Of a stretch of DNA of 64,000 bases, positions 1 to 64,000 are shown one piece after another. Location: NCBI GenBank assembly GCA_017549205.1, contig JAFYVH010000001.1, positions 1 through 64,000 of the forward strand, written 5' to 3'. Position 1 is the stretch's first letter. Every line of letters begins with the position of its first letter. Origin of the DNA: Clostridia bacterium (GTDB lineage Bacteria > Bacillota > Clostridia > UBA1381 > UBA9506). The notes beneath the pieces are model-generated. The model was not told where the DNA came from, made no database searches, and saw only the letters and a program-made list of their open reading frames with translations. Both the position numbers and the translations under genes were made by a program.

Positions 1-929
1 ACCCAGGTAATAACCGCTCCCGTAACGGAGTCCTCCGTAGTAAACTCATAACCAACGGGAAAAAGTGTAGCTCCGAGTCCGAGGCGTACAGCGTTTTTAA
101 CATCTTCCCAGGTCTTAATAGCTGTAAGAGTGTCAATATGTACGCTTGTTTGCACGCCCTCTCTGTCTGTTACGGTAATAGTTGCTCCCGTAGCCGTCTG
201 CTCTGCGGAAATATTAAGATTTCCCGCTGCGTCGGCTGCTTTGTTGGCATTTTCCGTAGCAGAGTTCGCGTTTTCTGTAGCTGTATTTGCCGCTCCCGCT
301 GCGGTGTTTGCATTTTCTGCCGCTGTGTCGGCTGCCTCTTTGGCAGCGTTGGCGCTATCGGCGGCGGCATTTGCGTTTCCCGCTGCTGTATCGGCGGCGG
401 CTGTCGAGCCATTCGCTGCCTCAACGGCTGCGGCTGCTGTTTCGGCTGCCTTATTGGCGTTCTCTACTGCTACGGCTGCGTCTTTTGCCGCCTGGTCTGC
501 GGTAACAGCCGCTCCGTCAATCTTGTTAAAAGCGTCTACGAGAGCGTTGTACTCGTCGGAGGAGGTGGGAGCGTCCTTGTCAAAGGCTGCGCGCTCAACA
601 TCTATATAAAATGTTTGAGAGCTCAAGAGCTCCTCTCCTTTATAAAGTCCAATTTCAGCAACGGCTACGCCAGGAGCAGCGAGTGCCTGCGCTGTAAGTT
701 CCGCAATAATAACGCCGTTTTCGATTTTTGCGTCGTTAAATACCGTATGCCCGTCCGACTTTGTGAGCTGCAAGCGAGGAGTAATACCCTCCTCGAGCGC
801 GTAGCTCTGTCCGCTGTTAAGCGGTGTAATTTCGAGAAAACGGGTTTTATTATCGTTCTGCTTTGCAAAAACGGTAATAGGCATTGTATCGCGTCCAAAA
901 TCGAGGTTTATTTTTTGCTTAATCTCCAT
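1..929 (-). CDS. BppU-like baseplate/fibre protein, 3' end cut by window edge
   Basis: The frame is open on the minus strand from ATG at 927-929 to the window edge (about 309 residues seen, no stop). A GAGGAGG ribosome site lies 7 bases before the ATG. The N-terminal ~125 residues (start MEIKQKINLDFGRDT) resemble the N-terminal domain of Firmicutes phage baseplate upper proteins (BppU/DUF2479), which anchors receptor-binding proteins. Residues ~135-245 are an alanine/asparagine-rich low-complexity run of AAxxANxA type, probably a trimeric helical stalk. The last visible part (TWEDVKNAVRLGLG, then LFPVGYEFTTED) looks like the start of a DUF6273-like carbohydrate-binding-type domain. It is the last late gene in the window and probably the host-recognition fibre. 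Family assignment is from pattern memory; the partial state is certain. Confidence 0.75.
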   Translation of the reverse strand, partial: MEIKQKINLDFGRDTMPITVFAKQNDNKTRFLEITPLNSGQSYALEEGITPRLQLTKSDGHTVFNDAKIENGVIIAELTAQALAAPGVAVAEIGLYKGEELLSSQTFYIDVERAAFDKDAPTSSDEYNALVDAFNKIDGAAVTADQAAKDAAVAVENANKAAETAAAAVEAANGSTAAADTAAGNANAAADSANAAKEAADTAAENANTAAGAANTATENANSATENANKAADAAGNLNISAEQTATGATITVTDREGVQTSVHIDTLTAIKTWEDVKNAVRLGLGATLFPVGYEFTTEDSVTGAVITW

Positions 930-948
930 TTGAAAGCCTCCTCAAATT

Positions 949-1200
949 TTATTCGGTAGCCTCATAGCCTGCTACGATATTTTTCTTTTCCTCAAGTTCT
1001 GCCTCGAGCTTTGCTTTTTCAACCTGGAGGCTTTCGAGGTCGGTGTCCTCTGCTGCATTATCAATCTGCTTGCAAAGGTTTTCGTAACGACGCTGCGTCG
1101 CCGCGAGAGCGTAAAGGTCGTCCGACTTTTCGTAGGTAACGCGGTGTACCTCAACGCGTTTTCCGTTTTCGTGGGTTATGCTTGTAATTTCGGTTGTCAT
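949..1200 (-). CDS. Small coiled-coil phage protein of unknown function
   Basis: 83 residues. The ATG at 1200 is preceded by AAAGGAGAT. The C-terminal half (LESLQVEKAKLEAELEEKK) is a strong coiled coil; the N-terminal third is polar with a short beta-like EVHRVTYE stretch. It lies between the DUF1617-like gene and the BppU-like fibre gene, 20-25 bases from each, so it is translated with the tail-tip genes and may be a minor baseplate or fibre-assembly protein. No catalytic motif is visible and I do not recognise the family. Confidence 0.65.
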   Translation of the reverse strand: MTTEITSITHENGKRVEVHRVTYEKSDDLYALAATQRRYENLCKQIDNAAEDTDLESLQVEKAKLEAELEEKKNIVAGYEATE

Positions 1201-1224
1201 AGGTCTACATCTCCTTTATAAAAA

Positions 1225-1611
1225 TTATTCAAAGGTAATAAAGCCCTCAAGGGCTCCTATGGTTTCGGGAGCTATAAGCTGCTCTCCGATTTCCTCCGCA
1301 GAGATAGTAATAAACGGTATTTCTATCTGTGCGTCAGTTTCTCCGAGGTCGGCGAGGCGTTTGTGGTATTCGTCCCTTGCCTTTATGTCGGCAAAGGTAA
1401 TACGCCCGTCGCTCGATACTTTGGGATTGCCTTTCTCGTCCTTTGCGGCAAGCTCATTTATGAGCTTTGCCTCCTCCTGGGCGAAAAACTGATATTCCGA
1501 CTCGAGGAGCTTGTGCAGCTTGTGCACATCTCGAGCCGTTGTATATGGCAAGCGTAATTTTTTAAGCTCGCCAAGTGCGGGGGCTGCTTTGATTATTTGT
1601 GAGTAGTTCAT
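1225..1611 (-). CDS. DUF1617-like phage protein
   Basis: 128 residues, starting MNYSQIIKAAPALGELKKLRLPY. The plan (helical first 75 residues with an LHKLLESEYQFFAQEEAKL segment, then a short conserved-looking C-terminal IPFITISAEEIGEQLIAPETIGALEGFI) matches my memory of the DUF1617 family found beside tail-fibre genes of Firmicutes siphophages. Function unknown in the family. It sits 14 bases downstream of the large tail protein gene and 24 bases before the coiled-coil gene, inside the tail-tip operon. The ATG at 1611 has GGAGAGTG upstream. The call as a phage structural-region gene is safe; the family name is moderately sure. Confidence 0.65.
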   Translation of the reverse strand: MNYSQIIKAAPALGELKKLRLPYTTARDVHKLHKLLESEYQFFAQEEAKLINELAAKDEKGNPKVSSDGRITFADIKARDEYHKRLADLGETDAQIEIPFITISAEEIGEQLIAPETIGALEGFITFE

Positions 1612-1626
1612 TTATAACACTCTCCT

Positions 1627-3363
1627 TTATGGTATGGCGTTAAGTTCGTCCCTTAACAAGTTTAAGCCCGCTGCCGTTACGGTGTCGCCTTTGCTTACCG
1701 TAGAGAGGTAGGAGCCGTAGCCGCTTATGCCTTTTATAGCATTTACAGCTTGATTATACATTGCTGCGGTAAAGTCATTTCCTTTATAGGCATAAGTAAA
1801 GCTGTATGCACTTAAATACTTATATTCTCGGAAAGCGTTTACTTTTGCAGTAAAATTATTCCACTCGGTCGCAGTAAGATTAAATGCACCTCCTTGTACT
1901 TTTGAATAAGTCCAAGAAAAATTACTCGGGCGGCTTGGGGTGGTAATGCTTTTCCAGGAGGAATATTCGGAGGTATTGTCGTAGTCGGCAGAAACGAGTC
2001 TAATACTGTAGCTCGTGCCGCTTTCTAAAAATGTCAAGTCTATTGTGCCGCTGCTATTGTACCTTGTCGTAGCAGAGCGGGCACCGTTGGGGGCGTTTAT
2101 TGTTTTTGCTATTATCCAGTTGTCAACATTAGAGGGCAGATTATAATTATAAAGCAACTCTAATACGCAAAGGTCGTTATAATAAGGAGAAAGCACGCTT
2201 GAGGAGTTCAAATTTTTATTTGTAAACCAAAAGTCCGAATATACGCTATTTGCTGTATAGCGCACATCATTACCCGCTCCGAGAGTTTCTACGATTTCCT
2301 CGTATGTAATTCCCTGGTAGTTCATCATCCATACTTTCTCTGTGCATAACCTTACAGTAGCCTCGGTAATATATGTGCCGCTACTTGAGGCGTTGTTTTC
2401 CCAAGTACCAAAATACCTATAGTTGCTCGGTACGCTCTCGCCGAAAAGTTCCTCGTAATCTCCCCACCATACTTGTATATCTCCGTTACCGTTTCTGTCT
2501 ACAGCGTCGTCATAACTCCCTCCCGTTATACCGTCAACCATTCGCAAAGAAAACCCGCTGCCCGCTGTTTGCTCGTTTATAATGTCTATCGCCTGCTGCA
2601 CATACCCTTTGAAAGTTGAACGGAGGGAAGAAGAAACACTCGACATAAAGTTTACTCCTATCGTTGCTTGTGTTTTATTCCACCGCTTAAACTTTTTATT
2701 ATAAAACTTATTTTCGTAATTAAATTCCGTTTCCTGGCAGGCTGCCTCGTAAAATAGTTGTCTTACTGCGTCGCTATATCCGTTATACGGCGCAGGTGTA
2801 GTATTTTTTTTAAATTCGCACGCCGTAACATAACTCGAGCTGTCGCAGTTAAAAGTTACCTTGCCGTTAGAGTAAGATATATTGCTCGGTGTTGAGTATA
2901 TCTCTCGCGCGGTATGGGAGTTATAAGTATACCACCCCCAACCATTGGAATTGTGAACATAAAAACGCACATATATTTTTTCCTCGCTATCGACATAAAA
3001 CGAGTGTGCTATAGCGTCGCCTAAAGTTCCTATGCTCCTATTGGTAATATTGAGTATATAGCTGCTTGTTGTATTTCGTATGTCTTTGTTACCCTCGTCG
3101 TTTGTATATGTTTCTCCGTACGAATAATAAAACACTTGTAGGTCGTAGTATTCTGCTTTGTAGTCCCACCATTTAGACGCAGGGTTTCCTAAACCATAGA
3201 AATAAAAGCCGCCGCCTATTTTATTAAATAACTCATATTTTATAGCAAAGTCCCAATCCGTCGGAGTGGCGGAGGAGCCTCCTCCCGTGTGCCCGATATT
3301 CTCGTGGCGACCTATAGAGCCTCTGCCGCCTTTGAATTTTATATAGTTTTTTATATTTTCCAT
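1627..3363 (-). CDS. Large tail protein with degenerate metzincin-like domain and FN3-like region
   Basis: 578 residues from the ATG at 3363 (GGGTGAT upstream, 4 bases after the Tal stop). A longer frame starts at 3384 but lies inside Tal. The N terminus is Gly-rich (FKGGRGSIGRHENIGH), followed by a beta-rich region to ~residue 190. Residues ~233-406 have the order of a metzincin fold: helix VQQAIDIINEQTA, edge strand GDIQVWWGD, strand YITEATVRLC, then EEIVETLGAGND at 355-366 and a late LSPYYNDLCVLELLYN helix. In HExxHxxGxxH alignment the Glu and Gly are kept but all three His are E355, E359 and N365, so zinc proteolysis is unlikely. An FN3-like stretch (~420-475) and a C-terminal WNNFTAKVNAFREYK motif typical of clostridial phage tail proteins follow. 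Probably tail tip or fibre. Confidence 0.7.
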   Translation of the reverse strand: MENIKNYIKFKGGRGSIGRHENIGHTGGGSSATPTDWDFAIKYELFNKIGGGFYFYGLGNPASKWWDYKAEYYDLQVFYYSYGETYTNDEGNKDIRNTTSSYILNITNRSIGTLGDAIAHSFYVDSEEKIYVRFYVHNSNGWGWYTYNSHTAREIYSTPSNISYSNGKVTFNCDSSSYVTACEFKKNTTPAPYNGYSDAVRQLFYEAACQETEFNYENKFYNKKFKRWNKTQATIGVNFMSSVSSSLRSTFKGYVQQAIDIINEQTAGSGFSLRMVDGITGGSYDDAVDRNGNGDIQVWWGDYEELFGESVPSNYRYFGTWENNASSSGTYITEATVRLCTEKVWMMNYQGITYEEIVETLGAGNDVRYTANSVYSDFWFTNKNLNSSSVLSPYYNDLCVLELLYNYNLPSNVDNWIIAKTINAPNGARSATTRYNSSGTIDLTFLESGTSYSIRLVSADYDNTSEYSSWKSITTPSRPSNFSWTYSKVQGGAFNLTATEWNNFTAKVNAFREYKYLSAYSFTYAYKGNDFTAAMYNQAVNAIKGISGYGSYLSTVSKGDTVTAAGLNLLRDELNAIP

Positions 3364-3367
3364 ATTA

Positions 3368-5812
3368 TCACCCAAAAACTGCAACAGAGGTACCGCTGCC
3401 CGCGTGGTCTAATACCCAATCTTGAGTAGCGAGCAAATAGCCGTTTGCGTATATCATTGGCTCGTCATAGCCCGAGTCATTGCCTAATCCCGTAAACCTT
3501 ACAGAGGAGCCGCTAAAATATAACCCCGTAGGCGAGCTGCTGCCTAAATGGTCGCCGATAGTTCCCATTTGTGCGCCGCTGTTAAAGATTATAGATTTTG
3601 TTCCGCTTGCGGAGCTTGAGCCTATATATAAATTTCCCGCTACTTGTGCAATATTTGTACTTATGCGGTCTGCGCTTATAGTGCCCGTAGTAATATTCGA
3701 GCCGTTGATTGTTGTATAGCCCGCTGTTTCCAGGTCGCTAAATGTAACAACGCCCGAAAAGCTAACAGAGGCGGAGTCGATAGTAACGCCGTTATGCTTT
3801 ATACGAATTGTACTGCTCGTACTGCCGTTTGTTGTAGTAAGAGTAATACCGTCGTATATAGCGTCGCCTGCTGCCTCGTAAGCCTCGTCGTATACCTCGC
3901 TTGTTTTTGCATAGGCTGTAAGGTCTATTTTGCCCGCGTTGATTGATACGGAGCTCGTGTCGTCGTTAATTGCTGCAATAATGCTCGCGCTGTCAATTAC
4001 ATTTCCGCCGCTTGTAGATGTTACTACGAGGGAGATTTTGTCCGCGAGCTGCGTAATTTCGGAGGACATTTCCGTTTTTGTCGGGTACGAGGTCAGCTTG
4101 CCGTCCGTATACTCATTTGCGCCGCTTTCTGCGTCTGCTGCCAGGGTTTCCGCATAAGTGCGGGCTGCCGTAACGGTTAAGCTGATAGTGTCGGCTGATT
4201 GCTTAATCGCGGAGGACATTTCCTCCGTAGTCGCATAGTCGGCGAGCTTAACATTTATAGAGCTTAATAACTCCTGGTCTGCAACCTTGAAAGCCTGGGT
4301 TACAGAGCTTTCTACATTGCCTATAGCGTCCGTTACCTCTTGCTTATATTCCGCAGAAATAGCAGAGGCTTTTACGCTGTCAGCTTGCAGCAAAACGCCG
4401 TTAAGAGCTCCCGCTGTGATAAAATCGGCGACGATTGCGCCGTCCATTGTCATAGCGAGAGCAAACTCGCCATTATAACCCGTAGACGAGTACCCAAGCC
4501 CGCCGCTATTCCACCGCCATACTTTTACAGCCTCCTCGATAGTAGGCGCGTCAAGTATGAGTATTTCTTGCGGTTTTTCTGCAGGGTTTAATACCACATA
4601 GCCGCCCGAGTGCCCCGTAATAAGGTTTGTAGCGTTCAAAATAGCCTTTTTGAGCTCCTCGGAGGCTTTGGCTTGCCCTTTCCTTATCGAGTCCTTAATT
4701 TGCTCAATAGCGTTATTTTGAGCGTTTATAGTGTCTGCAAGAGTGCTCTTTGCGTCGCCGAGCTCAACGCTTTCGTATTTCTCCGCCAGGGAGTCGTAAA
4801 CGGTCTTAATAACCTTTGCAGAGGCATTAACGCCGAGCTGCGAAAAGTGTACCGTTACCGTGTCGCAGAGCTTAACCCTCTCAAGCGGTGCTATGTTTTT
4901 ATATTCCTCTGTTTGCCATAACTGAATAAAAGAAACGGTTATGCTTACCTTTGGCGCGCCGAGCTCCGCTCCCGCTGCGTATGCGGTTGCTTTTTCTCTC
5001 AAAGCTGCCTCGGTAATTTTTTCGTCCTCTCCAAACTCTGCGGAAAAGTCCATAATATAGGCTTTATTGTGTCCGATATTTTCGGCTTTTTGGAGTGGCA
5101 GCACCTTTTCCGAAAGGAAAACATATACCTCTTGCTTTTCTTCGTCGTCCTCGCCGTCCTCCTGGTATACAGCATAAGGCATTAAATGCGTATAGCAATC
5201 GGCTATATTAGCCTCTTGCTTGAGGTCTTTAAGGTTTTTTCCGTATTCAATGAGTACGCCGTTATCCGCTCCGCGCTGCTCGTGTAGCTTTATAACGAAA
5301 TTGTCAAACTCATACTCTCCGCCCCATACATCAAGGACAGAGCCCTCTTGCCCGCCCAGGATAGCGCGGACAGAGCAGGGAGTAGGAATACTCGTGCTGT
5401 TGAGTGTTGAAATATCACTTATAACACTAAACGGGCAAGGCAAGCCCGCCTCCTCGATAGCGCGGTTAATTGCCATTTGCGGCGTTGCGCTTTTAATCGA
5501 AAAACCGAGAGTCGGTATGCCGTTTAAGTCGTAGCTGATGTGCTCCGCAGAATATGTAACGAGTCCCTTTAACGGCTTGCTCGACTTATATACGCGGAAT
5601 AGCTGCGGCTCGCTCGTTTCGTTGGCTTTAGCCTTAATAATACAGCCCTCGGTAATTCTGTCGTACCATTGCCCCGTAATAGGGTACTGCAACGAAAGCT
5701 CGTAACTCCCGTTGCGTTCCTCTGTTACCGTAGCTTTTGCGGTATCTCTTAAAAAGCCGATACCATTGTGCAAAAAGTCGGTTTCATTTTTTGCATACAA
5801 AATAGGTATCAT
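3368..5812 (-). CDS. Tail-associated protein (Tal / prophage endopeptidase-tail family)
   Basis: 814 residues. The ATG at 5812 overlaps the Dit stop as ATGA, with GAGGTGG 8-10 bases upstream; this is preferred to an in-frame ATG four codons earlier. The N-terminal ~370 residues (IPILYAKNETDFLHNGIGFLRD, YELSLQYPITG) match the phage minor structural protein/Tal N-terminal domain that forms the hub at the tail tip below Dit. Residues ~390-640 are helical and repetitive with EITQLADKISLVVTS and MSSAIKQSADTISLTVTAA type segments. The C-terminal part is beta-rich and Gly/Ser/Thr-rich, like fibre shafts. No clear lysin catalytic motif is visible. In siphophages Tal orders tail-tip assembly and contacts the cell wall. 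Confidence 0.85.
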   Translation of the reverse strand: MIPILYAKNETDFLHNGIGFLRDTAKATVTEERNGSYELSLQYPITGQWYDRITEGCIIKAKANETSEPQLFRVYKSSKPLKGLVTYSAEHISYDLNGIPTLGFSIKSATPQMAINRAIEEAGLPCPFSVISDISTLNSTSIPTPCSVRAILGGQEGSVLDVWGGEYEFDNFVIKLHEQRGADNGVLIEYGKNLKDLKQEANIADCYTHLMPYAVYQEDGEDDEEKQEVYVFLSEKVLPLQKAENIGHNKAYIMDFSAEFGEDEKITEAALREKATAYAAGAELGAPKVSITVSFIQLWQTEEYKNIAPLERVKLCDTVTVHFSQLGVNASAKVIKTVYDSLAEKYESVELGDAKSTLADTINAQNNAIEQIKDSIRKGQAKASEELKKAILNATNLITGHSGGYVVLNPAEKPQEILILDAPTIEEAVKVWRWNSGGLGYSSTGYNGEFALAMTMDGAIVADFITAGALNGVLLQADSVKASAISAEYKQEVTDAIGNVESSVTQAFKVADQELLSSINVKLADYATTEEMSSAIKQSADTISLTVTAARTYAETLAADAESGANEYTDGKLTSYPTKTEMSSEITQLADKISLVVTSTSGGNVIDSASIIAAINDDTSSVSINAGKIDLTAYAKTSEVYDEAYEAAGDAIYDGITLTTTNGSTSSTIRIKHNGVTIDSASVSFSGVVTFSDLETAGYTTINGSNITTGTISADRISTNIAQVAGNLYIGSSSASGTKSIIFNSGAQMGTIGDHLGSSSPTGLYFSGSSVRFTGLGNDSGYDEPMIYANGYLLATQDWVLDHAGSGTSVAVFG

Positions 5813-6531
5813 AAGCAGCACCACCTCGGCACGATTTCGAGCTGCTCAACATTGCCAACCCAGGAAATAACATTGCTGCCAGGTAGCAAGATAGGAAAAC
5901 CAGCTCCCGTCATTTTGTTATTTTGCGGCTGTGCGCCTTTGTAGGCGTTCATAATGTCGGAGTCTATCTCGATATACTCGTCTATATCCGAAAAGGTAAA
6001 CGAGTCATTATTTACGGTTAATGTAATATCCCCGCTGCCGACGATTTTTATATACGGAGCAGAGGGGTAATACTCTGCATTATAAAGGCTGCCCGTTGCT
6101 GTGAATACGACGGGCTTTTGTCCCTCAAAAGAATACTTAAAAGGCTTGCAATTAAAAGACAAAGACAAAGAGCCCAAGTCGCGGAGCTCTTGCTCTATGT
6201 CTACCTCGTCGGAGTAGGAGCCCAGGCGGAAATATTTTCCGTCGTAGCTGTCCCACAAAGGGAAATAGCCCTGCTCCGCCAGGAGCCAACCTTTTATTTT
6301 GTGCGCAAGCTCTACAAACTCAAAGGCAGTATTATTAAGCAAATTGCACTTATACGGGACGGAGATATTTTTATAGCGTCCGTTGTCCGTAATAAGGTCG
6401 CCGCTGCGCCCTGGTACGCTTGTATAGCTTACATCACGAGAGGCTCCCTTGTAGGAGCCTTTCTCGGTTATAAGCAAACCAAACTCGAGGGAGCTGTGGT
6501 CTTTGAACATAAAAAACGGTAATTTTTCCAT
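5809..6531 (-). CDS. Distal tail protein (Dit family)
   Basis: 240 residues. The N-terminal block (SLEFGLLITEKGSY, SVPGRSGDLITDNGRYKN) is the typical Dit/phage tail protein signature: a loop with VPGRxGDL followed by a strand. A galectin-like C-terminal half (residues ~145-235, PSAPYIKIVGSGDITLTVN, then IEIDSDIMNAYKG) is consistent with classical Dit. Dit hexamers join the tail tube to the Tal hub. The gene lies between the tape measure (start overlaps its stop by one base) and Tal (4-base overlap), the invariant siphophage order. The ATG is at 6531. Confidence 0.88.
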   Translation of the reverse strand: MEKLPFFMFKDHSSLEFGLLITEKGSYKGASRDVSYTSVPGRSGDLITDNGRYKNISVPYKCNLLNNTAFEFVELAHKIKGWLLAEQGYFPLWDSYDGKYFRLGSYSDEVDIEQELRDLGSLSLSFNCKPFKYSFEGQKPVVFTATGSLYNAEYYPSAPYIKIVGSGDITLTVNNDSFTFSDIDEYIEIDSDIMNAYKGAQPQNNKMTGAGFPILLPGSNVISWVGNVEQLEIVPRWCCL

Positions 6532-8711
6532 TATGCAAATACAACTCCTTTTCGTTTGATTTTTTCCGCTATGAGCTCTAATAAGAGGTCTACAAAACTA
6601 TCTATGTCGCCCTTGTCGTCGGTGTTGAGGTTTTCAATATAGACAGCCTTTTCTCCGAGCTCAATTTTTACAACATAGCGTCCCTCTCCGTCGTTTTCTG
6701 CTGCCGCAGATAGTGCGGCGGAGTAGTCTTTGTTTTCGCTTGCCGTTAAGACGCGCTCGCCTTTATGCAGCAGCGCGGGGTATTCGTCGTAAGGTACATA
6801 CTCCATACCGATACGGAGGCGGGAGAGAGTCTTAATATTAAGTCCCTTGCCGCCTACGCCAGGCACCCAATCGGGTATCTTAATTTTGTTAAGCCCTCGG
6901 ATAAAGACATTTATACCGTCAATTATCCAATTTATAGGCACCTTAAAGGCGTTTTTAATACCCTGGAATATGTTAGAAAAGATACTCACAACAGCGTCCC
7001 AGGCTCCGCGCCAATTTCCCGTAAAGACATTTTTTACAAAGTCAATAACGCCGCTGAATACATTTTTGATATTCTCTACTACGCCGCCTATAGTTTCAAA
7101 AGCTCCCTTAAACATTCCGCTTAATACCTCCGCTACGAGAGCAAAGGCTGCTTTTAACGGTGTTAATACAACATTTATAAGCGTTGTAAATACCGTAATA
7201 AGCGGCGGTAAAATAAGGTTAAGCAAGTCGAGCAACGGCTGCAATAATGTAAACAGCAGCTCGAGTATAGGCTGCAATATCGGCATAAAGAGCTCGAGCA
7301 GGCTAATTATTACGGGCAGTACCGCCTCGAGCAGGCTTGTAAATATCGGCATAAGCTGATTAAGCAACTGCGTTAATATAGGCAGTATCATTTCTATAAT
7401 TTGCAAGATAGGCGGCAAGAGCGTTTCTATTAACTGAATAATTACGGGCAAAACAGCCTCTATAAGCTGTACCAGGATAGGCAGCACCGTATTTATAAGG
7501 TTAATTAAAACGGGCAAAATAGCGTCTATAATTTGCAAAATAAACGGTAATAACATCTGTACGAGCTGCAATACAACGGGTAATATTGCCTGCACAATTT
7601 GCAACAGCGGAGGCAATAGCGTTTGTAAGAGCTGTATAATTATAGGCAGTACGGTATCGAGTATTTGCGTTATAAGTGGCATAAGCCCCTCAATAAGAGA
7701 GGTTATAATAGGCAATACTTGCTCTATGATTTGAATTAGAAACGGTAGGAGCTGCTGTAGTAAGCCAACGATTACGGGGAGTATTGAGGTTATAATCGAG
7801 GCAAGCGTAGGCATTAACGCCGTTATTAAGTCCATAATAACGGGCAACAGCGTTTCTACTAACTCAAACAAAGGAGGTAATACCTGGTCGAAAGTTTCGG
7901 TTAATACGGGGGTAATTCCCGCTACGAGCTGCGATATTTTAGGCATAGACGCTATAATAAGGTCGGTTACTTTTTGAATAATAGGCACTACAGCAGAGCC
8001 CAAAGTATTCATAATGCCGCCGAAAGATTGTTTAGCCTTGTCTATAGAGTCGCCGAGTGCCTCTCCCGCAGCTACAGCGTCGTTACTCATAACTACGCCG
8101 AGGTCTGCCGCCTCTTGCTTTAACGCCGCTATGCCGTCCGCGCCCTCTGCAAGCATTGGCGCAAGTTCCGCATAAGACTTTCCGAAAATATCGTTAGCAA
8201 GTGCGTTTCGGGTAGTTTCGTCCTCCATTTCCGCCATTTTAGCGATAACGAGGTCGAAAGCCTGCGAGCTGTCGCCGATAGCGTTTATATCAATGCCGAG
8301 TCGTTTATAAGCCTCGGAGGCTGTTTTGGAGCCCTCGCGCGCGTCCGAGAAAGCCTTTTGCTGCTTAATCATTGCGCTTTCGAGCGTCTTTGCCTCCATA
8401 CCGCACATAGAGGCGGCGTATTTCCATTTTTGGTATTCTTCCGCCGACATTCCTACTTTCATAGACGCGTCGAGAATTTCTCCCGCTGCGTCCGAGGTAT
8501 TCATAGCCATACCATAAGCCGCAGTACCGAGCGCGGTTGCACCCGCTACAACGGCGGTACCCATTGCTGCGGCACCTTTTGCAATAGACGAGAAAGCCGA
8601 GCCTACCTTTGAGCCGCTCTTTTCTGCTTTTTCAGTTGTACTGTCGATACTTTTGTCAGCCTCGGCGTTATCAATAAAGATAGTACCGAAAAGCGAAAAT
8701 ATACTTGCCAT
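6531..8711 (-). CDS. Tape measure protein with 22 hendecad repeats
   Basis: 726 residues; GAGGAGG lies 8 bases before the ATG at 8711. The N-terminal ~70 residues are Ala/Gly-rich with a hydrophobic stretch (GTAVVAGATALGTAAYGMA). Residues ~80-250 carry the SAEEYQKWKYAASMCGM and LAPMLAEGADGIAALKQEAADLG motifs usual in siphophage tape measures. Residues 256-497 are 22 tandem 11-residue units of LPxxxxLxxxL type. Residues ~505-625 include the NWRGAWDAVVSIFSNIFQGIKNAF segment common near tape-measure C termini, and the last ~90 residues are polar. The protein sets tail length and occupies the tube lumen until DNA ejection. The gene starts 4 bases after the end of the frameshifted chaperone frame. 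Confidence 0.92.
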   Translation of the reverse strand: MASIFSLFGTIFIDNAEADKSIDSTTEKAEKSGSKVGSAFSSIAKGAAAMGTAVVAGATALGTAAYGMAMNTSDAAGEILDASMKVGMSAEEYQKWKYAASMCGMEAKTLESAMIKQQKAFSDAREGSKTASEAYKRLGIDINAIGDSSQAFDLVIAKMAEMEDETTRNALANDIFGKSYAELAPMLAEGADGIAALKQEAADLGVVMSNDAVAAGEALGDSIDKAKQSFGGIMNTLGSAVVPIIQKVTDLIIASMPKISQLVAGITPVLTETFDQVLPPLFELVETLLPVIMDLITALMPTLASIITSILPVIVGLLQQLLPFLIQIIEQVLPIITSLIEGLMPLITQILDTVLPIIIQLLQTLLPPLLQIVQAILPVVLQLVQMLLPFILQIIDAILPVLINLINTVLPILVQLIEAVLPVIIQLIETLLPPILQIIEMILPILTQLLNQLMPIFTSLLEAVLPVIISLLELFMPILQPILELLFTLLQPLLDLLNLILPPLITVFTTLINVVLTPLKAAFALVAEVLSGMFKGAFETIGGVVENIKNVFSGVIDFVKNVFTGNWRGAWDAVVSIFSNIFQGIKNAFKVPINWIIDGINVFIRGLNKIKIPDWVPGVGGKGLNIKTLSRLRIGMEYVPYDEYPALLHKGERVLTASENKDYSAALSAAAENDGEGRYVVKIELGEKAVYIENLNTDDKGDIDSFVDLLLELIAEKIKRKGVVFA
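7221..7946 (-). repeat. 22 tandem 33-bp units encoding 11-residue LPxxxxLxxxL repeats
   Basis: Tape-measure residues 256-497 divide without a single insertion or deletion into 22 units of 11 residues: position 1 Leu/Met (once Thr, once Phe), position 2 Pro (Thr in the last unit), Leu/Ile at positions 4, 7 and 8 and at 11, and Gln/Glu/Asp/Thr mainly at positions 6 and 9-10. The DNA units vary in sequence, so the repeat is kept at protein level and is not a recent expansion. Confidence 0.93.
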
Positions 8712-8714
8712 AGG

Positions 8715-9406
8715 TTAGCCTCCTCTCTTTTTATCAGCCTCGACAAATGGCATAAGCTCCGCCATAATGTCCTCGGCTGTTCTTTCTTTTTTTGCTTTGG
8801 GCTGCGGTGCGTCGGAGTCCGAAAGTACGAGCTTTATAAACTCGTCGTACTCCATAACCTCGAGCCCAGGTTTAACTTTTGATATTGCATAATTTACGAG
8901 CCATAGAGGGAAAAGCCGCTTTTCAAGCTCGAGCTTTTGTGCGTTTGCCTCCTCTTTGTTGGCATAAGAAAGCAGCTCACCGAGAGCCGATAACGGTAGA
9001 CTCTCGATAAGCTGCCAATCGTAGTATTTATGCAGTAGCGTTAAGCTCCTTGCTCTACTTTCTTTCGTAGAGCACGCTTGAAAAAACTTACGATACCCTC
9101 GTCGTTGATAATATCGTTAAGTACCTCCGCCGCGTCGCGCTTTTCTGCCTCCTCGATAGAAATATCGTAATAGGCTGCAACCAGGGGCGGCAGGTCGTCG
9201 GCAATTTTCCCGAGCTGTGGGGTAAGTTCCGCGAAAATCTCGCAGGCGAGTACGCCTACCTTTTCACGGGAAAACTGCAATTTTACCTCTTTTGCGTCCT
9301 TTACCTCGTCGAAAATGTCAAGCTCTTTGAGCATTTCTACGACGGGCTTAATATCAAGTTTGCCTACGATTTTAAGCAAAATAGGCATAGCTTTAATTGT
9401 TAGCAT
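8715..9406 (-). CDS. Tail assembly chaperone, long form made by -1 frameshift (gpGT-like)
   Basis: A -1 frame overlaps the end of the short chaperone gene and stays open for 115 codons to the stop at 8715-8717. It has no ATG before codon ~68 and no ribosome site of its own, and it fills the otherwise empty stretch between the chaperone and the tape measure. Upstream zero-frame codons CGA AAG AAA GTA (9067 down to 9056) allow Lys-tRNA on AAG to slip back onto AAA. The product would be ~230 residues: 114-115 from the short form plus a helical tail (LTLLHKYYDWQLIESLPLS, LFPLWLVNYAISKVKPG). The same arrangement is conserved in lambda gpG/gpGT and Firmicutes siphophages, where the long form binds the tape measure. 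Confidence 0.82.
9041..9406 (-). CDS. Tail assembly chaperone, short form (gpG-like)
   Basis: 121 residues, starting MLTIKAMPILLKIVGKLDIKP, with AAGGAGGAG upstream of the ATG at 9406. It is mostly helical with a central FSREKVGVLACEIFAELTPQLGKIADDLPPLVAAYY core, and its length and position between the tail tube and the tape measure suit the gpG-type chaperone that coats the tape measure before tube polymerisation. The zero-frame product ends VEQGA just after the proposed slip site; a minority of ribosomes would continue in the -1 frame to make the long form. Confidence 0.85.
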   Translation of the reverse strand: MLTIKAMPILLKIVGKLDIKPVVEMLKELDIFDEVKDAKEVKLQFSREKVGVLACEIFAELTPQLGKIADDLPPLVAAYYDISIEEAEKRDAAEVLNDIINDEGIVSFFKRALRKKVEQGA

Positions 9407-9431
9407 TGTGGCTCCTCCTTAAATTCTTGTA

Positions 9432-10067
9432 TTATTCCTCGGTTTCGTCGCCGCTTTCTGCGGGCTGTCCGCCCTCATTGCTTGCGGCTGCGGCTGCTGC
9501 CTCGTCGTCAGTAGGCATAACGGGCGGCTTGTCGATTTCGGTAACCTCCCACAAATCGCCGTCGAGGTCGCTGTGCTTATAGTGAGCTAAAAACTCAAAG
9601 CCGAGCTCGCCCTCTGCTTTCTGTACTGCCTTTGCAGTAAAGCCCGTTTCGTGCATAGGGTTATAAATTACAATTTTCTTATATTTGCCGCCTATGAGCT
9701 TTGCAAACATTGTAACATTCTTGAGGTACGCCTCAAGAGGAATAACGCCCGTTTTCGGGTTTTTAATTGTCTTGCCGTCCTCGCTTGCGATAGTGCAGTT
9801 AGGAATAGCAAGCGCGAGGTTTTCCTGGCTCATACAAAGAGTAGTAACCTTAATAGAGGCTCCCTGCTCCTCGATAACCTGGGTACCCGCCGTCTTGCCG
9901 TGTTTTCCGTCAAAATCAATGTCGCGGACGGTTACAGTAGCGGCAAACTCTCCGCCGCCGCGAGTCGGAGCCAGGACGCGCTCGTCTGTTTCTCCGTAAT
10001 TGAGAAAAATAACCGACTCGTCAATCTGTATATTCTCAATTTGCTTTTTAGTGAGATTTGTAACCAT
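9432..10067 (-). CDS. Major tail tube protein
   Basis: 211 residues; AGGAGGTAACGCA precedes the ATG at 10067. It is beta-rich with GGGEFAATVTVRDIDFDGKHGKTAGTQ and MLTxCNVT-like VKTLCMSQEN blocks, as in Firmicutes siphophage tube proteins, and contains LEAYLKNVTMFAKLIGG and KKIVIYNPMHETGFTAKAVQKAEGELGFEFLAHY near the C terminus. The end is an Ala/Glu-rich acidic tail (EAAAAAASNEGGQPAE), probably disordered. Hexameric rings of this protein stack to form the tail. Its position, directly after the tail terminator and before the chaperone, is decisive. Confidence 0.88.
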   Translation of the reverse strand: MVTNLTKKQIENIQIDESVIFLNYGETDERVLAPTRGGGEFAATVTVRDIDFDGKHGKTAGTQVIEEQGASIKVTTLCMSQENLALAIPNCTIASEDGKTIKNPKTGVIPLEAYLKNVTMFAKLIGGKYKKIVIYNPMHETGFTAKAVQKAEGELGFEFLAHYKHSDLDGDLWEVTEIDKPPVMPTDDEAAAAAASNEGGQPAESGDETEE

Positions 10068-10078
10068 TGCGTTACCTC

Positions 10079-10456
10079 CTAATAGTAGAATAATCTTGCC
10101 GACATAGACAAGCGACGGTGCGCTATATCAAACTCGCTGTCGGCTACGGTATTTTGGTTATCAAAGCCGATATGCCCGTACAAGCCAGGCGCGGCAATGA
10201 TTGCATTATAAAGCCCGTTGCGGAGGTTGTCGCACGCCCTCTCGAGTTCTACTGTTGCCTCGGGTTTCTTTTCGTCCGCCCAAACATCAATATAGAAAGA
10301 GGCGAGGTCGCCGCTTTCAAGGTCAATAATGTTAATGCCGCTTACTACCGCATACGGAAACGCCGTTTTTGTCGGTGCCTCGTCGTATGTGGTCGGCAGA
10401 ATACTATTAACCCGCTCCGTAAGAGCTTTTATAAACGCCTCTGTATTTACTTTCAT
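10079..10456 (-). CDS. Tail terminator / tail completion protein
   Basis: 125 residues. The layout (helix KALTERVNSILPTTYDEAP, strand FPYAVVSGINIID, strand ASFYIDVWADEKKPEATVELERACDNLRNGLY, then IAHRRLSMSARLFYY) matches small tail-terminator proteins (DUF3168-like) that cap the tube at the head side. It lies between head closure and tail tube genes with short spacers. The family name is inferred mainly from position and fold pattern; it could instead be annotated as a generic minor capsid or head-tail protein. A GGAGGC lies upstream of the ATG at 10456. Confidence 0.72.
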   Translation of the reverse strand: MKVNTEAFIKALTERVNSILPTTYDEAPTKTAFPYAVVSGINIIDLESGDLASFYIDVWADEKKPEATVELERACDNLRNGLYNAIIAAPGLYGHIGFDNQNTVADSEFDIAHRRLSMSARLFYY

Positions 10457-10478
10457 AGGGCGCAGCCTCCTTTCGCTT

Positions 10479-10784
10479 TTAGCTTTCGACTACTAAAGCC
10501 TGGCAAATGAGCTCGAGGCACTCGTTTTTTACGGGATATGTACGGATAATACGGTACATCTTGCCGTTATACTCAAAGTGTCCCTCGCCGTTATAGTCAA
10601 GCTCTTTTATCTCTACGCAAAGCTCGGGGCGGTAGCCCTGGGCTTGTGCCTGGTAAAACTCGTTTCTCTTAACGCCTTTAGAATTACAAAAAACCTCTTG
10701 CTTTTCGTAGTCCTTGTAAGGCTTTCGGAGAGAGTCGAGCTTTTCCGTTTCGACGCACAAATAGCCAATATCACGCCATAACAT
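10479..10784 (-). CDS. Head closure / head-tail adaptor protein
   Basis: 101 residues, starting MLWRDIGYLCVETEKLDSLRKP. The pattern (RNEFYQAQAQGYRPELCVEIKELDYNGE, then a beta hairpin ending KMYRIIRTYPVKNECLELICQ) is the usual form of small SPP1 gp16/HK97 gp7-type closure proteins: a small beta barrel that plugs the connector after packaging. It starts 3 bases after the connector stop. An HK97 gp10-like protein, often found next, is not seen here, so the set is slightly reduced or that role is merged. Confidence 0.78.
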   Translation of the reverse strand: MLWRDIGYLCVETEKLDSLRKPYKDYEKQEVFCNSKGVKRNEFYQAQAQGYRPELCVEIKELDYNGEGHFEYNGKMYRIIRTYPVKNECLELICQALVVES

Positions 10785-10786
10785 AG

Positions 10787-11086
10787 CTACGCCTCCTTTG
10801 TGTATTCGTCCGATAACTGCAAATGCTTTTTGAGCATTTGATAGCTGTTTTGGTATTTCTCTGCCTCCGAGTTATCGAGTCCAAATTCTCCCTTAACATA
10901 GAGGAAAACGGCGCGCCGTATAAGCGCGTCGCTTTCGCTCTCTGCTTTGGAGGCGATAATGCCGCCTAATTTGAGGTCGGCGCGCGCCGCCTCGATTAAA
11001 TCGACTATTTCGTCGTCCGAGGCGTTATGTTTTATGCGCACATATCGGCGAGCGTCATAAATAAACTGCTGCGATATGTTCGCCAT
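10787..11086 (-). CDS. Head-tail connector protein (HK97 gp6-like)
   Basis: 99 residues, starting MANISQQFIYDARRYVRIKHNASDDEIVDLIEAA. The helical pattern with KHNASDDEI...DLIEAARADLKLGGI and the AVFLYVKGEFGLDNSEAEKYQNSYQMLKKHLQ C-terminal half match the gp6-like connector (phage_connect_1 type) that forms the ring under the portal. It follows the major capsid gene by 18 bases, the expected place. Confidence 0.85.
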   Translation of the reverse strand: MANISQQFIYDARRYVRIKHNASDDEIVDLIEAARADLKLGGIIASKAESESDALIRRAVFLYVKGEFGLDNSEAEKYQNSYQMLKKHLQLSDEYTKEA

Positions 11087-11104
11087 AGGTCAGCCCTCCG
11101 TTAA

Positions 11105-12244
11105 TTAGGCAGTAGCCTTAACGAGCTTAACAAATGCCTCTACAGCCTGCACCTTGCCGTCAAACATAGCGCAGCCGAGGAAGTCGTAAGCGTTTTCGCG
11201 TGTTACAAACTGTGAGGTTACTGTAATATCCTCGGGCATATTGCCAAGATAGCCTCTGTAGATATTACCGAGGAAAGCCTCGTGAGCTGTAATTCTGTCG
11301 TCAAAGCTAACGGGGTAGCCCATTACGCGGTATACGCCGTTGTCCTCTGTGATAATGTTGTCTTTGCTGTTATCCATAAGCGGGTGGAAGTCGGTAAAGA
11401 AAGTAGCTTTAGACATAAGCCACTCCGCGCCGTTGTCGTAGCCGCCGTTAAGCAGAGCTACAAGCGCGCGTACATTTGCCGCAGAAAGAGAGCCCGTCTT
11501 TGCAACAGAGATAGAGTTTGTAGCGTCCCAGGTAATTTTGTCAATGCCCTGCGCCTCGCTGTTGCCGCTGCCGAAAATAATTAACTTGCCAATCTGTTCC
11601 GCAACCTTGCGGGAGATTTTATTAACAAGCCAATTCTCGAAAGCGTCAATAGACATTTTCTCAACAGACTTTGAAATAGTAACGAGCTTTGTTACCTCAT
11701 AGCCTGCCAATACAACATCTACGAGCTTGTCGTCGTCGGCTGTGATTACTGCGCCCTCTGCGTGAGTTTTAGCGTCTGTAGTAGTTCCCTCTGCGGGTAC
11801 CTTTACGCCGCCAGGCACGCGGAGCAAGTCGATTTTATCGAGCAAAGGACAATACTGTTTTACTTTCTCGATAATCTTGTTTTGTGTGATAGTAGGTACA
11901 GCAGCACCAACGGAGCCCGTAGCTGTGGTAAGGGCTCTTGTTTCTGCCTCGGAGAGTTCAAGCCCTCTAATGCTGCGGAGCCAAGCGGTACGGTATTCCT
12001 TTTCGCCGTCCTCGCTGTTGTCTGCGCGAGTTGCTACGGGGTTTGTAATTTCGGTTGCAGGGATAACTCCCGCATTGATACCGTCAGCTGTAGCCTTTCT
12101 CTTTTCAAGCTGCGAAAACTCGTCGTTAAGTTCGCGCAGTTCCTTTTCGATTTCGTCGAGGTTTACCTCGTCTGTGCCCTGGAGCATTGCGCGGAGCTCT
12201 GCTTTACGGGCGTTAATTTCCTGCATACGCTTAATAATGTTCAT
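11105..12244 (-). CDS. Major capsid protein, HK97 fold
   Basis: 379 residues from the ATG at 12244, which has AAGGAG 7-8 bases upstream; six residues of upstream open frame are ignored. The N-terminal ~60 residues form a coiled-coil delta/scaffold domain (NARKAELRAMLQG, ELRELNDEFSQLEKRKA) removed by the protease in HK97-type heads. The mature part has the HK97 features ENWLVNKISRKVAEQIGKLI (spine-helix region), KATFFTDFHPLMD, VMGYPVSFDD and a C-terminal FDGKVQAVEAFVKL. It forms the icosahedral shell. Neighbours: protease 32 bases upstream, connector downstream. Confidence 0.93.
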   Translation of the reverse strand: MNIIKRMQEINARKAELRAMLQGTDEVNLDEIEKELRELNDEFSQLEKRKATADGINAGVIPATEITNPVATRADNSEDGEKEYRTAWLRSIRGLELSEAETRALTTATGSVGAAVPTITQNKIIEKVKQYCPLLDKIDLLRVPGGVKVPAEGTTTDAKTHAEGAVITADDDKLVDVVLAGYEVTKLVTISKSVEKMSIDAFENWLVNKISRKVAEQIGKLIIFGSGNSEAQGIDKITWDATNSISVAKTGSLSAANVRALVALLNGGYDNGAEWLMSKATFFTDFHPLMDNSKDNIITEDNGVYRVMGYPVSFDDRITAHEAFLGNIYRGYLGNMPEDITVTSQFVTRENAYDFLGCAMFDGKVQAVEAFVKLVKATA

Positions 12245-12276
12245 AGTGTAACTCCTTTTCAAAATAGTTTTTTGGT

Positions 12277-12879
12277 TTAACAGTAGGTCAAAGCTATTAG
12301 CTTTCGGCGGCGTGAGCGTTCCTCCAAAGCTCTAAACTCTTTCTCGTGCTCCTCCGAAAAAAAGCTCCTTGCCGTTGTTATGCTTGTTTCGTTGTATGCG
12401 GCAAAGTCCACCGCCGAAACATCAAACAGCTTTTTTATTTTAGTTATCGTCCTTGTATGGGTTTCTCTGTCGTAAGAGCACTCCCGTACAATAAACGAAA
12501 AACTCATTTTATCAACGCGGCGTTTAAGTACATCACGGTGTAAATTGCGGTGCCGCTCGTCCTCTTTATCGAGGTACGCCGCAATGTCAAGCCCTCTATC
12601 CGATACGGAATAATCAAGGGACTTGTTACGGGTACGGGCATATACAGTAGAGTCGTTCTGCCCGTGATTGCGATTGAAAATAAAGTCCGACATATCGCAG
12701 CCGTCAAGAGCTCCGCGAGCTATAACCTCTTTGTACTGTACGCCGTCTATTTCGCAAATTACGGTAGGGGTATCAAATACAATAGGGGTACCTCTCAAGG
12801 TAAGCTCGTCGCTGTTTTCGTCGGGAGTAGTAAACGGAGCCGCTGCTCTGTACTCCCTCTCGTTTGGTTTATAAGGCAT
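12277..12879 (-). CDS. Prohead protease, HK97 (peptidase U35) family
   Basis: 200 residues. The typical order is seen: LRGTPIVFDTPTVI near residue 30, the E/VIARGALDGCDMSDFIFNR segment, NHGQ with the expected catalytic His near residue 72, and KMSFSFIV with the expected catalytic Ser near residue 127, then VSAVDFAAYNETSI. The enzyme cleaves the capsid delta domain during maturation. The start ATG is one base after the portal stop region, with GAGGAGGACG serving as ribosome site inside the portal end, so the two are translationally coupled. Confidence 0.92.
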   Translation of the reverse strand: MPYKPNEREYRAAAPFTTPDENSDELTLRGTPIVFDTPTVICEIDGVQYKEVIARGALDGCDMSDFIFNRNHGQNDSTVYARTRNKSLDYSVSDRGLDIAAYLDKEDERHRNLHRDVLKRRVDKMSFSFIVRECSYDRETHTRTITKIKKLFDVSAVDFAAYNETSITTARSFFSEEHEKEFRALEERSRRRKLIALTYC

Positions 12880-12881
12880 AA

Positions 12882-14189
12882 TTATTCGTCCTCCTCTCCG
12901 TCTTTCTCGCCCTTTTTAGGTGCCGCAGGGGGTGCGGTATCGTCGTCGGGGTTTCCCTCGTCGTCGGGCGGCGTTTTTTCTTTGCCCTTGTCGCCTAATT
13001 GGTACTCGTCCGCTTTGGCAGCATTAACCATATTAAGCGTTTGTACGCGGCGTTTACCCTCCTCGCCGCCAATAGGCGGAAAGCCGAGCGTTACTAATGC
13101 CTGGTCGAGCATTAAGCCGCCGATTTCGGATAAATATTTAACCGCTGCGAGCTTGTCGGAGAGTTTCGCATATTGGAGCTTGTTTCCCTCTGCGACAATT
13201 TCGTTACCAAAGCCGCGCTCTTTGCGGGTAAAGAAACAATTTGTAAAAGCCTGCTCAAGCTGCATATAAAACGGCTTGATTTCTCCGTCGTAAAAGTCGT
13301 CCTCCTGGTCGGGAGTAGCTTTATTCTGCACGATATTTTCGTTAGTTCCGAGGTAGTCGTATATTTCGGTCTTGATATATTGGAGCTGTCCCTGCGGTAA
13401 CGGTGTTTGCTTGTCCTGGATAGGGGTATAATCGTACTTGTTGTCAGTAACAATAACGCCCGCTCCGTTGTTTTCCATTTTGAGGTTATCTCTTATAAAG
13501 TCGTCGCGGCGAGCTTTTAAGTCCTCTGTTTTGGTAGAGGCTGCTACTTTCAAAATACCGCGTACAACCGCTACAAGCTCGGCAAATTTCCCCATAGATT
13601 GATTAAAAGTGTCCGCTGTTTTTAATACGGGCAAAATAGCCTCGTTACTGCTGCCGAAAAGCTCGTTATCTGCAAACATTGAGCCGATATGTATAATATC
13701 TGTGTACGGGAAAGTGTAAGTTTTTCCGTTGTAGAAACGAAATTTTAAGTATAGCTCTCCCTGGTGCTCAAGCAGCTTTATTTCCTGGGCGTTGATGTTA
13801 TACATAGCCTGGAGCTTTCCCGTAAACTCGTCCCATACGGGAAAAATAAAAGCGTTATTATAGAGCTTATATTGCGCAGCGAGTCGGTAATAAAACTTAT
13901 ACGCCGTAGTCAACGGGTTAGGCTGATACTGCAAAATATAATTAAGATTGCTGCCCTCTACATCTTGCAGCTTTCCGTCGCCCTTGCGAATATGTCGCGG
14001 CTGCACTCTTGCCGCCCTGCGGGCGAAAGAATGAATAGCAGCGCGGACGGTATTTACCTCCCAGGCGTTGCCCGAAAAAGGTACAAAATTTGTTTGATAG
14101 GAATTTAAGAGCTTATATTCGGTATAGCCCTCGAGAGCCTGCGGCTTTCTCCCGAAAATAGCCTCAAAAAGTCCTCTTTTTTCTTTCAT
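12882..14189 (-). CDS. Portal protein, HK97 family
   Basis: 435 residues from the ATG at 14189 (GGGGTGAG upstream, 4 bases after the terminase stop); an upstream ATG at 14222 lies inside terminase and is less likely. Motifs of the HK97/SPP1-like portal family are visible: VRAAIHSFARRAARVQPRHI, QYQPNPLTTAYKFYYRLAAQ, FIFPVWDEFTGKLQAMY, DIIHIGSMFADNELFGSS and the TNENIVQNKATPDQEDDFYDGEIKPF stretch. The C-terminal ~55 residues are Asp/Glu/Pro-rich and probably disordered. It forms the dodecameric DNA entry ring. Confidence 0.93.
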   Translation of the reverse strand: MKEKRGLFEAIFGRKPQALEGYTEYKLLNSYQTNFVPFSGNAWEVNTVRAAIHSFARRAARVQPRHIRKGDGKLQDVEGSNLNYILQYQPNPLTTAYKFYYRLAAQYKLYNNAFIFPVWDEFTGKLQAMYNINAQEIKLLEHQGELYLKFRFYNGKTYTFPYTDIIHIGSMFADNELFGSSNEAILPVLKTADTFNQSMGKFAELVAVVRGILKVAASTKTEDLKARRDDFIRDNLKMENNGAGVIVTDNKYDYTPIQDKQTPLPQGQLQYIKTEIYDYLGTNENIVQNKATPDQEDDFYDGEIKPFYMQLEQAFTNCFFTRKERGFGNEIVAEGNKLQYAKLSDKLAAVKYLSEIGGLMLDQALVTLGFPPIGGEEGKRRVQTLNMVNAAKADEYQLGDKGKEKTPPDDEGNPDDDTAPPAAPKKGEKDGEEDE

Positions 14190-14193
14190 TTGC

Positions 14194-15846
14194 TCACCCC
14201 ACATTATACATAAAGTCGTCAAAGTATTTTACATAGATAACCCAAGCATTAAGCAGGCTTACCGCCCCGTCTATACGGCGTTTGTCGGTTATCTTGACGG
14301 GTTGAATATTATTTAACCCGCTTTTCTTTACTGCCGTATTTGATAGGCACCAAAGCAAAATAGGGTTATTGTTATAATTAACTATCTTGTCGGCGAGAGC
14401 TGCGCCCATTTCTCGCATAGGTTGGCTCCAGGTAAAAGGTCCCTGCGCTACGGGCTCCATAGTAAAGCCGTTGTTTTTCATTTCCTCCACCCAATAGCCC
14501 GCTAACGCTCTATCGTAGCCGACTTTGAAAGCGTCTATAGAGTGCTCGTCGCGCATTTGACAAAACCAAGCTGTTACATCGGAAAAATTAACGCGATTGC
14601 CGTCGCAAATAGTAAGCAAGCCCCGCTCCGCCCAAAGGCGATACGGTGCCTCGTTTGTGTTTTTCTCCTCCAGGTGTTCTATACGCGCCTGCGGGAGGAA
14701 ATATTGCTGCAATACATAAACCGTTTTGTCGCCTGGTTTTCTTATAAGCAGCGTAGCCGCTGTTAAGTCGGTAGTAGCCGAGAGGTCGCAGCCGCCTATA
14801 GCGTATGTATTGTATACCTCGGACATATCGAAAGTAGCAGCGTTTTTAATTTCCTCAAAGGATAACCAAACATTGCTCTCGTTTTCGCGTATGTTAAAGT
14901 CTTTGCATAGTACGCCTGGTAAGTCGGCAGGGTTATTTTTTGCCCTCTCAACGAAAGCGGCAAGGGTTTTATACTGTTTGATTTTGCCGAGCCCTGGGTT
15001 TGCTTTTATCCACATTTGAGGGTTAGTCCACTCGTCGCGGCTGTCGAGCTCGTAGAGTATCGGCAAAAATGTATCGTCTTTTTTGGTACCGTCCGCGAGC
15101 TCACAAGCAAGCTCGTACATATTGTCAAAAATACACTCGCGTACAGTTCCCGCCGTTGTTATCATAACGACGAGTGGCTGCCTGCGGCTCGAGGTCGATT
15201 GTTTCATAACCTCGTATAGGTTTCTGTCGCGGATAGCGTGCAGCTCGTCTATAATAACAGCGTGAGAGTTCAAGCCGTCAAGTGTATTTGAGTCCGAGGC
15301 GAGAGCCTCGAAAATAGAGGAGGTAGCAGGGAAATAAACATCATTACGACGCTTTTTTATAACCGCCCGCAGCTCGGGCGATTGCTTAATCATATTGACA
15401 GCCTCGGTCAATACCTTTTTTGCCTGGTCTTTTTTGGTCGCTACGGAGTATATTTCCGCTGCGCCCTCATAGTCGGCAATGAGCATATATAACGCAATAC
15501 CCGATAGCAGGGTAGACTTACCGTTTTTTCGTCCACACAAAAACATAGTTTCGCGAAAACGACGGTAGCCCGTTTCCTTTTCAAGCCAACCGAAAAGCAG
15601 TTGTATAAATGCTTTTTGGAATAATTCGAGCTCAAGCGGAGCTCCGATAGTTCCCTGGGATTGCTTGCAAAAGGTTTCGATAAAGAGTATAGGTCGCTCG
15701 CCCGTTTCCTCGTCGAAATAATAGGGAAAGTCGGCAGGCGGTGCCTCCATTTCTGCAATAAGTCGAGAGTAGACAGCTTTAACACGCCTACTCGTTACAA
15801 TCTCGCCGCTCTCTATGCGGCTATAGTATTCTTTTACCCAATTCAA
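14194..15846 (-). CDS. terL: Terminase large subunit (terL)
   Basis: 550 residues. ATPase: Walker A GRKNGKST at ~105-112 and Walker B VIIDELH at ~197-203. Nuclease: GGCDLSATTDLTA at ~351-363 (first acidic ligand D354), a central DAFKVGYDRALAGYWVEEM block, and a late DKRRIDGAVSLLNAW with a conserved Asp. This is the Terminase_1 family typical of HK97-like cos phages, packaging DNA through the portal. The start overlaps the small-subunit stop (ATGA), and the HNH gene two genes upstream fits the HNH-TerS-TerL set required for cos cleavage in related phages. Confidence 0.95.
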   Translation of the reverse strand: MNWVKEYYSRIESGEIVTSRRVKAVYSRLIAEMEAPPADFPYYFDEETGERPILFIETFCKQSQGTIGAPLELELFQKAFIQLLFGWLEKETGYRRFRETMFLCGRKNGKSTLLSGIALYMLIADYEGAAEIYSVATKKDQAKKVLTEAVNMIKQSPELRAVIKKRRNDVYFPATSSIFEALASDSNTLDGLNSHAVIIDELHAIRDRNLYEVMKQSTSSRRQPLVVMITTAGTVRECIFDNMYELACELADGTKKDDTFLPILYELDSRDEWTNPQMWIKANPGLGKIKQYKTLAAFVERAKNNPADLPGVLCKDFNIRENESNVWLSFEEIKNAATFDMSEVYNTYAIGGCDLSATTDLTAATLLIRKPGDKTVYVLQQYFLPQARIEHLEEKNTNEAPYRLWAERGLLTICDGNRVNFSDVTAWFCQMRDEHSIDAFKVGYDRALAGYWVEEMKNNGFTMEPVAQGPFTWSQPMREMGAALADKIVNYNNNPILLWCLSNTAVKKSGLNNIQPVKITDKRRIDGAVSLLNAWVIYVKYFDDFMYNVG

Positions 15847-16211
15847 GGCTTTTTCGGTACCTTGTTCGGTTTAGTAGCAAACATCATAAGAGCCTGCCCC
15901 GCTTTGTCCGCCTCGGAGTTTGGCTCGAGGTCGGATAGCTGTTTAATGGTGGCATTATAATTCTTTACCATTGCGTTATAAGGCTGTAAAAGAGGGTGCG
16001 CTCTTTCGATTTTGTACGCGCCCTGCGGCATTTCAACGACGAGTCCGTCCTCGTTGATTTTTGCCTCCATATCCTCCAAAGAAACGAGCATATAAGCGGC
16101 TCGTTCAATCAATTTTTTTGCGATTTCGAGCTGTTCTTTGGGTAGATTTTTGTATATTTTCTTAATTCTGTTCTGCTCTTTTTTTTGTCGCGCATATAAT
16201 GTAGACTCCAC
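15843..16211 (-). CDS. terS: Terminase small subunit, P27-like
   Basis: 122 residues from a GTG at 16211 with AAAGGAG 7 bases upstream. The N terminus is very basic (RQKKEQNRIKKIYKNL), the middle helical (AKKLIERAAYMLVSLEDMEAKI), and the RAHPLLQPYNAMVKNYNATIKQLSDL block is the P27-family signature. It recognises the packaging site and feeds DNA to TerL; its stop overlaps the TerL start by four bases. Confidence 0.88.
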   Translation of the reverse strand: MESTLYARQKKEQNRIKKIYKNLPKEQLEIAKKLIERAAYMLVSLEDMEAKINEDGLVVEMPQGAYKIERAHPLLQPYNAMVKNYNATIKQLSDLEPNSEADKAGQALMMFATKPNKVPKKP

Positions 16212-16316
16212 TTAAAAACTCCTTTCTTTTGGTTTTGGGTAGGGGGGGTAATACACACAAGGGGCGGTCATAAAAGGGGCTTAAACACGGTTCATAAAAT
16301 ACAAGGTCAAACTTTT
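16212..16316 (-). other. Noncoding gap before TerS; candidate cos region
   Basis: 105 bases between the small HNH-adjacent gene and TerS with no open frame. It is bounded by homopolymer tracts: a run of 7 G at about 16,233-16,240 and a run of 8 G just past its right end (16,321-16,328). In HNH-TerS-TerL phages the cohesive-end site normally lies next to these genes, so this is the best candidate in the window, but no cut position can be read from the sequence. Confidence 0.3.
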
Positions 16317-16544
16317 TTAACGGGGGGGGATAGTTTGCTCTTGTGCGGCTGCTTTGTGTACCTCGATAGCAACAACATTGATAGCGTTAAGTATTAACTT
16401 TGTGCCCTCTACGGTATCGAGTAATACTGTGCCCTCCTCAAGCGCAGCAGCGAGCCGCTCTTGAAAGTCGTCTGTAGTTGCCTCGACATTGAAAGACAAT
16501 GCCGCGTTGCTTGTATATATAATTACCTCGCATACTTTGCTCAT
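16317..16544 (-). CDS. Small phage protein between HNH and TerS, unknown
   Basis: 75 residues. It starts MSKVCEVIIYTSNAALSFNVEA, overlaps the HNH stop by four bases (ATGA type) and ends in a C-rich stretch of the coding strand. The pattern of two strands, a short amphipathic helix (FQERLAAALEEG) and two further strands (TVLLDTVEGTKLILNAINVVAIEV) suggests a small alpha/beta fold. I do not recognise the family. Translational coupling to HNH suggests a packaging-region accessory protein. Confidence 0.65.
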   Translation of the reverse strand: MSKVCEVIIYTSNAALSFNVEATTDDFQERLAAALEEGTVLLDTVEGTKLILNAINVVAIEVHKAAAQEQTIPPR

Positions 16545-16840
16545 AGGTAGCCCTCTCTTTCTACGAGGTTTCCCTCGCTATCAAACATAAGCCCGCTTGC
16601 TGTAGCAGGCTGTCCCTCGTGCTCTATAGCGTGGCACTCACGGCATAGCAGCTCGAGGTTATCCTCGGAAAGCGTAATACTCGGGTTATCTATGTTGTGC
16701 GGTGTAAGGTGTATTTTGTGGTGTACTATTTCTCCAGGCTTACCACACCGTACACATAGCCCCAGGTCGCGCTTAAATATATATTCCCTGGTATCTCTCC
16801 AGGTCTTGCTTAAATAAAACTTGCGTGCAAACTCTTGCAT
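16541..16840 (-). CDS. HNH endonuclease
   Basis: 99 residues. It starts with the helical FARKFYLSKTWRDTREYIFKRD element found in phage terminase-associated HNH proteins. The metal/structural site is complete: CVRCG, IVHHKIHLTPHN (HH of the nuclease motif), LSEDNLELLCRECHAIEH (the N, CxxC and H). In HK97-type phages this protein is needed for specific cos cutting with terminase. The upstream spacing is unusual: no strong ribosome site is seen before the ATG at 16840. Confidence 0.9.
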   Translation of the reverse strand: MQEFARKFYLSKTWRDTREYIFKRDLGLCVRCGKPGEIVHHKIHLTPHNIDNPSITLSEDNLELLCRECHAIEHEGQPATASGLMFDSEGNLVEREGYL

Positions 16841-17000
16841 ATAACAGCGTCCCGCCCTCTCCGCCGTAGTGAGTGTTATATCTACTCCCGATACAACGAT
16901 AAAGCGAGCCGCTATTTGCAGCTCGCCTCAACCGTCTATTTCTACGGTATCAGTATACAGCAGCAAAAAGCAAGTTTCTATACAGCCTTTTTTCAAATGC
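16841..17000 (-). promoter_or_regulatory. Early/late junction with minus-strand hairpin
   Basis: 160 bases between the ArpU-like activator and HNH. On the minus strand a GCGAGC ... GCTCGC stem (about 16,901-16,928) is followed by only TTTA, so it is at best a weak terminator. A TATACT hexamer lies upstream (about 16,954) but has no matching -35 at the right distance, which would suit a late promoter needing the neighbouring activator. This is inferred from position; no experimentally defined ArpU site was matched. Confidence 0.3.
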
Positions 17001-17441
17001 CTAAATTGAGGGTAGAGCCGAGGCTCCATAGTAGAGCAAAGCAAACTCTGCTACAGCTCTATTTCGGAGGTTGTAAACCGTAGTAAGCGACTCTACATAA
17101 AGCTCCTCCATAATAGCCTCTTTTGAGCGTTTCTCCACATACCACAAAACGACGACTTTTTTATACTCCTCGTTTAGTTGGTCTATGATGTTTTCGAGCT
17201 CCGCGAGCTTGCGCTGCGTTTCCGCTATGTTTTTGGAGCACTCCGAAAGCTCTAAAAGTTCGTTTAGCGTGTCGCTTACATAGTGCGAGTCAGTAAAAGG
17301 CTTGTTATAATCAATAGCCCCAGGCTCGCGCGGCTTGCCTTGCTCTATCAAGCGTTGCTCTCTTTTCTGCAAATTTTCCAACGCCTTTTTTAGCGTAGGT
17401 ATGGAGCCGAGCACTTGCTCCGCCGACTTAAAGTAGTTCAT
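17001..17441 (-). CDS. ArpU/DUF1492-type late transcription regulator
   Basis: 146 residues. The N-terminal half is coiled (TLKKALENLQKREQRLIEQ, ELSECSKNIAETQRKLAELENIIDQL) and the C-terminal part has a sigma-region-4-like helix-turn-helix: YKKVVVLWYVEKRSKEAIMEEL followed by TTVYNLRNRAVAEFALL. This is the arrangement of DUF1492/ArpU/RinA-like proteins that turn on late genes in Firmicutes phages. Its place, last in the early region and just before HNH-terminase, fits that role. Confidence 0.8.
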   Translation of the reverse strand: MNYFKSAEQVLGSIPTLKKALENLQKREQRLIEQGKPREPGAIDYNKPFTDSHYVSDTLNELLELSECSKNIAETQRKLAELENIIDQLNEEYKKVVVLWYVEKRSKEAIMEELYVESLTTVYNLRNRAVAEFALLYYGASALPSI

Positions 17442-17465
17442 AGATTAACCTCCTCTCTGTTTTTG

Positions 17466-17603
17466 CTAAAATGTTACTGTTACATTGAGCACCGCAGCAG
17501 CGAGCCAATATACAGCGCGTTTATAGTCCTTGCCGATAATGCACATAATCGCCGCTCCCACATCAAGCAAAATAAGAGCAACTGGAAAAATATACATAGA
17601 CAT
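17466..17603 (-). CDS. Small two-helix membrane protein
   Basis: 45 residues from the ATG at 17603, preceded by AAAGGAG at 8 bases. An upstream in-frame ATG (17,648) would overlap the end of the Rep gene and has a weaker site, so the shorter start is chosen. Two membrane segments are visible: MYIFPVALILLDVGAAIMCII and AVYWLAAAVLNVTVTF, joined by a short GKDYKR loop. Function unknown. Size and topology recall small holin-like or membrane regulators, but there is no endolysin next to it. Confidence 0.65.
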   Translation of the reverse strand: MSMYIFPVALILLDVGAAIMCIIGKDYKRAVYWLAAAVLNVTVTF

Positions 17604-17634
17604 TTTCGTTTTCTCCTTTCCCTGGGAGTTGTTT

Positions 17635-18414
17635 TTACTGTCGTTCATAGTACCCTCGCTTTCTACTCCGTTTCGGAGCAGGCTTTTTATACATTTTGAC
17701 GGTCAAATAATAGCCGCCGTTAATTTCGTTGTAGTACGGCTTAACCTCTGCCAGGGAGTAACCCTCGTAGAGTCGCTCGAGCTCCTCGTGCATATCGTAG
17801 CCGCTGTCGTGAATTTCTTTGACTTTGTATTGCGGCAGCCTGCCGTCCCGTTCCGAGGTTTTAGGCTGCTCAAGGTTTCGACTTGCACACCAACGCTTGC
17901 CGAGTATAGGCTCCTTTATGAGATACTTTGCAATGCCGACTATGCCGTACTCGTCAAACTGTAAAGGCTTTGCTGTCGTATAGCCTCGGCTCCATATTTC
18001 CGCAAGGGTGTTTATATCTACGCCGCCACTCATAACGATATGGTGGTGCAGGCGTGCGCTTTTCTTTCCGATTTCGGTAACTGCGACATATTTTAAGTCG
18101 GGTAAACCGTTCTTTTTGCGGTACCGCTTGACTCTGCGGAGGAAATTTTGCATTTCTCTTTGTGCGTCCTCGGGAGAGCCTGGGTAGTTCTCGTCGTTGT
18201 ATGTAAGGTCAAACCTTATGTCCTTTTTTGTAAAATTCGTATTAAGCAAGCGTATTAACTTGCGCTCGGCGTTTCTTTGGTTAAGTCTTTTTTGAGTTTC
18301 CGAGGTCGGCTTACGCTTTTTGCTGCGTCCTCGCTGATATTCAAAAACGGGGAATATATCTACCTCCAAATACTCGCCGCAATAGTGTTTCTTTTCTCTG
18401 TATAGGCAACGCAT
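17635..18414 (-). CDS. HUH rolling-circle replication initiator-like protein
   Basis: 259 residues; CGGAGG 7 bases before the ATG at 18414. The three Rep motifs are visible: motif I FDLTY at 68-72, motif II HHH with the HxH pair at 123/125 (RLHHHIVMSGG), and motif III KYLIK at 163-167 with a single candidate catalytic Tyr164. The closest pattern I know is the microvirus-type/rolling-circle-replication-associated Rep (G2P/VP4-like), with a downstream region beginning EPILGKRWCASRN, probably the usual extension. HUH enzymes nick one strand through a Tyr-DNA link to start rolling-circle replication. It is the only replication-type protein in the visible phage. A palindrome lies 23-51 bases upstream of its start. 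Confidence 0.82.
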   Translation of the reverse strand: MRCLYREKKHYCGEYLEVDIFPVFEYQRGRSKKRKPTSETQKRLNQRNAERKLIRLLNTNFTKKDIRFDLTYNDENYPGSPEDAQREMQNFLRRVKRYRKKNGLPDLKYVAVTEIGKKSARLHHHIVMSGGVDINTLAEIWSRGYTTAKPLQFDEYGIVGIAKYLIKEPILGKRWCASRNLEQPKTSERDGRLPQYKVKEIHDSGYDMHEELERLYEGYSLAEVKPYYNEINGGYYLTVKMYKKPAPKRSRKRGYYERQ

Positions 18415-18436
18415 ATTTTAACCTCCGTGTATACTC

Positions 18437-18465
18437 TTGGGGCTCTGCCCCAAACCCCGAGGTTT
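18437..18465. repeat. Double palindrome upstream of Rep gene (candidate nick/origin site)
   Basis: TTGGGGC-tct-GCCCCAA forms a perfect 7-bp stem with a 3-base loop (18,437-18,453); the adjoining AAACC-ccga-GGTTT (18,452-18,465) forms a second 5-bp stem. They lie 23-51 bases before the HUH gene, where many rolling-circle replicons carry their double-strand origin. No T-run follows on either strand, so it is not a standard terminator. Origin function is inference. Confidence 0.4.
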
Positions 18466-18501
18466 AACGCTTTAGTTTTCCATAAGGGAATATTAAAAAG
18501 C

Positions 18502-18603
18502 AGCGGAGGAGGCAGGCTCATTTCCGCCCACTCTCATACGCTAATACTAAAAACTCATAACGCGCTTATTTAACATCTATCCTCTCTGCAAATAAAAGCA
18601 TAA
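18502..18603. repeat. Five-block intergenic element, copy A (upstream of Rep gene)
   Basis: Blocks in order on the plus strand: AGCGGAGGA (18,502), a TACGCTAA-like block (18,537), CTCATAACGCGCT (18,554), CTATCCTC (18,577) and AAAAGCATAA (18,594). The same blocks in the same order occur at 23,124-23,230. Spacing differs by 12 bases between the third and fourth blocks. Copy A lies in the 412-base gene-free region before the Rep gene. Confidence 0.6.
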
Positions 18604-18638
18604 TTTCCTCGGTCTATATCTGCCAACAAAACAAGAGT

Positions 18639-18644
18639 ATTATA
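18639..18644 (-). promoter_or_regulatory. Possible leftward -10 element for the Rep transcript
   Basis: A perfect TATAAT reads leftward here, 225 bases before the Rep start. No good -35 lies 16-18 bases upstream, so this is a weak promoter or one that needs a phage activator. Confidence 0.3.
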
Positions 18645-18726
18645 TTTTTGTCCCTCTCGGTTTTTGGTCGTTAAGTTATTATCCATTACGAGCCCAAAAT
18701 ACAAGAGGCTTTTTTCGCTCTTTCTA

Positions 18727-18755
18727 TTGACTTTTTGTTGCCTCTGTGCTATAAT
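18727..18755 (+). promoter_or_regulatory. Strong sigma-70-type promoter, rightward (opposite to phage genes)
   Basis: TTGACT (18,727-18,732), a 17-base spacer, and a perfect TATAAT (18,750-18,755). Transcription should begin near 18,762. It is the only strong plus-strand promoter I see inside the prophage and it drives nothing but the short transcript that ends at 18,828. Confidence 0.8.
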
Positions 18756-18761
18756 AATTAC

Positions 18762-18828
18762 AAGATGTTAAGCAACACAAAGGCGGTTGCTGCGGCTATC
18801 ACTCGGGCGGAGTGGTAGCCGCTTTTTT
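18762..18828 (+). ncRNA. Predicted ~65-nt small RNA with intrinsic terminator
   Basis: From the predicted start near 18,762 the transcript folds into two adjacent stem-loops: AGCAAC/GTTGCT (about 18,771-18,791, loop containing AAAGGCG), then a 13-bp stem 18,792-18,804 with 18,810-18,822 (one G-T pair, 5-base loop) followed by six T. The only frame is a leaderless 17-codon ATG frame that ends inside the terminator, so an RNA product is more likely. It points against the leftward genes, and its T-run touches the ASCH gene stop. Possible roles: control of Rep expression, a toxin-antitoxin-type RNA, or a priming RNA near an origin. None is shown by sequence alone. Confidence 0.6.
18792..18828 (+). 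terminator. Intrinsic terminator of the small RNA
   Basis: 13-bp GC-rich stem (GCGGCTATCACTC with GAGTGGTAGCCGC) plus TTTTTT on the plus strand. On the minus strand the stem is followed by CAGCAACC with no T-run, so it does not serve the leftward genes. Confidence 0.82.
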
Positions 18829-19280
18829 CATTTAATAAATTGCCAGGATTGAGGCGGGCGGGTTATGCCAAAGTCCGAAAGAGGGCGAGGCTTTGTAAAC
18901 CTCGTAGGATTGCTTACTACATAAGCGTAAACATCTTTGCCGCCTGCATACGCTACGAGCTGCTCCTCGGTAAGACAAGCTCTCTTTGCTATTTCTGCGC
19001 GAGCTGCTGCCTCCTCGGGTGTATTGCTCTTGTGTAGAGCCGCTCCGAAAGCGTCAGTTTTTATAATTACATTACAAGTATAAAAGCCTACTACAGCTCC
19101 CGCTCCAGGAAACAACACGCCTCCCGAGCCTTTATATAGGTGCTTTGTTTCATACATATATATAGTATAAGGAAACGCACCGCCGCTCGGGGCTGTTTTC
19201 CTCATTTCGTAGCCCTTGAGCTCTTTTAAGATGTTCTCGGCGTGTTCGTGGTGTATTGATTGCATTATTACGCTACTCAT
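18828..19280 (-). CDS. ASCH/PUA-like domain protein
   Basis: 150 residues. The N terminus MQSIHHEHAENILKELKGYEMRKTAP is the ASCH pattern (a helix that meets a Gly-x-Glu-x-Arg-Lys edge). Next come YTIYMYETK, a GAGAVVGFYTCNVI strand, and the C-terminal LSDFGITRPPQSWQFI typical of phage ASCH proteins. ASCH domains are thought to bind RNA or modified nucleotides. The start ATG overlaps the lytic transglycosylase stop, so they are co-translated. Specific role in the phage unknown. Confidence 0.75.
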   Translation of the reverse strand: MSSVIMQSIHHEHAENILKELKGYEMRKTAPSGGAFPYTIYMYETKHLYKGSGGVLFPGAGAVVGFYTCNVIIKTDAFGAALHKSNTPEEAAARAEIAKRACLTEEQLVAYAGGKDVYAYVVSNPTRFTKPRPLSDFGITRPPQSWQFIK

Positions 19281-19927
19281 TTTTTACCCTCCGAGGCTGC
19301 CTTGTACTCTGCCGCTTTGGTTAATACTTTTATAGAGTAGCTCGTTTCGTATACGCCTTTGTCCCAAAGGACGGAGGCTCCGTATTCTCCCATATTGTAC
19401 GCCATACATACCCTTGAGGGCTCGTCGTACTTTTCAAACAATCTGCGGAGGATATAAAGCCCGCCTCGTATATTTTGGTAAGGCTCTGTAAAATCGGTAA
19501 TACCCAGGGCAGCGGAGAGCTCCGCGTGGTTGCACTTGTTTATCTGCATTAAGCCGCTATCATTTGTCCCGCTCACTATATCGGGCTCAAATTTTGACTC
19601 CGTATACATAACCGCCATTACAAACTCAAAGTCGAGGTAGTACGCCTCGCATAAATAATATGTAAACTCTTGCAGCTCGACGGGCAAATCGCACTCGAGA
19701 GGCTCAAAGCCTGCCGCCATTTCATAGCTAAAGGTCGTCCCGCCTTTTTCTGTTATATACCTACCGTCGCGGGTGCCGTACCGCTCCGAGGAGGACGAGC
19801 TGCGCGTATTGGCAGCAGCGACAATAAAGCCGCCTATAATTGCTCCTACCAGGAATATACATATAATAAAGGTAATAATCTGTCGCTGCGCTTTTCTGCG
19901 CTGCGGTCTTTTTGTTTGATGTGTCAT
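19277..19927 (-). CDS. Membrane-anchored lytic transglycosylase (SLT domain)
   Basis: 216 residues. A basic N terminus (RPQRRKAQRQ) and one membrane segment (IITFIICIFLVGAIIGGFIV, ~17-36) place the domain outside the membrane. The SLT domain follows: VMAVMYTESKFEPD with the catalytic Glu, SGLMQINKCNH, then YQNIRGGLYILRRLFEKYDEPSRVCMAYNMG. It would cleave peptidoglycan glycan strands. It lies in the early region beside ASCH and the Rep, not with tail or lysis genes; such an enzyme is more usual in conjugation or DNA-transfer modules. Starts with a 4-base overlap on the gene before. Confidence 0.88.
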   Translation of the reverse strand: MTHQTKRPQRRKAQRQIITFIICIFLVGAIIGGFIVAAANTRSSSSSERYGTRDGRYITEKGGTTFSYEMAAGFEPLECDLPVELQEFTYYLCEAYYLDFEFVMAVMYTESKFEPDIVSGTNDSGLMQINKCNHAELSAALGITDFTEPYQNIRGGLYILRRLFEKYDEPSRVCMAYNMGEYGASVLWDKGVYETSYSIKVLTKAAEYKAASEGKK

Positions 19928-20121
19928 AGGTTAACCTCCTTAACTCTTGACGCGTCCGCAATAATTACGCTGTTGCAGTTTTTGTCTAATAGCTCCGCCT
20001 GCAAAAGCAGCTTGCCCTCTCGCAGGCGATAAATTATAGCGGAAACACATTTATAAATAATACCGTTATGCTCTACTTGACAACCGCTAAATAGAGCGTT
20101 TTTAATTTCCTCGTTTGTCAT
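19924..20121 (-). CDS. Small early protein of unknown function
   Basis: 65 residues starting MTNEEIKNALFSGCQVEHNGIIYKC. A short helix is followed by five beta-like segments (NGIIYKCVSAIIYRL, KLLLQAELLDKNCNSVIIADASRVKEV), the pattern of a small beta-barrel or SH3-like domain seen in many unnamed phage early proteins. It is coupled to the transglycosylase (4-base overlap). Not assigned to a family. Confidence 0.68.
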   Translation of the reverse strand: MTNEEIKNALFSGCQVEHNGIIYKCVSAIIYRLREGKLLLQAELLDKNCNSVIIADASRVKEVNL

Positions 20122-20138
20122 ATAGCCGCTCCCGCTCC

Positions 20139-20219
20139 TTATTTCTTTTTATTGCTTATAAGCACTAAAGCAATAAGCGTAGCGCATATAATAAAGGTAA
20201 TAATAACTCCGTTGCTCAT
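20139..20219 (-). CDS. 26-residue single-span membrane peptide
   Basis: ATG at 20,217-20,219; the peptide is MSNGVIITFIICATLIALVL followed by ISNKKK and a TAA at 20,139. A strong ribosome site (AAAGGAGGAG) lies 6 bases upstream, inside the end of the previous gene. The product is one hydrophobic helix with a basic C-terminal tail, a typical small phage membrane peptide. The ribosome site and close fit between neighbours support translation despite the small size. Confidence 0.6.
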   Translation of the reverse strand: MSNGVIITFIICATLIALVLISNKKK

Positions 20220-20220
20220 A

Positions 20221-20577
20221 TTAAAGCTCCTCCTTTATAAGTTTTAGGTAAAAGTCTACAGTTTCCCGCAGCTCTTGCTCCGTCTGTTTCTTTTTAGCCT
20301 GCGCGTGGTACACAAAATGCCCGTCGCTCGCATATATGCTAATATGATTATTAAGCCCGCTCTGTACTACCGTGTAGCCTTTGTACTTAACCTCTTTAGA
20401 GAGGTACTCGCAGGCGCACCACTCGTAATACTCGCACCGCAGGCAGCAGCGTTTACAATCGGCTTTCTTTGTAAGCCATAATTTGAGGCGGAGTCGGAGG
20501 CTCGCTATAGCCTCCGTTGCCTCATATTTAATAATGTAATATAGTTGCTCTAAAGCTCCAGGCTTTCTATATCCCAT
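20221..20577 (-). CDS. Cys-rich early protein of unknown function
   Basis: 118 residues. The N-terminal ~40 residues are helical and basic (ATEAIASLRLRLKLWLTKK), followed by a cluster of six Cys (CKRCCLRCEYYEWCACEYL, ~42-60) that could bind zinc, then a beta-rich stretch (GYTVVQSGLNNHISIYASDGHFVYHAQ) and a C-terminal helix (EQELRETVDFYLKLIKEEL). It resembles no family I can name. The last bases carry the ribosome site of the 26-residue membrane peptide. Confidence 0.65.
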   Translation of the reverse strand: MGYRKPGALEQLYYIIKYEATEAIASLRLRLKLWLTKKADCKRCCLRCEYYEWCACEYLSKEVKYKGYTVVQSGLNNHISIYASDGHFVYHAQAKKKQTEQELRETVDFYLKLIKEEL

Positions 20578-20609
20578 AATGTCGCCTCCTATGCGCCTAA
20601 CGGCGCAGA

Positions 20610-21299
20610 TTACTTAAAGATTGAGGGATTGAATATACAAGCGGGGGCGACTCCGCTAGCATCGTTCGCGTAGTTGTAGCTCAACGCTCCCGAGGTATAC
20701 ACAATGCGCTCGGTGTCCGCGTACCCAGGGGCGCAGCTCCAGGGTGTAATAGTCCATACCCAGGTATCATATTTAGGCACTAAAGCTCTATACTTTCTGT
20801 AAAGGTCGTCCGAAAGCAAAGCGATAAAGTCCTCGGAGGTACCGTAGCTCTTGTCGCCGTTGTCCGCTGTCAAGTCGGATATAATCGGTATAAGGTCGTC
20901 CTTGTCAAAATTCTTTATGTATTCCTCGTTAAGGAATTTGCGGAGGGTAGAGCTGCGCCAATCATTGCAGCAGTTCTCGTCGTAAGGCATTTCGCGCTCG
21001 AGCCTCTTTGCCGCTACAGCAAGTACGCCGCCCTGCTTATAGCGCAGGGCTACAAACTCCATACCGTTATAATTAAAGTGCTCGCCCGCTGTCGGTATCT
21101 TGTCGCTTATAGGCTCGGGCTTGCCCTCTCCGTTTTCCTGGTCGTCCTCGTATTCGTCCTCATACTCCGCAGGGGTAAAAATGCCTGCAAAAGCGAGGGA
21201 AACAACCGCCTCGGCTCTTTTTTTGTTGTCCTCGGGGTTTGGGTTGGTCGCTATGTCGTCGCAAAGGGACTCTATAGCTGTTAAAATGCTGCTGTTCAT
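20610..21299 (-). CDS. DUF6273-like domain protein
   Basis: 229 residues. A helical N terminus (~1-45) and an acidic linker (EYEDEYEDDQENGEG, ~48-62) precede a C-terminal domain with the DUF6273 order: GEHFNYNGMEFVALRYKQ, NDWRSSTLRKFLNEEY, DFIALLSDDLYRKYRALVPKY, TITPWSCAPGYADTERIVYTSG, and GVAPACIFN at the end. This fold resembles the C-type-lectin/formylglycine-enzyme type used by some phages and bacteria for ligand binding. It is encoded in the early, not the structural, region. The C-terminal SYNYANDASGV stretch is rich in Asn/Tyr/Ser codons, as in variable regions of diversity-generating retroelements, but no reverse transcriptase is in the window. Confidence 0.75.
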   Translation of the reverse strand: MNSSILTAIESLCDDIATNPNPEDNKKRAEAVVSLAFAGIFTPAEYEDEYEDDQENGEGKPEPISDKIPTAGEHFNYNGMEFVALRYKQGGVLAVAAKRLEREMPYDENCCNDWRSSTLRKFLNEEYIKNFDKDDLIPIISDLTADNGDKSYGTSEDFIALLSDDLYRKYRALVPKYDTWVWTITPWSCAPGYADTERIVYTSGALSYNYANDASGVAPACIFNPSIFK

Positions 21300-21311
21300 A
21301 AATAAACCTCC

Positions 21312-21764
21312 TTAAAAGTTCTCGTATGTGTCTACGAGTTTTTGTAATTCTGCAAAAAGCGGAGCTATTGCTCGCTTGTTTTGCCTTGCATTAAGTAGCT
21401 GCTTTCCCAGGGCGTAGAAAGCGGAGAGCTCCCGCTCTGTAGCTTTTGCCTGCTCAACAGCCTTTCGGGCGTTCTTAACCTCTGTACGGGCTGCCCTCAT
21501 TTCGTCAAACTCTTTTGCGGAGAGCTGTACGCTCGCTGTTATGCCTTTTGCCTTGCCGCCGCCTCTTAAATGGTATAGACGGTTGCGTGTTGCGTCCTGG
21601 GAGCGGTTAAGCTCCTCGGCGAGCTGCGAAATAAACTTGCGCTCTTTTTGGTACCCGCGCAGCAGCAGCTCGTCCTCCTCGGGAGTCCAGGCTCCCGTCT
21701 TAACCGCTGCTCGCTCGGGCGTAAACTCGTGCCCGCATTGCGGACATTTTACAGCTTTGCACAT
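21312..21764 (-). CDS. Zinc-ribbon and SANT/Myb-like DNA-binding protein
   Basis: 150 residues. The N terminus CKAVKCPQCGHEFTPER looks like half a zinc ribbon (CxxC plus His). Residues ~25-65 are a Myb/SANT-like helix-turn-helix (WTPEEDELLLRGYQKERKFISQLAEELNRSQDATRNRLYHL), followed by a long coiled coil (FDEMRAARTEVKNARKAVEQAKATERELSAFY) that would dimerise. Similar proteins occur in early regions of Firmicutes phages and may regulate early transcription. AGGAGG upstream of the ATG at 21764. Role inferred from domains only. Confidence 0.75.
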   Translation of the reverse strand: MCKAVKCPQCGHEFTPERAAVKTGAWTPEEDELLLRGYQKERKFISQLAEELNRSQDATRNRLYHLRGGGKAKGITASVQLSAKEFDEMRAARTEVKNARKAVEQAKATERELSAFYALGKQLLNARQNKRAIAPLFAELQKLVDTYENF

Positions 21765-21777
21765 CTATATACACCTC

Positions 21778-22563
21778 CTATATATAATCAAATAATGTAA
21801 GCTGCTCGTAGTGCGGAGTAGCTATATAAGTATCTACCTTTGCAGAAATTTCCTTGAAAGTTTGTCCGTACTTAAAGCCCTCCGATACCTTGTTGGGTAC
21901 GCTGTCGAAAATAACAAGCTCCTCCCATAATTCGGGGTGGTTGGTCTTTAAGTAAGCAAACTCTTTTATAGTTTGATTAGGGCAAAACCAACAGCCGCCG
22001 CGTTTTGCAAACTTGTATGTAGGAGAGATAAGGTTGTAAGGTCTTAAAATGTCGTATGTTTGCTCCTCTATAATACCTTGTTGCTCAAGTAGGGAAATTT
22101 GCCCTTTCTTGTGGACGCGCGCGAGCCTTTCGGGCTCGTCGGCAGCTATGCCGATATATTCTTGGTATTCTCTGCCTAACGATTTAAGGTACCTTTTTAC
22201 GGGGTTGATTTTCTCTCTATTCATAGCGCACATACCGCCAATAAGCCAGCCCGCGAGCTTGCCTTTTCTGTCCTCGTGCGGCGTTCTCTCGATTATGTGG
22301 TAAAAACTATAAATGTAGTCCTTGTCGCTTTCGACTATTTTAACTTTGTAGCCCCAGGACTCAAAGAGCGGTACCGCGTAATTAAATATCCATTCTATTA
22401 CCTCGGGATATTCTGCATATATGCGCCGTTTTTTGTCAAACCATACCAAAGAAATAATAATAAGGTCTATAGGTATTCCGAGTTCGTGAGCTAATACTAT
22501 AGTCGCTGTAGAGTCTTTGCCTCCGCTCCAACATATAATATTTAGCTTTCTTTCGGTGCTCAT
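21778..22563 (-). CDS. PAPS-reductase-family (adenosine nucleotide alpha-hydrolase fold) protein
   Basis: 261 residues. PP-loop motif SGGKDST at 13-19 near the N terminus, then LIIISLVWFDKKRRIYAEYPEVIEWIF, a central GMCAMNREKINPVKRYL, and GGCWFCPNQTIKE near residue 210. The CxxC pair plus the earlier Cys make a possible Fe-S or metal site, recalling DndC-like and phage PAPS-reductase-like proteins rather than classical CysH, which has a C-terminal KxECG motif not seen here. It may thiolate or otherwise modify DNA or nucleotides; substrate unknown. Coupled to the 79-residue gene upstream by a 4-base overlap. Confidence 0.82.
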   Translation of the reverse strand: MSTERKLNIICWSGGKDSTATIVLAHELGIPIDLIIISLVWFDKKRRIYAEYPEVIEWIFNYAVPLFESWGYKVKIVESDKDYIYSFYHIIERTPHEDRKGKLAGWLIGGMCAMNREKINPVKRYLKSLGREYQEYIGIAADEPERLARVHKKGQISLLEQQGIIEEQTYDILRPYNLISPTYKFAKRGGCWFCPNQTIKEFAYLKTNHPELWEELVIFDSVPNKVSEGFKYGQTFKEISAKVDTYIATPHYEQLTLFDYI

Positions 22564-22799
22564 AACGCTTTGAGCACATCATTTGTAATAGCGCGCTCGC
22601 TGTCGGCAGTTATACAAACTTTGCGCTTATAGCCGTTTTTATACTGAATAATGCAAAACTCGTCGCGGGTGCCTTTGTTGTATTCATAAGAGAGGGACTC
22701 TACACCGTCGTCGAGTCTTTTTATAAACGGCTGCAAGCTAAACTCGATAAAATCGCTTTTTTCTATAAAAGGTATAGGAAAACATTGTTCTCTACTCAT
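22560..22799 (-). CDS. Small early protein of unknown function
   Basis: 79 residues, starting MSREQCFPIPFIEKSDFIEF. The pattern (SYEYNKGTRDEFCIIQYKNGYKRKVCITADSERAITNDVLKAL) is a beta-hairpin pair followed by a helix; no catalytic motif. It is coupled to the PAPS-reductase-like gene by a 4-base overlap, so the two may act together. Not assigned. Confidence 0.65.
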   Translation of the reverse strand: MSREQCFPIPFIEKSDFIEFSLQPFIKRLDDGVESLSYEYNKGTRDEFCIIQYKNGYKRKVCITADSERAITNDVLKAL

Positions 22800-22829
22800 A
22801 ATAAAATCACTCCGTTTTATTGTTTATTT

Positions 22830-23081
22830 TTATTGTGCCGCTACGGGCTTTCGGTGCCCTCGGCGTTTGATACTGTCTTGTACGGTCTTTTGTGCAATGT
22901 CTGCACTATAACCGCTGCGCCCGTTGTTGTCGAGCTCGCCCGTACTGCCTCTCGTCATTTCTCTATAAATGGTCGCAAGATGTACTCCGAGCTTGGAGGC
23001 AATTTCTACGAGGCTTGTATTTGCTGCATAAAGAGCCTCAATACTCTTTCTATCCTCAAATGTGAGGTATCGGCAAGTCAT
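22830..23081 (-). CDS. IS30-type helix-turn-helix protein (HTH_38)
   Basis: 83 residues. The N-terminal ~45 residues (YLTFEDRKSIEALYAANTSLVEIASKLGVHLATIYREMTRG) are the DNA-binding domain of IS30-family transposases, but there is no DDE catalytic region; the rest is a short basic tail ending RRGHRKPVAAQ. It is therefore not a transposase but a stand-alone DNA-binding protein, as found in other Firmicutes phages. It is the first gene of the leftward early operon. An AAAGGAG lies 10 bases before the ATG at 23081. It may control the early operon, whose upstream region carries the repeated intergenic element. Confidence 0.8.
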   Translation of the reverse strand: MTCRYLTFEDRKSIEALYAANTSLVEIASKLGVHLATIYREMTRGSTGELDNNGRSGYSADIAQKTVQDSIKRRGHRKPVAAQ

Positions 23082-23119
23082 ACGCGCTTAACTCCTTTCT
23101 TTTTATCTTTGGAGAGAGC

Positions 23120-23149
23120 AAGGAGCGGAGGACGCGCCCTCCGCTCCTT
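23120..23149. repeat. 12-bp perfect inverted repeat in early leader
   Basis: AAGGAGCGGAGG and CCTCCGCTCCTT flank a 6-base loop (acgcgc), giving a perfect 12-bp stem. No T-run follows on either strand. It lies in the leader of the leftward early operon and overlaps the first block of element copy B, so it is either an RNA leader hairpin or an operator. Confidence 0.55.
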
Positions 23150-23230
23150 ATTCCCTTATGCTAAAATCTCACAACGCGCTCGAGTCGCACCTCTGCGGAG
23201 CTCTATCCTCGTTATGAGCAAAAGCCATAA
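23124..23230. repeat. Five-block intergenic element, copy B (right end, before early operon)
   Basis: Same order of blocks as copy A: AGCGGAGGA (23,124), TTATGCTAA (23,156), CTCACAACGCGCT (23,168), CTATCCTC (23,203) and AAAAGCCATAA (23,220). Both copies precede leftward phage transcription units (HTH operon and Rep operon). Shared operator, activator site or replication/packaging signal are possible roles. Confidence 0.6.
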
Positions 23231-23272
23231 AAAAATAAGTGCGTTAGGTCTAAAAAACCTTTCGCACTTATT
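23229..23272 (-). terminator. Leftward terminator-like hairpin at the prophage/host junction
   Basis: AATAAGTGCG (23,234-23,243) pairs with CGCACTTATT (23,263-23,272); after a TT/TT mismatch a further 4-bp AGGT/ACCT stem closes a 7-base loop. On the minus strand the stem is followed by seven T (23,235-23,229). It would stop leftward transcription entering from the typA side and so insulate the phage early promoter. It may belong to the host or mark the attachment region. Confidence 0.6.
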
Positions 23273-23310
23273 ATAAAACTTTATATTTATTCGTGGATAT
23301 GACAAAAAAT

Positions 23311-23339
23311 TTGACAAAGCGGCCATGTTGTATTATAAT
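23311..23339 (+). promoter_or_regulatory. typA promoter
   Basis: Perfect consensus: TTGACA (23,311-23,316), 17-base spacer, TATAAT (23,334-23,339). It lies 59 bases before the typA start, immediately right of the prophage, so the integration left the typA promoter intact. Confidence 0.9.
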
Positions 23340-23397
23340 AAACTGTTGTGTTGTTTTTAAAAATAGATTAGTGCACAAATTTTCCGGAGGCTTTAGA

Positions 23398-25215
23398 ATG
23401 ATTCAGGAATTGCGAAATATTGCTATTATTGCTCATGTTGACCATGGCAAAACCACCTTGGTTGATGTGATGTTAAAAGAGAGTGGAATTTACCGAGATA
23501 ACGAACAGGTTGCCGAGCGGGTAATGGACTCGAATGATTTGGAAAGAGAGCGCGGCATTACCATTTTGTCAAAAAACACCTCGGTTATTTATAAAGACAT
23601 TAAAATTAACATTGTCGACACCCCGGGTCATGCCGATTTCGGTGGTGAAGTGGAGCGGGTTTTGGGTATGGTAGACGGCGTTTTGCTGCTTGTTGATGCC
23701 TTTGAAGGTCCCATGCCCCAAACACGATTTGTTTTAAAAAAAGCATTATCATTGAACTTAAAGCCCATTGTTGTCGTCAATAAAGTAGATAGACCGCAGG
23801 CAAGACCTTTAGAGGTTGTGGATGAAGTCTTTAATTTGTTTATTGATTTGGGAGCCACTGACGAACAGGCAGATTTCCCTATTGTTTATGCTTCTGCCCG
23901 TGAGGGCATCAGCGGCATGGAACCCGATGACCTTAATCCGGGACTGGCACCCTTGTTTGAAACCATTATTGATTCTGTGCCGGCCCCCAAAGGCGAAGCG
24001 GATGCACCGTTTCGCATGCTGGTGTCGAACATCGATTATGATGAGTATGTGGGACGCATTGCTGTGGGTAAAATTGACCGTGGCTGTTTGTCCATGGGGC
24101 AAGCGCTCACCATTTGTCATGCTGACGGCACAACCACCAATGCCAAAACCGGTCGCGTGTATATGCACGATGGCTTGAAGCGTGTTGAGGTTTCAGAGGC
24201 AAAAGCAGGTGATGTTGTTTTGATTGCCGGTCTTGGCAATATCGGCATTGGCGAAACTCTTTGCGTGCCTTGCTGCGTGGAGCCTCTGCCGATTATTACG
24301 GTTGACGAGCCTACCATTTCGATGAACTTTTTAGTTAACAACAGCCCCTTTGCCGGAAAAGAAGGAGACTATGTCACCAGCCGTCATCTTCGTGACAGGC
24401 TGTTTCGTGAGCTTGATACCAATGTGAGCTTAAAAGTGGAGGAAACAGACAGTGCAGACTGCTTTAAGGTTTCCGGTCGTGGTGAACTGCATTTATCCAT
24501 TTTAATTGAAACCATGCGCCGTCAGGGGTACGAATTTCAGGTGTCCCGTCCGGAAGTTATCTTAAAGCATAAAGAGGGCAAGACCTTAGAGCCTATCGAA
24601 CTTTTGTTCATCGATTTGCCGGAAGAGTATGCAGGCACGGTGATTGAAAAGCTGGGCAAAAGAAAAGCCGAAATGCAAAACATGCAGCCCTCTGATAACG
24701 GATATATGCGCCTCGAGTTTAAAATTCCGTCCCGTGGACTCATCGGATATCGCAGCGAGTTCTTAAGCGACACCCGTGGTAACGGTATTATGAACACAGT
24801 TTTAGAGGGTTACAGTGCCTATTGCGGCGAGATTGAAAGCCGCAGCCGTGGTTCTATGATTGCCTGGGAAACCGGTGACAGCGTTGCCTATGGTCTTTAT
24901 AATGCTCAGGAGAGAGGTCGGCTGTTCATTGGTGCCGGTGTTTCGGTTTATGAGGGCATGATTGTGGGCGAAAATGCCAAAGGCGAAGATATTACCGTTA
25001 ATGTTTGCAAGAAAAAGCATGTGACCAACATGCGTGCTTCAGGCAGTGATGAAGCACTGCGCCTGACGCCGCCGGACCAGATGAGTCTGGAGCAATGCCT
25101 TGAGTTTATTGCTGATGACGAATTGGTTGAGATTACACCAAAAAACATTCGCCTGCGGAAAAAATTATTGACTAAAAATGAGCGGGATAAGGCCGCATTT
25201 AGAAATAAAAAATGA
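23398..25215 (+). CDS. typA: Ribosome-associated GTPase TypA/BipA
   Basis: 605 residues from the ATG at 23398, with CCGGAGG 7 bases upstream; a longer open frame (from 23,293) begins before the promoter start site and is rejected. G1 AHVDHGKTT at 12-20, switch [13 protein letters not shown] at 74, G4 NKVD at 128-131, then EF-G-like domains II, III ([22 protein letters not shown]) and V ([19 protein letters not shown]), and the TypA-specific C-terminal domain. It binds the ribosome at the factor site and supports 50S assembly and stress or cold adaptation. First gene right of the prophage; 18 bases before nfnA, so the three genes probably form one operon. Confidence 0.97.
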
Positions 25216-25233
25216 TGCGTTGGAGGATATATC

Positions 25234-26082
25234 ATGTATAAAATTCTTAAAAAAGATATTTTAAATGAACAGGTTAAGCGTATGGTGATTGAAGCACCGT
25301 TAATTGCTAAAAAAGCAGAACCCGGCCAATTTATCATTTTTAGAATCGACGAAGATGGCGAACGGGTGCCCCTGACCATTGCCGACTATGACCGCGAAGC
25401 CGGAATGGTGACCATTATTTTTCAGGAAGTGGGCAAAAGTACCCGTCAGTTGGGTGCTATGGAAGCAGGCGACAGCCTCTTAGACTTTGTTGGTCCTTTG
25501 GGTCGCCCCTCTGAACTTGATGGGGTGAAGAAAGCGGCTGTTATTGGCGGCGGTCTGGGTACAGCCATTGCTTATCCCCAGGCTAAAAAGCTGAACGAAC
25601 TGGGCTGCGAGGTTCACTCTGTTATTGGTTTCAGAAACAAAGATCTGATTATTTTGGAAGATGAGGTTAAGGCGGTAAGTGCAAAAACAGTTGTGATGAC
25701 CGATGACGGCTCAAATGGCAATAAAGGCTTTGTAACCAACGCCCTGCACGATTTGATTGAGAGCGGAGAACAGTATGATTTGGTGCTTGCCATTGGTCCT
25801 CTGCCTATGATGAAGTTTGTTTGTGAGGTAACACGCCCCTATGGTATTAAGACCATAGTCAGCATGAACCCTGTTATGATTGACGGAACAGGCATGTGTG
25901 GCGGTTGCCGCTTAACTGTTGGCGGGGAAACAAAGTTTGCCTGCGTAGACGGACCGGATTTTGACGGTCATTTAGTCGATTTTGATGCTGCCATTCGTCG
26001 TTCGGCTATGTTCCGGGATAAAGAGCGTCAATCTTTAGAAAACCACGAATGCAGATTAACAGGAGGGAAACACAATGGCTAA
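25234..26082 (+). CDS. nfnA: NfnA-type ferredoxin:NADP(+) oxidoreductase small subunit (SudB-like)
   Basis: 282 residues. FAD-binding barrel first (EPGQFIIFRIDEDGERVPLTIADYD), NAD-binding Rossmann part with AAVIGGGLGTAIAYPQAKKL at ~101, and a C-terminal MCGGCRL...FAC cluster (C222, C225, C237) that binds the [2Fe-2S] centre. Family: sulfide/dihydroorotate-dehydrogenase-like FAD/NAD-binding proteins. With its neighbour it forms the NADH-dependent, ferredoxin:NADP+ bifurcating transhydrogenase of anaerobes. The stop overlaps the start of the large subunit by 8 bases, showing coupling. Confidence 0.92.
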   Translation: MYKILKKDILNEQVKRMVIEAPLIAKKAEPGQFIIFRIDEDGERVPLTIADYDREAGMVTIIFQEVGKSTRQLGAMEAGDSLLDFVGPLGRPSELDGVKKAAVIGGGLGTAIAYPQAKKLNELGCEVHSVIGFRNKDLIILEDEVKAVSAKTVVMTDDGSNGNKGFVTNALHDLIESGEQYDLVLAIGPLPMMKFVCEVTRPYGIKTIVSMNPVMIDGTGMCGGCRLTVGGETKFACVDGPDFDGHLVDFDAAIRRSAMFRDKERQSLENHECRLTGGKHNG

Positions 26083-27463
26083 TATGTGTCCAAATAAAGT
26101 GCCCATGCCGGTGCAGGATGCTAAAGTGCGGAACGGCAATTTTAAAGAAGTGGCGCTGGGCTATACAGAAGAGATGGCAATGGAAGAAGCAACACGCTGC
26201 TTAAACTGCAAGAACAGACCTTGTGTATCCGGCTGCCCGGTTAATGTTCAAATCCCCGAATTTATCGAAAAGGTTGCAGCGGGAGATTTTGAAGGTGCCT
26301 TTGAAAAAATTAAAGAAAATAATGCTTTGCCGGCCATTTGTGGTCGTGTGTGCCCTCAGGAAAACCAGTGCGAAAAACAGTGCGTCAGGGGTATTAAAGG
26401 TGAGAGTGTCGGCATTGGACGATTAGAGCGTTTCGTAGCCGATTGGCACATGCAAAACGGCAAAAATCAGCCCTTTAAGGCAGAACCTAATGGTCATCGT
26501 ATTGCTGTTGTGGGCTCCGGTCCATCAAGCCTTTCCTGCGCAGGCAGCTTGGCAAAAAAAGGATACGATGTCACCATTTTAGAGGCATTTCATGTTGCCG
26601 GTGGCGTTTTGATGTATGGCATTCCGGAATTCCGTCTGCCCAAGGCAATTGTTCAAAAAGAGATTGATGCCCTGCGAGAGATGGGTGTTACCATCGAAAC
26701 CAATATGGTTGTGGGAAAAATTTTCTCTGTTGATGAGCTTTTGCAGGATAGATATGAGGCAGTTTTTGTAGGTACCGGTGCAGGTCTCCCCAGTTTTATG
26801 AAGATTGAGGGTGAAAACTTAAACGGCGTTTATTCTGCCAATGAGTTTTTAACCAGAATTAATTTAATGAAAGCCTATCGCTTCCCCGAAGTGGATACCC
26901 CTGTTGTTATTGGTAACAGCGTGGCTGTTGTGGGCGGCGGTAATGTGGCTATGGATGCGGCACGGTGTGCAAAACGCCTGGGCGCTGAAAATGTATATAT
27001 CGTTTACAGACGCTCTGAAGAAGAAATGCCTGCCAGAAACGAAGAAATTGAACATGCAGCAGAAGAGGGCATCATCTTTAAGCTCCTCACCAATCCCCAG
27101 CGTATTTTAGGTGACGAACAAGGCTTTGTTACCGGTATGGAATGTGTAGAAATGGAATTGGGCGAGGCTGATGCAAGCGGCAGACGCCGTCCGGTTGCAA
27201 AAGAGGGCAGCGAGTTTGTTTTAGATGTGGAAACCGTTGTCATTGCAATCGGTCAAACACCCAATCCGTTAATCAAGCAGACCACACCCGATTTGGAAAC
27301 ACAAAAGTGGGGTGGCATTGTGGCTGATGAAAACGGCAAAACCAGCAAAGAGGGTGTATTTGCCGGCGGTGATGCCGTAACAGGCGCTGCAACGGTTATT
27401 TTGGCCATGGGTGCCGGTAAAAAGGCAGCAGCAGCTATTGATGAGTATATTCAAAATAAATAA
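26075..27463 (+). CDS. nfnB: NfnB-type large subunit (glutamate-synthase-small-subunit-like)
   Basis: 462 residues. N-terminal iron-sulfur domain with CLNCKNRPCVSGCPVNVQIPEF and CGRVCPQENQCEKQC (two [4Fe-4S] sites), then the FAD Rossmann motif VVGSGPSSLSCAGSLAKKGYDVTILE near 148, a second GGGNVAMDAAR NADP-site motif, and C-terminal GVFAGGDAVTGAATVILAMGAGKKAA. Length and paired small subunit favour NfnB over glutamate synthase; no GltB-like large subunit is nearby. Bifurcates electrons from NADPH to NAD+ and ferredoxin, or the reverse. Followed by a strong terminator. Confidence 0.9.
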   Translation: MANMCPNKVPMPVQDAKVRNGNFKEVALGYTEEMAMEEATRCLNCKNRPCVSGCPVNVQIPEFIEKVAAGDFEGAFEKIKENNALPAICGRVCPQENQCEKQCVRGIKGESVGIGRLERFVADWHMQNGKNQPFKAEPNGHRIAVVGSGPSSLSCAGSLAKKGYDVTILEAFHVAGGVLMYGIPEFRLPKAIVQKEIDALREMGVTIETNMVVGKIFSVDELLQDRYEAVFVGTGAGLPSFMKIEGENLNGVYSANEFLTRINLMKAYRFPEVDTPVVIGNSVAVVGGGNVAMDAARCAKRLGAENVYIVYRRSEEEMPARNEEIEHAAEEGIIFKLLTNPQRILGDEQGFVTGMECVEMELGEADASGRRRPVAKEGSEFVLDVETVVIAIGQTPNPLIKQTTPDLETQKWGGIVADENGKTSKEGVFAGGDAVTGAATVILAMGAGKKAAAAIDEYIQNK

Positions 27464-27471
27464 TTGACAAG

Positions 27472-27510
27472 ACACCGGAGAGAACCAAGTTCGTCTCTCC
27501 GGTGTTTTTT
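27472..27510 (+). terminator. Terminator after nfnB
   Basis: 12-bp perfect stem (ACACCGGAGAGA with TCTCTCCGGTGT), 10-base loop, then six T. It closes the typA-nfnAB unit. Confidence 0.92.
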
Positions 27511-27553
27511 ATTTTCAAGTCATTATAGAAAACGACAAAGTTTTTTGTTTTTC

Positions 27554-27583
27554 TTGTTTAAAAAGAGAAAAAAAGGGTATATA
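27554..27583 (+). promoter_or_regulatory. Possible dgt promoter
   Basis: TTGTTT, 18-base A-rich spacer, TATATA; about 50 bases before the dgt start and directly after the nfnB terminator. Both hexamers deviate from consensus. Confidence 0.35.
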
Positions 27584-27631
27584 TACATCGTATTGTTTAA
27601 TAAATTGCAATTTATAAAAGGTAAAGGCGTG

Positions 27632-28639
27632 ATGCATGTGAATGTGAGAGAAATTACAGAGGCTTTAGAGGAGAAAACTCTATCTCCTTATGCGGTCCTG
27701 TCAAAAAATACACAGGGGCGTGCAGAACCTTTGGTGTCTTGTGATATAAGAACTGCTTTTCAAAGAGACCGCGACAGGATTATTCATGCCAAGTCCTTTC
27801 GCAGACTCATGCATAAAACTCAGGTTTTTTTAGCGCCTGAAGGCGACCACTACAGAACCCGTCTCACCCATACCTTAGAGGTTTCCCAAATTGCCCGCAC
27901 CATTGCAAGAGCCCTGCGGCTGAATGAGGATTTAACCGAGGCTATTGCCCTGGGTCACGACTTGGGACACACCCCCTTTGGTCATTCAGGGGAAGCGGTT
28001 CTTGACGAGATTTGCGTGGGCGGTTTTCGTCACTATGAGCAAAGTTTGCGCGTTGTTGAGGTGTTAGAAGGCGGAAGGGGACTTAACTTGACCTGGGAAG
28101 TGCGTGATGGTATTGTTAACCATGCAGGGAAAAATGAAGCCAAAACACTTGAGGGGCAAATTATTAAATTAGCTGACCGCATTGCCTACATCAATCATGA
28201 TATTGATGATGCCGTTCGCGGTGGTGTTATTGGTCCTGAAGAAATATCGTTAGAGTGTCGACGAACATTGGGAGAAACGCATAGCGAGCGCATTCACACC
28301 ATGATTTTTGATGTGATTGAGCACAGCATGAATCAGTCCAAGGTGGCTATGAGTCCTGAAATTCACGAGGCTATGATGGAACTCCGTTCCTTTATGTTTA
28401 AAAATGTATACACAAGTCCTGTGGCAAAGGCAGAGGAAGAAAAGGCCAAGGGTATTGTGAAAACCTTGTTTGATACCTTTTTACACCATCCGGAAAAGCT
28501 TCGCGAGGCGGGACTGAGCGAATTGACTTTTTCAGGAGAACGAGAGGTTTGCGATTACATTGCAGGCATGACGGATAATTATGCGATTTATGTTTTTAGA
28601 GAACTGTTTATGCCCCAGGGATGGCAGATGAAACGATAA
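27632..28639 (+). CDS. dgt: Deoxyguanosinetriphosphate triphosphohydrolase-like protein
   Basis: 335 residues from the ATG at 27632; the open frame extends upstream to the nfnB stop, but those codons are the terminator and promoter region. HD-domain order: RRLMHKTQVFLAPEGDHYRTRLTHTLEVSQIARTIARAL (first His), ALGHDLGHTPFGHSGE (HD pair), then LADRIAYINHDIDDAVR (last metal Asp). Removes triphosphate from dGTP or other dNTPs; in Clostridia this short form sits before dnaG-rpoD, as here. The ribosome site (AAAGG) is weak. Confidence 0.9.
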   Translation: MHVNVREITEALEEKTLSPYAVLSKNTQGRAEPLVSCDIRTAFQRDRDRIIHAKSFRRLMHKTQVFLAPEGDHYRTRLTHTLEVSQIARTIARALRLNEDLTEAIALGHDLGHTPFGHSGEAVLDEICVGGFRHYEQSLRVVEVLEGGRGLNLTWEVRDGIVNHAGKNEAKTLEGQIIKLADRIAYINHDIDDAVRGGVIGPEEISLECRRTLGETHSERIHTMIFDVIEHSMNQSKVAMSPEIHEAMMELRSFMFKNVYTSPVAKAEEEKAKGIVKTLFDTFLHHPEKLREAGLSELTFSGEREVCDYIAGMTDNYAIYVFRELFMPQGWQMKR

Positions 28640-28814
28640 AGGTAAACGACTTTACATAATTTTTCCATTTAATGGACAATCTATAGAATATAGAGTTTTT
28701 TCGCATTTTTTATAATAAAAATTTAAAAAATAAAGGAAATCAATTATTCTTGTCGAAGAATATGATTGTCGCCCTTATGTGACAAACGAAAAAACTGTGC
28801 AGGAGAGAGATGCT

Positions 28815-30596
28815 TTGCCTCGTTATAAACAAAGTTCAATTAATGAAGTCAGTCGACGGAATAATCTTGTAGAGCTTGTTTCCGGCTATGTGCATCTTAA
28901 GCGCAACGGAACAAGCCATATAGGTCTTTGCCCTTTTCATAAAGAAAAAACCCCATCATTCCATGTGGATGAGGACAAGCAGCTGTATTATTGTTTTGGC
29001 TGTGGTGCTGGAGGTAACATTTTTGATTTTGTTATGCGGGCAGAGAATCTTGATTTTGTGGATTCGCTGAAATTTTTGGCGCAGCGTTCCGGTGTTACCC
29101 TTGAAGAGGAGGCGGGCGGACGTCCGGGACAAAGTGATGAAGAGGCAGCACTACGAAAACGGATTTTAGAAATGAACCGTGCTGCTGCCCGACACTTTTA
29201 TGAGAATTTATCAGACCCAAAGGCTGCAGTTGCCCGAGAATATATCAAGCGGCGCGGACTCGACCAAAAGACGGTGGTTAAGTTTGGCATAGGCTATGCA
29301 CCTGACGAGTGGACAGACCTTTTAACAGCCATGGAAGCAAAAGGATACACGCCGGAGGAACTGGTTACGGCAGGCCTTGCTGTTAAAAACGATAAAGGTC
29401 GCATTTACGACAAGTTCCGCAATCGCTTAATGTTTCCCATTATTGATGTTCGTGGCAATGTGGTAGCTTTTGGCGGTCGCACCTTGGGCGATGACCAGGC
29501 TAAATATATGAACTCTCCTGAAACACCGGTGTTTCACAAGGGACGAAACCTGTTTTCGCTCAATTTAGCTAAACAAATCGGACTAAAAGAGGGATTGATT
29601 TTAGTCGAGGGCTATATGGATGTTATCTCTCTTTATCAGCGTGGCATCACCAATGCAGTTGCGGGTCTGGGAACAGCGCTGACAGAGGACCAGGCGCGGC
29701 TGATTAAGCGGTATGCCAGCCAGGTTTATGTTTGCTATGATGGTGATGAAGCGGGGCAAAAGGCGGCGCAAAAAGCTATTACCTTGTTGACTGAAACAGA
29801 AAACATTGTAAAGGTTGTTAGCTTTACGGGTGCAAAAGACCCAGATGAATATATTTTAAAAAAGGGAGCCGAGAGCTTTCGAACGCTTTTAAAAGAGGCT
29901 CACGAGTCCATTGAGTATCAGCTTTTGCGGTTAAGACAACGATATGATATTTATGACTTAAGCCAAAAAATATCCTTTTTAACCGAGGCTGCAAAGGTAC
30001 TTGCTGAGATTGAAAGCGAAGTAGCAAGAGAGGCTTACATCAAGCGGCTCTCTGCAGAAACGGACATTACGCCAGAGGCGATTAAGGCAGAGATTTTGAA
30101 ACTGGTATATTATAAAAATAAAAAACAGGTCACAAAAGAGATTTATCAAAGCGCAAGGCCTGAGCGCCTTGCAGGTGAAGAAACCGGTTTTAATCAAAGC
30201 CAGAACACGGCTACATACAAAACAGAGCGCACCTTGCTGAACTTGATTTTTTTCCATCGACGAGCATGGGAGCTTGCCAAAGAAGCAGTGCAGCCGGAAT
30301 GGTTCTCAGGGGAAGTACACCAACGGTTGTTTCAGGCTATCATGGCCTATCGTGAAAAAAATGAAGAAGTGCATGCGCCGGATTTTTTAACAGAACTATC
30401 AGACGAGAGTGTGAAAAAATCCGCAGCTTCATTGTTATATATTAACTTTGAAGGCGACAGCTTGCAGGCTGCACGAGAAGCAGCCGGAAAGCTTGAAACC
30501 GAATTTTTGAAAAAATGTGCCGCAAAACTTGCGGGGGAAGGTAAAGTGAAAGAAGCCAATGAAATCTACCGAAGAATTAATGCAAGGAGAGGGTAA
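28815..30596 (+). CDS. dnaG: DNA primase DnaG
   Basis: 593 residues from a TTG at 28815 with AGGAGAG 7 bases upstream. A GTG at 28,779 is in frame but would add 12 residues not typical of the family, whose N terminus corresponds to [28 protein letters not shown]2 zinc site: C39 and H42 ([12 protein letters not shown]), C60 and C63 (YYCFGCG). TOPRIM domain: [15 protein letters not shown] and [12 protein letters not shown]. The C-terminal DnaB-interacting region follows ([16 protein letters not shown]). Makes RNA primers at the fork with the DnaB encoded 5 kb downstream. Classic macromolecular synthesis operon with rpoD. Confidence 0.95.
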
Positions 30597-30597
30597 C

Positions 30598-31719
30598 ATG
30601 GATCAAGATCTCGAAATGAAAAAACAACAAATTATTTCAGATGTTGTGGCCAAAGGAAAGGCAAACGGGATTCTGACTTATAAAGAAATTATGGATGCCC
30701 TTTCTGAGTTTGAAATGGATCCCGAACAAATCGAGCTGGTTTACGAAACACTGGAAAAAGAAGGTGTTGAAGTTGTAGCCGATATGGACAAGGAACTTGA
30801 AAAGATTGAGGAGGAAATTGGCGACATGCCACCTCTTGAAGAAGTCGATTTAAGTGCAGAGGTCTTGGAAATTTCCAGCGTGGAAGGCGTTTCTGTTGAT
30901 GACCATGTTAAAATGTACTTAAAAGAAATCGGCAAAGTTCCTCTTTTGGCACCGGACGAAGAAATGCAGCTTGCCAAAATGATGGCAAAGGGCAATGCTA
31001 ATGCTCGCAAACGCTTGGCAGAAGCAAATCTGCGTTTGGTTGTTTCCATCGCTAAACGCTATGTAGGCCGCGGCATGCTGTTTTTGGATTTGATTCAGGA
31101 AGGTAACCTGGGTCTGATTAAAGCCGTTGAAAAATTTGACTATACCAAGGGCTATAAGTTCAGTACCTATGCGACCTGGTGGATTCGTCAGGCTATCACC
31201 CGTGCCATTGCCGACCAGGCCAGAACCATTCGTATTCCTGTTCACATGGTAGAAACCATTAACAAGCTGATTCGCGTTTCAAGACAGTTGGTTCAGGAAC
31301 TGGGTCGTGACCCGCATCCCCATGAAATTGCCAAAGAACTTAACATGTCCATTGATAAAGTTCGCGAAATTATGAAAATAGCACAGGAGCCCGTTTCTCT
31401 TGAAACACCTATTGGTGAGGAGGAAGACAGTCATTTGGGTGACTTTATTCCCGATGACGACGCACCCGCCCCCTCAGAAGCTGCTTCATTTATGCTTTTA
31501 AAAGAACAGCTCAGTGATGTGCTCAACACGCTGACACCTCGTGAAGCCATGGTGCTGAAACTGCGTTTTGGTTTAGAAGACGGCCGTGCAAGAACTTTAG
31601 AGGAAGTCGGCAAAGAATTTAATGTAACCCGTGAAAGAATTCGACAGATTGAGGCAAAGGCCCTGCGCAAACTGCGGCATCCCAGCCGCAGCAAAAAGCT
31701 GAAGGATTATTTGGAATAA
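30598..31719 (+). CDS. rpoD: Primary sigma factor RpoD/SigA
   Basis: 373 residues from the ATG at 30598 (AAGGAGAGGG upstream, two bases past the dnaG stop); the open frame starting at 30,559 lies inside dnaG. Region 1.1 (~1-80), [19 protein letters not shown] (1.2), [17 protein letters not shown] and [39 protein letters not shown] (region 2, -10 recognition), region 3 ([17 protein letters not shown]), and region 4.2 helix-turn-helix [30 protein letters not shown] (-35 recognition). Consistent with the TTGACA/TATAAT promoters seen in the window. Confidence 0.97.
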
Positions 31720-31773
31720 AACGGTGATGCACTTAATGAGCCCAACCACACAACAAAAGACAAACGACATAAT

Positions 31774-31811
31774 CAACACCCCTTTTTCGTATACATGAAA
31801 AAGGGGTGTTG
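31774..31811. terminator. Hairpin downstream of rpoD, possible terminator
   Basis: 14-bp perfect inverted repeat (CAACACCCCTTTTT with AAAAAGGGGTGTTG), 10-base loop. No T-run follows; the U-rich part is inside the stem. It may act as an mRNA 3' end stabiliser or weak terminator. Confidence 0.5.
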
Positions 31812-31877
31812 TGTCTGTCAAAATAGGAAAGGATTTGTACCCGTAAAAAACAAAATGCTTAATTTTGGCAAAATTTC

Positions 31878-31906
31878 TTGTAAAATGGAATATGATGTGG
31901 TACAAT
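31878..31906 (+). promoter_or_regulatory. Promoter before the DUF2232-gdpP-rplI-dnaB cluster
   Basis: TTGTAA, 17-base spacer, TACAAT; 74 bases before the first gene. No other good promoter is seen until ftsH, so it probably drives the whole cluster. Confidence 0.6.
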
Positions 31907-31979
31907 AAGGTATAGTGGTGCATTGTGCATCTTTAAACCGTTTAATTTGTAAGTATGTTAGTGGTTGAGGGGAATCAAT

Positions 31980-32936
31980 TTGAACAAGGATTTATTTAAA
32001 TATTATTCGTTAAATACATTGCTTACCCTTGCTCTTGCGGCAACTTTTTGTAATGTTCAGGGCATTTTGGGTTTAGCGATTGAGCTCTTGCTCATTAGCC
32101 TTTTGGCCGTTGTTTTTTATCATTGTCATTATGGATTGGGTTGTGCCAATGTTATTATGGTGGCGGTTGTGTTTGTTTTGTTTCAAGACGTTTTGCCGGC
32201 AATTGTTACCTTAGTACCCATTGCTCTTTTAGCCGTGGCACTTGCACTGGGATTGCGACTTAAATTACCTTTTTACAAACTGCTGTTTTTATGTACATTC
32301 TTATTTGCAGCAGAACTTTTGGCTAATTTGCAAGTGCTGGACCATCTAACCGGCGGGGAAGTAACCATTAGCAGCATGATGCTGGATATGGGTCGGCAAC
32401 TGCGGGAAGTTTTTCTGACACAATATGCAGATCCCGCCATGGAGGTTATGGTGGAGCAGGCCATCAGCATGACGGTTGACCTGACAATTATGCTGGCGCC
32501 GGCCATGTTTTTAATTGTGAGTATCGTTTTATCTTATGCACTTTTATACATTTTCAAAAAAATGCAACAAAGGCGTGGGGTAGACATGAGCGGCTTTATT
32601 CCCTTTAGCAAAATGCAAGGGGATAAGCTGATGGCTTTTGTTTTTTTGGTTTTGTTGCTGATTGTAACAGCAGCCCCCTCGGGATTGTTCTTTGATGCCT
32701 GTGTGAATGTGCTGCTGATTTTGGGTTTTATTTTTGTTGTGCTGGGCTTATCTGCGTTTGATTGGAAAATGAAGCAAAAAGGCACTGCAAAGCCCTTGAG
32801 AAGACTTTTGATTATCAGCCTTTTCTTTCTTTCGACCATGATGCTATTGGTGCCGGTTTTAGCACTTTTGATTTATGGTGCAACAGATTGTTTGTTTGAT
32901 TATCGTCATTTGAGATCTGAAAATAGCGAAAAATAA
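31980..32936 (+). CDS. DUF2232 (YybS-like) membrane protein
   Basis: 318 residues from a TTG at 31980 (TGAGGGGA 7 bases upstream). Eight or so hydrophobic segments, for example LLTLALAATFCNVQGILGLA, IVTLVPIALLAVALALGL, LMAFVFLVLLLIVTAAP and LLVPVLALLIYGA. The YybS/DUF2232 family lies directly before gdpP (yybT) and rplI in most Firmicutes, as here. Function is not established; a transport or signalling role in c-di-AMP or ribosome-linked physiology has been proposed only from context. Confidence 0.88.
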   Translation: MNKDLFKYYSLNTLLTLALAATFCNVQGILGLAIELLLISLLAVVFYHCHYGLGCANVIMVAVVFVLFQDVLPAIVTLVPIALLAVALALGLRLKLPFYKLLFLCTFLFAAELLANLQVLDHLTGGEVTISSMMLDMGRQLREVFLTQYADPAMEVMVEQAISMTVDLTIMLAPAMFLIVSIVLSYALLYIFKKMQQRRGVDMSGFIPFSKMQGDKLMAFVFLVLLLIVTAAPSGLFFDACVNVLLILGFIFVVLGLSAFDWKMKQKGTAKPLRRLLIISLFFLSTMMLLVPVLALLIYGATDCLFDYRHLRSENSEK

Positions 32937-32962
32937 TTCTACAACTGATGGGAGGTAATGAA

Positions 32963-34954
32963 ATGGATGCCAACCGCAAAACAGGATTTTACTATGTAAC
33001 CGGCGGATTTTATCTTGTTATTATTTTTGTTTTGAGCGTTGTAACCTTTTGGGTTAATCAATATTTAGCTGTAGCAGAATTGCTGTTAGGACTGTTGCTT
33101 TGCATCGTTAATTATCTTTATAAAAAACATGCCGAAAAGAAAATTTCTGACATGTTTGAAAAAATGACCTTGCACATTGGCTCTGCAACGCATAATGCAC
33201 TTATGCATTTTCCGTTGCCTACCTTGTTAATTGACTTAAACGGCAAAATTAAATGGTATAATGAGCCTTTTAATGATATTTTTAAGGAACAGGCCTTATA
33301 TGATAAAGAAATTTCAACTTTAATTCCGGCCATGTCACCCGAAGCACTTTTTACAAATGCTGCAGGTCCCGTACAGCTGACAGTGACCCATAATGAGCGG
33401 GTTTTTCGTGTTTTTGGCAGCAAGCCGCAATCTGAAGAAAAAAACAGCATTGTTATCTTGTATTTTGACGAAATTACAGAATATGCAGAATATCGCCAAA
33501 AATATGAAGATGAAAAAACCTTTGCCTGCCTCATTTTTGTTGATAACTATGATGAACTTATGGAATCGGTAGGTATCAGTGAAGTGCCCCAGTTGCAAGG
33601 ACAGCTTTATAAGCATATCAATGACTGGGCAACGGAAAATGGCGGCGTTTTAACTAAGTATGAAAAAGACAAATACAGTGTTATCTTTGAACATCATCGT
33701 TTAGAAGGCATCATTAAGAGTAAATTTGATATTTTAAATAAAATTCGTGAAATTTCAGAGGGCAATACGCTTCCTGCCAGTGTTAGTATTGGTATTGGTG
33801 TTTGCGGTAAGGATATTGCAGAAAATGACGAGTTTGCTAAAAATGCCATTAATATGGCTTTGGGTCGTGGTGGTGACCAGGCTGTCGTTAAAGATAATGA
33901 ACAATTCAGCTTTTATGGCGGAACCAGCAAAGAATATGAAAAGAGCACCCGTGTTAAAGCCCGTGTTGTCAGCAATGCTTTGGCAGGGCTGATTAAAAAT
34001 GCAGAGAACATTGTTGTCATGGCTCACAAAGTTACCGATGCCGATTCTTTGGGTGCGGCTTTTGGCGTTTACCGCATGTGTCGCATGCAAGATAAACCGG
34101 TTCACATATTGCTTGAAAGTTATGACCAAACAGTTAAAAATCTGTTAGAACGCATGGAACATGTGGAAGAATATGCCGGCCTGTTTATCAATACACAGCA
34201 AGCGACATCCCGCATTGACGCTACCACCTTGGTGGTTGTTGTAGACACTCACAAGCCCAGCTTGTTAGATGCGCCAGCATTGCTTAAAAAGGCAGGGCAG
34301 ATTGTGGTGGTGGACCATCATCGTCGTGGTGCAGACTTTATTGAGAACACGGCTTTGATTTATCACGAGCCATATGCATCTTCTGCCTGCGAAATGCTGA
34401 CAGAGATTTTGCAATATTCACCGCAAAAGCTATCCTTGAGCAAGCTGGAGGCAGAATGCCTTTATGCAGGCTTGGTGGTTGATACCAAAAACTTTACCTT
34501 TAAAACCGGTGTGAGAACCTTTGAAGCGGCATCTTTCCTGCGTAAGCAAGGCGTGGATACAGTTGCAATTAAAACCATGTTCCAGCAGGATTTGGCCACA
34601 TACATCAAGCGTGCCATGATTATTAAAGATGCTGAAATTATCCGTGGCAACATTGCTGTGAGCACTTATAGTGAAGTGGAGAAGGATATTCAGGTAACCA
34701 TTGCCCAGGCTGCAGATGAGCTTTTAAACATTAAGGGCATCACCGCATCTTTTGTTTTGTGCCTGACTGAAAACGGCATTAACATCAGCGGTCGCTCTTT
34801 AGGCGGTATTAATGTGCAGGTGATTTTAGAGAAGCTGGGTGGTGGTGGACACATGACCATTGCCGGTGCACAGCTTGAGGGCATCACCATAGAAGAGGGC
34901 AAGGAAAGACTTTGTCAGGCAATTGATGAGTATTATTTAGAAACAGTTAACTGA
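32963..34954 (+). CDS. gdpP: Cyclic-di-AMP phosphodiesterase GdpP
   Basis: 663 residues; the ATG at 32963 has GGGAGGT upstream (an in-frame ATG five codons earlier overlaps that site). Two N-terminal membrane helices (residues ~8-52), a PAS-like sensor (PTLLIDLNGKIKWYNEPF, ~95-190), a degenerate GGDEF domain (~195-325; catalytic GGDEF replaced by GRGGDQ), then DHH (KVTDADSLGAAFGVYRM, VVVDHHRRGADFI) and DHHA1 (LGGGGHMTIAGAQL) phosphodiesterase domains. It cleaves c-di-AMP to pApA and so affects potassium, cell-wall and beta-lactam responses. Downstream hairpin AAAGGTG-gtata-CACCTTT lies before rplI. Confidence 0.95.
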   Translation: MDANRKTGFYYVTGGFYLVIIFVLSVVTFWVNQYLAVAELLLGLLLCIVNYLYKKHAEKKISDMFEKMTLHIGSATHNALMHFPLPTLLIDLNGKIKWYNEPFNDIFKEQALYDKEISTLIPAMSPEALFTNAAGPVQLTVTHNERVFRVFGSKPQSEEKNSIVILYFDEITEYAEYRQKYEDEKTFACLIFVDNYDELMESVGISEVPQLQGQLYKHINDWATENGGVLTKYEKDKYSVIFEHHRLEGIIKSKFDILNKIREISEGNTLPASVSIGIGVCGKDIAENDEFAKNAINMALGRGGDQAVVKDNEQFSFYGGTSKEYEKSTRVKARVVSNALAGLIKNAENIVVMAHKVTDADSLGAAFGVYRMCRMQDKPVHILLESYDQTVKNLLERMEHVEEYAGLFINTQQATSRIDATTLVVVVDTHKPSLLDAPALLKKAGQIVVVDHHRRGADFIENTALIYHEPYASSACEMLTEILQYSPQKLSLSKLEAECLYAGLVVDTKNFTFKTGVRTFEAASFLRKQGVDTVAIKTMFQQDLATYIKRAMIIKDAEIIRGNIAVSTYSEVEKDIQVTIAQAADELLNIKGITASFVLCLTENGINISGRSLGGINVQVILEKLGGGGHMTIAGAQLEGITIEEGKERLCQAIDEYYLETVN

Positions 34955-34958
34955 TTAT

Positions 34959-34977
34959 AAAGGTGGTATACACCTTT
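34959..34977 (+). repeat. Short hairpin between gdpP and rplI
   Basis: AAAGGTG-gtata-CACCTTT, 7-bp stem, 5-base loop, no T-run, 33 bases before rplI. Could tune rplI translation or mRNA processing; function unknown. Confidence 0.4.
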
Positions 34978-35009
34978 GAGATACAGCGCAAAAGTAAGGA
35001 GAGATTAAA

Positions 35010-35459
35010 GTGAAAGTAATTTTAACGGCCGATGTTAAAGGTCATGGAAAAAAAGGCGAGTTAGTGAATGCGTCTGATGGATATGCCCGCAATTTTTTGC
35101 TGCCAAAGGGTTTAGCCATTGTAGCAGATAAAAGTGCCATTGGCGAAATGGAAAGCAAAAAAAGTGCAGTAGCCTTTCATAAAGAACAAGAAAGACAGCA
35201 GGCGCTGGAACTTGCAGGTAAGCTGAATGAGGCAGTAGTGAGCTTTACAGCTAAAGCCGGAGAAAACGGGAAATTATTTGGCTCCATTACAGCTAAAGAT
35301 GTGGCAGAACAACTGAAAATGCAATGTCATTTGGTGGTTGATAAGAAAAAAATACAGCTTCCTGACGGTATTAAAGAATTAGGCGATACTAAGGTTACCA
35401 TTAAGGTATATCCCGAAATTACTGCAGAAATAAAGGTCAGAGTGAAAGCACAGAACTAA
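35010..35459 (+). CDS. rplI: Ribosomal protein L9
   Basis: 149 residues from a GTG at 35010 with AAGGAGAG upstream. Characteristic N-terminal KVILTADVKGHGKKGELVNASDGYARNFLLPKGLA, a long central helix (VAFHKEQERQQALELAGKL) and a C-terminal domain with LFGSITAKDVAEQL. Binds 23S rRNA at the base of the L1 stalk. Standard neighbour of gdpP and dnaB. Confidence 0.97.
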   Translation: MKVILTADVKGHGKKGELVNASDGYARNFLLPKGLAIVADKSAIGEMESKKSAVAFHKEQERQQALELAGKLNEAVVSFTAKAGENGKLFGSITAKDVAEQLKMQCHLVVDKKKIQLPDGIKELGDTKVTIKVYPEITAEIKVRVKAQN

Positions 35460-35485
35460 ATCTGCCCTTTTAGGAAGGAACGGCC

Positions 35486-36817
35486 ATGGAGAACAATGTA
35501 CCAAAGGTTATGCCTCATCACAAAGAAGCAGAGCAATCCATTTTGGGTGCTATGCTGATTGACGCTGAATGCGTCACACAGGTGTTTGAGAGCTTAACAG
35601 ACAAGGATTTTTATATTGAAGCCAATCGATTGGTGTTTGCTGCCATGCAAGCACTGTTTAATCGTGATGTTCCTGTGGACTTGGTTACTGTATCAGAAGA
35701 ACTGACTATACAGGAGCAGTTAGCAGCTGTAGGCGGTGTGGAATATCTGGCTTACTTAGCCTCGACCCTGCCCACAACAGCTAATTTAAAGCAATATATT
35801 GATATTGTGCAGGATAAAGCATTGCTTCGTCGCCTGATTCATGCCTCGGGTGATATTATGGATTTGGGCTATGCCCCCGGTGCCGCATCCAAAAACATTG
35901 CCGATGAAGCAGGGCGTCTGATTTTTGATGTTTTAGAAAATCAGCAACAGCGCGGCATTGTGCACATTAAAGATGTGCTTTTACAAACCCATGCATCCTT
36001 AGAAGAAATTTATCGGAACCATGGCAAACTGACCGGTGCCCCCACCGGCATTAAAGAATTAGACAAAATGTTGTTTGGATTGCAAAATTCAGACTTTATT
36101 TTAATTGCTGCCCGTCCGTCAATGGGTAAAACAAGCTTTGCTTTAAACATTGCCACACATGCAGCTGTCCACGGTCATGTGCCGGTGGCGATTTTCAGCC
36201 TTGAAATGTCCAGCACGCAGCTTGTGTCCCGTATCATCAGCTCTGAAATGCTCATTGACAGCAATCACTTAAGAACAGGTGAGCTGACAGACGAAGACTG
36301 GGAAAAAATTGCAGTCTCATTATCTGAACTGGGGCAGGCACCCATTTACATTAACGATTCAACCAATGTTACAATCAGCGACATTCGTGCTAAATGCCGT
36401 CGTCTTAAGCTTGAAAAGAATTTAGGCTTGATTGTGATTGACTATTTGCAGCTGATGCAGGGCACCCGTGCTGAAAGCAGACAACAAGAAATTTCTGACA
36501 TTTCCCGCTCTTTGAAAATTCTTGCAAAAGAGCTTGATGTGCCCATTGTTGCCCTTTCGCAGTTATCCCGTGCGCCTGAACAGCGGTCGGAGCACAGACC
36601 TATGCTCAGTGACTTGCGTGAATCTGGTGCCATTGAGCAGGATGCAGACATTGTTATGTTTTTATATCGTGACGATGTGTATAATCCCGATACCGAAAAG
36701 AAAAATGTGGCAGAGTGTATTGTTGCTAAGCACAGAAATGGCTCAACAGGTACTGTTGAAATGTTCTGGGCAGGACAGTATACCCGCTTTATGAATTTGG
36801 ATAAAAATCATGAGTGA
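35486..36817 (+). CDS. dnaB: Replicative DNA helicase DnaB
   Basis: 443 residues. N-terminal domain (MPHHKEAEQSILGAMLID), linker helix, RecA-like motor with Walker A ARPSMGKTS near 206-214, Walker B LIVIDYLQLM, and LSQLSRAPEQRSEHRPMLSDLRESGAIEQDADIVMFLYRDD with the Arg-finger region. Hexameric 5'-3' helicase loaded at oriC, partner of the DnaG encoded upstream. Overlaps tilS by 8 bases. GGAAGG upstream. Confidence 0.97.
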   Translation: MENNVPKVMPHHKEAEQSILGAMLIDAECVTQVFESLTDKDFYIEANRLVFAAMQALFNRDVPVDLVTVSEELTIQEQLAAVGGVEYLAYLASTLPTTANLKQYIDIVQDKALLRRLIHASGDIMDLGYAPGAASKNIADEAGRLIFDVLENQQQRGIVHIKDVLLQTHASLEEIYRNHGKLTGAPTGIKELDKMLFGLQNSDFILIAARPSMGKTSFALNIATHAAVHGHVPVAIFSLEMSSTQLVSRIISSEMLIDSNHLRTGELTDEDWEKIAVSLSELGQAPIYINDSTNVTISDIRAKCRRLKLEKNLGLIVIDYLQLMQGTRAESRQQEISDISRSLKILAKELDVPIVALSQLSRAPEQRSEHRPMLSDLRESGAIEQDADIVMFLYRDDVYNPDTEKKNVAECIVAKHRNGSTGTVEMFWAGQYTRFMNLDKNHE

Positions 36818-38204
36818 TTTATGTAACAAGGTGCGCAGCACCATTATGGCACACAAGCTGATTGAACAGGGCGATAAGGTACTGGTTGCTTTGTCCGGTG
36901 GGGCAGATTCTGTCTGCCTTTTACATATCTTGTTGGCTCTTAGCGAAGAGATGAATTTTTCGGTGTATGCAGCCCATGTTAATCATGGTTTGCGTGGAGA
37001 AGAGTCTGAGGGTGATGAGGCGTTTGTGCAGGATTTATGCAATCGTCTTTCGTTGCCTTTGTTCATACATGACTGTGATGTCCGTGCCTTTTCTGAAGAA
37101 AGGCACATAGGGCTTGAAGAAGGCGGACGATTGGTGCGGTATGACTTTTTTTATTCTCTTGTGCAAGATAAGGGAATGACTAAAATTGCTACGGCACATC
37201 ATGGTGACGACAATGTTGAAACGGTTTTAATGCGATTGATTCGCGGTACCGGGCCTGTTGGTCTGGCGGGCATTCCGTATCAAAATCGTGATGTTATCCG
37301 TCCCTTTTTAGATGTAAGTCGTGCTGAAATTGAAGCCTATATGAGCGAAAATCAGTTAGAGTATCGAACAGACAGCACAAATGCCGATATTGAGTTTACG
37401 CGCAATCGCATTCGTAATCAGTTAATCCCTTTTGTTAAGCAGCAATTTAATCCTAATTTTCAGAATCATTTTCGTGAACAAATCAAGCTGTACAGAGATT
37501 GTGCTTTTTACATTGAGGAAGAGATAAACAAACGATTATTGCAAGTTGCAGAAGTTGTTTTGGGTGGCTATGGCTTTTCCTGTGATGCACTTTCTAAAGA
37601 GCCACCGTTTATCATCAGCCAGTTATTGCATCGCATTATTTCAGAAGTTTCAGGTGGCAAAGAGACAGGCGCTCAGGCTGTTCGTGAAACGGAAGAGATT
37701 TTAAGGCAAAAAAAAGGGCAGGTTTCTTTGGCAAAAGATGTGGTTGCGCAGGTTTATAACGGCACTCTATATATCCGAAAAGAAGAGACGACAAAACCTT
37801 TTTGCCATCCGGTTGAGCCTTGTGGTACACAAGTGGTGCAGGAAACAGGCGGAAAATTTATTTTTTCTCAAGTGACATGTGTACCGGAAAAAGCGCCGAA
37901 GGACACGATTTATCTTGAACTGTCAAAGCTTAAAGATAAACAGTTGTTTGTGCGGTCGCGCCGTCCCGGTGATTATTTTTATCCCATAGGCATGGCAGGC
38001 AAAAAAAGCCTGCAGGATTATTTTGTTGATTGCAAAATTCCCTGTTTTATGCGGGATTTTGTTCCAATTTTATGCACAGAAGATGAAATTTTATGGATTG
38101 CAGGCATGCGTCAGGATGCACGCTATGCAGCAACAAAAGATAAAAACGAAGCCTTATGCATTCGTTACATTAGGAGTGAAACAAATGAAACGATTGGAAG
38201 ATAA
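36810..38204 (+). CDS. tilS: tRNA(Ile)-lysidine synthase TilS
   Basis: 464 residues. PP-loop ALSGGADSVCLL near 27-38, HVNHGLRGEESEGDEAFV, TAHHGDDNVETVLMRLIRGTG, YRTDSTNADIEFTRNRIRNQLIP, and C-terminal tilS domains ending FVRSRRPGDYFYPIGMAGKKSLQDYFVDCKIP. Attaches lysine to C34 of tRNA-Ile(CAU) so that it reads AUA. Tight tilS-hpt-ftsH order is conserved in Firmicutes; the hpt start lies 20 bases inside the tilS end. Confidence 0.96.
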   Translation: MSDLCNKVRSTIMAHKLIEQGDKVLVALSGGADSVCLLHILLALSEEMNFSVYAAHVNHGLRGEESEGDEAFVQDLCNRLSLPLFIHDCDVRAFSEERHIGLEEGGRLVRYDFFYSLVQDKGMTKIATAHHGDDNVETVLMRLIRGTGPVGLAGIPYQNRDVIRPFLDVSRAEIEAYMSENQLEYRTDSTNADIEFTRNRIRNQLIPFVKQQFNPNFQNHFREQIKLYRDCAFYIEEEINKRLLQVAEVVLGGYGFSCDALSKEPPFIISQLLHRIISEVSGGKETGAQAVRETEEILRQKKGQVSLAKDVVAQVYNGTLYIRKEETTKPFCHPVEPCGTQVVQETGGKFIFSQVTCVPEKAPKDTIYLELSKLKDKQLFVRSRRPGDYFYPIGMAGKKSLQDYFVDCKIPCFMRDFVPILCTEDEILWIAGMRQDARYAATKDKNEALCIRYIRSETNETIGR

Positions 38205-38733
38205 TGTGGAAAGAGTATTGCTGGCTAAAGAAGAAATTGCTCAAAAGGTTAATGAAATGGCAGCAGAAATGGACAAAATATACCAGGGTGAAGAGGTGGT
38301 CTTTGTTTGCATTTTAAAAGGCAGCGTAGCCTTTTTTGGCGATTTGGCCCGTGCGGTATCTTTTCCTGTTGTATATGACTTTATGTGTGTGTCAAGCTAT
38401 GGAAGTGGTACAGTTTCAGGCGGCAGCGTGCGCATTAACAAGGACCTGTCAACCGATATTGCAGGCAAGCATGTGGTTGTTATTGAGGATATTTTGGATA
38501 CAGGTAACACTTTGCATGCTCTCTTTCGGCAGCTTCAGGCACGCAACCCTAAATCTCTGCGGCTGTGTTGTCTTTTGGATAAACCGGAGCGCCGTACAAA
38601 GCCGGTTAGCGCAGATTTTGTGGGCTTTACCATTCCTGATGAATTTGTTGTTGGTTATGGTCTGGATTACGATGAAAAATATCGTCAACTTCCGTATATT
38701 GGCATATTAAAGCGCTGCGTATACGAAAAATGA
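38185..38733 (+). CDS. hpt: Hypoxanthine phosphoribosyltransferase
   Basis: 182 residues from the ATG at 38185 with TAGGAGTG upstream; the longer frame (from 38,023) lies within tilS. VFVCILKGSVAFFGDLARAV, SSYGSGTVSGGSVRI, the PRPP motif VVIEDILDTGNTL and DFVGFTIPDEFVVGYGLDYDEKYRQLPYIG are all typical. Converts hypoxanthine or guanine with PRPP to IMP or GMP. Confidence 0.96.
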   Translation: MKRLEDNVERVLLAKEEIAQKVNEMAAEMDKIYQGEEVVFVCILKGSVAFFGDLARAVSFPVVYDFMCVSSYGSGTVSGGSVRINKDLSTDIAGKHVVVIEDILDTGNTLHALFRQLQARNPKSLRLCCLLDKPERRTKPVSADFVGFTIPDEFVVGYGLDYDEKYRQLPYIGILKRCVYEK

Positions 38734-38771
38734 AGAAAAAATGAATAGAAAGTAAAGTTTTTAAATATTCC

Positions 38772-38800
38772 TTGTAATTTGCCTTGTTTTGTGTTAAACT
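38772..38800 (+). promoter_or_regulatory. ftsH promoter
   Basis: TTGTAA, 17-base spacer, TAAACT; 45 bases before the ftsH start, in the gap after hpt. Confidence 0.55.
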
Positions 38801-38844
38801 AAACTCTATTCAAATTACAATTGTTGAGTTAAGGGGTGACTCGT

Positions 38845-40770
38845 TTGAAAAAAAGATATTTCGGTGGCATCGGTTTTTATATATTGCTTTTTGTCATCGT
38901 GCTCATTATGTTCAGTGTGTTTAATTATGAGCCGGGCATCAGCAGCATTCGTTATTCTGATTTGCTGTCTTACATTAAGGCGGGTAATGTATCCGAGCTT
39001 GTGTTAACGGACAGGACAGCCACTATTACACTTCGTGGAGTTGAAGCAGAATATCCTAATGAAAATAAACGCGTTTCTGATATTGCTTCTATCTATATTT
39101 TATATGAAGATGCCGGTGATGACATACGGCAGCAAATCAATGAGGGAACGCTGAAGGTAGACACACCGGCGCCCCAGGAAATGCCTTGGTGGCTTTCACT
39201 TTTGCCGACCCTTTTAACCGTGGGTATTTTTGTTCTTTTCTGGTTCGTTTTCATGCGCCAATCTCAAGGGGGCGGCGGCAAGGTGATGTCCTTTGGCAAA
39301 AGCAATGCCCGGATGAGCCAGAGCGGTGAAACCCATGTAACTTTTAAAGATGTGGCAGGCGCTGATGAAGAAAAAGAAGAGCTTGCAGAAATAGTTGAAT
39401 TTTTAAAAGATTCATCAAAGTTTATTGAACTGGGTGCAAGAATTCCCAAGGGTGTTTTGCTTGTGGGACCTCCGGGCACCGGTAAAACATTGCTGGCTAA
39501 AGCCATTGCCGGTGAGGCAAAGGCGCCATTTTTCAGCATCAGCGGTTCTGACTTTGTAGAAATGTTTGTGGGTGTTGGTGCTTCCCGTGTTCGTGATTTG
39601 TTTGACCGTGCAAAGAAAAATGCACCAAGCATTATCTTTATTGACGAAATTGATGCGGTGGGTCGTCATCGTGGTGCCGGACTTGGCGGCGGACATGACG
39701 AGCGTGAGCAAACCTTAAATCAGTTGTTGGTTGAAATGGACGGCTTTGGTGCTAATGAAGGCATTATCATTATTGCGGCAACAAACCGCCCCGACATTTT
39801 AGACCCGGCTCTTTTGCGCCCCGGTCGTTTTGACCGTCAAGTCGTGGTTAATTATCCCGATGTTAAAGGTCGCGAAGAGGTTTTAAAGGTTCATTCCCGT
39901 GGCAAGCCGCTGGCTAAGTCTGTTGATTTGAGTGTTATTGCAAAAAGCACCTCGGGCTTTACCGGTGCAGACCTTGAAAACCTGATGAATGAGGCAGCGT
40001 TACTGGCTGCAAAGCGGGGCAGAAAGCAAATTGAAATGGAGGACATTGAAAACTCCATCATCAAGGTTATTGCCGGCCCTGAAAAACGGTCTAAAACCAT
40101 TACAGATAAGGAAAAGAAGCTGGTTGCCTATCACGAGGCGGGTCACGCCATTATGCACAAGCTGATGCCTAATTGTGACCCGGTTCATGAGATTTCTATC
40201 ATTCAGCGTGGTCGTGCCGGCGGTTATACATTGGCACTGCCTTCAGAAGATAAAAACTATGTTTCCAAGCAGGATATGCTGGACCAGATAGTTGCTCTTT
40301 TGGGTGGTCGCACAGCCGAAAAACTTGTTTTGGATGACATCAGTACCGGCGCATCAAATGATATTATGCGCTCGACCAAAATTGCTCGCGAAATGGTCAC
40401 TAAATATGGCATGAGCGAAGCGCTGGGACCCATGACCTTTGGCTCGGATAACAACGAAGTTTTCTTAGGCATGAGCTATGCTCAAACCCGGGATTACAGC
40501 GAGCAGGTTGCTGCAGAGATTGATGCTGAGGTAAGAAAAATTATTGATAAGGCATATAAGACCTGTGAAGCGCTTTTGACAGAGCATCGCGAGGCTCTAG
40601 AGCGGGTAGCAGAGGCTCTTATTGAAAAAGAAAAACTGTCGGGTGAAGAGTTTGAATCGCTGTTTTTGGGCAAGAAACCCGAAGAAGAAACGACAGAAAC
40701 TCCAGATGTAAACACTCCGGACACAGCCCAAGAACAAACCGAACAATCTACAGAGAATATAACTGAATAA
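38845..40770 (+). CDS. ftsH: ATP-dependent zinc metalloprotease FtsH
   Basis: 641 residues from a TTG at 38845 (AAGGGGTG 7 bases upstream; a GTG three codons earlier overlaps that site). Two membrane helices flank a small outer domain (~10-28 and ~112-135). AAA module: VGPPGTGKT Walker A near 206, [11 protein letters not shown] Walker [13 protein letters not shown]; zinc site HEAGH at ~433 and a later Asp in [16 protein letters not shown]. The C-terminal tail is Thr/Glu/Pro-rich and acidic. Degrades membrane and regulatory proteins. Ended by a strong terminator. Confidence 0.97.
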
Positions 40771-40778
40771 AAACCATG

Positions 40779-40821
40779 GCTGCAAAACGGTTAACGAGAA
40801 AACTGTTTTGCAGCTTTTTTT
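40779..40821 (+). terminator. Terminator after ftsH
   Basis: GCTGCAAAAC pairs with GTTTTGCAGC, extended by GGTT/AACT with one wobble pair; 8-base loop; seven T (40,815-40,821). Confidence 0.92.
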
Positions 40822-40875
40822 GTATCCTGTATTTACTTCCTCTAAATGGATATGTTGAATATTGTCGAAACCAAA

Positions 40876-41003
40876 AAGTCTCCCCTATGTAAGGGGAGGT
40901 GGGTTGCGAAGTAACTCGGATGCGGTGGAAAAGATAACGATTGTTTTCGCAATCTACACCTCACCACCGCCTACGGCGGAGACTCTCCTCAAGGAGAAGC
41001 CTT
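40876..41003. repeat. Degenerate interspersed intergenic repeat (palindromic)
   Basis: A 128-base noncoding block with TCCCCT-atgta-AGGGGA at its left end, CCGCC-tac-GGCGG near the middle-right and TCTCCT-ca-AGGAGA at its right end, plus GGTGGGTTGCGAAGTAACTCGG. This word order is typical of short palindromic repeats scattered between genes in clostridial genomes, often with CCCCTATGTAAGGGG ends. No open frame and no flanking duplication was seen. The rest of the 330-base gap (to 41,243) is AT-rich and appears empty apart from the regulator's leader. Confidence 0.55.
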
Positions 41004-41243
41004 TGCGTGGTTGCATCTAAACCTTATGCCTCGCATTACAATAATAAAAATGGTGTCTTTTAAGAAATATTTTATATTTTTCGTCAAAATGTACAATTTT
41101 TTTAGAAAATTTGAAGAAAAAAGAAAAATTTTTATAAATAATAGTAAAAACTATTGCAAAATTATGAAAAAAAGTGTATAATATTAGATAAATTAAGCAT
41201 TAAAAAATTGTCATTCTTAACTAAACGAACGGAGGAATGTAGA

Positions 41244-42323
41244 ATGCTGGGTCAAATTTTTCAACCTGTGCTTGAACAAATGAAAACCGTATGCGGTAAA
41301 AGCATGGGCGTAATGAATAATGCCGGTACAGTCATTGCAAATGTGGGTTCCCCCATACATGAAGACATTGCCTATGACGCTGTGACAAATCATGTAAGCA
41401 ATGGCAGACCCTATGTGCTGTCTGATTATACCTTTGTTTCCTTTGGAATGCGAAATATGGCAGACTATGTTGCTTATATCCAAGGTGCTGATGCGGATAC
41501 CCAAAAGCAGTGTGCACTTTTGGCAATCAGTCTTTCCAATTTGCAGATTCATTGCGGCGATAAATATGATAAGACAAATTATTTAAAAAATGTTTTACTG
41601 GGTAATGTGCTTCCTGGTGATATTTTCCTGCATTCTGAGGAATTACAGATTAACACAGAAAGTCCCCGCATTGTTTACATCGTTCAGCTTCAGGAACCGG
41701 CGGAGGTATCTCCTCAGCATATTTTGCAGAACATGTTTCCGGACCAGGACTTTGTTATTGGCATTGACAATTTAAATGTTGTGCTGATTAAGTCCCTGCC
41801 CAATAACTATACACAGGACATGCTCATTAAAATTGCTAAGAGCATTGTTGAAACAGTGAACTCAGAGCTGATGCTCCAGATTTATGTGGGCATGGGCACC
41901 CCGACAGACTCAATTAACGATATTGCCCGTTCTTATTCTGAGGCGCAGATTGCCTTGGAAATTGGTCGTGTTTTTGAGGGCGACAAATATATTTTAAGCT
42001 ATGACACTTTGGGCATTGGTCGTTTGATTTATCAGTTGCCCAGCAAGCTTTGTGAGCTGTTTTTAGATGAAATTTTCAAGAAAGAAAGCATTAATGTGTT
42101 AGATGATGAAACCATTCAGACCATTTACAAATTCTTTGAAAACAACCTGAATGTGAGTGAAACTTCAAGACAATTATTTGTTCACCGTAACACTTTAGTT
42201 TATCGTCTGGATAAAATTGAACGACTCACGGGTCTTGATTTGCGCAAGTTTGATGATGCGGTTATTTTCAAAGTGGCTATTTTGGTTAATAAATATCTTC
42301 ACGCTAATTCAGCAAAATTTTGA
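41244..42323 (+). CDS. CdaR/PucR-type transcriptional regulator
   Basis: 359 residues from the ATG at 41244 (GGAGG 8 bases upstream); the open frame begins 90 bases earlier but has no start signal. The N-terminal ~110 residues resemble a sugar-diacid-type sensor (LGQIFQPVLEQMKTVCGKSMGVMNNAGTVIANVG), the middle is a degenerate GGDEF-like CdaR domain, and the C-terminal HTH_30 is clear: FFENNLNVSETSRQLFVHRNTLVYRLDKIERLTGLDLRKFDDAVIFKVA. Ligand unknown. Members of this family often sit before ftsEX in Clostridia, as here (18-base gap), perhaps controlling division or cell-wall hydrolase activity. Confidence 0.85.
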   Translation: MLGQIFQPVLEQMKTVCGKSMGVMNNAGTVIANVGSPIHEDIAYDAVTNHVSNGRPYVLSDYTFVSFGMRNMADYVAYIQGADADTQKQCALLAISLSNLQIHCGDKYDKTNYLKNVLLGNVLPGDIFLHSEELQINTESPRIVYIVQLQEPAEVSPQHILQNMFPDQDFVIGIDNLNVVLIKSLPNNYTQDMLIKIAKSIVETVNSELMLQIYVGMGTPTDSINDIARSYSEAQIALEIGRVFEGDKYILSYDTLGIGRLIYQLPSKLCELFLDEIFKKESINVLDDETIQTIYKFFENNLNVSETSRQLFVHRNTLVYRLDKIERLTGLDLRKFDDAVIFKVAILVNKYLHANSAKF

Positions 42324-42341
42324 TTTCTTTGGGAGATTTAT

Positions 42342-43028
42342 ATGATTATTTTCAGTAATGTATCAAAGACCTATGAAAACGGAACAAAGGCACTTGATAA
42401 CATCAGCTTTTATATTGACAGAGGCGAGTTTGTGTTTATTGTTGGTCCTTCCGGTGCCGGCAAATCCACATTGATTAAACTGCTTATGCATGAAGAAACA
42501 GCGACCTCGGGTGATGTTATCATTAACAATGTAAAGGTGAACGGTCTTAATCAAAAACAAATTCCGTACCTGCGTCGCAACATGGGCGTTGTTTTTCAGG
42601 ATTTTCGCCTGTTGCCTAAAAAAACGGTTTATGAAAATGTGTCCTTTGCAATGGAAATCGTAGGTGCCAGCCGCAGAGAAATTCGTCGTCAGGTGCCAAG
42701 TGTTCTTAGTATGGTTGGTTTATCACACAAGGCAAAGATGTACCCTTCGCAGTTATCCGGTGGTGAGCAACAGCGTGTTGCTTTGGCTCGTGCCCTTGTT
42801 AACAATCCGGCCTTCTTAATTGCAGATGAACCCACAGGCAATTTAAACCCCAAAACAGCCATGGAAATTGTTTCACTTCTCAATGAAGTGAATAAACGGG
42901 GAACCACAGTCGTTATGGCCACACATGCAAAAGACATTGTTGACCAGATGAAAAAGCGTGTTATTGCCATTGAGGATGGAGTTATTGCCCGTGATGAGGC
43001 AAGAGGAGTTTACGGATATGAAAATTAA
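42342..43028 (+). CDS. ftsE: Cell division ATP-binding protein FtsE
   Basis: 228 residues. Walker A GPSGAGKST near 36-44, Q-loop VVFQDFRLLPKKTVYENV, signature LSGGEQQRVALARAL, Walker B FLIADEPTG and switch His THAKDIV. ABC ATPase that, with FtsX, drives activation of peptidoglycan hydrolases at the septum or during elongation. The FtsX start lies 11 bases inside this gene. Confidence 0.96.
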   Translation: MIIFSNVSKTYENGTKALDNISFYIDRGEFVFIVGPSGAGKSTLIKLLMHEETATSGDVIINNVKVNGLNQKQIPYLRRNMGVVFQDFRLLPKKTVYENVSFAMEIVGASRREIRRQVPSVLSMVGLSHKAKMYPSQLSGGEQQRVALARALVNNPAFLIADEPTGNLNPKTAMEIVSLLNEVNKRGTTVVMATHAKDIVDQMKKRVIAIEDGVIARDEARGVYGYEN

Positions 43029-43911
43029 CAGCATTAAATATTTTAGCAAAGAAGCTTTTAAAAATGTTTTTTCAAACGGTTGGATGAGTCTTGCATCAAT
43101 TTTCACCGTTGTGGCAAGCTTAATGATGTTTGGTATTTTTATGGTTATGGTTTTAAACATTAACCATATGATGACAAAAATTGAAGCAGACTATGAAATC
43201 ACTTTAACGGTAGATGAAGCTTACGATGCAGAGCAGACAGAGCAGCTTGGCAAGGTTTTAGCAACAATCCCCAATGTGTCAGAGGTTATTTTTGAATCCA
43301 AAGCAGAACGAATGGAGCTTTTGCGTGACCAGTTTGGTGATAATGCGTCGCTGCTTGATACATATCAAAATGAAAAAAATCCCCTGCGTGATTGGTATAA
43401 AATCCGTTGTATTGATTTGTCAAAATCTTCTGAAACCGTTTCAGAAGTTAAACAACTTGGTGGTGTAGCCAAGGTTATTAGTAACGGTGAAACCATTCGA
43501 AAATTAACAGCAGCCTCGGGCTATATCAGTCGAATGAGTGTGTGGATTATGCTTGCCTTAACCATCATCTCGATTTTCATTATTTCCAACACAATTAAGC
43601 TGACGGTTTTTTCCCGTAGCAGAGAAATCAACATTATGAAGTTTGTTGGCGCAACCGATTGGTTTATCCGCTGGCCGTTCATCATTGAGGGAATGCTGAT
43701 TGGTGTGATTGGTGCAGTTGTTTCGGGCGTTATTATGTCCTTTGCCTATGAGGGACTCATTAACATGTTTGCATCGCTGCAGATTGGTTTTGTCGATTTT
43801 ATTGACCTTAAAGATATTGTTTTGGTCATTAATTTGGTCTTTTTCTTCATGGGTATTGGCTTGGGTGCGGCAGGCAGCTTGATTTCTGTTCGCAAGCACT
43901 TAAAAGTGTAA
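43018..43911 (+). CDS. ftsX: Cell division protein FtsX
   Basis: 297 residues from the ATG at 43018 (AGAGGAG upstream, overlapping ftsE). One N-terminal membrane helix (WMSLASIFTVVASLMMFGIFMVMVL), an extracellular domain (~50-165) that contacts hydrolase partners, then three more helices (WIMLALTIISIFIISNTI, FIIEGMLIGVIGAVVSGVIMS, IVLVINLVFFFMGIGLGAAGSLI). Typical FtsX topology and size. Closed by the hairpin at 43,931-43,972. Confidence 0.95.
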   Translation: MKINSIKYFSKEAFKNVFSNGWMSLASIFTVVASLMMFGIFMVMVLNINHMMTKIEADYEITLTVDEAYDAEQTEQLGKVLATIPNVSEVIFESKAERMELLRDQFGDNASLLDTYQNEKNPLRDWYKIRCIDLSKSSETVSEVKQLGGVAKVISNGETIRKLTAASGYISRMSVWIMLALTIISIFIISNTIKLTVFSRSREINIMKFVGATDWFIRWPFIIEGMLIGVIGAVVSGVIMSFAYEGLINMFASLQIGFVDFIDLKDIVLVINLVFFFMGIGLGAAGSLISVRKHLKV

Positions 43912-43930
43912 CATTCAAACAGATGTATAT

Positions 43931-43972
43931 ATAGGAAAAATGCAAAATAATGCTTGCATTTTTCCTATTTTT
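43931..43972 (+). terminator. Terminator after ftsX
   Basis: 15-bp perfect stem (ATAGGAAAAATGCAA with TTGCATTTTTCCTAT) with an 8-base loop, followed by TTTTAT. Its right arm contains the -35 of the rpsB promoter. Confidence 0.85.
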
Positions 43973-43982
43973 ATGATATACT
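43954..43982 (+). promoter_or_regulatory. rpsB promoter overlapping the ftsX terminator
   Basis: TTGCAT (43,954-43,959, inside the terminator stem), 17-base spacer, TATACT (43,977-43,982). Start site near 43,989. Confidence 0.7.
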
Positions 43983-43988
43983 ATTTTG

Positions 43989-44093
43989 GCAAATACGCAC
44001 GTGCTGTGATTTTGCGGGCGGTGCCGTGACATTCGGTTCCCGCAGAAAGTGACCGGTGCGGAGGTTATGCAAATAAAACCGGAGGTGACAGAA
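43989..44093 (+). promoter_or_regulatory. Structured rpsB leader
   Basis: About 105 bases of leader. TGCGGG (44,013) pairs with CCCGCA (44,039-44,044) around a CGGTGCCGTGACATTCGG core, and two GGAGGT sites (44,060, 44,081) follow, the second serving rpsB. Leaders of this kind often let S2 repress its own mRNA; I did not match a known S2 leader consensus. Confidence 0.45.
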
Positions 44094-44834
44094 ATGTCAG
44101 TAATTTCAATGAAACAACTGCTGGAAGCAGGCGTCCATTTTGGACATCAAACCAGAAGATGGAACCCTAAAATGGCAGAGTACATCTTCACAGAGCGTAA
44201 CGGTATCTACATTATCGATTTGCAGAAAACCGTTAAGAAAATCGAAGAAGCTTACAGCTTCATTCGTGACATCGCTCAGGATGGCGGCGACATTCTTTTT
44301 GTCGGCACCAAAAAGCAGGCTCAGGACTCTATTAAAGAAGAGGCAGAGCGTGTTGGTATGTATTGGGTAAATGCAAGATGGCTGGGCGGTATGCTCACCA
44401 ACTTCAAGACCATCAAACAGCGGATTGAACGCTTAGAACAGTTGACCCGTATGGAAGAAGATGGCACATTTGAACTGCTGCCCAAGAAAGAAGTTTTAAA
44501 CTTAAAACACGAGAGAGAAAAGCTGGAGAAATTCTTAGGCGGTATTAAGACCATGAAGAAACTCCCCGCAGCTCTGTTCGTTGTTGACCCCAGAAAAGAA
44601 AAGATTGCGATTGCAGAAGCTAAAAAGTTAGGCATTCCTGTTGTTGCCATCGTGGATACAAACTGCGACCCCGAAGAGGTTGATTATGTTATCCCCGGTA
44701 ACGATGATGCAATCCGTGCGGTTAAATTGATTGCTTCAACTGTTGCAAATGCAGTTATTGAAGGCCGTCAGGGCATTGACAATACTGCTGCGGAAGAAAA
44801 CGAAGAAGTTGCTGCAAGCGAAGATGCTGAATAA
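44094..44834 (+). CDS. rpsB: Ribosomal protein S2
   Basis: 246 residues from the ATG at 44094 with CCGGAGGTGA upstream; a 15-codon upstream extension in frame is leader. [54 protein letters not shown] and [24 protein letters not shown] are typical. The C-terminal tail is acidic ([13 protein letters not shown]). In a dicistron with tsf. Confidence 0.97.
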
Positions 44835-44870
44835 TTCGTTTTTACATTAATAAGAAAAGAGGAGATTATC

Positions 44871-45767
44871 ATGGCTTTTACAGCTACTGATGTTAAAACA
44901 TTAAGAGAACTTACCGGTTGCGGTATGATGGATTGCAAAAAGGCGCTGACAGAAGTTGGCGGTGACATGGATAAGGCAATTGACTTTTTGCGTGAAAAGG
45001 GTCTTGCAACAGCACAGAAAAAGTCCGGCAGAATTGCTTCTGAAGGTATTGTTCATGCTTACCTTTCCGATGATAAGAAAATCGGTGTTCTAGTTGAAGT
45101 TAACTCTGAGACAGACTTTGTTGCCAAGAATGAAGAATTCCAGGCTTTTGTTGCTAAAGTTGCTAAAATCGTTGCTGATAAAAACCCTGCTGATGTTGAT
45201 GCATTAAAAGCATTGGCATTTGAAGGTGACCAGAATGTTGGCGATGCTTTAACAGCATTGATCGCTAAGATTGGTGAAAACATGAACATCAGAAGATTCG
45301 CAAGAATCGATGGTAATGTTTGCGCTTACATCCATGGCGGCGGCAGAATCGGCGTTATGGTTGAGGCTGAGGGCAGCCTGGCTGATGCTGAAGCTTATGA
45401 AGCTGCAAGAGATGCTGCAATGCAAATCGCTGCTATCAACCCCTTATATCTTTCTAAGGACACTGTTCCTGCTGAAGATGTTGAAAAAGAAAAGGGTATC
45501 ATCATCGCTCAGATTAAGGAAGATCCCAAGAATGCCAACAAGCCGGAAAACATCCTTGAAAAGATGGTTGGCGGCAAAATTAACAAGTTCTTCGAGCAAA
45601 ACTGCTTGCTTCAACAGGAATTTGTTAAGAATGGCGACTTCAAGGTAGAAGCTTATCTTGCTTCTAAAGGCGTTAAGCTTGTTAACTTCGTTCGTTATGA
45701 AAAGGGCGAAGGTCTTGAAAAGCGTGAAGACGACTTTGCAAACGAAGTTGCTAACATGATTAAATAA
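44871..45767 (+). CDS. tsf: Elongation factor Ts
   Basis: 298 residues. The N-terminal [38 protein letters not shown] module with the TGxGMMDCK motif, then [16 protein letters not shown] and the two core subdomains, ending [15 protein letters not shown]. Exchanges GDP on EF-Tu. The usual followers pyrH and frr are absent; a terminator comes directly after. Confidence 0.97.
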
Positions 45768-45777
45768 TTTGTATTTT

Positions 45778-45811
45778 AAAAGGGTTACCGCATTTGGCGG
45801 TAACCCTTTTT
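45778..45811 (+). terminator. Terminator after tsf
   Basis: 14-bp perfect stem (AAAAGGGTTACCGC with GCGGTAACCCTTTT), 5-base loop, U-rich end. Confidence 0.9.
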
Positions 45812-45827
45812 GTTTTAATAGCATTAT

Positions 45828-45865
45828 AAAAAAACAGGTCTGTAGCTTATGGTACAGACCTGTTT
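45828..45865 (-). terminator. Terminator of the leftward coaD operon
   Basis: 13-bp stem AAACAGGTCTGTA with TACAGACCTGTTT and an 8-base loop; on the minus strand it is followed by a run of T (45,834-45,828). Together with the tsf terminator it separates two convergent operons. Confidence 0.88.
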
Positions 45866-45887
45866 CTATGCTTATGTAAAAATTGAA

Positions 45888-46328
45888 TCAGCGTTTTAAA
45901 TCTTTTCTGTTTTCACGAATGGTTTCAACTGTGCTGATCAAGCTCTCTTCAATAGAGTGGAGCACGCCATCAGCATATTGATTAGCACCAAGACGGATTT
46001 CTCTTGCATGGTCCTGTGCGCTCTCAACAATCTGATTAGCGTTTTCATAAGCTTGCTTTGTGATTTCGTGCTCATTAATCATGCCAACGATTTTATCTTC
46101 AGCACCCTTAATGATAGCTGCGGCTTCTTTTTGAGCATCAGCGATAATGCGCTGGCGTTCATCCTTCACCCATTTAGCCTGCTTCATTTCATCGGGATAT
46201 TTAATTCTGGCTTCTTGTAAAAGATCCAGCAAAACATCCTTATCAATGATACCGCGACCAACAAAAGGAATGGTGAAGCTACGCTCAATTTTATCTTCCA
46301 AAGCCTCAATAATTTCTAAGATTTCCAT
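45888..46328 (-). CDS. Coiled-coil protein downstream of coaD
   Basis: 146 residues, nearly all helical and charged: LEIIEALEDKIERSFTIPFVGRGIIDKDVLLDLLQEARIKYPDEMKQA, then AQKEAAAIIKGAEDKIVGMINEHEITKQAYENANQIVESAQDHAREI. The IPFVGRGIIDKDVLLDLLQEARI block is the conserved core of a family usually annotated only as hypothetical or ATPase in Clostridia; the coiled coil recalls DivIVA-type scaffold proteins. It starts 3 bases after coaD. Function unknown. Confidence 0.75.
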   Translation of the reverse strand: MEILEIIEALEDKIERSFTIPFVGRGIIDKDVLLDLLQEARIKYPDEMKQAKWVKDERQRIIADAQKEAAAIIKGAEDKIVGMINEHEITKQAYENANQIVESAQDHAREIRLGANQYADGVLHSIEESLISTVETIRENRKDLKR

Positions 46329-46331
46329 TTT

Positions 46332-46817
46332 TTATCGCCCCTTTTCAATCTTTTGTTTAACATCGTTAAAAATTTCTTTGGGCACTAAATCTGCAAAATC
46401 GCCGCCCAAATTTGCGATCTCCTTGACAACGCTTGAGCTGATATATGAATGATTTGCATTGGTTACCATAAACAGCGTTTCAATGTCAGGATTTAAATTT
46501 TTATTTAAAAGTGCCATTTGAAATTCATATTCAAAATCTGAAATGGCACGAAGACCCTTAATAACAACATTTGCACCAAGCTTGGTTACAAAATCTACCA
46601 ACAAACCGTCAAAATAAACGGCTCGGCAATTGGGCAAATCAGCAGTTGATTTTTCAATCAATCGAACCCGCTCTTCTGCTGAAAAAAGTGGATTCTTAGA
46701 GCTGTTATTTAAAACTGCAATAATAACCTCATCAAATAAAACGCTTCCGCGGCGAATAATATCTAAATGACCGCAGGTGATGGGGTCAAAGCTGCCGGGA
46801 TATACCGCAATGCTCAT
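46332..46817 (-). CDS. coaD: Phosphopantetheine adenylyltransferase
   Basis: 161 residues. Nucleotidyltransferase motif YPGSFDPITCGHLDIIRRG (the GHLD His), KGLRAISDFEYEFQMALLNKNL, TLFMVTNANHSYISSSVVKEIANLGGDF. Adds AMP to 4'-phosphopantetheine, the fourth step of CoA synthesis. Overlaps the rsmD stop by 4 bases, the usual rsmD-coaD pair. Confidence 0.97.
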   Translation of the reverse strand: MSIAVYPGSFDPITCGHLDIIRRGSVLFDEVIIAVLNNSSKNPLFSAEERVRLIEKSTADLPNCRAVYFDGLLVDFVTKLGANVVIKGLRAISDFEYEFQMALLNKNLNPDIETLFMVTNANHSYISSSVVKEIANLGGDFADLVPKEIFNDVKQKIEKGR

Positions 46818-47359
46818 AGTAACATCTCTTTCAAAAGCAGGATTCTGGCCCTGCCATATTTTTTATCACGGTGTACACAAAACCAATCCATAATTTCTGT
46901 TGGGGGTTCTGTGTCGCTTTCACAATAAATTATGCCGTTTTCGTTTAACAGCTTTCGCTGGGCAATTGTTTTTAATGCCGGTAACAAAAAGGCTTCAGCA
47001 TAGGGTGGATCAATAAAAATCAAGTCAAATTTTTCATTGGTATTAGCAAGATATGTAGAAAAATCGCTGTTTACCAAGGTGGCCGATGCTTCTAAATGCG
47101 TTTTGTTTAAATTGTCTCTAACGACCTTTAGTGAAGGCTGAGAAACATCAACAAAAACAGCAGAAGAAGCGCCACGACTTAAAGCTTCAATTCCCAAAGC
47201 GCCGGTACCTGCAAACAAATCAAGCACAGAAGCACTGGCAACCTGCATGCCCAGCATGCTAAAGAGTGCCTCTTTCACTCTGTCGTGAGTGGGGCGGATA
47301 GCCATGCCCTCAGGACAAAACAATTTTGAACCACGGGCTGAACCGGAAATGACTCTCAA
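46814..47359 (-). CDS. rsmD: 16S rRNA (guanine(966)-N(2))-methyltransferase
   Basis: 181 residues. RVISGSARGSKLFCPEG, RPTHDRVKEALFSML, SAM-binding VLDLFAGTGALGIEALSRGA, and catalytic IFIDPPYAE. Methylates G966 of 16S rRNA. First gene of the leftward rsmD-coaD operon. Confidence 0.95.
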   Translation of the reverse strand: MRVISGSARGSKLFCPEGMAIRPTHDRVKEALFSMLGMQVASASVLDLFAGTGALGIEALSRGASSAVFVDVSQPSLKVVRDNLNKTHLEASATLVNSDFSTYLANTNEKFDLIFIDPPYAEAFLLPALKTIAQRKLLNENGIIYCESDTEPPTEIMDWFCVHRDKKYGRARILLLKEMLL

Positions 47360-47408
47360 AGTTATCCATCCTTAACCTATTATAAATAAATAAAATAATC
47401 CATATATT

Positions 47409-47436
47409 ATTTTACATGATTTGCGAAAAAAGTCAA
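47409..47436 (-). promoter_or_regulatory. Promoter of the rsmD-coaD operon
   Basis: Minus strand: TTGACT (47,436-47,431), 16-base spacer, TAAAAT (47,414-47,409); 50 bases before rsmD and just after the recG stop. Confidence 0.65.
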
Positions 47437-47453
47437 TATGTTTTCTATAAATT

Positions 47454-49496
47454 TTATGTAATTGTAACACGATTGTTAAACAAGGCCTCAATTTTTTGTT
47501 CTATGGCCTCTTTTTCTTGTGTAGTTACTGTCATATTTCCATCAATATAATCACGGGCAGCATTGGTAGAAAGAGTTAACAGTTCCATGTCAGAATAAAG
47601 GTTTGCCACCTTAAAGGGCTGCAGGCCGTGCTGCCTTGTTCCAAAAAATTCACCGGGACCACGCTGTTTTAAATCGGCCTCGGCAATAGCAAAACCATCG
47701 TGGTTGTTTTTCATAACCTGCAGGCGAGTATAGGCTGTGTCGCTGCTGCCCTGTGCCAACAAAATGCAATAGGATTTTTCTGTGCCGCGACCAACACGAC
47801 CGCGCAGCTGGTGAAGCTGCGACAAACCAAAACGCTCTGCATTTTCAATGAGCATTATGGTGGCATTGGGCACATCAACGCCAACCTCAATCACACTGGT
47901 GGCAACTAAAATTTTGATTTCGCCTTGTTTAAAGGCGGTCATCACAGCATCTTTTTCGGCGGGCTTCATCTTGCCGTGAATCATGCCGATGCTTAAATTT
48001 GAAAAAACTTCCTCTCTTAATTTGGCAGTATATTCCGTGACCGAATGCAATTCGTCATATTCAGATTCTTCAACTAAAGGACAGACAATATAAGCCTGTC
48101 TGCCTGCATCGATTTCTTTTTTAATAAAGCCAAAAACTCTTTTTCTGTAATTTTCGCCAAGAGCAAAGGTATCAATTTTCTGTCGTCCGGGGGGGAGTTC
48201 ATCAATAATGGAAACATCCAAATCTCCGTAAATAATCATGGCCAGGGTGCGGGGGATGGGCGTGGCGCTCATGACTAAAAGATGCGGATTTTCGCCTTTT
48301 TCGGAAAGGATTTGGCGCTGGTTAACACCAAAACGATGCTGCTCGTCAGTGATGGCCAGTCCCAGACGGCGAAAGGCAACATTTGTACTGAGCAAGGCGT
48401 GGGTGCCAACAGCGATCTGCGCAATTCCTTTTTCCAGCGAAGAAAGAGGTTTTCTTCGCTCTGCAGCGGGCATAGAACCGGTTAAAAGCACCACCTCAAT
48501 GCCATGGGGGGCAAAGAGTTTTTTAAGACTTTCATAATGTTGCGCTGCCAAAATTTCAGTGGGCGCCATGAAAGCGCCTTGAAAACCGCTTTTGGCGGCA
48601 ATGTACAGTGCGGCAGCGGCAACCATGGTTTTGCCTGAACCCACATCACCGCAAACCAATCGATTCATTGCACAGCCACTCGCCATATCGGCAGCTATTT
48701 CATTTATCACTCGACTTTGTGCACCCGTAGGGGTATAGGGCAGGGAAGCAACAAAAGGGGCACAAGATGCCGTAAGGGGCAAAGCCTGATGGGAACATTG
48801 ACGGCGTTTGAACGAAAAAAGTGCTGATTGAAATACAAATAATTCTTCAAAAGCAAGCCGTTTCCGTGCTGCTTCATAGGCGGTTTTATCGGCAGGGAAA
48901 TGAATGTTAGAAATGGCATAGTTTATGTCACAAAAATGATATGTGCGGCGCAGAGTGGCAGGCAGAGTTTCCTGCTGCGGTGGGCAAAGGCTGAGAGCCC
49001 GTGCCACACATTCAGACACGATGTTTTCGGTTAAACCCTCTGTTAAGGGATAAAGAGGCACAATACGACCTGTTTGTTTTTGCTGGTCAGGTCGTTCGAA
49101 GATGGGTGTCAGCATTTGTCGTTTTGGCGTAAGGCGCACTTTGCCGTAAAAAATAAAGGTGTCGCCTTTTTTTAGTTTTGCATCTAAAAATCGATTATTA
49201 AACCAGACAAGCTCTAAAAATCCCGTGCCGTCAGAAACCTTGAGAGTTTGAATTTGCATGTTTTTCCGCAAAGTTTTCGTTTGCAAGCTTGAGGTGACAA
49301 CAGCTTTAATACAAACGGTTTCATCATGGACGAGTTCAATAATTTTTTTGCATGTTTTTCGGTTCTCATATCCCCGGGGATAATGATGCAAAAGGTCTTC
49401 TAAAGTAAAAATACCCAACTTACCAAAGGCGGCAGCCCGTTTGGGGCCGACACCTGGCAGTTGGGTAATGCTTCTTTGCATAGAAGAATCTGACAT
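47454..49496 (-). CDS. recG: ATP-dependent DNA helicase RecG
   Basis: 680 residues. N-terminal wedge domain (QLPGVGPKRAAAFGKLGIFTLEDLLHHYP), OB-like part, then helicase domain with Walker A VCGDVGSGKT near 281, DExH box TDEQHRFG, SATPIPRTLAMIIYGDL, and motif VI region LHQLRGRVGRG. C-terminal GPGEFFGTRQHG. Remodels stalled forks and Holliday junctions. Conserved leftward order yloU-fakA-recG. Confidence 0.96.
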   Translation of the reverse strand: MSDSSMQRSITQLPGVGPKRAAAFGKLGIFTLEDLLHHYPRGYENRKTCKKIIELVHDETVCIKAVVTSSLQTKTLRKNMQIQTLKVSDGTGFLELVWFNNRFLDAKLKKGDTFIFYGKVRLTPKRQMLTPIFERPDQQKQTGRIVPLYPLTEGLTENIVSECVARALSLCPPQQETLPATLRRTYHFCDINYAISNIHFPADKTAYEAARKRLAFEELFVFQSALFSFKRRQCSHQALPLTASCAPFVASLPYTPTGAQSRVINEIAADMASGCAMNRLVCGDVGSGKTMVAAAALYIAAKSGFQGAFMAPTEILAAQHYESLKKLFAPHGIEVVLLTGSMPAAERRKPLSSLEKGIAQIAVGTHALLSTNVAFRRLGLAITDEQHRFGVNQRQILSEKGENPHLLVMSATPIPRTLAMIIYGDLDVSIIDELPPGRQKIDTFALGENYRKRVFGFIKKEIDAGRQAYIVCPLVEESEYDELHSVTEYTAKLREEVFSNLSIGMIHGKMKPAEKDAVMTAFKQGEIKILVATSVIEVGVDVPNATIMLIENAERFGLSQLHQLRGRVGRGTEKSYCILLAQGSSDTAYTRLQVMKNNHDGFAIAEADLKQRGPGEFFGTRQHGLQPFKVANLYSDMELLTLSTNAARDYIDGNMTVTTQEKEAIEQKIEALFNNRVTIT

Positions 49497-49529
49497 CGTT
49501 AAATTCCCCTTTTAAAGTAGGGTTCTCGT

Positions 49530-51161
49530 TTACTCAACAGAAACAATGTAATAATACAAAGGTTGCTTGCCGTTGTGAACCAAAACATCGCAATCTTCAT
49601 AGGTTTCTTCACAGTATTCACGGAGTTTATCGGCATCTTCATCGCTGACATCTTCGCCATAGAACACATTGATAACGGCACTCTCGTCATCCACCATACC
49701 GGCCAAAAGGTCTTTGGCAACACTGGCAGGATCGTCACCGGCTGCGATAATGTTTTTGCCTGTCAGACCAATGATTTTGCCCTTGGGCATGGTCTTATCG
49801 CCTAACTTAAATTCACGGACAGCAAAGGTTACATTACCTGTTTTAACAAGTGAGGCAGCCTCTTGCATTGCTGATGCATTATCCTCGGCTGAAACCTCAG
49901 GAGCAAATGCCAACATAGCGGAAATGCCTTCCGGAATAGAGCGGGTGGGGATAACAAAAATGTTCTTATCGGTTAAATCGCAAACCTGTTCAGCAGCCAT
50001 AATAATGTTTTTATTATTCGGCATGATAAACACGGTTTCGGCGTTGATTTTGTTAACAGCATTTAAAATATCATCGGTGCTGGGGTTCATGGTCTGACCA
50101 CCTAAAATAACCTGGTCAACACCCATGTCTTTAAAGAGCTCTTCCATGCCCTCGCCGGCTGCAACAGCAGCAAAACCAAAGGGAGCAGGGGGTTCGGCAG
50201 GAGCTTTTGGTGCATCCTCAGAAGAGAGACTGTTGTGCTGATATTTCATGTTGTCAATTTTAATGTTAATCAAAGCACCTAATTTAATGGCTTCTTCAAT
50301 AACATAACCAGGGTTATTTGTGTGAATGTGAACTTTAATAATGGTTTCATCATCCACAACGACCATAGAGTCGCCTTTTTTCTGAATGTTTGATGCAAAA
50401 AGCTTGCTTGATGCTTTTGGGTTGTTCTTTTCAATAATAAACTCTGTGCAATATGCAAATTTAATATCGGCATCAGATGTCTGCGCAGCCTTTGCCTTTA
50501 CAGTAGCTACAGGTAAAACCTCACCGTCTTTTCTTTCAACCACGGTGCCGGTTTCCAAGTAAGTAAGTGCACCCTCTAATAGATATAAAATACCCTGACC
50601 GCCTGAATCCACAACGCCTGCAGCTTTTAATGCCGGCAGGATTTCGGGGGTTTTATCAAGGCTCTTTTGTGCTGCATCAATGGTAGCTTTCAACATGCCA
50701 ATGATTTCATTGTCATTGTCAAGATAAGCCGCACCGCCGGCTGCACCGTCGCGGGAAACGGAGAGCATAGTGCCCTCGACAGGTTTCATGACAGCGCGAT
50801 ATGCCGTTGCAACGCCTTCTGCCATGGCTTCTGCCAAATCTAAAGCATCGGCGATTTCACAATCTTTCAGGCGCTTGGACATGCCGCGGAATAACTGGGA
50901 CAAAATAACGCCGGAGTTACCACGGGCGCCGCGCAGAGATGCACCGGCAACCACATTCATAACCTCACCAACAGAACTAAAGGAACGACCGGAAAGTTCA
51001 GCGGCGGCGGCTGTTACTGTCATAGACATGTTAGAACCTGTATCGCCATCGGGTACAGGGAATACATTTAAATCATTTAAAATATTTTTGCAGTTGACAA
51101 GCTTGTTGGCCGCAGAAAGAAAAGCCTGAGAAAGCCCCGCGGCATCAATTGTATAAATCAA
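49530..51161 (-). CDS. fakA: DAK2/YloV-type fatty acid kinase-like protein (FakA)
   Basis: 543 residues from a TTG at 51161, with GGAGG 8 bases upstream (a GTG three codons earlier overlaps that site). DAK2 domain with VFPVPDGDTGSNMSMT (ATP/Mg-binding Asp residues), GARGNSGVILSQLFRGM, and VDSGGQGILYLLEG. The C-terminal DegV-like-binding half has FGFAAVAAGEGMEELFKDMGVDQVILGGQTMNPSTDDIL. In FakAB it phosphorylates fatty acids bound by FakB. No fakB (degV) gene is in the window. Confidence 0.92.
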   Translation of the reverse strand: MIYTIDAAGLSQAFLSAANKLVNCKNILNDLNVFPVPDGDTGSNMSMTVTAAAAELSGRSFSSVGEVMNVVAGASLRGARGNSGVILSQLFRGMSKRLKDCEIADALDLAEAMAEGVATAYRAVMKPVEGTMLSVSRDGAAGGAAYLDNDNEIIGMLKATIDAAQKSLDKTPEILPALKAAGVVDSGGQGILYLLEGALTYLETGTVVERKDGEVLPVATVKAKAAQTSDADIKFAYCTEFIIEKNNPKASSKLFASNIQKKGDSMVVVDDETIIKVHIHTNNPGYVIEEAIKLGALINIKIDNMKYQHNSLSSEDAPKAPAEPPAPFGFAAVAAGEGMEELFKDMGVDQVILGGQTMNPSTDDILNAVNKINAETVFIMPNNKNIIMAAEQVCDLTDKNIFVIPTRSIPEGISAMLAFAPEVSAEDNASAMQEAASLVKTGNVTFAVREFKLGDKTMPKGKIIGLTGKNIIAAGDDPASVAKDLLAGMVDDESAVINVFYGEDVSDEDADKLREYCEETYEDCDVLVHNGKQPLYYYIVSVE

Positions 51162-51178
51162 GTTGTACACCTCCGAAA

Positions 51179-51532
51179 TTAATCCACGCGGATGCCTTCC
51201 ACGTTCACTGTTACATTTCCAACACGAAAACCGGTCATGCTTTCCACGGTATAGCGGACATTGCTGATAATGCTATCGGAGATGACCTTGATATTCACGC
51301 CATATTCTACAATAATATGCAGATCAATGCTGATCTTATCGTCTTCTGTTGAGACTTTAATGCCTTTTGTAATGGTGTCCCATTTCAGCAGGCTGGCAAA
51401 GCCGTCGCTTGCGCTTTTGTAGGCCATACCAACCACACCGTAGCAGCCTGTGGCAACCATGCCGGCTATGTGTGCAATTACGGTGTTGCTCATGATGATA
51501 GAGCCACGCTCGTTTTCTGTTTTAATAGCCAT
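51179..51532 (-). CDS. Asp23/Gls24 family protein YloU
   Basis: 117 residues. GSIIMSNTVIAHIAGMVATGCYGVVGMA, ISIDLHIIVEYGVNIKVISDSIISNVRYTVESMTGFRVGNVTVNVEGI are diagnostic. Small envelope-stress-type protein of unknown molecular role, always next to fakA. GGAGG upstream of the ATG at 51532. Confidence 0.94.
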   Translation of the reverse strand: MAIKTENERGSIIMSNTVIAHIAGMVATGCYGVVGMAYKSASDGFASLLKWDTITKGIKVSTEDDKISIDLHIIVEYGVNIKVISDSIISNVRYTVESMTGFRVGNVTVNVEGIRVD

Positions 51533-51601
51533 GGTAAAACCTCCTTATCAAAATTGCCTAATAACTAACCAAAATAACTCTAATTTTACCAGTTATCATA
51601 C

Positions 51602-51610
51602 ATTATAACA
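51602..51610 (-). promoter_or_regulatory. Extended -10 promoter for yloU-fakA-recG
   Basis: Minus strand TGT TATAAT (an extended -10, TGnTATAAT) at 51,610-51,602, 70 bases before yloU. No good -35 is present, as expected for the extended type. Confidence 0.5.
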
Positions 51611-51718
51611 CACTTTAAATCAAAATACTATATAAATTTTCCAATCTGCGTGAATTTACAACCGAAAGAATGTATATATAACTTATATGTATTTATTTAA
51701 TAAATAGTATAGAAAAAC

Positions 51719-51747
51719 TTGTGATTTTTGAAAAAGTGTGGTATACT
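51719..51747 (+). promoter_or_regulatory. Promoter of the YitT-family gene
   Basis: TTGTGA, 17-base spacer, TATACT. The leader that follows is ~140 bases and contains an 8-bp stem (TTAAAAGT at 51,776 with ACTTTTAA at 51,805) and a later T-run near 51,840, a possible attenuator. The rest of the 361-base divergent gap (51,533-51,893) is AT-rich and shows nothing else. Confidence 0.55.
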
Positions 51748-51893
51748 AATATATGGTACAAGACGAGATGTTGTATTAAAAGTTGACATAAATCGTGCAG
51801 GCGGACTTTTAAAACGGTTTTGGACAAGGCAAAGACTCTCTTTTTTATAAGCCGGAGGTTACATATAACTTGTTTTAAAAGGAGAGGCTACAC

Positions 51894-52763
51894 TTGAAGA
51901 AAACAGCAAACCGCCTTAAAGAAAAAATTAAGTCATACCTGATTATAACAATGGGAACGCTTATGATTTCTGTTGGCGTATACTTTTTTGAGTTTACCAA
52001 CCATTTCACTACCGGTGGTGTCAGCGGCATTTCCATTGTTTTGAGTCAGATTTTAAAAGGCGTGACACCGGCACAGTTGGTACTTTTGTTTAACGGCATA
52101 TTGTTGCTTGTAGGCTTCTTTGTTTTAGGCAAAAAGTTTGTGGTAAAAACCGTATATTCTGCGGTGCTTTTGTCTGTTATGCTAAATGTGCTTGAGGCGG
52201 TGTTTCCTTTAAAGGCACCACTGACGAACCAAAAGCTTTTAGAATTATTTTTTGACATGATTTTTGTGTCTTTTGGCTCTGCTCTGATTTTTAATGAAGA
52301 GGCAAGCTCCGGCGGCACGGACATTATTGCCATGATTTTAAAGCGCTATACAAAACTGGATATTGGCAAAGCGCTGCTTTGGGTCGATTTTTTTGTAATT
52401 GGTGCATCATTGGCGGTTTTTGGTGTTGAAACCGGTATGTTTTCATTTTTTGCCATCGTCATACGAGCTTTTGCAGTTGATACTGTTATTGAAAGCTTTA
52501 ATGCATCAAAGTTTTTTATCATCATCACAGAGCAAGAAGAAAAAGTTTTAGCTTATGTCACTCATGAGCTGGAAAGAGGCTCAACGCTCTTAAACGGCTG
52601 CAGCGGAGGCTACACCAAGGATGATAAAAGCGTTATTATTGTGGTTGTGGACAGGCGTCAGGCAGTTCGACTGAAGCATGAAATTAAAAGAATTGATCAA
52701 AATGCCTTTACCATTATCAGTACAACAGGCGATGTTATAGGCGACGGATTTAAACCCGTCTAA
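51894..52763 (+). CDS. YitT-family membrane protein
   Basis: 289 residues from a TTG at 51894 with AAAGGAGAG 8 bases upstream. Five or six hydrophobic segments (ITMGTLMISVGVYFFEF, QLVLLFNGILLLVGFFVLG, TVYSAVLLSVMLNVLEAVF and others), FNEEASSGGTDIIAMIL in the DUF161 part, and the soluble C-terminal DUF2179 domain (ITEQEEKVLAYVTHELERGSTLLNGCSGGYTKDDKSVIIVVVDRRQAV). Probable transporter or permease of unknown substrate. Confidence 0.88.
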   Translation: MKKTANRLKEKIKSYLIITMGTLMISVGVYFFEFTNHFTTGGVSGISIVLSQILKGVTPAQLVLLFNGILLLVGFFVLGKKFVVKTVYSAVLLSVMLNVLEAVFPLKAPLTNQKLLELFFDMIFVSFGSALIFNEEASSGGTDIIAMILKRYTKLDIGKALLWVDFFVIGASLAVFGVETGMFSFFAIVIRAFAVDTVIESFNASKFFIIITEQEEKVLAYVTHELERGSTLLNGCSGGYTKDDKSVIIVVVDRRQAVRLKHEIKRIDQNAFTIISTTGDVIGDGFKPV

Positions 52764-52807
52764 AATGGTTTGCTTTGTGTTTAAATTTTTAGAAAGGAAG
52801 TGTGGCT

Positions 52808-53872
52808 ATGAAATTTATCCATTGTGCTGATTTGCATTTAGATACAGCCTTTAAAGGCCTTAATAACAGCAAAAGTGCCTCGGTGAGACAGGCTGAGCTT
52901 CGCCGCACTTTTCTATCTATTGTTGAATTGGCAAAATCGGCAGATGCCTTGCTTATTGCGGGGGATTTATTTGACCAGCGCACAGTTGAGGCGGAAACCA
53001 TTCACATGCTTCGTCAGGCTTTTGCTTCTTTAGAAAACACAAAAGTGCTGATTGTTGCAGGTAATCATGACCCATTAACAGAAAAGTCATTTTATAAGCT
53101 GGCGGGTTTTTCAGACAATGTTCACATTTTCGGGCACGAGCTTGGCATGGTGACGGTTGCAGATTGTGATGTGTATGGCATATCTTTTTCACACGCTGTC
53201 CAAGACACACCGCTTTTAGAAAGCTTTTCTACATCCCAGAGTCGACCGGCGGTTTTGTTGATGCACGGCGATTTGGGTGGCACTACATATAACCCTATTC
53301 AAAAGGATGCAGTTAAAAACAGTACAATCTCATATCTTGCCTTAGGTCATGTTCACAACTACAAAGAAGAAAAAATAGGCACAACCCATTGTGCTTATCC
53401 CGGTTGCCCGGAGGGTCGTGGCTTTGATGAGTTGGGGGACAAGGGCATTATTCGGGGCGAGGTAACAGAAAAAGGTGTAATTACTGAATTTGTTTCTGTT
53501 TGCAGTCGTCGTTATCATGAAGTGACAGTGGATGTGAGCGGTCTTTTGACCCACGAAATGATTTTGGATGCCATGCGGAGCGAAAGCCTTAATACAGGGG
53601 ATTTGTATAAAATTATTTTGACAGGTGAAACCGAGCTTGTGCCTGACCCTGATGTACTTTCAGAAGCGCTTAATGAATGCTTTTTTGCAAAGGTTTATGA
53701 CGAAACCCGCCGTCCTCTTAATTTAGACGCCCTAAAAAAAGAGGCAGGTGTTCGCAGCATGCTTATTGAGGCTTTAGAGGCAGGGTTAACAGGTGAGCAG
53801 AGCGAGCTTTACAGAAAAGCTTTGGAATATGGACTTGCTGCCTTAGACGGAAAGAAGGTGAAGTCCTTATGA
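52808..53872 (+). CDS. SbcD/YhaO-like DNA repair exonuclease
   Basis: 354 residues from the ATG at 52808 (AAGGAAG upstream; a GTG two codons earlier is possible). Metallophosphatase motifs: FIHCADLHLDTAF, LLIAGDLFDQRTV, VLIVAGNHDPLT, LMHGDLGG, LALGHVHNYKE. This Mre11/SbcD-type Mn nuclease pairs with the large ATPase downstream (4-base overlap), matching the B. subtilis yhaO-yhaN pair rather than sbcD-sbcC. Confidence 0.9.
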   Translation: MKFIHCADLHLDTAFKGLNNSKSASVRQAELRRTFLSIVELAKSADALLIAGDLFDQRTVEAETIHMLRQAFASLENTKVLIVAGNHDPLTEKSFYKLAGFSDNVHIFGHELGMVTVADCDVYGISFSHAVQDTPLLESFSTSQSRPAVLLMHGDLGGTTYNPIQKDAVKNSTISYLALGHVHNYKEEKIGTTHCAYPGCPEGRGFDELGDKGIIRGEVTEKGVITEFVSVCSRRYHEVTVDVSGLLTHEMILDAMRSESLNTGDLYKIILTGETELVPDPDVLSEALNECFFAKVYDETRRPLNLDALKKEAGVRSMLIEALEAGLTGEQSELYRKALEYGLAALDGKKVKSL

Positions 53873-56010
53873 TTCTGAAGAAAATTGAGATTGAGCAATT
53901 TGGTGGTTTAAAGAATTTTGCTTTAGAATTAACACCGGGTCTTCAATATCTCTACGGCGAAAATGAAGCAGGAAAAAGCACGATTTGTGCCTTTTTATCA
54001 GCGATGTTTTATGGTCTTCCCGGTAAGGTGCGCGGCGGCGGACTGCGGGGAGACAGCCGAAAGCTTTATATGCCCTGGGGTGAAAACTACATGGCAGGTT
54101 CTTTAGAGTTTGAGTTTGAGGGCGAAAGCTATGTCCTACAGCGGCGTTTTGGTCAAACGGCAAGAGGTGACCGATGCACGCTGCTTTTGGCAAAGGATTG
54201 GCAGGAAGTAGCCATTGAGCCTGAAGAAATTGGGCAGCGATTTTTAGGCCTTGGTGAAGATGCGTTCCAAAAAACGCTGTTCATCAGCCAATCGGGTGCT
54301 GCTTTTTCTAAGGGCAAGGAAGACGAATTAATGAGCCGTCTGGCCAATTTAGAGCAAAGCGGCGATGAAGATGTTTTTTTGCAAAAAGCTTTGGATATTT
54401 TATCAAAATCCAGTCACGAATTAATATCAAAAACAGGTCGTGGCGGCGCGATTATGCAGCTGGAGACAGAGATTGAAGAACTAAAGAGCGAACTTTTATC
54501 GGCCTCACAGCTTCATGAATCTTTTGGCGGTGCTATGGGGGAAAAAGAGCAGCTGTCGGCGGAAAAAGAGCAGGCAGATGCGGAACTTTTATCGTTAGAA
54601 AAGCAGCGGAACACAGCCAGCCTATATGAACAATATCAAAAAAGAGAAGTAGAGCGAAACAGCCGCAAGGAAATGCTTAGACGTTTAGAAAATGAAAAAC
54701 AGGCCCTGGCGGAAAAAGAAGAAACAGCACAGGCTCTTAATGAAAAGAAAAAGGATTACGCAGGGTTTAAAGAGCTTTCCCTCGATATTTTGCTCATGAT
54801 GGCAGAAAAGGATGCAAAATGCTCAGTTCTGCAAAAGCGAGAAGAAGAGCGGCAAAAGCTTGAGCAGGAGACAGAGGCCCTTTCCTTAAAAGTTGGTGAA
54901 CAATCTCTTTTAGAAAAGTCCGGCGAGGGCAAAGGGCTGATGTGGAGTGCAATCGCCATAGTTGTTGTGTCAACTTTAGCAGGGTTTTTGTTTAGTCCCG
55001 TTTTTTATGGTTTGGTCTTGGTTGCAGTAGTTTTATTCCTTCTGTATTTTAACAAAACTAAATTGATAAAAAGCGCAAATGATACGCTCAAAGAGTTAAC
55101 TATGCAGCTGGCTGAAAAGCAAAGCAGACTTTCTGAAATGAACGGGGCAGGATATAGCGAAGAACTTTGTGCCCTTAAAAAAGAGATGCAGCAAATATAT
55201 GAAAAGACGGGGACAAAAACGCTGCAAGAACTTTCAGACAGACAGAGAGAGGCGCAGGAGATAGAACATCAGGCAGAGCGTTTGCAAGACGAGATGGACA
55301 GGATGCGTGACGGCATTCATAAATTGATGGATGAAATTATTTCAAAAGAGCCTTTGGCTGATGAGCCACCCATGGATTATGACGGACCAAGTGCTGACAG
55401 CCTGACCCTGCAGCTGACACAAAAGCAAAAAGCACAGATGGAAAGAGAGCGCGATCTTGCGCAGCTACAGGCAAAGATTGAGCAGGGCTTTATGGGTGAG
55501 AGGAGCATCAGCGTTATTGAAACGGAGCTTTTAGACGCGATGCAGAAAAAAGAAGAGCTAATGGCAAATTTTGAGGCCATTAATCTTGCAAAAAATGCTC
55601 TTGAAAGTTGTCATGAAACCTTAAAGAGCACCTTTGCACCGCTCTTAAATGAAAAGTCCGGTGCCATTGTTTCTCGCTTGACTAAGGGTCGCTATCTGGA
55701 AATTAAGGTGGCAGATGATTACAGCATGATGATTAAAACGCCGAAAGGTAATGAGATTGTTGAGGCGGACTATGTGAGTGCCGGCACTTGCGATTTATTA
55801 TACTTTGCATTGCGATTAGGTGTTATAGAAACCCTTTATGATTCCATTCCTTTGTTGGTTATGGACGATACATTTATTCAGATGGATGAGATAAGGCAAG
55901 AAGAAGCCTTTTCGTTTTTGGCGGATAGCCCGGCAGAACAAATTTTATATTTTTCCTGCCACAAGCCGCCGGAAACCTTTAAAAACACAGTTAATAATTT
56001 GTCGGTTTGA
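53869..56010 (+). CDS. YhaN-like SbcC-family ATPase with central membrane pair
   Basis: 713 residues. Walker A LYGENEAGKSTI near 29-40, long coiled coil (~170-345), two predicted membrane helices in the middle (WSAIAIVVVSTLAGFLF and YGLVLVAVVLFLLYF, ~363-397), a second coiled coil (~410-590), then the ABC signature-like VSAGTCDLLYFALRLG and Walker B LLVMDDTFIQMDE. The membrane pair at the coil tip replaces the SbcC zinc hook and is the YhaN pattern. Probably a membrane-tethered partner of the YhaO-like nuclease. Confidence 0.85.
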   Translation: MILKKIEIEQFGGLKNFALELTPGLQYLYGENEAGKSTICAFLSAMFYGLPGKVRGGGLRGDSRKLYMPWGENYMAGSLEFEFEGESYVLQRRFGQTARGDRCTLLLAKDWQEVAIEPEEIGQRFLGLGEDAFQKTLFISQSGAAFSKGKEDELMSRLANLEQSGDEDVFLQKALDILSKSSHELISKTGRGGAIMQLETEIEELKSELLSASQLHESFGGAMGEKEQLSAEKEQADAELLSLEKQRNTASLYEQYQKREVERNSRKEMLRRLENEKQALAEKEETAQALNEKKKDYAGFKELSLDILLMMAEKDAKCSVLQKREEERQKLEQETEALSLKVGEQSLLEKSGEGKGLMWSAIAIVVVSTLAGFLFSPVFYGLVLVAVVLFLLYFNKTKLIKSANDTLKELTMQLAEKQSRLSEMNGAGYSEELCALKKEMQQIYEKTGTKTLQELSDRQREAQEIEHQAERLQDEMDRMRDGIHKLMDEIISKEPLADEPPMDYDGPSADSLTLQLTQKQKAQMERERDLAQLQAKIEQGFMGERSISVIETELLDAMQKKEELMANFEAINLAKNALESCHETLKSTFAPLLNEKSGAIVSRLTKGRYLEIKVADDYSMMIKTPKGNEIVEADYVSAGTCDLLYFALRLGVIETLYDSIPLLVMDDTFIQMDEIRQEEAFSFLADSPAEQILYFSCHKPPETFKNTVNNLSV

Positions 56011-56048
56011 CAAAGCAATACAATTTAAAAGACAAAGGAGATATTAAA

Positions 56049-57311
56049 ATGAGAGACGAAACAAAATGCCTACATGCAGGATATACACCGAAAAACACAG
56101 AGCCCAGAGTTGTGCCCATTGTGCAGAGCACAACCTATGTTTATGACTCAACGGAAGAGGTGGCATCTGTTTTTGATGAACCCACCAAATCTTTGATTTA
56201 TTCCCGATTTGCAAACCCCACCGTAATGGCGGTTGAACAGAAAATTGCAGAGCTTGAGGGCGGCGTTGGTGCTATGTGCACAAGCTCCGGTCAGGCAGCC
56301 AGCTTGCTTTCCATTTTAAATATCTGCCAGGCAGGCGACAGCATCATCAGCACAGCTGAAATTTATGGCGGAACAGTAAATCTGTTTGCTTATACCTTTA
56401 AGAAGATGGGCATTGAATGTATTTTTGTTGATAAAAATGCAAGCGATGAAGAAATTTCAAAGGCCTTTAAACCCAACACAAAAGCTGTGTTTGGTGAAAC
56501 GATTGCAAATCCGGCTCTGTCTGTTTTAGACATTGAGCGTTTTGCCCGCCTTGCCCACGAACACAAGGTGCCTTTGATTGTTGACAACACCTTTGCAACA
56601 CCAATTTTTTGCAAACCCATTGAATTTGGTGCCGACATTGTCATTCATTCAACCACAAAATATATGGACGGTCATGCTGTTCAGGTTGGCGGCGTTATTG
56701 TTGATAGCGGCAACTTCGACTGGACCAATGGCAACTTCCCTGAACTGACTGAACCCGATGAATCCTATCACGGCATTTCCTATACAGAAACCTATGGAAC
56801 AGCAGCATACATCATCAAAGCCAGAATGCAGCTCATGCGTGACTTTGGTGTATATCCGGCAGCACATTCCGCATTTTTGCTGAATCTGGGCCTTGAAACT
56901 CTTCATGTCCGCATGAAGCAATACTATGAAAATGCTATGATTGTGGCAAATTACTTAAAAGACCATGAAAAAGTTGATAGCATTACCTATCCCGGTCTTG
57001 AAAGTGATGAAAATTATGCATTGGCGCAAAAATACTTAAAAGGCTGCAACGGCGTTATCTCCTTTGAGGTTAAAGGTGGCAAAGAGGGCGCTGTGCGCTT
57101 TATGGATTCATTAAAGCTTGCATCCAACGAGGTGCATGTGGCAGACATTCGTACCTGTGTGCTGCATCCTGCCAGCGAAACACATCGCCAGCTCACCGAT
57201 GAACAGCTTGTGGCTGCGGGTATTAAGAGCGGTATGGTTCGTCTTTCTGTTGGTCTTGAAAATGTTGAGGATATTTTAGAGGATATCGAACAAGCTTTAG
57301 CACAGGTTTAA
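56049..57311 (+). CDS. metY: O-acetylhomoserine sulfhydrylase (MetY-type)
   Basis: 420 residues from the ATG at 56049 (AAAGGAGAT upstream); the longer frame from 56,007 overlaps yhaN. Cys/Met-metabolism PLP fold: YSRFANPTVMAVEQKIAELEGG, CTSSGQAASLLSILN, VDNTFATPIFCKPIEFGADIVIHSTTKYMDGH with the PLP Lys. The GNFDWTNGNFPELTEPDESYHGISYTETYG insert and length favour O-acetylhomoserine sulfhydrylase over methionine gamma-lyase. Makes homocysteine from O-acetylhomoserine and sulfide. Transcribed from the yhaON unit or its own undetected promoter. Confidence 0.9.
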   Translation: MRDETKCLHAGYTPKNTEPRVVPIVQSTTYVYDSTEEVASVFDEPTKSLIYSRFANPTVMAVEQKIAELEGGVGAMCTSSGQAASLLSILNICQAGDSIISTAEIYGGTVNLFAYTFKKMGIECIFVDKNASDEEISKAFKPNTKAVFGETIANPALSVLDIERFARLAHEHKVPLIVDNTFATPIFCKPIEFGADIVIHSTTKYMDGHAVQVGGVIVDSGNFDWTNGNFPELTEPDESYHGISYTETYGTAAYIIKARMQLMRDFGVYPAAHSAFLLNLGLETLHVRMKQYYENAMIVANYLKDHEKVDSITYPGLESDENYALAQKYLKGCNGVISFEVKGGKEGAVRFMDSLKLASNEVHVADIRTCVLHPASETHRQLTDEQLVAAGIKSGMVRLSVGLENVEDILEDIEQALAQV

Positions 57312-57427
57312 TGTGAGGCGTTGTTTTTATCGTTCTATCAAAAGGAATTGAATTTTTTCTATCACTTGTCTGTATAATAATATAATACAGTAAAACCATT
57401 AAACAATGGAGCAAAAACGAGGTAACT

Positions 57428-59758
57428 ATGAACCAGGTAACAATAAAGAAATCAGCCAGTCTGCCCATGATTGTCACTCGGGGGCTGGTGGTTTTTCCAA
57501 AAACACTCACACATTTTGATATTGCACGAAAGAAATCGGTACTGGCGCTTGAAGAGGCCATGGTGGAAAACCAGCTGGTCTTTCTTGCTATGCAAAAAGA
57601 TGTGCTGACAGAAGAACCGGAAACAGAAGAAATTGAAAAGGTGGGCACAGTCTGCCGCATCAAGCAAGTGGTTAAAATGCCCAACGACCTGATGCGTGTT
57701 TTGGTTGACGGACTGTATCGTGCCGAGATTTGTGAATATCTCAGTGAAAAACCTTATTTTTCGGTTCTCATTGAAGAATTGACGGCGGATGAAGAGGTTT
57801 CTGAAATTCGTTTAGAGGCGTTGCGCCGTCGCTTAATGGAAGAATTTCAAAAATATTGTGCCGGCAATCACAAGGTGAATCATGAAATGCTGGCAGCTTT
57901 GGAAAATACAGAAAATCCTGCAGAACTTACGGATACCATTGCCGGTAATGTTCAGCTAAATCTTTCAGATAAGCAGCAACTTTTATCCACAGCTTCTTTG
58001 TCGGAACGCATGGAAATGCTGATAAAACTCATTATTCGTGAGACAGAAATTGCTAACATCGATAATGAAATCAGCAAAAAAGTAAAGCGTCAGATGGATC
58101 AGAATCAAAAAGAATATTTTTTGCGGGAGCAAATGAAAGTGATTCAGGAAGAGCTGGGTGATAAAGACGGCATCGGTTTAGAAATCAAGGGCTACAAAGA
58201 GCAGCTTGAAAAACTGAATGTGCCCGAATCTGTTATGAAAAAATGCTGTAATGAGCTTGAAAAACTCACCAAAATGCAGTTTGGAAACCCTGAAGCTAAT
58301 GTAATTCGTAACTATGTAAGCTGGATTTGTGACCTGCCCTGGAATAAGAAAACTGAAGAAGAAATTAATTTAGATAGGGCAGCCAAAATTTTAAATCGTG
58401 ACCACTATGGTTTAGAAAAGGTTAAGGAACGGGTTTTAGAATATTTAGCCGTTAAAAAGATGTCGGGTACCATGGCAGGTCCCATCATTTGTCTAGTTGG
58501 ACCGCCGGGTGTTGGTAAAACCTCGATTGCAAAGAGTGTGGCAGAAAGTCTTGGCCGTAAATATGTGCGCATCTCTTTGGGCGGTATTCGTGATGAGGCG
58601 GACATCCGTGGTCACAGAAAGACCTATATCGGTGCCATGCCGGGTCGCATTATGCAGGCTATGAAACAGGCGGGGTCTTTAAATCCTTTAATGCTTTTTG
58701 ATGAAATTGATAAAATGGGCATCGATTATCATGGTGACCCATCTGCAGCCCTTTTAGAAGTGCTTGACAATGAGCAGAATAATAAATTCCGTGACCATTA
58801 TCTTGAAGTGGAATTTGATTTATCTGATGTGTTGTTCATTGCAACGGCCAACACTTTAGAAACTATTCCAAGACCGCTACTTGACCGCATGGAAATCATT
58901 GAGCTTTCCGGCTATACATCAGAAGAAAAGCTGGAGATTGCCAAACGCCATTTGCTCCCTAAACAGCGGAAAAAACATGGTTTGACCGGGCAAAGCTTTA
59001 AGATGACAGCCGGTGCTATCCGGGGCATTATCTCATTTTACACCCGGGAGTCAGGCGTGAGAGGTTTAGAGCAGACCATAGCAAAACTGTGCCGCAAGGC
59101 AGATTTAGCCATGGCAAAGGGCGAAACGGACATTGTGGCTGTGAACGATAAAAATCTGTCTGATTATTTGGGCAAGCATCGTTTTAGTTATGAAACAGTG
59201 GGCAAGCGGGATGAAGTTGGTGTTGTGACAGGTCTTGCCTGGACACAGGTGGGCGGCGACACCCTATCTGTTGAAGTGAATATTATGCCGGGCAGTGGTC
59301 AGACAGAACTGACAGGGCAGCTTGGTGATGTGATGAAGGAATCGGCTCGAGCGGCAGTGAGCTATGTTCGTGCCAATGCAGAAAACCTTAACATTGCACA
59401 GGATTTTTATGAAAAGAAAGACATACACATTCATGTGCCCGAGGGTGCCACCCCAAAAGACGGTCCCTCTGCCGGCATTACTATTGCAACAGCACTGGCC
59501 TCAGCCCTTTCCGGTCGAGCGGTTCGCCGTGAGGTTGCCATGACCGGTGAAATCACACTGCGAGGTCGTGTTTTAGCCATTGGTGGCCTGAAAGAAAAAA
59601 CCCTGGCATCGTATCGAGCGGGCATTAAAACCGTGATTATTCCTGCTGATAACGAAAAGGATTTAGACGAGCTGGAAGGCGTTGTGAAGGAACATTTAAA
59701 AATCGTTCCCGTGAGCACAATGGATGAGGTTTTAGCCATTGCGCTTAACGAACAATGA
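57428..59758 (+). CDS. lon: ATP-dependent protease Lon
   Basis: 776 residues. N-terminal substrate domain ([20 protein letters not shown]), coiled coil, AAA with Walker [11 protein letters not shown] near 357 and Walker [11 protein letters not shown], and a serine-lysine protease domain with [18 protein letters not shown] (catalytic Ser) and the later [11 protein letters not shown] (Lys). GAGGTAAC upstream. Degrades misfolded and regulatory proteins. The 116-base gap before it holds a TATAAT near 57,373 but no clear -35; no CtsR box seen. Confidence 0.96.
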
Positions 59759-59772
59759 GGTGAGGCAACAAT

Positions 59773-60390
59773 ATGAAAGTGAATATAAATAATGTAAAAC
59801 TACTGATTTCGGCGGTACGCAGGGCGCAATATCCCAACACACACATGCCGGAAATTGCCTTGGCGGGACGCTCAAATGTCGGCAAGTCTTCCATGATTAA
59901 TAAAGTGTTAAACCGCAAGAGTCTGGCTCGTGTCAGCGGCACACCGGGCAAAACAATCACCATTAATTTTTATGATGTCGACAATCAGTTAATGTTGGTG
60001 GATTTGCCGGGCTACGGCTATGCGGCACGCTCTAAAAAAGAGGTAGAGGCCTGGGGCACTATGATTAATGAATATTTAGAAAGCCGTCCTCAGCTTTGTC
60101 AGGTGGTTCAGCTTGTGGATTCAAGGCACAAGCCCAGCCGTGAAGATATTGCCATGCAGGAATGGATTCAGGATTGCTGTGCCTATTCTGTTGTTTTTGC
60201 CACAAAATGCGATAAATTGAGCAAAACACAACTGGCGGCTAATCTTGAAATGATAACGGAAACCCTGTCTCTTCGTGAGGGGGATATTCTCATTCCTTTT
60301 TCGGTTAAACAAAAGGAGAGCTTTGATGCTTTTTGGGAATATATTGAGGGCTGTGTGCTTGAAGAAGATGAAGAAGAGGCGGAGGGCTGA
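59773..60390 (+). CDS. engB: Ribosome biogenesis GTPase EngB/YsxC
   Basis: 205 residues. G1 GRSNVGKSSMI near 32, G2 T in GTPGKTITINFY, G3 DLPGYGYA, G4 TKCDKLSK. The C-terminal tail is acidic (LEEDEEEAEG). Needed for 50S assembly. Follows lon by 14 bases, the usual lon-engB pair in Firmicutes. GAGGTGAGG upstream. Confidence 0.96.
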   Translation: MKVNINNVKLLISAVRRAQYPNTHMPEIALAGRSNVGKSSMINKVLNRKSLARVSGTPGKTITINFYDVDNQLMLVDLPGYGYAARSKKEVEAWGTMINEYLESRPQLCQVVQLVDSRHKPSREDIAMQEWIQDCCAYSVVFATKCDKLSKTQLAANLEMITETLSLREGDILIPFSVKQKESFDAFWEYIEGCVLEEDEEEAEG

Positions 60391-60451
60391 AAAAGCCATG
60401 TCCCTATCATAATACATCATAAGAAAATGACATAGATTGGAGAGAAGAAAA

Positions 60452-60931
60452 ATGAAAAAAATCTTAGAATTGTTAGAAAGAAATGCCTGCTTAACACCTG
60501 AGCAGATTGCCGTTATGTTAGGCCGTGACCCCGATGCCGTTCGTGAGCAAATTAAAAGCTTTGAAAAAGAGAATGTCATTGTGGGTTATAAAACCATTGT
60601 TAATTGGGAAAAGACAGAAAATGAACCTGTAACCGCTATGATTGAGCTTCGTGTGACACCACAGCGAGGTGAGGGATTTGATGAGGTTGCCAAGCGCATC
60701 TATCAATATGAAGAGGTTTCATCAGTTTATCTTATGTCCGGCGGTTACGACCTTGCCGTAATGCTTGAGGGCAAAAGCATGAAAGAGGTGGCGATGTTTG
60801 TTGCTGAAAAATTAGCGCCCATGGAGCAGGTTATCAGCACAGCAACCCATTTTGTACTTAAGAAATATAAAATTGACGGCAACATCGTAAATGATAAGCT
60901 TGAAGATACTCGTGAGGTGATTTCCCTGTGA
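60452..60931 (+). CDS. Lrp/AsnC-family transcriptional regulator
   Basis: 159 residues from the ATG at 60452 (TTGGAGAG upstream). N-terminal HTH (ILELLERNACLTPEQIAVMLGRDPDAVREQIKSFEKENVIVGYKTIVN) and C-terminal RAM/AsnC ligand domain (AMIELRVTPQRGEGFDEVAKRIYQYEEVSSVYLMSGGYDLAVMLEG). Overlaps the next gene by four bases (GTGA), suggesting that it controls that aminotransferase and senses an amino acid. Ligand unknown. Confidence 0.92.
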   Translation: MKKILELLERNACLTPEQIAVMLGRDPDAVREQIKSFEKENVIVGYKTIVNWEKTENEPVTAMIELRVTPQRGEGFDEVAKRIYQYEEVSSVYLMSGGYDLAVMLEGKSMKEVAMFVAEKLAPMEQVISTATHFVLKKYKIDGNIVNDKLEDTREVISL

Positions 60932-62097
60932 ACTATGAAACCTTAGTCTCGGAACGCGCAAGTTCAATTCCGCCTTCCGGCATACGAAAATTTTTTGATA
61001 TTGTCAGCGAAATGAAAGATGCCATTTCTTTAGGTGTTGGCGAACCCGATTTTGTTACACCATGGCATATTCGCAGTGAGGCCATTTATTCTTTAGAGCG
61101 TGGCCGTACATACTATACATCAAATGCAGGTCTTATGGAGCTCAGGCGCGAGCTGGCTCTTTATATGGAGCGTCGCATTGATGTATCTTATGACCCGGCA
61201 AAAGAAATTTTAATCACAGTGGGTGGTAGTGAAGCCATTGATTTGTGCATTCGTGCCCTGGTTAACCCCGGTGATGAAGTTTTGGTGCCGGAACCCAGCT
61301 TTGTTTGCTATAAGCCCTGTGCGGTTTTGGCAGGTGCTGTACCTGTTCCCTTGGTAACGAAAAATGAAGACAAGTTTAAACTCACCAAAGAGGCACTTCT
61401 TGCGGCTATAACGCCTAAGACAAAGCTTTTGGTTTTGCCTTATCCCAACAACCCCACAGGCGGTGTTATGACCCGTGGAGATTTAGAAGAAATTGCGCAG
61501 GTGCTTCGCGAAAAGAACATTTTCGTCCTGTCAGATGAAATTTATGGTGAACTGACTTATGGCATGGAGCATACCTCCATTGCATCCCTACCCGGTATGC
61601 GCGAAAGAACCATTATTGTGAACGGATTTTCTAAAAGTTACGCCATGACAGGTTGGCGTTTAGGCTGGGCAGCAGCACCGAAAGAAATTATGCAGTTGAT
61701 GGTTAAAATTCATCAATATGCCATTATGTGTGCTCCCACAGCCAGCCAATATGCAGCGATTGAAGCTGTGAAAAACGGTGATGAAGATATTGCCCGCATG
61801 CGTGAGCAATATGACTATCGACGTAAAATTATTGTTGATAGCTTTAACAAAATGGGTCTTTCTTGCTTTGAGCCTGAGGGTGCATTTTATGTGTTCCCGT
61901 CTATTCAATCCACAGGTTATTCCTCTGAAGCTTTTGCAGAGACATTGCTTAAAAAAGAAAAAATTGCCGTGGTGCCAGGTACTGCCTTTGGCGAAAGCGG
62001 TGAAGGCTTTGTGCGGTGTTCTTATGCATACAGCTTAGAAAACATTAATGAAGCCTTAGAGAGAATTGACCGATTTGTTAATGGAAAAGGGGTATAA
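60928..62097 (+). CDS. Pyridoxal-phosphate aminotransferase class I/II
   Basis: 389 residues from a GTG at 60928. GVGEPDFVTPWHIRSEAIYSLERGRTYYTSNAGLMELR, ILITVGGSEAIDLCIRALVNPGDEVLVPEPSFVCYKP, YPNNPTGG, LSDEIYGELTYG and the PLP Lys in GFSKSYAMTGWRLGW; C-terminal FVRCSYAYSLENINEALERI. Resembles PatA/aromatic or aspartate-type aminotransferases; exact substrate not shown. Coupled to the Lrp-type regulator. Confidence 0.92.
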   Translation: MNYETLVSERASSIPPSGIRKFFDIVSEMKDAISLGVGEPDFVTPWHIRSEAIYSLERGRTYYTSNAGLMELRRELALYMERRIDVSYDPAKEILITVGGSEAIDLCIRALVNPGDEVLVPEPSFVCYKPCAVLAGAVPVPLVTKNEDKFKLTKEALLAAITPKTKLLVLPYPNNPTGGVMTRGDLEEIAQVLREKNIFVLSDEIYGELTYGMEHTSIASLPGMRERTIIVNGFSKSYAMTGWRLGWAAAPKEIMQLMVKIHQYAIMCAPTASQYAAIEAVKNGDEDIARMREQYDYRRKIIVDSFNKMGLSCFEPEGAFYVFPSIQSTGYSSEAFAETLLKKEKIAVVPGTAFGESGEGFVRCSYAYSLENINEALERIDRFVNGKGV

Positions 62098-62099
62098 TC

Positions 62100-62591
62100 A
62101 TGGCGATGAATATTGTGCTGGTAGAACCGGAAATTCCGCAAAATACCGGCAACATTGCGCGAACCTGCAGAGCCACCGGCAGTGTGCTTCACATTGTAAA
62201 GCCCATGGGCTTTACAATAGATGATAAGAAGTTAAAACGAGCCGGATTAGATTATTGGCACGAATTAGACATTCGATATTATGAAAATTTAGAAGATTTC
62301 TTTGAAAAGTGTAAGGGCAATTTTTATTTTTGCTCCACAAAAGCTAAAATACGACATTCGGATGCTAACTATAAGGATGGTGACTATCTTGTTTTTGGCA
62401 AAGAAACAAAGGGTCTGCCTGAAGACCTTTTACATGCAAGATATGATGAATGTGTGCGTATTCCCATGTTGCCTGATATCCGGTCTTTAAATTTATCCAA
62501 TGCGGTGGCCATTGTTTTGTATGAAGCTTTGCGCCAACAAAATTTTGGCAATTTAGAAACACAAGGTCATTTAACACAATATGATGATTGA
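62100..62591 (+). CDS. trmL: tRNA (cytidine(34)-2'-O)-methyltransferase TrmL
   Basis: 163 residues. SPOUT/SpoU motifs: MNIVLVEPEIPQNTGNIARTCRATGS (motif 1), VFGKETKGLPEDLL (motif 2), IPMLPDIRSLNLSNAVAIVLYEALRQ (motif 3). The short length without N-terminal RNA-binding domain is TrmL-like. Two bases after the aminotransferase stop. Confidence 0.94.
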   Translation: MAMNIVLVEPEIPQNTGNIARTCRATGSVLHIVKPMGFTIDDKKLKRAGLDYWHELDIRYYENLEDFFEKCKGNFYFCSTKAKIRHSDANYKDGDYLVFGKETKGLPEDLLHARYDECVRIPMLPDIRSLNLSNAVAIVLYEALRQQNFGNLETQGHLTQYDD

Positions 62592-62606
62592 ACAGGAGTG
62601 ACGCAA

Positions 62607-62828
62607 ATGGCTGAGAAAAAAAGCTTTGAAAAAACCATGGAAGAGCTTGAAGAAATTGTGAAAGCTTTAGAAGCGGGACAAATTGAATTGGACCAGGCAC
62701 TCTTGCTTTTTGAAAAGGGCATTAAGCTTTCAAAAGCGTGTCAAAAGCTATTAGACCAAGCAGAACAAAAGGTTGTTCGCTTAACAAAAACAGAAGAGGG
62801 AAACTTAGAAGAAGAATCTTTTGCCTGA
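62607..62828 (+). CDS. xseB: Exodeoxyribonuclease VII small subunit
   Basis: 73 residues from the ATG at 62607 (CAGGAG 8 bases upstream; GTG three codons earlier overlaps it). KSFEKTMEELEEIVKALEAGQIELDQALLLFEKGIKLSKACQKLLDQAEQKV is the complete XseB signature. Its partner xseA is not adjacent, unlike the usual xseA-xseB-ispA order. Confidence 0.96.
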   Translation: MAEKKSFEKTMEELEEIVKALEAGQIELDQALLLFEKGIKLSKACQKLLDQAEQKVVRLTKTEEGNLEEESFA

Positions 62829-62877
62829 AAAATAAACGGAAAATGCAATCGGATATTTTTCCGACAAGGAGGAAATT

Positions 62878-63756
62878 ATGGATTTTTTAGCGGAATTTGA
62901 AGCGAAAATTAATTTAGCCAACCAGTTTTTGCAAAAGTTTTTTTTGAAAAAAGAAAATCATCAGATGTCAGTTTATGACGCAATGGAATACAGTCTGTTT
63001 TCCGGTGGCAAACGGATTCGTCCGGTTTTGTGCATGGCCTGTGCAGAAATGTTTGGAAATGCAGAGGATGCCATGCCCTTTGCTTGCGCCATAGAAATGA
63101 TACATACCTATTCTTTAATTCACGATGACCTGCCCTGCATGGATGACGATGATTTAAGAAGAGGTAAACCCACAAATCATATTGTTTTTGGTGAAGCGAT
63201 GGCTGTTTTATCCGGTGATGCCTTGCTCAATCTTGCTTTTGAAACGGTGCTGAATCATTCTAAAGCAGCGCCGCAGTTAGTGCTTGAGGGTTTAAAAATT
63301 ATGGCTGAGTCCTCTGGTACGGAGGGTATGATTGGTGGTCAGGTTATCGACTTGGAATCAGAAGGTAAACAGACTGATTCTGTAACGCTGATGGCTATGC
63401 ATGTTCATAAAACAGGCGCACTCATGATGGCAGCGGCCAAAACCGGTGCGCTTATGGGTGGCGGCAGCAAAGAAGATGTTTTGAACATGGAAAAATTTGC
63501 CCGCTACTTAGGTGTTGCATTTCAGATAAAAGATGATATTTTAGATGTTGAAAGTTCTGCTGAAATTTTAGGAAAACCCATTGGTAGTGACAAAAACAAT
63601 GAAAAAACAACTTTTGTCACTTTGTATGGCATTGAACAATCCCGAAAAATGCTGGAAGATTACACGCAAAATGCCATTGATACTTTGGCTGAATATGGTG
63701 AGCGTGCAGCATTTTTAAAGGAATTGGCTCTGTTTTTGTTGCAAAGAGACAGATAA
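62878..63756 (+). CDS. ispA: Farnesyl diphosphate synthase / polyprenyl synthase
   Basis: 292 residues. First Asp-rich motif HDDLPCMDDDDLRRGKP, second DDILD in FQIKDDILDVESS; also SGGKRIRPVLCMACAEMFG and GGQVIDLESEGK. Condenses IPP with DMAPP/GPP to farnesyl diphosphate. AAGGAGG upstream. Same operon as xseB. Confidence 0.95.
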   Translation: MDFLAEFEAKINLANQFLQKFFLKKENHQMSVYDAMEYSLFSGGKRIRPVLCMACAEMFGNAEDAMPFACAIEMIHTYSLIHDDLPCMDDDDLRRGKPTNHIVFGEAMAVLSGDALLNLAFETVLNHSKAAPQLVLEGLKIMAESSGTEGMIGGQVIDLESEGKQTDSVTLMAMHVHKTGALMMAAAKTGALMGGGSKEDVLNMEKFARYLGVAFQIKDDILDVESSAEILGKPIGSDKNNEKTTFVTLYGIEQSRKMLEDYTQNAIDTLAEYGERAAFLKELALFLLQRDR

Positions 63757-63792
63757 AGAGTGCATAAATAAAATAACAAATGCGGTGATTTT

Positions 63793-64000
63793 TTGAATAT
63801 AATAAGAACGCTATGCTCTAATAAAATATTGGTGGCAGCAGTTTTAGGCTGGTTTATTGCTCAGGCGCTTAAAGTCATTTTTGTTTTGATTAAAGATAAA
63901 CACTTTGACATACGCCGTATGATTGGTTCAGGTGGTATGCCCAGCTCTCACTCTGCCTTTGTTATGGCAATGACAACAGCAACGGCCTATGAGTGCGGCA
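63793..64000 (+). CDS. Divergent PAP2 family protein (DUF212/YuiD), cut by window edge
   Basis: A TTG at 63793 opens a frame of 69 residues to the edge: MNIIRTLCSNKILVAAVLGW, then FIAQALKVIFVLIKDKHFDIRRMIGSGGMPSSHSAFVMAM. The GGMPSSHSA motif is the diagnostic acid-phosphatase-like signature of DUF212. Membrane protein, often beside ispA-dxs. Start ribosome site is weak (GGTGA). Confidence 0.88.
   Translation, partial: MNIIRTLCSNKILVAAVLGWFIAQALKVIFVLIKDKHFDIRRMIGSGGMPSSHSAFVMAMTTATAYECG

Follow-up and report, generated by a model that had tools for sequence, protein, structure and literature searches.

What does a small RNA do when it is encoded against all the genes of a prophage, just upstream of the gene for its rolling-circle initiator? 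Firmicutes of the gut and rumen commonly carry tailed phages with a G2P-type initiator (Rep), and neither the restraint of their replication in the lysogen nor the start of their second strand is described in the literature that we found. The window analyzed here, a stretch of 64,000 nucleotides from a Clostridia bacterium, contains one such prophage, in which an earlier note had pointed out a short transcription unit and proposed it as a controller of Rep, a toxin–antitoxin RNA, or a primer-type RNA of the replication region. Versions of the small RNA occupy the corresponding site in dozens of phages that are only distantly related, and from its sequence and these relatives we judge that it probably belongs to an overlooked kind of control over the start of DNA copying. 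Three observations go beyond the earlier note: a near-fixed link to a putative nick motif, an inverted repeat shared by promoter spacer and transcript, and the spread of the unit across the Rep family.

A predicted small RNA and its neighboring genes

The unit begins with a sigma-A type promoter on the plus strand, TTGACT-17-TATAAT (18727..18755), which matches the consensus at 11 of 12 positions and comprises the −35 element TTGACT (18727-18732), a 17-nt spacer with TG before the −10 (18733-18749), and the −10 element TATAAT (18750-18755). The predicted transcript of about 67 nt (18762..18828, plus strand) would start at A18762, a position derived from the family-wide enrichment of TA at 6-7 nt past the −10, which fits a purine start 7 nt after the −10. 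It contains stem-loop 1 (GCAAC/GUUGC, 18772..18790, plus strand), which is supported by covariation, and an intrinsic terminator (18792..18828, plus strand) with a 13-bp stem (18792-18804/18810-18822), the loop GGGCG, and T6 at 18823-18828. Within the 8 kb scanned (15-23 kb), no other promoter match and no other terminator scored as well as these two. The two tandem stem-loops have a folding energy of −32.4 kcal/mol (z −5.4), and none of 200 shuffles was equally stable. All the parts described in the earlier note were thereby recovered, including the strand opposite to all phage genes and the end of the RNA at the stop of the upstream gene, where the T-run overlaps the stop codon (18828-18830). 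Its statement that the RNA encodes no plausible protein requires a qualification, as a 17-codon ORF (ATG at 18765) does exist; this ORF has no Shine-Dalgarno sequence, its frame is lost in three relatives (L009, L013, and L015), and the small RNA was rejected as a peptide gene. The Rfam covariance-model search that the note had called for gave no match above the gathering score, and a nucleotide search of annotated phages gave no match. When a 151-nt query was compared with order-level genomes, the matches spanned the promoter only.

On one side of the unit lies rep (17635..18414, minus strand), encoding an HUH-type initiator (PF23343 REP_ORF2-G2P, PHROG 3584) that is the sole rolling-circle initiator in this genome. 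Its leader carries, a short distance ahead of the rep Shine-Dalgarno sequence, the hairpin GGGGTTTGGGGCAGAGCCCC (18439..18458, minus strand); this hairpin occurs in close relatives only, is identical in all of them but L009, and is present in a single copy in this genome. On the other side, outside the unit, is a gene co-directional with rep (18828..19280, minus strand). The label ASCH that the earlier note had attached to it found no Pfam support: the gene has no Pfam match and belongs to PHROG 3136, a family of unknown function.

Recurrence in relatives and across the Rep family

A search of IMG/VR yielded 13 contigs with Reps 58-91% identical to that of the window, and the same small RNA was found in 11 of them and in one Clostridia genome (L031). 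The unit recurs upstream of 85-91%-identical Reps regardless of the upstream gene, which may be a lysozyme-like gene, other phage genes, or the ASCH-labelled gene. Because the upstream gene differs while the small RNA stays, it is Rep, and not this gene, that the small RNA accompanies. A toxin–antitoxin RNA, or one linked to the ASCH-labelled gene, is therefore hardly credible. The gene does adjoin the small RNA in the window and in two relatives; however, it is replaced elsewhere while the RNA remains, no conserved toxin-like ORF is present, and a search for the small hydrophobic toxin mRNA that a type I system would place opposite the small RNA found no such conserved ORF. Such an element is largely refuted by the comparative data, and among the roles suggested earlier, the controller of Rep and the primer-type RNA survive.

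The check by conservation that had been proposed came out in favor of the unit: both hairpins are kept in relatives, and the unit stays with Rep and the origin when the upstream gene changes. In stem-loop 1, 100% of the cells in an alignment of eight sequences are paired, and two of the five pairs have changed on both sides (CG to UA and AU to GC), so that GCAAC/GUUGC in some close relatives stands against GUAGC/GCUAC in others. Close relatives show hardly any variation in the 31-nt terminator hairpin, as might be expected if the RNA acted in trans on targets elsewhere, with this hairpin and its GGGCG loop as the working part in the close family. We consider a trans-acting prophage small RNA of this kind very unlikely, given that distant members have a loop and stem of unrelated sequence, that the unit always lies at the Rep origin, and that a search of the rep leader revealed no target. 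Two relatives (L020 and L021, with Reps 71% and 58% identical) have lost the small-RNA unit; their origin motif is still there, accompanied by a hairpin of 14-16 bp that is almost perfect.

A Rep profile search extended the comparison to 80 viral loci with Reps 31-91% identical. In a non-redundant set of 66 regions upstream of G2P-type Reps, an antisense promoter matching at least 9 of 12 consensus positions and followed by a terminator was found in 32; on the sense strand, the figure was 1 of 66, and among 912 control windows of 700 nt it was 10. With the promoter cut-off raised to at least 10 of 12, the respective counts were 26/66, 0/66, and 1/912. A chance pairing of promoter and terminator is ruled out by this recurrence in relatives together with the control windows. 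In about half of the Rep loci, no unit could be recognized. Where it is present, the promoter (TTGACT or TTGACA, a 17-nt spacer, and TATAAT or TATACT) occupies the same position, and the predicted antisense RNA spans 55-80 nt, ending with its intrinsic terminator close to or at the point where the upstream gene has its stop codon. A terminator was present in every unit read, although terminator sequences are unrelated between groups. The unit is also present in the cultured, inducible Latilactobacillus phages TMW 1.1381 P1, 1.46 P2, and 1.1365 P1 (PMC10688831).

A predicted RNA antisense to the presumed rep leader

Upstream genes are co-directional with rep and mostly end at the 3' end of the small RNA. 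Automatic gene calls initially gave seven upstream genes in the opposite orientation; when ten such loci were read by hand, nine had a co-directional ORF ending at most 60 nt from the RNA end, and in the remaining locus (L182), the nearest such ORF ends 265 nt away. No sense promoter was detected in 30 loci, either in the stretch from nick to Rep or in the 400 nt upstream. Because the upstream genes are co-directional and no local rep promoter is detectable, the rep leader is presumably transcribed by read-through, and the rep mRNA would then carry the full complement of the small RNA. Across the family, promoter and terminator would give a 50-140 nt RNA antisense to this leader. The strong promoter and the universal terminator argue for a discrete RNA as the product. 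We tentatively favor, with slightly less than even confidence, the reading that the unit is a counter-transcribed RNA restraining Rep expression.

A near-fixed distance to the putative nick motif

Between the promoter and rep lies the putative origin. An imperfect hairpin (18690..18726, minus strand), the putative Rep-binding part of a double-strand origin, precedes the motif GGGCTCG followed by TAATGGATAATAACTTAACGACCA (18665..18695, minus strand), with the nick predicted between 18689 and 18688. Throughout the family, a conserved motif, CTTG with TAATGGGTATTA beyond the nick or a variant of it, follows a hairpin on the Rep strand. A search with the motif only, without reference to Rep, returned 72 viral contigs, of which 68 have a G2P-type Rep downstream in the same orientation and 40 have a promoter match starting 33-36 nt off on the other strand. 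Conservation and position suggest that the motif is the nick region of the double-strand origin.

The distance from the −35 to the nick motif is near-fixed at about 36 nt (33-39 nt in 31 of 39 units), whereas the rep start lies at a variable distance of about 50 to 560 nt beyond the motif. It is thus the origin, and not the start codon of rep, that fixes where the unit lies, which suggests a role at the DNA level and speaks against the antisense model. One such role would be an RNA-polymerase-primed single-strand (lagging-strand) origin, in which the displaced Rep-sense strand folds and an RNA made by the host RNA polymerase from the same site primes the complementary strand, away from the double-strand origin. 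We regard this as the main, if on balance doubtful, alternative. In addition to the near-fixed nick distance, it is favored by the position of the unit, which lies a short way ahead of the nick motif on the last-displaced strand, where single-strand origins are usually found (PMC4595007), and by the complementarity of the small RNA to that strand. Against it, a single-strand origin does not need a strong consensus double-strand promoter and a terminator in every unit.

A role at the DNA level could also lie in the act of transcription. The promoter abuts the putative Rep-binding hairpin, and in phage lambda, OOP RNA is needed together with ori for replication silencing (PMC3349717). Transcription from the origin-facing promoter, or RNA polymerase bound to it, might accordingly modulate the origin through Rep access or supercoiling, the RNA itself being secondary. 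This seems to us quite unlikely, because it leaves the covarying stem-loop 1 and a hairpin of the sense strand, described below, unexplained.

An inverted repeat that folds on the Rep-sense strand

The promoter spacer and the transcript form an inverted repeat (18739..18785, minus strand), with arm b in the spacer (18739-18752) and arm a in the transcript (18772-18785). On the minus, Rep-sense strand, the repeat forms a hairpin whose loop lies over the start site of the small RNA. Across the family, the spacer is complementary to the small RNA at about +8 to +33, with a mean z of −3.2; of 39 units, 92% score under −1.5. The hairpin is centered close to the start site (dyad at a median of −2), and 79% of dyads fall within 4 nt of the median, compared with 34% in the null.

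Which strand folds was read from the polarity of wobble pairs, with the repeat arms aligned under Watson-Crick scoring only and transition mismatches counted. On the Rep-sense strand, 25 mismatches are G.U and 4 are A.C (p = 1e-4), whereas the shuffled background leans the opposite way (966:1739). The terminators, serving as a control for polarity, have their wobbles on the RNA strand (32:7). RNA energies of the repeat hairpin likewise indicate that the sense strand is the more stable (Wilcoxon p = 0.009). The wobble polarity shows that it is the sense strand on which the spacer hairpin forms, be it the rep read-through mRNA or displaced single-stranded DNA. From the opposite polarities, the small RNA is the molecule in which the terminator, and in the close family stem-loop 1, folds, whereas the spacer hairpin belongs to the opposite strand. 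A protein-binding operator or a cruciform was ruled out as the reason for the inverted repeat, because a double-stranded element would give no strand bias such as the 25:4 ratio. We found no description in the literature of a promoter spacer serving as an arm of a hairpin on the other strand.

Both leading readings can make use of this hairpin. For the antisense model, it provides a structured sense target with its loop over the 5' end of the small RNA; however, the strength and wide retention of the hairpin are not required by that model and count against it. For the single-strand origin, with the nick placed as predicted, it is a hairpin on the displaced strand, of the right polarity and centered near the start site. 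The spacer lies within the duplex in nearly all members, and the −35 and −10 lie outside it in most, so that a double-stranded promoter would not be rebuilt in these, which weighs against priming; in some members (L062, L067, L142, and L192), the hairpin does include one of the two elements, −35 or −10. A certain excess of hairpins at the same place is also present in loci that have no promoter (mean z −1.4 vs 0.05), which again favors a single-strand origin.

Seven loci (L127, L136, L139, L141, L146, L150, and L163) have the origin motif, no consensus antisense promoter, and strong hairpins just upstream of the origin. These hairpins are perhaps other kinds of single-strand origin.

Possible modes of action

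Under the antisense model, rep would be expressed by read-through from the upstream operon. The 5' tail of the small RNA, mostly unpaired and its least paired part, would pair with the exposed loop of the sense hairpin, and the pairing would zip into a 60-70-bp duplex of small RNA and rep mRNA. This duplex might lower Rep production through cleavage, blocked read-through, or, in some members, a released terminator. A repressed prophage would thus be kept from firing its origin, and initiation in an induced one would be limited. The small-RNA promoter could itself be silenced by Rep when this is bound at the neighboring origin.

A general attenuator, with arm b pairing to a downstream arm followed by a U-run, was not evident (mean z −0.8, with 21% of 39 units), and attenuation of the pT181/pIP501 type is not supported as a general mode. 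An attenuator arm is possible in the window, which could form AGAGGC...GCCTCTTGTATTTT, and in the CCGCCG group. The target search against the rep leader proposed in the earlier note found no additional pairing of the small RNA with the leader or the ribosome-binding region (mean z −0.2, not beyond background). Pairing with the GGGCGGAG-like leader hairpin or with the rep ribosome-binding region is accordingly not supported. A translational block of the pMV158 type was also rejected, as the RNA lies upstream of the nick motif and shows no leader pairing beyond background. With no general attenuator and no pairing to the ribosome-binding region, cleavage of the duplex or blocked read-through remain as possible modes of restraint.

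It is also conceivable, albeit unlikely, that one palindrome at the start site serves two single strands, as a landing hairpin for the antisense RNA in the rep leader and as a hairpin in displaced DNA for priming by RNA polymerase. If so, a single promoter would both restrain Rep and provide lagging-strand priming, and a large group of Firmicutes tailed phages would possess a dual-use origin RNA.

Relation to known systems

By anatomy only, the small RNA may be likened in its working to the counter-transcribed RNAs of pMV158, pT181, and pSK41 and in its placing to lambda OOP. RNAII of pMV158/pLS1 is likewise a short counter-transcript of a rolling-circle rep mRNA with a structured complementary sense region, and it too has a single-stranded 5' tail followed by one hairpin with a U-run; its 17-nt tail is needed for binding (PMC4485353). 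The present RNA differs in being placed 50-560 nt from the rep start, further upstream than the origin hairpin and the nick motif, in leaving the ribosome-binding site uncovered, in having a promoter spacer that is part of the sense hairpin, and in its host, a tailed phage with a G2P-type Rep and no CopG. As in the attenuation systems of pT181 RNAI and pIP501 RNAIII, it is antisense to the rep leader, and the leader segment covered by the RNA pairs just beyond the RNA start (PMC5703833), whereas a possible downstream terminator arm is seen here only in some members, namely the window and the CCGCCG group. In favor of the antisense model, the small RNA agrees in size, and in its build of a tail plus a terminator, with pMV158 RNAII and with the counter-transcribed RNAs of pT181 and pSK41, which measure 83-87 nt (PMC5703833).

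Lambda OOP, a self-terminating RNA of 77 nt, reads away from ori and overlaps the end of the upstream gene (PMC3349717). The small RNA shares with it self-termination, a promoter beside the origin, a direction away from the replication module, and a 3' end where the upstream gene finishes. OOP belongs to a theta origin with O and P proteins, in contrast to the rolling-circle Rep here, and we do not suggest that the two RNAs are related in sequence. RNA-polymerase-dependent single-strand origins (ssoA, ssoU, the M13 minus origin, and Frpo) also have a displaced-strand hairpin upstream of the double-strand origin (PMC4595007, PMC5703833, PMC10085688) and a start site in or near the hairpin loop. 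Unlike these, the present unit has a strong double-strand consensus promoter, with elements mostly outside the duplex, and an intrinsic terminator. A literature search for rolling-circle phages with antisense or structured RNAs found none, and a wider look gave lambda OOP as the only close parallel.

A putative origin, nick motif, and antisense RNA gene are placed together in dozens of phages, including the inducible Latilactobacillus phages. This co-location at one site makes both replication restraint and second-strand start directly testable.

Two further observations concern neighboring proteins. DUF6273-like proteins, alike in their C-terminal regions, are encoded in the operon upstream of Rep in the window (20610-21299, minus strand) and in L111, L103, L144, L156, and L182; they occur in many unrelated phages of the G2P-type Rep group and could be hypervariable, retroelement-diversified proteins. 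At the prophage edge, an 83-aa HTH_38 protein with an IS30-like N-terminal region (22830-23081, minus strand) is also present in L031 (5589-5840). It adjoins different host genes, an RNase Y-like gene in L031 and a TypA/BipA-like GTPase gene in the window (23293, identified by eye), and because these host neighbors differ, the protein may mark or take part in integration.
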